A stretch of DNA of 13,698 nt from a bacterium (GTDB taxonomy: Bacteria > DYJV01 > JALVYZ01), in the NCBI GenBank assembly GCA_027037705.1, contig JALVYZ010000137.1:1-13698 (forward strand), given 5' to 3'. Both the position numbers and the translations under genes were made by a program. Below are positions 1 to 13,698 of this stretch, piece by piece. The stretch's first letter is position 1. Every line of letters begins with the position of its first letter. The notes under the pieces are model-generated. The model did no database searches. It saw nothing but the letters and a program-made list of their open reading frames with translations, and was not told the origin of the DNA.

Positions 1-2
1 GA

Positions 3-1220
3 GATTATCCAGTAACAGGATTTAAAGGAAGATCAAAACCAGTATTTGATTTAGATCCAATTCATATTTTACAATTAATTTCAGAAATGAATGAAGGATT
101 GGAATATCCTGGTTTAAAAGGACCAGTAAAAATTAAACCAACAAATTTCTTTGCTGGAGCAGCTGCTTCTCCTTTTAAACAACTTGAATCAGAGCAAGTT
201 TTACAATATTACAAATTAAAGAAAAAACTTGATGCTGGTGCTCAATTTATAATTCCTCAATTAGGATATGATGCAAGAAAATTTCATGAATTATATCTTA
301 TTGTTAGAAAAATTTTCAAATCAGATGTTCCATTGATAGGTAATGTATATATTTTACCTTATGGTGCTGCAAGATTGATGAATAAAAATCAAATTCCTGG
401 ATGTGTTGTAACAGATAAACTTGTACAAATTTTAGATGAAGAAAGAAAAGCTGAGGATAAAGGCAAACAGGCAAGATTGTTAAGAGCTGCAAAAATGTAT
501 GCATTTTTTAAAGGAATGGGATACAACGGAGTTCATATAGGTGGTCATGGAATAAAAATTGATGATGTTTTATGGATTATTGATAAAGGTGAGGAATTAG
601 CCCCTAACTGGCTTGAATATGTTAAAGAATTTGAATTTCCAATGCCAGATGGTTTTTACTTTTTTGAAAAAGATGAAGAAACAGGCCTTAATAAAGAAGA
701 TGCACTCACTCCACAAAATGCTCCTGGACATAGTCCATTAAGTTATAGATTTGCAAGATTTATGCATGATGTAATGTTTGAACCAAAGGGATTTTTATTT
801 AAACCAATGCAAAAGCTTTGTGCTGCAATAGATGGCAAAAAATCAGGAGAAATTTTCAAAAAAATTGAGCATCTTATTAAAGTTGCTAACTTTGAATGTA
901 TGGATTGTGGTGACTGTGCATTAATGGATGTCGCATTTGTTTGTCCAATGAGTCAGTGTCCAAAAAATCAAAGAAATGGACCATGTGGTGGAAGCTACCA
1001 AGGTTGGTGTGAAGTTTATCCAAATGAAAAGAAATGTGTATGGGTAAGAGCATATGATAGATTAAAAGTTTATAATGAACAGGATACAATACAAGAAAAT
1101 GTTGTTCCACCTGTAAATTGGGATCTCTTCCATACTTCTTCATGGATAAACTTCTTCTTAGGAAGAGACCATGTTTCTAAGAGAATGGGAATAAAGCCTC
1201 CTGAAAAGAAAAAAGAATAG
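3..1220 (+). CDS. Methylenetetrahydrofolate reductase with fused MetV-type C-terminal domain (5' end outside window)
   Basis: The open frame continues upstream of the first ATG at 87 to the window edge (visible residues begin DYPVTGFKG), so the N-terminus is missing; 405 residues are visible. The first two thirds look like the later part of a MetF TIM barrel, with strand-like segments such as QFIIPQLGYD and VPLIGNVYILP. The last third matches the MTHFR C-terminal (MetV-like) domain, with the cysteine cluster C-x2-C-x2-C at about visible residues 299-305 followed by VCPMSQCPKNQRNGPCGG. In acetogens MetV is usually a separate metal/Fe-S-binding partner of MetF; here the two are in one chain. 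The expected reaction is reduction of methylene-THF to methyl-THF, in methionine supply or the methyl branch of the Wood-Ljungdahl pathway; the family and the fusion are seen, the pathway is inferred. A terminator follows directly, so this is the last gene of its transcript. Confidence 0.88.
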   Translation, partial: DYPVTGFKGRSKPVFDLDPIHILQLISEMNEGLEYPGLKGPVKIKPTNFFAGAAASPFKQLESEQVLQYYKLKKKLDAGAQFIIPQLGYDARKFHELYLIVRKIFKSDVPLIGNVYILPYGAARLMNKNQIPGCVVTDKLVQILDEERKAEDKGKQARLLRAAKMYAFFKGMGYNGVHIGGHGIKIDDVLWIIDKGEELAPNWLEYVKEFEFPMPDGFYFFEKDEETGLNKEDALTPQNAPGHSPLSYRFARFMHDVMFEPKGFLFKPMQKLCAAIDGKKSGEIFKKIEHLIKVANFECMDCGDCALMDVAFVCPMSQCPKNQRNGPCGGSYQGWCEVYPNEKKCVWVRAYDRLKVYNEQDTIQENVVPPVNWDLFHTSSWINFFLGRDHVSKRMGIKPPEKKKE

Positions 1221-1225
1221 ACCAG

Positions 1226-1250
1226 AAGCCCGCTAAAGCGGGCTTTTTTA
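1226..1250 (+). terminator. Rho-independent terminator after the MTHFR gene
   Basis: A perfect 8-bp stem (AAGCCCGC / GCGGGCTT, 1226-1233 and 1238-1245) with a TAAA loop is followed by a T run to 1249. The GC-rich stem stands out sharply from the AT-rich surroundings. It lies 5 bases after the MTHFR stop. Confidence 0.93.
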
Positions 1251-1255
1251 TTTTA

Positions 1256-1261
1256 TATAAT
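1256..1261 (+). promoter_or_regulatory. Possible -10 box (TATAAT) for the Trm112-acyltransferase pair
   Basis: A perfect TATAAT lies just after the terminator and about 22 bases before the Trm112 ATG. No recognisable -35 sits at 16-18 bp upstream, because that stretch is the terminator stem-loop. In such AT-rich sequence a lone TATAAT is weak evidence, but the gene needs a new start site after so strong a terminator. Confidence 0.35.
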
Positions 1262-1282
1262 TAGATTAAGGGAGGTTTTTAA

Positions 1283-1480
1283 ATGGCAATAAAAAAGGAA
1301 TTACTTGAAATATTAGCTTGCCCACAATGCAAAGGAGATTTATTTTTAACAGAAAGTGAAGATGGATTAGTTTGTAAAAAATGTAAATTGCTTTATGAAA
1401 TTAAAGATGATATTCCAATAATGTTAATAGATGAAGCAAAACCTTATAATGAATCAATAAAGCTTAAAGAAAATGTTTAA
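1283..1480 (+). CDS. Trm112/UPF0434 family zinc-ribbon protein (YcaR-like)
   Basis: This 65-residue protein carries two CxxC knuckles, CPQC (about residues 14-17) and CKKC (about 32-35), followed by the LLYEIKDDIPIML segment typical of the UPF0434/Trm112 family. Trm112-type proteins can bind zinc and act as small partners of methyltransferases; in Proteobacteria the related ycaR sits between lpxK and kdsB, in lipopolysaccharide loci. That context recurs here, since the next gene is a lipid A-type acyltransferase whose ATG overlaps this stop by 8 bases. An excellent ribosome site (AAGGGAGG, 1268-1275) lies 7 bases before the ATG. Length and cysteine spacing are normal. Family assignment is firm; the exact partner or role is unknown. 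Confidence 0.88.
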   Translation: MAIKKELLEILACPQCKGDLFLTESEDGLVCKKCKLLYEIKDDIPIMLIDEAKPYNESIKLKENV

Positions 1481-2284
1481 ATTAATAGATCTATTTTCAG
1501 ATATCATAGGTTCATTTCTTTATTATCTACTCAATAACAGAAGAAAAGTTGCTTTCTACAATTTAAGTATTATTTTACCTCAAATTTCTGAACAAGAAAA
1601 AAAAAAATTGTAAAGCTTAGTTTTATTAATTTAATTAAAAACATTTTAGAATTTTTCTATTTTTTAACTCTTCCTGAAAATAAAATTAAAGAACTTATTA
1701 TAATTGAAAACCCTGAATTAATTGAAGAAAAATTAAATATTGGAAAAGGTGTAATAGTTCTTCTTGGACATTTTGGAAATTGGGAGATACTATCATTTAT
1801 TGGAAAAATAAAAAAATGGGATGCAGTAACTATAGGAAAAGACTTTAAACCAAAATTTTTAAGCAATTTATTTTTTAAATTAAGAGAAAAAGCAGGAATA
1901 AAAGTATTCTTATATAAAAATGCAGTTATACACTTATATAAAGCATTAAAAAATAATAAAATAGTAGCTCTTTTAGTTGACCAGAGGACAAGAAAGAAAG
2001 GCTCTGTAAAAATAGATTTTTTTGGACATGAAATTTATGCAACTTCTGCACCTGCTTTTTTGCATAAAAAACTAAAATCTCCTGTCCTCTTTGCATACCC
2101 TGAAAGATTAAAGAACCATAAACATTCAGTTGAGTATTTTGAAATTAATCTAACTGATGATATTGGTGAATCAACACAAATAATTCAAGATAAAATTAAA
2201 GAATTGATTTTAAAAAATCCTTATAATTACTTCTGGTTACATTCAAAATTTAAAAGCAGAAGAAGAGTTGTAAAAAATATTTAA
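1473..2284 (+). CDS. LpxL/HtrB-like lipid A biosynthesis acyltransferase, frame broken at an A11 run
   Basis: Reading from the ATG at 1473 gives 46 residues ending KKKL and a TAA at 1611-1613. Moving to the -1 frame inside the A run at 1597-1607 gives one continuous product of about 270 residues ending at 2284. The joined product reads as the family: RRKVAFYNLSIILPQISEQE near the start, the acyltransferase H-x4-E motif GHFGNWE (about H100 and E105), DQRTRKKG (about 170-177), and FWLHSKFKSRRR near the end. This family transfers acyl chains to lipid A or related lipids at the inner membrane. At 270 residues it is slightly shorter than typical LpxL, mostly at the N-terminal membrane segment. Its start overlaps the Trm112 stop, implying translational coupling. 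The break could be a real mutation, an assembly or sequencing error, or productive slippage. Confidence 0.8.
1597..1607 (+). other. Run of 11 A at the acyltransferase frameshift (candidate slippery site)
   Basis: Eleven consecutive A follow a G at 1596. In frame 0 they read GAA AAA AAA AAA TTG TAA, hitting a stop two codons later. With 12 A, or a -1 ribosomal slip, the reading continues as ATT GTA AAG into the rest of the acyltransferase. Runs of nine or more A are known substrates for RNA polymerase slippage and for -1 ribosomal frameshifting in other bacteria; whether either happens here is not shown by the sequence. Confidence 0.7.
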
Positions 2285-2285
2285 A

Positions 2286-2315
2286 TTGACAAATACCTTC
2301 CTTTAAGGATAATAA
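2286..2315 (+). promoter_or_regulatory. Putative sigma70-type promoter for rel
   Basis: A perfect TTGACA (2286-2291) lies one base after the acyltransferase stop. It is followed at 18 bp by TAATAA (2310-2315), or at 17 bp by ATAATA. The predicted start of transcription falls at or beside the rel ATG at 2323, so the mRNA would be leaderless or nearly so. Confidence 0.5.
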
Positions 2316-2322
2316 GACTTAA

Positions 2323-4449
2323 ATGGAAAGTGTAAGAGTCAGAATTAATGATATAATTGATAAACTTCTTGAAAGATATTCAGAAGAAGAAATTAAATTA
2401 GTTAATAAAGCATATATTTACTCAGCAAAAGTACATAAAGGCCAAACAAGATTATCTGGAGAACCATACCTTGTACATCCCATAGCTGTTGCTTATATCT
2501 TAACAGAAATGAATATGGATATCCCAACAATAGTAACAGGGATATTACACGATGTAGTTGAAGATACTCATGCTACAATTGAAGATATTGAAAAAAATTT
2601 TGGAAAAGAGATAGCTACTTTAGTGGATGGTGTAACAAAAATTAGTAAACTCCAGTTTAAATCTGCACAGGATAAAATGGCAGAGAATTTTAGAAAACTA
2701 ATTGTAGCTTCAACAAATGATATTAGAGTTATTATTGTAAAATTAGCAGATAGACTTCATAATATGAGAACTCTGCAGTATATGCCTCGTGAAAAACAGA
2801 TTAGGATTGCCCAGGAAACACTTGAAATATATGCACCACTTGCCAATAGATTAGGTATTTCATGGATGAAAGCTGAACTTGAAGATTTATCTTTAAAATA
2901 TTTAAAGCCAAAAGTTTATGAAGCAATAGAAAAAAGAATAAAAGAAATTAAAGAGGAAAAAGATAAATATATAAATGAAGTAATAAAAATATTAGAAAGA
3001 AATTTAAAATATTACAACATAAATGGAAAAATTTCAGGTAGATTAAAGCATATCTATAGCATTTATAAAAAAATCCAAAAAAAAAATGTAGATATAAGCC
3101 AGATTTACGATATATTAGCTTTTAGAATAATTGTTAATACTGTTCAAGAATGCTATCAAGTTCTTGGTATAATTCATTCAATTTGGAAACCTGTTCCTGG
3201 AAGATTTAAAGATTTTATTGCAATGCCTAAAAGTAATATGTATCAATCTCTTCATACAACTGTAATAGGTCCATTTGGTGAATTTATTGAAATTCAAATA
3301 AGAACAGAAGAGATGCATAGAATTGCAGAGCAAGGGATTGCTGCACACTGGTTGTATAAAGAAGGAAAATCTGTTGATGATGAAAGTTTTAAAACTTTCA
3401 ACTGGCTAAGAGAAGTAATGGAGTTAAAGGACGATATAAAGGATGCTAATCAATTCTTTATGAGTATTAAAAATGAAATTCTTTCTGAATCTGTTTATGT
3501 TTTTACTCCAAATGGCGATGTAATTGAACTTCCAGAAGGCTCAACTCCAGTTGACTTTGCTTATGCAATTCATTCTGAAGTAGGTAATAGATGCATTGGA
3601 GCAAAAGTAAATGGAGTAATGGTTCCATTGAAATATAAATTAAAAAATGGAGATAGAGTTGAAATTTTAACATCTAAAAATGCAAAACCAAATAAAGATT
3701 GGTTAAAATTTGTAAAAACATCTAAAGCAAGAAATAAAATTAGAAGTTACATTAAAAAAGAGAATTTTGATACAAATGTAGAAATTGGAAAAAAACTTTT
3801 AGAGAAAGAATTAGATAAAAATAAAGTTAGTTTAAATGAAGAATTAAAACAAAAGTTGGAAGAAGTAGCTAAAGCTTTTAATTTTATAAATACAGATTAT
3901 CTTTATGAAGCTATTGGTAGCGGAAAAATTACAGTTAATCAAGTTTTAAATAAACTTATCCCCCAAGAAAAACAGATAGTAAAAGGGAAAAAAACAAAGG
4001 AACCAATTAAAAAATCTTCTCAACAGGCAATTATAATTGATGGAGAAACAAATTATGCATTAAATTACGCTAAATGTTGCAATCCTCTTCCTGGTGAGGA
4101 TATAATTGGATATATTACTATTGGCAGAGGTATTACAATTCATTCTAAAAATTGTCCCAATATTCCTAAATTAGATCCAGAAAGAATCATTGATGCAAAA
4201 TGGAATATTGATAAAGAAGAAGCACGGGTAATAAGGTTGAAAATCTCTGGTTTTGATAGAAAAGGACTTCTAATGGAAATGAGTAATGCTATTACAAGTG
4301 TAGGGTTAAACATTGTAAAGGTTAATATTAATGCAAAAGAAGGTAGATTTAAATGTTATTTTGATATAGAAATATCAAATAATGAACAACTTCAAAAGGT
4401 CATATCAAAATTAAATGAGATTGAAGGAATAACTTCAATAGAAAAATAA
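2323..4449 (+). CDS. rel: Bifunctional (p)ppGpp synthetase/hydrolase, RelA/SpoT family
   Basis: The 708-residue protein has the full long-RSH layout. The HD hydrolase domain shows VHP (H52), HDVVED (H76, D77, E80, D81) and LADRLHN (D144), so hydrolysis of ppGpp looks intact. The synthetase domain shows HIYSIYKK, YDILAFR (D263), GRFKDFIAMPKSNMYQSLHT (293-312) and EIQIRT (E323), so synthesis also looks intact. A TGS domain (about 389-450), a conserved-cysteine domain (KCCNPLPGED near 584-592, H607, C611) and a C-terminal ACT domain (about 635-705) follow; these bind the ribosome and regulate. It should be the cell's stringent-response alarmone switch, acting in the cytosol. The only Shine-Dalgarno-like sequence, AAGGA (2305-2309), is 13 bases from the ATG and overlaps the putative promoter. 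A run of 10 A at 3077-3086 stays in frame. Confidence 0.95.
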   Translation: MESVRVRINDIIDKLLERYSEEEIKLVNKAYIYSAKVHKGQTRLSGEPYLVHPIAVAYILTEMNMDIPTIVTGILHDVVEDTHATIEDIEKNFGKEIATLVDGVTKISKLQFKSAQDKMAENFRKLIVASTNDIRVIIVKLADRLHNMRTLQYMPREKQIRIAQETLEIYAPLANRLGISWMKAELEDLSLKYLKPKVYEAIEKRIKEIKEEKDKYINEVIKILERNLKYYNINGKISGRLKHIYSIYKKIQKKNVDISQIYDILAFRIIVNTVQECYQVLGIIHSIWKPVPGRFKDFIAMPKSNMYQSLHTTVIGPFGEFIEIQIRTEEMHRIAEQGIAAHWLYKEGKSVDDESFKTFNWLREVMELKDDIKDANQFFMSIKNEILSESVYVFTPNGDVIELPEGSTPVDFAYAIHSEVGNRCIGAKVNGVMVPLKYKLKNGDRVEILTSKNAKPNKDWLKFVKTSKARNKIRSYIKKENFDTNVEIGKKLLEKELDKNKVSLNEELKQKLEEVAKAFNFINTDYLYEAIGSGKITVNQVLNKLIPQEKQIVKGKKTKEPIKKSSQQAIIIDGETNYALNYAKCCNPLPGEDIIGYITIGRGITIHSKNCPNIPKLDPERIIDAKWNIDKEEARVIRLKISGFDRKGLLMEMSNAITSVGLNIVKVNINAKEGRFKCYFDIEISNNEQLQKVISKLNEIEGITSIEK

Positions 4450-4469
4450 AAGCAATTCCAATTACTTCC

Positions 4470-4511
4470 ATTTCAAACAACTTTAACTTGAAATTTTTCT
4501 TTTTTTCTTTT
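4470..4511 (+). terminator. Weak terminator-like hairpin after rel
   Basis: The inverted repeat ATTTCAA (4470-4476) / TTGAAAT (4488-4494), with an 11-base loop, is followed by a T-rich tract of 17 bases broken by two C. The stem is AT-only except for one pair, so stability is low. Its right arm overlaps the -35 box of the next gene, so the repeat may instead be an operator or chance. Confidence 0.35.
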
Positions 4512-4516
4512 AATAC
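4488..4516 (+). promoter_or_regulatory. Sigma70-type promoter for the acyl-CoA synthetase gene
   Basis: TTGAAA (4488-4493) and TAATAC (4511-4516) are separated by exactly 17 bp, and the spacer is almost all T. The predicted start is near 4523, giving a leader of about 35 bases that contains the strong ribosome site AAGGAGGT (4544-4551), 6 bases before the ATG. Confidence 0.6.
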
Positions 4517-4557
4517 ACTCTCCGTTTTGTAAAAAAATCAAACAAGGAGGTTGAAAA

Positions 4558-6303
4558 ATGACAGATGTAGAACAGTTTTTTAAAGCAAGAGATTTCTTGC
4601 TTAATGTTAAAAGTTACAATGAAGCAATAAAAGGTTTTAAATGGCCTACAATTTCAAAATTTAATTGGGCTATTGATTATTTTGACAAAATTGCTGAAGA
4701 CAATGATAATCTTGCATTAATTTATGCTAATGAAAATGGAGATGAAAGAAAGATAACTTTTAATGAAATGAGAGAAAGGTCAAATCAGGTAGCAAATTTT
4801 TTAAGAGATTTAGGTTTACAAAAAGGTGATAGAGTTTTTATGATAATGGATGCATCTGTTGAAATTTATGAAATTATTCTTGGTGTTATGAAAGCAGGTG
4901 GTGCAATAATTCCAGGAGCTGCATTGCTTTCACCAAACGATATAGCAGATAGAATTGAAAGAGGAAATGTAAAATTTTTCATTGCCCATTCTAAGTATGC
5001 AGAAAAAGCATTAAAAAATGTTGGAGATGAATTAAAACATTTAAAAGGATTAATATATGTTGGTGATGAAATAAAAGAAGAATTACTAAATGATAATGTT
5101 TACAATTATACAGAGGTTGATAAATATAACAAAGACTATAAAGCTCCATTTATAACATTTTCTAATGATGAATTATTTTTATTTTTTACATCAGGAACTA
5201 CATCAAAACCAAAACTTGTAATGCATAATCATATATATCCAGTTGGGCATTTAACAACAATGTACTGGATAGCACTACAAAAGGGAGATGTTCATTTAAA
5301 TATTAGTGCACCTGGATGGGCAAAATATGCTTGGAGTAGCTTCTTTGCTCCATGGAATGCAGAAGCAACAATCTTATGTTTATACTATTCTCAATTTGAT
5401 GCAAAATTTGTGTTAAAAATGATAGAAAAATACAAAGTAACTACTCTTTGTGCTCCTTTTAGTGTTTTAAAACTTTTCACAATAGAAAATTTAAATAATT
5501 ATAATTTTAATTTAAGAGAAATTGTAAGTGCAGGAGAACCATTAGCCCCAGCTGTAGTTAAAAAAATAGAAGATGCAGTTAATGTTACAATAAGAGAAGG
5601 ATATGGACAAACTGAAACTACATTATTAATTGCAAATTTTAAAGGAGAAAAAAGAGTTTTAGGTTCTTTAGGAAAGCCTGCACCAGGATATGAAGTAAAA
5701 CTTTTAGATGATACTTTAGAAGAAGTAAAACAAGGTGAAGATGGAGAAATTTGTGTTAAAACATATCCATACAGACCTCTTGGACTTCTTGATAAATACG
5801 ATGATGAAGAAAAAAATAAGGAAATGTTTAGAGGGTGCTGGTATAAAACAAGTGACTCAGCATACCAAGATAAAGAAGGATATTTTTATTTTGTTGGAAG
5901 AACAGATGATGTATTTAAAAGTCTTGATTACAGAATTTCTCCTTTTGAAGTTGAGAGTGAAATTGCAGTTCATCCATCTGTACTTGAAGTTGCAGTTACA
6001 CCAACTGTTGATGAAAGAGATAGAATTGTTCCAAAAGCTTTCATAGTATTAAAACCAGATTATCAACCATCTAAAGAAATGGCTCTTGATTTATTTAGAT
6101 TTATCAGAAACAATATGGCTCCTTACAAAAGACCAAGATCTATTGAATTTATGGAAGAATTTCCAAAAACAGTTAGTGCAAAAGTTATGAGAAAAGATTT
6201 GAGAGCTTATGATAGAGAGCTAAAAGAGAAAAAAGAAAGAGGGAAGTATGAATTTTTTGAATCTGATTTCAAAGAAGAATTAAATCTTGGAGTAAGAAAA
6301 TAA
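4558..6303 (+). CDS. AMP-forming acyl-CoA synthetase (acetyl/medium-chain acyl-CoA synthetase-like)
   Basis: This 581-residue adenylating enzyme activates a carboxylic acid to acyl-AMP and then acyl-CoA. Core motifs are present: the P-loop FTSGTTSKPKLV (about 210-221), APGWAKYAWSSFFAPW (251-266), the A5 motif GYGQTET (348-354), KTSDSAYQDKEGYFYFVGR (430-448), and the C-terminal lysine motif PKTVSAKVMR with K542 as the expected catalytic lysine. The N-terminal FNWAIDYFDKIAE and the YTSGTT-like region resemble medium-chain/acetate-activating ligases. Several usual glycines are replaced: S216 in the P-loop, S432 in TGD, D457 in the hinge segment KSLDYRIS, and A541 before the lysine. I recall related AMP-binding proteins with a similar SDYRISPFE hinge, so some of this may be subfamily-typical. 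The substrate cannot be read from sequence. The gene has its own promoter and terminator, so it is probably monocistronic. Confidence 0.88.
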   Translation: MTDVEQFFKARDFLLNVKSYNEAIKGFKWPTISKFNWAIDYFDKIAEDNDNLALIYANENGDERKITFNEMRERSNQVANFLRDLGLQKGDRVFMIMDASVEIYEIILGVMKAGGAIIPGAALLSPNDIADRIERGNVKFFIAHSKYAEKALKNVGDELKHLKGLIYVGDEIKEELLNDNVYNYTEVDKYNKDYKAPFITFSNDELFLFFTSGTTSKPKLVMHNHIYPVGHLTTMYWIALQKGDVHLNISAPGWAKYAWSSFFAPWNAEATILCLYYSQFDAKFVLKMIEKYKVTTLCAPFSVLKLFTIENLNNYNFNLREIVSAGEPLAPAVVKKIEDAVNVTIREGYGQTETTLLIANFKGEKRVLGSLGKPAPGYEVKLLDDTLEEVKQGEDGEICVKTYPYRPLGLLDKYDDEEKNKEMFRGCWYKTSDSAYQDKEGYFYFVGRTDDVFKSLDYRISPFEVESEIAVHPSVLEVAVTPTVDERDRIVPKAFIVLKPDYQPSKEMALDLFRFIRNNMAPYKRPRSIEFMEEFPKTVSAKVMRKDLRAYDRELKEKKERGKYEFFESDFKEELNLGVRK

Positions 6304-6330
6304 AATCCCGGGCTTTCCCGGGACTTTATT
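6302..6330. terminator. Bidirectional terminator between convergent genes
   Basis: A 7-bp stem TCCCGGG / CCCGGGA (6306-6312 and 6317-6323) with a CTTT loop lies directly after the synthetase stop. On the plus strand it is followed by CTTTATTT. On the minus strand it is followed by a T-rich tract (complement of 6302-6305 and beyond). It overlaps or abuts the stops of both convergent genes, so one hairpin can end both transcripts. Confidence 0.85.
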
Positions 6331-7489
6331 TAAAAATTGTTATTTCTTCATCTAAAACTTTATCAATATCTATATTAGATTTTCCTTCAATGATTAAATC
6401 AACAAGATATTTTAATTTTTTAGATTGTAATTCAAGAAAATTTTTATCTATTTCTGGTGGTGTAGGAATCATATTTTGAAAAGGAATGCCTTTTTTCTTA
6501 GCTTCTTCTTTAGCTTTATTAACTTTGTCTATCCAGTCTTTATGAAACTTTAAATAAAAATCTCTAACAGCCTGTTTATTAAAATGGATAAATTTATTTT
6601 TATAATATTTAGTAATTCTAACAGAATCTGTATCTATTGTATCTACTAAATAAAGTTCATTATTTGAAAAAGCAAATTCTAACTTTAGGTCCCATAAAGT
6701 TAATTCTAACCTTTCAAAAAATTTAAAAACATATACAGCACAAAAAAGGCATGTATAATATAATTTTTCAAAAATCTTTTCATCTACTCCTGCTATATTG
6801 CATGCTTCTTGATATGTAACAGCTCTATCCTGTGGCTCATACTTTGTGGTAAAATCTATTATTGGTCTATCAAAAATCTGCCATTCATATAGAACTTCAA
6901 CTCCAAATTCTTTTAAGATTTTCTTTTTACCCTCTTCATCTGATTTTTTATACCTTTTAAATACTGAACTTTGCGGAGTGATTCCAAATCTTATAATATT
7001 TTCTAATGGAATTACATAATTATCAGCTAAATGATATTTATGATAATTCCATAAAGCCTGATTATTTAAATTAAGCAAAATTGGTTTTAAAATATTAAAT
7101 TTTTTTACAATTATTAAATTTGATAATTCTTGAGGAAATGAATCTTTGTAAACCTCTCCTGTTTTATTATCTACTATCCCTATATGATGAGTTTTAACGC
7201 CATTAAGAATAATTTCTTTTAAAATATTATCTGGGATTAAATTTTTTTCTTTAATATATTTCTCAATTTCATCAAAAAACTCTCTTTTAGCTAATCCAGT
7301 ATAAATCTTGTGTCTAATAGCTGTTCTAAAAATGTCATTATCAGGAATATAAAATATAGTACCAACATCAAAAACACTTCCACCTGTGGTTGTTTTGCAT
7401 AGAATTTTATCATCATCAAAAAAATATAGATACTGGACAGAACCTTCATAATCAGGTTTTTTATTTAAAATATTTAAGTCAATTTTCAT
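6326..7489 (-). CDS. purC: SAICAR synthetase-like protein (PurC family, long divergent form)
   Basis: I chose the ATG at 7489, giving 387 residues; GGGAGG (7494-7499 on the plus map) sits just before it. A TTG four codons upstream would place the ribosome site inside the gene. PurC-family motifs in order: EGSVQYLYFFDDDK near the N-terminus, GVKTHHIG (about 97-104), PLENIIRFGI..SSVFKRY (161-180), LWDLKLEFAF (265-274), VDTIDTDSVRI (282-292) and KQAVRDF (305-311). PurC joins aspartate to CAIR using ATP in purine synthesis. Typical bacterial PurC is about 235-260 residues, so this one is long, with a larger N-terminal half and a lysine-rich C-terminal tail. Several motif positions differ from the canonical ones (for example SS for GS, and DT where DE is common). 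It follows purB by 15 bases. The context supports PurC strongly; sequence alone supports it moderately. Confidence 0.78.
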   Translation of the reverse strand: MKIDLNILNKKPDYEGSVQYLYFFDDDKILCKTTTGGSVFDVGTIFYIPDNDIFRTAIRHKIYTGLAKREFFDEIEKYIKEKNLIPDNILKEIILNGVKTHHIGIVDNKTGEVYKDSFPQELSNLIIVKKFNILKPILLNLNNQALWNYHKYHLADNYVIPLENIIRFGITPQSSVFKRYKKSDEEGKKKILKEFGVEVLYEWQIFDRPIIDFTTKYEPQDRAVTYQEACNIAGVDEKIFEKLYYTCLFCAVYVFKFFERLELTLWDLKLEFAFSNNELYLVDTIDTDSVRITKYYKNKFIHFNKQAVRDFYLKFHKDWIDKVNKAKEEAKKKGIPFQNMIPTPPEIDKNFLELQSKKLKYLVDLIIEGKSNIDIDKVLDEEITIFK

Positions 7490-7504
7490 AAATCCTCCCA
7501 AATT

Positions 7505-8800
7505 TCAATCATTAAAAACTCTATTAAAGATAAAATCAATATTTTTTAAATGATAATTTATATCAAAAAGTTCTTTTAGTTCATCATCTGAAAGATACTT
7601 TTTCAATTCAAGGTCATTTTTAAGTTCTTTAAAAAAATCTTTTTTCTCCTGCCACACTTTCATTGCATTTCTCTGAACAATTTTATAAGCTTCTTCTCGT
7701 GTAGCACCTTTTTCTGTTAAAGCAAGTAAAACTCTTTGAGAATATATAAGACCACCTGTTAAATTTAAATTCTTTTCCATATTTTCTGGATATACAATTA
7801 AATTTTTCAAAACTCCATTAAATCTATTAATCAAAAAGTCTAATGCAATTGTACTATCAGGAGCAATAACTCTTTCAACAGAAGAATGACTTATATCTCT
7901 CTCATGCCACAAAGCAATATTTTCCATAGCAGGAATACTGTATCCTCTAACTAATCTTGCTAAACCTGTAACATTTTCAGATAAAATTGGATTTCTTTTA
8001 TGTGGCATTGCAGATGAACCTTTTTGGCCTTTTGAAAAAAATTCTTCAGCTTCAAGAACTTCAGTTCTCTGTAAATGTCTTATTTCAACAGCAAATTTTT
8101 CAAAAGAAGAAGCTATTATCCCAAGAGTTGTAAAAAACTCTGCATATCTATCTCTCTGGATAATTTGAGTAGAAACTGATGCTGGTTTTAAACCTAACTT
8201 TTTACAAACATACTCTTCTATCTGTGGCGGAACATTTGCAAAAGTTCCAACAGCTCCTGAAATTTTCCCAACACTTATAACATCAATTGCCTTCTTTAAT
8301 CTCTCAATGTTTCTTTTTGTTTCTTCATACCAAACAGCTAATTTAAAACCAAATGTTATAGGCTCTGCATGGATACCATGACTTCTACCTATCATTACTG
8401 TGTATTTATGCTCAAAAGCTCTCTCTTTTATAGTGCTTTTAAAGAGTTCAAGGTCATTTAGTAAAATATTTCCAGCTTCTTTTAAAAGAAGGGAAAAAGA
8501 AGTATCTAAAACATCTGACGATGTGAGCCCTTTATGAATAAATCTTGAATCCTCTCCAACATATTCTGCAACACAAGTTAAAAAAGCAATAACATCATGT
8601 TTAACTTCTTTTTCAATTTCTAATATCCTGTTAACACTAAAATTTGCCTTCTTTTTAATATTCTCTAAAGATTTATCTGGAATTTCTCCTAATTTATTCC
8701 ATGCTTCACAGGCTGCAATTTCAATATCAAGCCATTTTTGATATTTATTTTCATCTGTCCAAATTTTTTTCATTACATCTCTTGAATATCTCTCTATCAT
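7505..8800 (-). CDS. purB: Adenylosuccinate lyase
   Basis: The 431-residue protein belongs to the fumarase/aspartase superfamily and has normal PurB length. The signature loop [11 protein letters not shown] lies at about 261-271, with the expected catalytic serine at 262/263. Histidines fall at 68 (VKHDV), 89 (FIHKG) and 141 ([10 protein letters not shown]), as I recall for characterised bacterial PurB enzymes. It releases fumarate from SAICAR and from adenylosuccinate, so it works directly after the neighbouring PurC-like enzyme. Its ATG overlaps the efp stop by four bases (ATGA on the minus strand), indicating translational coupling. No active-site change is visible. Confidence 0.97.
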
Positions 8801-9360
8801 TCTTTCACTCTCTCCACATATTCTCCTGTTCTTGTATCAACTTTAATTTTATCACCTATATTAATAAAAAGAGGGACATTTAATGTATAACCAGTTTCAA
8901 GTGTAGCAGGCTTATTTGCACCACTTACTGTATCTCCTTTTATCCAAGGTTCAGTTTCTGTAACTTCTAAAATAACAAAATTAGGAAGGTCTACTGATAC
9001 AGGTTCTCCTTTAAATAATAAAACTGTTACATTTATATTTTCTTTTAAAAAATTTTTTTCATATTCTAATTTTTCTTTTGAAATTGGTATCTGTTCGTAT
9101 GTTTCATTATCCATAAAATAAAAATTATCATCATCAGAATATAAATACTGCATCTCTTTTTCTTCTAAATCTGGTCTTTTAATCTTTTCACCAACCTTAA
9201 AAGTCTTATCAAGAACCTGTCCTGTAATTAAATTTTTAATTTTTGTTCTAACAAAAGCTGCACCTTTACCAGGTTTTACATGAAGAAAATCAACAATTAT
9301 AAAAGGTTCTCCATTTAACTCAATCTTCAATCCTTTTCTAATGTCTGAAGTATTATACAT
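8797..9360 (-). CDS. efp: Elongation factor P
   Basis: The 187-residue protein has the complete three-domain EF-P layout. The N-terminal KOW-like domain carries the loop [17 protein letters not shown], with tip lysine K32 (equivalent to E. coli K34). The OB domains follow, and the family signature appears in the C-terminal part ([23 protein letters not shown]). EF-P enters the ribosomal E site and relieves stalling at polyproline. The tip lysine could be modified (for example by EpmA-type lysylation), but no modification gene is in the window. Ribosome site AAGGAG (9368-9373) is 7 bases from the ATG and starts 3 bases after the upstream gene's stop. It couples to purB by a 4-base overlap. Confidence 0.97.
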
Positions 9361-9375
9361 AATTTAACTCCTTTT

Positions 9376-9924
9376 TTAATTTAAAATCTTAATATCATCC
9401 TTATTTTTCTCAGAATCATTTATAATTTTTTTAAATTCTTTTACTGGATTAAAATCTTCTAACTCATCTTCATCATCAAAAGAAGAATATTTTTTTATAG
9501 TTTCTATTGACCATTTCTTTTTTCCATCTTCAAAAAAATCAAATTTTACTTTTTGAATTAGTACAATTCCGGATGCAATTATTTTATAATAATCTTTTAA
9601 TAAAATTCTTGCTTCCTCAAAATTATTAACAGAAATAACTGCTCCTAAAGAAAAAAAAGCGAAAAGGATTCCTTTTTCAGAAAGATTAGTTATATTAAAA
9701 CTCTCGAATATTTTTTCAAAGAAATAATCAACAAATACACTTTTAGAAAATTCAAATTCTTCACTAAAATATATTCCTCCTGCATACCAGGCAAGATAAG
9801 CTTTATCTTTTATTTCTTCTATGTTATATTTCTCAATATTTTTAATTATAATTGGATAGCATAATTCAAAAGAATTAAGAAGTTTATATAATTCTTTTGT
9901 TTTTTCTTCAAAATTTAAAATCAT
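9376..9924 (-). CDS. Uncharacterised 182-residue protein, first gene of the efp-purB-purC operon
   Basis: I do not recognise this family. The product looks cytosolic: no signal peptide, no clear membrane helix, one cysteine (C22). It appears largely alpha-helical, with two aromatic-rich blocks (AYLAWYAGGIYFSEEF near 42-57 and KSVFVDYFFEKIFESF near 61-76), a hydrophobic GILFAFFSLGAVIS segment (about 85-98) and a charged, acidic tail (SSFDDEDELEDFNP, then lysine-rich). Composition matches its neighbours, so it does not look recently acquired. It is a real gene: a good ribosome site (AGGGGAA) precedes the ATG, a near-consensus promoter lies upstream, and the efp ribosome site starts right after its stop. 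The operon position suggests a translation- or growth-related role, which is guilt by association only. Confidence 0.75.
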   Translation of the reverse strand: MILNFEEKTKELYKLLNSFELCYPIIIKNIEKYNIEEIKDKAYLAWYAGGIYFSEEFEFSKSVFVDYFFEKIFESFNITNLSEKGILFAFFSLGAVISVNNFEEARILLKDYYKIIASGIVLIQKVKFDFFEDGKKKWSIETIKKYSSFDDEDELEDFNPVKEFKKIINDSEKNKDDIKILN

Positions 9925-9933
9925 TATTTCCCC

Positions 9934-9966
9934 TAAATAAATTTTACATATAATAAAATTTATTTA
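9934..9966. repeat. 13-bp perfect inverted repeat across the -10 box (operator-like)
   Basis: The arms TAAATAAATTTTA (9934-9946) and TAAAATTTATTTA (9954-9966) are perfect reverse complements with a 7-base centre. The -10 of the minus-strand promoter lies in the centre and right arm, so a dimeric regulator bound here would block or shape transcription. The arms contain only A and T, so chance is more likely than for mixed sequence. No T tract follows on the minus strand, which argues against a simple terminator. Confidence 0.45.
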
Positions 9967-9978
9967 TCTTTCTGTCAA
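9950..9978 (-). promoter_or_regulatory. Sigma70-type promoter of the unknown gene-efp-purB-purC operon
   Basis: On the minus strand, TTGACA (plus map 9973-9978) and TATTAT (9950-9955) are exactly 17 bp apart. The predicted start near 9943 gives a leader of about 19 bases containing the AGGGGAA ribosome site. It lies in the short gap after cheB, indicating that the operon can be transcribed independently of cheRB. Confidence 0.7.
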
Positions 9979-9986
9979 TAATTATG

Positions 9987-11036
9987 TTATTTTAACTTTT
10001 TAATTATTTCTTCTGGAATTTTATTAAATGGCAAAACCTTATCAACAACTCCGTTTTCAATTGCTACTCTTGGCATACCAAAAATAACTGAAGTAGACTC
10101 ATCTTGAGCTATCACATACGCTCCTTTTTCTTTTAATATTTTAAGACCTTCTCTACCATCTGAGCCCATTCCACTCATAATTACTGCTATGACTCTACCA
10201 TCTAAACTTTTAGCAGCTGTTTCAAAAAGGATATCAATTTGGGGATGGTATAATGCATCAACTGGCTCTTTTGTAATTTTTAAAAAAATTTTAGAACTAT
10301 CCTTCATAATTTTAATGTGATACCCACCTTTTCCAATAAAAATTTTTCCACTTTCTAAAATATCTCCATCTTCTGCTTCTACAACATTTAATTGACAAAT
10401 TTTATCTAATCTGTCAGCCATTGCCTTTGTAAAACCATAAGGCATGTGTTGAGCTATTACTATAGGCAAAGGAAAATTGGCTGGAAATAAAGGTAACATT
10501 TCTTGTAAAATTTGAGGCCCGCCTGTTGAGATTCCAATTAATACTGCTCTATATTTTAATTTGTTAGAAACATTAATGTTGGATAATCGTACTGGAAAAT
10601 CAAATTTTTTATTTAAATTTTTTAATTTGTTAAATTTAATATCTTTTACAGCTCTAATTTTATTTAATAATTTAAATTCTATCCTATCCAGTTCCTCAAA
10701 ATTATTTATATGAATAATATCAATAGCTCCCAAATCTAAAGCTTTTAAAGATATAAAAGATAAATCTGAATTATTTTGAAAATCCATACTAATTATAAAA
10801 CATGGGATAGAAGTGTATATTTTAAAAAATCTCTTTAAAATTTGAATCCCTTTATCTTTTATAATATCTAAATCAATCAATACAACATCAGGCTTTTTTT
10901 CTATTAAATTTAAAATTTTTTCATCATATTTATAAAGCCCAATAATATCTATATCTGGATATTTTTCCAGAATAGTTCTTAATGTTATTCTAAGCATAGC
11001 ATTATTTACTATAATAAGGACATTAATCTTATTCAT
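9987..11036 (-). CDS. cheB: CheB-type protein-glutamate methylesterase with degenerate receiver domain
   Basis: The 349-residue protein has an N-terminal receiver-like domain (about 1-115), a linker, and a C-terminal methylesterase domain. The esterase triad is intact: S170 in GISTGGP, H197 in AQHMPYG, D293 in SGMGSDG. CheB removes methyl groups from (and deamidates) chemoreceptor glutamates. The receiver is unusual: the acidic pair that binds magnesium is Asn-Asn (IIVNNAM, 11-12), the conserved lysine near the end of the domain is replaced (AIDIIHI, H109), and only an aspartate at the phosphorylation position (D55 in VLIDLDI) remains. Control by CheA phosphotransfer is therefore doubtful. 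Its ATG overlaps the cheR stop by one base. No clear terminator follows, so some transcript may run into the next operon. Confidence 0.93.
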   Translation of the reverse strand: MNKINVLIIVNNAMLRITLRTILEKYPDIDIIGLYKYDEKILNLIEKKPDVVLIDLDIIKDKGIQILKRFFKIYTSIPCFIISMDFQNNSDLSFISLKALDLGAIDIIHINNFEELDRIEFKLLNKIRAVKDIKFNKLKNLNKKFDFPVRLSNINVSNKLKYRAVLIGISTGGPQILQEMLPLFPANFPLPIVIAQHMPYGFTKAMADRLDKICQLNVVEAEDGDILESGKIFIGKGGYHIKIMKDSSKIFLKITKEPVDALYHPQIDILFETAAKSLDGRVIAVIMSGMGSDGREGLKILKEKGAYVIAQDESTSVIFGMPRVAIENGVVDKVLPFNKIPEEIIKKLK

Positions 11037-11851
11037 TATTTTTTCCTGTAATATATTACATTTCCATCGTGCTTAACTTCAAATCTTCCAATATCTTTTA
11101 AAATTTCTGATTGACCTATAAATAAATAACCATCATCTGAAATTGAGTTATAAAAATAATCTAAAACTCTTTTTTTTGTTTCAATATCAAAATAGATAAG
11201 TACATTTCTACATATAACTATATCAAAATTAATCATTTTTTCCATATGAGATTTATCTAATAAATTAATACAATTAAATTCAACTTTATTTTTAATTTCT
11301 TTAATTAATTGGTAAGAATTGTTAGATATTTCTGTGAAATATTTTTTTAAAATTTCAGAAGGAATTTTTCTGAAAGACTTTTTTGAATATACACCTTTTT
11401 CTGCTTTTTTAATTGCTGTTTCTGATATATCTGTCCCAATAATGAGAATAGGAATATTATCATAGTATAGTCCATTCTCATTTAATAATATTGCTAATGT
11501 ATATGGCTCTTCACCAGTTGAACACCCTGCACTCCAGATTTTAATTTTTTCTTTTTTTCTTTCTTTTATTTCTGGTATTAATTTTTTTATTATATATTCA
11601 AATTGAAAAATTTCTCTAAAAAAATATGTCTCTTTAATAACTAATTCATCAATTAAAATTTGAAGTTCTTTTTTGCCTTCAGAATGATTTTTTAGAAAAA
11701 AATAATAATCTTCAACAGATGATTTTCCTAATTTTTTTACCCTATTTAAAACCTTTAATTTAAATATTTTTTCATAGCTTCCTGTAAAAACCAACCCACA
11801 GAAATTATTTATTAAATCTTTTATTAAATTAAACTCTTGTTCTTTTGACAT
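11036..11851 (-). CDS. cheR: CheR-type chemoreceptor glutamate methyltransferase
   Basis: The 271-residue protein has normal CheR length. The N-terminal helical domain ends in KETYFFRE (about 73-80), the family's N[D/E]TYFFRE-like substrate segment. The SAM-binding domain shows KIWSAGCSTGEEPYTLA (motif I, 104-120), IIGTDIS (138-143), CRNVLIYF (214-221) and GYLFIGQSE near the end. It methylates receptor glutamates using S-adenosylmethionine, opposing CheB encoded just downstream. No receptor, CheA, CheW or CheY gene lies in the window, so the pair is an outlying cluster or serves a Che-like system elsewhere. No Shine-Dalgarno sequence precedes the ATG at 11851. Confidence 0.96.
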   Translation of the reverse strand: MSKEQEFNLIKDLINNFCGLVFTGSYEKIFKLKVLNRVKKLGKSSVEDYYFFLKNHSEGKKELQILIDELVIKETYFFREIFQFEYIIKKLIPEIKERKKEKIKIWSAGCSTGEEPYTLAILLNENGLYYDNIPILIIGTDISETAIKKAEKGVYSKKSFRKIPSEILKKYFTEISNNSYQLIKEIKNKVEFNCINLLDKSHMEKMINFDIVICRNVLIYFDIETKKRVLDYFYNSISDDGYLFIGQSEILKDIGRFEVKHDGNVIYYRKK

Positions 11852-11863
11852 GATCGATTGTTC

Positions 11864-11892
11864 AATTTACATAATCGGATTGTAAAAATCAA
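11864..11892 (-). promoter_or_regulatory. Weak candidate promoter for cheRB
   Basis: On the minus strand, TTGATT and TAAATT (plus map 11864-11869) are 17 bp apart, which would start transcription a few bases before the cheR ATG. A second reading is CCGATTAT (11871-11878), which partly resembles the -10 of motility sigma factor FliA, but without a matching -35. Neither is strong. Confidence 0.25.
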
Positions 11893-11904
11893 ATAAAAAT
11901 TTAT

Positions 11905-11933
11905 TTGACAATTTTCCGTAGTCAGAGTAAAAA
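11905..11933 (+). promoter_or_regulatory. Putative sigma70-type promoter of the tat operon
   Basis: A perfect TTGACA (11905-11910) is followed 17 bp later by TAAAAA (11928-11933), a poor -10. The predicted start near 11940 leaves a leader of about 25 bases containing the AAAAGGAG ribosome site for the first tat gene. Confidence 0.45.
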
Positions 11934-11964
11934 TTTAACCATCAATAATTTAAAAGGAGAAAAA

Positions 11965-12234
11965 ATGTTTGGTATTGGATTTAATGAAATAATAATTATT
12001 TTATTAATAGCATTAATTGTTATTGGTCCTAAAAAACTTCCTGAAATTGCCAAAGCTCTTGGAAAAGGGTATAGAGAGTTTAGAAAATCTTTTGAAGATT
12101 TGGAAAAAGAATTTAATGTAGATGAAGAACTTGATAATGAAAAAGAAAAATTTGATGAAGTTAAGGTTGTAGGAAAAAAAACTGAGGAGAATGAAGAGAA
12201 AAAAGATGGAGAAGATAACAAACGAGAACAATAA
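11965..12234 (+). CDS. tatA: Twin-arginine translocase subunit TatA/TatB family
   Basis: I chose the ATG at 11965 (89 residues) because AAAAGGAG lies 5-6 bases upstream; an in-frame TTG at 11905 is the -35 box of the promoter. The order is typical: a short N-terminus (MFGIGFNE), one membrane helix (about 8-20, IIIILLIALIVIG), a hinge with KKLPEIAKALG, an amphipathic helix to about residue 50, and a highly charged Lys/Glu tail. Proteins of this family form the pore or receptor with TatC and export folded, often cofactor-bearing, proteins. The GPKKLP hinge and the glutamate at position 8 are TatB-like, while the FG-type start and general shape fit TatA. It may serve both roles if no other paralogue exists. 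The gene overlaps tatC. Confidence 0.88.
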   Translation: MFGIGFNEIIIILLIALIVIGPKKLPEIAKALGKGYREFRKSFEDLEKEFNVDEELDNEKEKFDEVKVVGKKTEENEEKKDGEDNKREQ

Positions 12235-12970
12235 TCATGAAAAAATGACTTTTACTGAACATCTTGAAGAATTGAGATATAGATTAATTAGAATTTTAAT
12301 AGCAGTAGCAATTGGATTTGTAATAAGTTATTTTTTTTCAAAACAGATATTTTATTTTGTTAGTTTACCATTACTTGAAGTATTACCAAAAGAAAATAAT
12401 TTAATTTTTACAGCTTTACCTGAAGCATTTTTTACTTATTTAAAGATCTCATTTTTTACAGGAATAATAGTAGCAAGCCCATACATTTTCTATCAAATAT
12501 GGAAATTTGTATCTCCAGGACTTTATCCTCATGAGAAAAAATATGTTGCTCCATTTGTAATTATCTCAACAATTTTTTTTGTAACAGGAATTTTATTTGC
12601 ATACTTTGTTGTTTTTCCCTATGGATTTAAATTTTTCCTGAGTTTCCAAAATGAATATATAAAAGCTCTCCCAACTATGAAACAATACTTAAGTTTTACT
12701 TTAAAATTACTTTTTGCATTTGGAGTTATTTTTGAACTTCCTGTGTTTATGTATTTTTTAGCCAAAATAGGTGTTGTTAATTCAATTTTATTAACAAAAA
12801 ATAGAAGATATGTTCTTGTTTTGATATTTGTTGTCGCAGCAATTTTAACTCCTCCAGATGTATTTACTCAATTTTTAATGGCAGTCCCTCTAATATTGTT
12901 ATATGAAATAAGCATATTTGTGGTAAAATACGTGGAAAAAAGGAGGAAGAAAAATGAATCTTCAGTATGA
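12206..12970 (+). CDS. tatC: Twin-arginine translocase subunit TatC
   Basis: TatC is the multi-spanning receptor core of the Tat export system in the inner membrane. From the ATG at 12206 the protein has 254 residues and six predicted membrane helices. Family landmarks are the N-terminal FTEHLEELRYRL (16-27), the first periplasmic loop with PEAFFTYLK, YQIWKFVSPGLYPHEKK (96-112, with the conserved Glu at 110), YFVVFPYGFKFF, YLSFTLKLLFAFGVIFELP (161-179) and LTPPDVFTQ (214-222, conserved Asp). The start is uncertain: 12191 has GAGGAG almost touching it, 12206 has only a purine-rich lead (AGAGAA), and 12245 removes the overlap with tatA but lacks a ribosome site. Coding overlaps with both neighbours indicate one operon. 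Confidence 0.94.
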   Translation: MEKITNENNNHEKMTFTEHLEELRYRLIRILIAVAIGFVISYFFSKQIFYFVSLPLLEVLPKENNLIFTALPEAFFTYLKISFFTGIIVASPYIFYQIWKFVSPGLYPHEKKYVAPFVIISTIFFVTGILFAYFVVFPYGFKFFLSFQNEYIKALPTMKQYLSFTLKLLFAFGVIFELPVFMYFLAKIGVVNSILLTKNRRYVLVLIFVVAAILTPPDVFTQFLMAVPLILLYEISIFVVKYVEKRRKKNESSV

Positions 12971-13698
12971 TTTTCCTCCATATAGACCACCAAGTGAAGC
13001 ATACAGTTGTCTGATTAGATTTACGAGAGGATGCCCATGGAATAAATGTAAGTTCTGTATGATGTATAAAAAAATAAAATTTGAAATTAGATCAATAGAT
13101 GAGATTTTAAGAGATATCCATAATGCACCTTTAATATTTGGGAAAGATATTAAAACTGTATTTATAGGAGATTCTGATTCACTTTTAATGAAAGTGGAAG
13201 ATTTAGAATTGTTGTTAAATGAAATAAGAAAAGTTTTTCCAGAACTTCAAAGAATTACAAGCTATGCAAGGATAAGAACCCTAAAAGCAAAAGGGACAGA
13301 AAAACTTAAAAGACTAAGAAATGCAGGGCTAACAAGAGTTCATATTGGGTTAGAATCAGGTAGTGATAATGTTCTTAAACTTATAAATAAAGGACCTAAA
13401 GCAAAACATTTCATTGAAACTGCTCCAATGATTAGAGATGCAGGGATTGAATTTTGCTTTTATGTCTTACTTGGAATTGGAGGTAAGGAGTATACTGAAG
13501 AGCATGCTATTGAAACAGCAAGGGTGATTAATGAAGCAAAACCTGATTTTGTAAGATTTAGAACTATTATCCCAATTCCAGGAAGTGAACTTCAAAAGAT
13601 GATTGATGAAGGCAAATTTACTTATTTAACAGATGCTGAAATAATTTTAGAGCAGTATAGAATAATTGAAAATATTGAAGTTGAAACATATATTGCAA
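12954..13698 (+). CDS. Radical SAM domain protein (3' end outside window)
   Basis: The open frame runs without a stop from the ATG at 12954 to the window edge; 248 residues are visible. AGGAGG (12941-12946) lies 7 bases before the ATG, which overlaps the tatC stop by 17 bases. The N-terminus PPSEAYSCLIRFTRGCPW leads into the Fe-S motif C27-PWNK-C32-KF-C35, spaced Cx4Cx2C. Radical SAM barrel features follow: FIGDSDS, ITSYARIRTL (near 102-111), VHIGLESGSDNVLK (near 130-143), a repeated LL/GxGG strand (VLLGIGG) and RTIIPIPGSEL. The enzyme should reductively cleave S-adenosylmethionine on a 4Fe-4S cluster. No B12-binding or TRAM domain is visible. The reaction cannot be read from this part; the nearest recognisable relatives are uncharacterised COG1032-type Fe-S oxidoreductases. 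A link to Tat export is positional only. Confidence 0.88.
   Translation, partial: MNLQYDFPPYRPPSEAYSCLIRFTRGCPWNKCKFCMMYKKIKFEIRSIDEILRDIHNAPLIFGKDIKTVFIGDSDSLLMKVEDLELLLNEIRKVFPELQRITSYARIRTLKAKGTEKLKRLRNAGLTRVHIGLESGSDNVLKLINKGPKAKHFIETAPMIRDAGIEFCFYVLLGIGGKEYTEEHAIETARVINEAKPDFVRFRTIIPIPGSELQKMIDEGKFTYLTDAEIILEQYRIIENIEVETYIA

What the first reader, a model, noticed from the sequence alone, without database searches (positions are those of the whole stretch)
1473..2284. Lipid A-type acyltransferase split by an A11 run: decay, error or slippage
The upstream 46 codons and the downstream frame both read as LpxL/HtrB family and join exactly at an A11 tract (1597-1607); one extra A restores a 270-residue protein with the H-x4-E active site intact. 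The frame-0 stop comes two codons after the run, the arrangement seen where polymerase or -1 ribosomal slippage is used. Everything downstream still looks under selection. Slippage would set the enzyme level and perhaps vary surface lipid.
Basis: partly seen in the sequence, partly recalled or inferred. Interest (0 to 1): 0.6.

Follow-up and report, generated by a model that had tools for sequence, protein, structure and literature searches.

The report
Lipid A acyltransferase broken at A-run
In this uncultured low-GC bacterium, the only gene for a lipid A-type acyltransferase is cut into two reading frames by a run of eleven A's; relatives have an uninterrupted gene without the run, so this is most likely a recent, leaky one-base frameshift (or a base-call error) rather than an evolved regulatory device.

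Summary
A 46-codon frame (1473-1613) and a 226-codon frame (1604-2284) match adjacent parts of Pfam Lip_A_acyltrans (positions 32-75 and 74-294) and meet at A11 (1597-1607). It is the only copy in the genome, which keeps lpxC, lpxK and a kdtA-type gene.

The programmed reading is not supported. The only phylum relative held has the same gene order, an uninterrupted 292-codon gene and no A-run. Of 107 homologues, 105 are open across the junction and two are cut by contig ends; none has a run above A8.

The break stands out within the genome. All 14 other gene-interior A10/T10 tracts are in frame, except one in a chlD-like chelatase gene. That gene is a known -1 frameshift family and shares its A10 with the relative. 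A coding-potential census of 625 kb found only prfB, chlD, lpxL and one apparent pseudogene. Intact ORFs contain no A>=11 (about 23 expected), so a miscalled in-frame A12 would itself be unusual.

Best reading: a recent, genome-private one-base change in an intact gene, probably leaky through slippage. A consensus error is the main rival. Reads and cDNA would decide.

The parts
1473..1613 (+). Upstream piece of the acyltransferase gene (46 codons plus stop); its ATG overlaps the stop of the Trm112-like gene
   Evidence: Pfam PF03279 positions 32-75
1597..1607 (+). A11 tract where the two frames meet; the only A>=11 in a gene interior in this genome
1604..2284 (+). Downstream piece, catalytic domain with HFGNWE (H-x4-E), 226 codons plus stop, in the frame reached by a -1 shift
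   Evidence: Pfam PF03279 positions 74-294, E 1.8e-34; coding log-odds
1283..1480 (+). Trm112/YcaR-like zinc-ribbon protein gene, overlapping the acyltransferase start; same order in relative G001
3..1220 (+). Methylenetetrahydrofolate reductase-related gene (5' end cut by the window); conserved neighbour upstream

Best explanation
The gene is an ordinary single-copy lipid A-type (LpxL/HtrB superfamily) acyltransferase, translationally coupled to an upstream Trm112-like gene. In this genome, or in the population assembled into it, it lost its frame through one recent length change that left an uninterrupted A11. Shown: the two frames, the intact remainder, the absence of the break and the run in relatives, and the absence of any other A>=11 inside genes. 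Inferred: the A11 is real DNA. Also inferred: because RNA polymerase (and to a lesser degree the ribosome) slips on such runs, mostly by adding one base in transcripts, some full-length enzyme is still made, so the allele is leaky rather than null. It is not a selected regulatory site.
For: Two pieces cover consecutive parts of one Pfam model. It is the only copy in the genome and lpxC, lpxK and a kdtA-type gene are present. Relative G001 (= DYJV01000016.1) has an intact 292-codon gene in the same order with no run at the junction. 105 of 107 homologues are open across the junction and the other two are cut by contig ends. The downstream frame has no stop; about 6% of random substitutions there would make one, so neutral decay beyond roughly 7% divergence is unlikely. 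Fourteen gene-interior A10/T10 tracts elsewhere are in frame, so homopolymer calls are generally good. The chlD A10 frame change shared with G001 suggests long A-runs are misread in this lineage. Transcript insertions rise exponentially with run length, mostly by one base (PMC5574713). Singleton frameshifts are usually indel mutations or errors (PMC3711429).
Against: No reads, coverage or second strain were available, so the A11 could be a base-call error. The nearest genome is only in the same order (47% protein identity), so conservation at genus or family level is untested. Leakiness is not measured; in Buchnera no transcription error was found that restored a frame (PMC5574713).
Confidence: 0.58

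Rival explanations
1. Consensus or assembly error: the living genome has an uninterrupted gene and the run length was miscalled in this draft metagenome assembly (496 contigs).
For: Long homopolymers are the commonest place for such errors; the gene is otherwise intact; homologues are uninterrupted; the assembly is a fragmented draft.
Against: All 14 other gene-interior A10/T10 tracts are in frame, apart from the chlD-family site. An in-frame run of A12 would itself be exceptional, since intact ORFs in 625 kb hold no A>=11 where about 23 are expected.
Confidence: 0.22
2. Maintained slippage: the lineage keeps the A11 and makes full-length enzyme from a fraction of transcripts or ribosomes, setting a low enzyme level.
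For: A11 is of slippage length; 9A in Thermus dnaX gives about 50% alternative product (PMC1088944). The same genome has a conserved A10 -1 frame change in chlD. The frame-0 stop is right after the run. The remainder is intact.
Against: Run and break are absent in G001 and in 105 usable homologues. There is no downstream RNA structure beyond chance (z 0.8 and 1.2) and no visible Shine-Dalgarno-like stimulator upstream. No conservation can be shown.
Confidence: 0.12
3. Phase variation: replication slippage at the A11 switches the gene off and on in the population, as for meningococcal lpxL1; the assembly caught the off state.
For: Homopolymer near the 5' end of a surface-lipid gene; 71% of natural lpxL1 mutations in meningococci are homopolymer frameshifts (PMC2667671).
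Against: No second allele is held; homologues have no run; no other gene-interior A-tract frameshift, apart from the chlD-family site, was found in the genome, so there is no sign of a wider set of such loci.
Confidence: 0.08

Closest known systems
Frameshifts in poly(A) tracts of Blochmannia/Buchnera genes, e.g. B. vafer visC with A11 (PMC3017870)
   Same: AT-rich genome; one indel in a long A tract of an otherwise intact gene; slippage may partly rescue it; single genome
   Different: Here the genome is about 2 Mb, not a reduced symbiont genome, and the event is solitary; no expression data
Neisseria meningitidis lpxL1 homopolymer frameshift mutants (PMC2667671)
   Same: Lipid A acyltransferase superfamily gene inactivated by a one-base change in a poly-A tract
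   Different: There the tract is A5-A7 with many strains and lipid A mass spectra; here one draft genome, A11, and no phenotype
Magnesium/cobalt chelatase chlD -1 frameshifting (PMC9227772, PMC5009743, PMC3711429)
   Same: Same -1 direction at an A-run in the same genome
   Different: chlD's A10 and frame change are shared with the relative, whereas the acyltransferase site is private to this genome
Thermus thermophilus dnaX transcriptional slippage at 9A (described in PMC1088944)
   Same: A-run long enough for RNA polymerase slippage
   Different: dnaX makes two useful products; the 46-residue product here lacks the catalytic domain

Membership tests
Lipid A biosynthesis acyltransferase family (PF03279, LpxL/HtrB superfamily) | Match to the Pfam model over its length | tested here: met
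   Downstream piece 119.8 bits (cut-off 22.3), positions 74-294; upstream piece 19.2 bits, below cut-off alone, positions 32-75
Lipid A biosynthesis acyltransferase family (PF03279, LpxL/HtrB superfamily) | H-x4-E active-site motif | tested here: met
   GHFGNWE in the downstream piece, aligned with the same motif in G001
Lipid A biosynthesis acyltransferase family (PF03279, LpxL/HtrB superfamily) | Lipid A as the substrate (as opposed to other lipids) | tested here: inconclusive
   All NCBIfam equivalog scores are far below cut-off; LpxC, LpxK and KdtA-type genes are present; the best solved relative is LpxM-type 5kn7
Gene with programmed frameshift (ribosomal or transcriptional) | Frame change and slippery site conserved in relatives | tested here: not met
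   G001 and 105 homologues are uninterrupted; no run above A8 at the junction
Gene with programmed frameshift (ribosomal or transcriptional) | Slippage-prone sequence at the frame change | tested here: met
   A11, with the frame-0 stop as second codon after it
Gene with programmed frameshift (ribosomal or transcriptional) | Stimulatory structure downstream (optional feature) | tested here: not met
   Folds no better than shuffles, z 0.78 and 1.19
Gene with programmed frameshift (ribosomal or transcriptional) | Full-length product or edited transcripts | not testable with these tools
   No RNA or protein data
Phase-variable gene by slipped-strand mispairing | Different run lengths among cells or strains | not testable with these tools
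   One genome, one copy

The most novel reading that the evidence does not exclude
In this poorly sampled low-GC phylum, misreading of long A-runs is a general feature of gene expression, used in chlD and, in this species, also to keep a frameshifted single-copy lipid A acyltransferase working at reduced level.
Probability: 0.12. Interest if true: 0.45.

Novelty: new member of a known kind. Interest (0 to 1): 0.2.

Why it matters
If the A11 is real, it adds one more AT-rich, non-symbiont-sized genome in which a poly-A frameshift sits in an otherwise intact gene, and it can be checked beside an internal positive control (chlD A10) in the same cells. Otherwise it is a caution: the gene would be annotated as two fragments or a pseudogene and the organism wrongly scored as lacking late lipid A acylation.

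Tried and rejected
Looked for closer relatives: the genome search by phylum holds only G000 and G001; a protein-pattern scan of genome contigs found none; an alignment scan found G001 itself plus distant homologues; viral contigs gave none. Asked whether the split is two genes: no ATG, GTG or TTG lies in the second frame for 450 nt past the junction, so rejected, apart from a possible rare ATT reinitiation, which I consider unlikely. Asked for ribosomal stimulators: no structure beyond chance. Asked whether the assembly is error-prone in general: the census says no. Most raw census hits (138) were ordinary gene overlaps and were filtered by the lack of a nearby start codon.

Full report
What is there. 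The A11 lies at 1597-1607. From the ATG at 1473, which overlaps the stop of a Trm112/YcaR-like gene, 46 codons are read before a stop at 1611-1613. The frame one base back is then open for 226 codons to 2284. Pfam's Lip_A_acyltrans model covers the first piece at positions 32-75 and the second at 74-294, so the two are consecutive parts of one protein of about 270 residues. The catalytic H-x4-E motif is present as HFGNWE. None of 20,000 shuffles of the downstream segment was free of stops.

Where it is. The window is contig C137 of a 2.05-Mb draft genome in 496 contigs, estimated 92.8% complete. There is only one copy of the gene. LpxC, LpxK and a KdtA-type gene are each present once, so the early lipid A pathway is there. 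Substrate specificity is not proved: no NCBIfam equivalog reaches its cut-off. The nearest solved protein by sequence is an LpxM-type acyltransferase, 5kn7.

Relatives. Only one other genome of the phylum is held: G001, same order. Its sequence at this locus is identical to record DYJV01000016.1, labelled as a 'Candidatus Methylomirabilis' MAG. It has the same order MTHFR-related, Trm112-like, acyltransferase, and an uninterrupted 292-codon gene, 47% identical. At the junction it reads CAAGAAAAGAGAGAGGAGATTGTC, without a long run. Among 107 homologues in other genomes, 105 stay open for at least 35 codons upstream of the junction. The two that do not are cut by a contig end. The longest A-run at the junction is 8. 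The break is therefore private to this genome as far as can be seen.

Is the assembly generally unreliable? All A10 hits of the genome were listed. Among runs of A10 or T10 well inside an open frame, 14 keep the frame; the two exceptions are this gene and one on C59. The C59 gene is a chlD-like protein: an AAA+ ChlI-type half and a VWA half in the -1 frame. G001 has the same A10 at the same place with the same frame change. Magnesium chelatase chlD is a documented -1 frameshift family (PMC9227772, PMC5009743, PMC3711429), so it serves as an internal positive control. A home-made frameshift scan of 81 stretches totalling 625,635 bases left four breaks with no nearby start codon. They are this gene, chlD, prfB at its classical +1 site (AGGAGTTATCTTTGA), and an apparent pseudogene of a substrate-binding protein. 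Finding the two known programmed sites shows the scan works, and the short list shows that frame errors are rare. The sample was enriched in contigs that hold A9 runs.

Long runs are avoided. In 533 intact ORFs the coding-strand counts are 219 of A8, 60 of A9, 17 of A10 and none of A11 or more. Resampling synonymous codons predicts 255, 88, 36 and 23. Extrapolating the observed decline instead would give about six of A11 or more (my arithmetic). This matches published avoidance of slippage-prone runs in AT-rich genomes (PMC1088944). It has two consequences. A true in-frame A12 here would itself be exceptional, which weakens the simple undercall. And A11 is probably misread often enough to be costly, which makes leaky expression plausible.

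How it most likely works. The gene probably carried an interrupted A-rich stretch, as in G001, and a small deletion or run change produced an uninterrupted A11 out of frame (inference). Most transcripts should give a 46-residue peptide without the catalytic domain. RNA polymerase slippage, which mostly adds one base in long A-runs (PMC5574713), would let a fraction encode the whole enzyme. No rate can be given for this organism. Published values range from about 50% alternative product at 9A in Thermus dnaX (cited in PMC1088944) to no observed frame restoration in Buchnera (PMC5574713). RNA folding around the site is no better than shuffles, so there is no sign of a dedicated ribosomal signal. 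The chlD sites also lack structure in the 80 nt downstream, so absence of structure alone does not exclude slippage.

Age. About 6.2% of single substitutions in the downstream frame would create a stop, so drift of more than roughly 7% without selection should have left a stop with about 95% probability. The break is recent, false, or rescued. The data cannot separate these, and no reads were available.

Comparison. The closest parallels are frameshifted poly-A genes of Blochmannia, including an A11 in visC (PMC3017870), and meningococcal lpxL1 mutants at homopolymers (PMC2667671). In the classification of PMC3711429 a non-clustered frameshift like this one counts as indel mutation or sequencing error. 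I file it as a new member of a known kind, of low interest unless reads and cDNA show that the run is real and corrected.

Noticed in passing
L033 (G000 contig C59, about 10068-10077, minus strand); L226 in G001: chlD-like chelatase gene split at an A10 tract into ChlI-type and VWA halves in the -1 frame, with the same A10 and split in the relative: a likely programmed frameshift conserved in this phylum.
   Followed up: partly
L146 9669 (G000 contig C5): prfB (release factor 2) with the classical +1 programmed frameshift site.
   Followed up: partly
L208 about 11018, minus strand (G000 contig C199): Periplasmic binding-protein-like (BtuF-like, by eye) gene with a frame break near an A8 and further stops: an apparent pseudogene.
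   Followed up: partly
L064 (G000 contig C465) 1-123, 5231-5357, 5581-5790: Short near-identical repeats at and near the contig ends, one starting at an A12/A10 run; possible repeat-bounded contig or assembly tangle.
   Followed up: no
window 3077-3086: An A10 tract lies in frame inside the relA/spoT gene, a useful control for slippage tests.
   Followed up: no
window 6326-7501, minus strand: A 391-residue SAICAR synthetase-related protein, far below the purC equivalog cut-off and longer than usual purC.
   Followed up: no
window 9376-9924, minus strand: A 182-residue protein with no Pfam or NCBIfam match.
   Followed up: no
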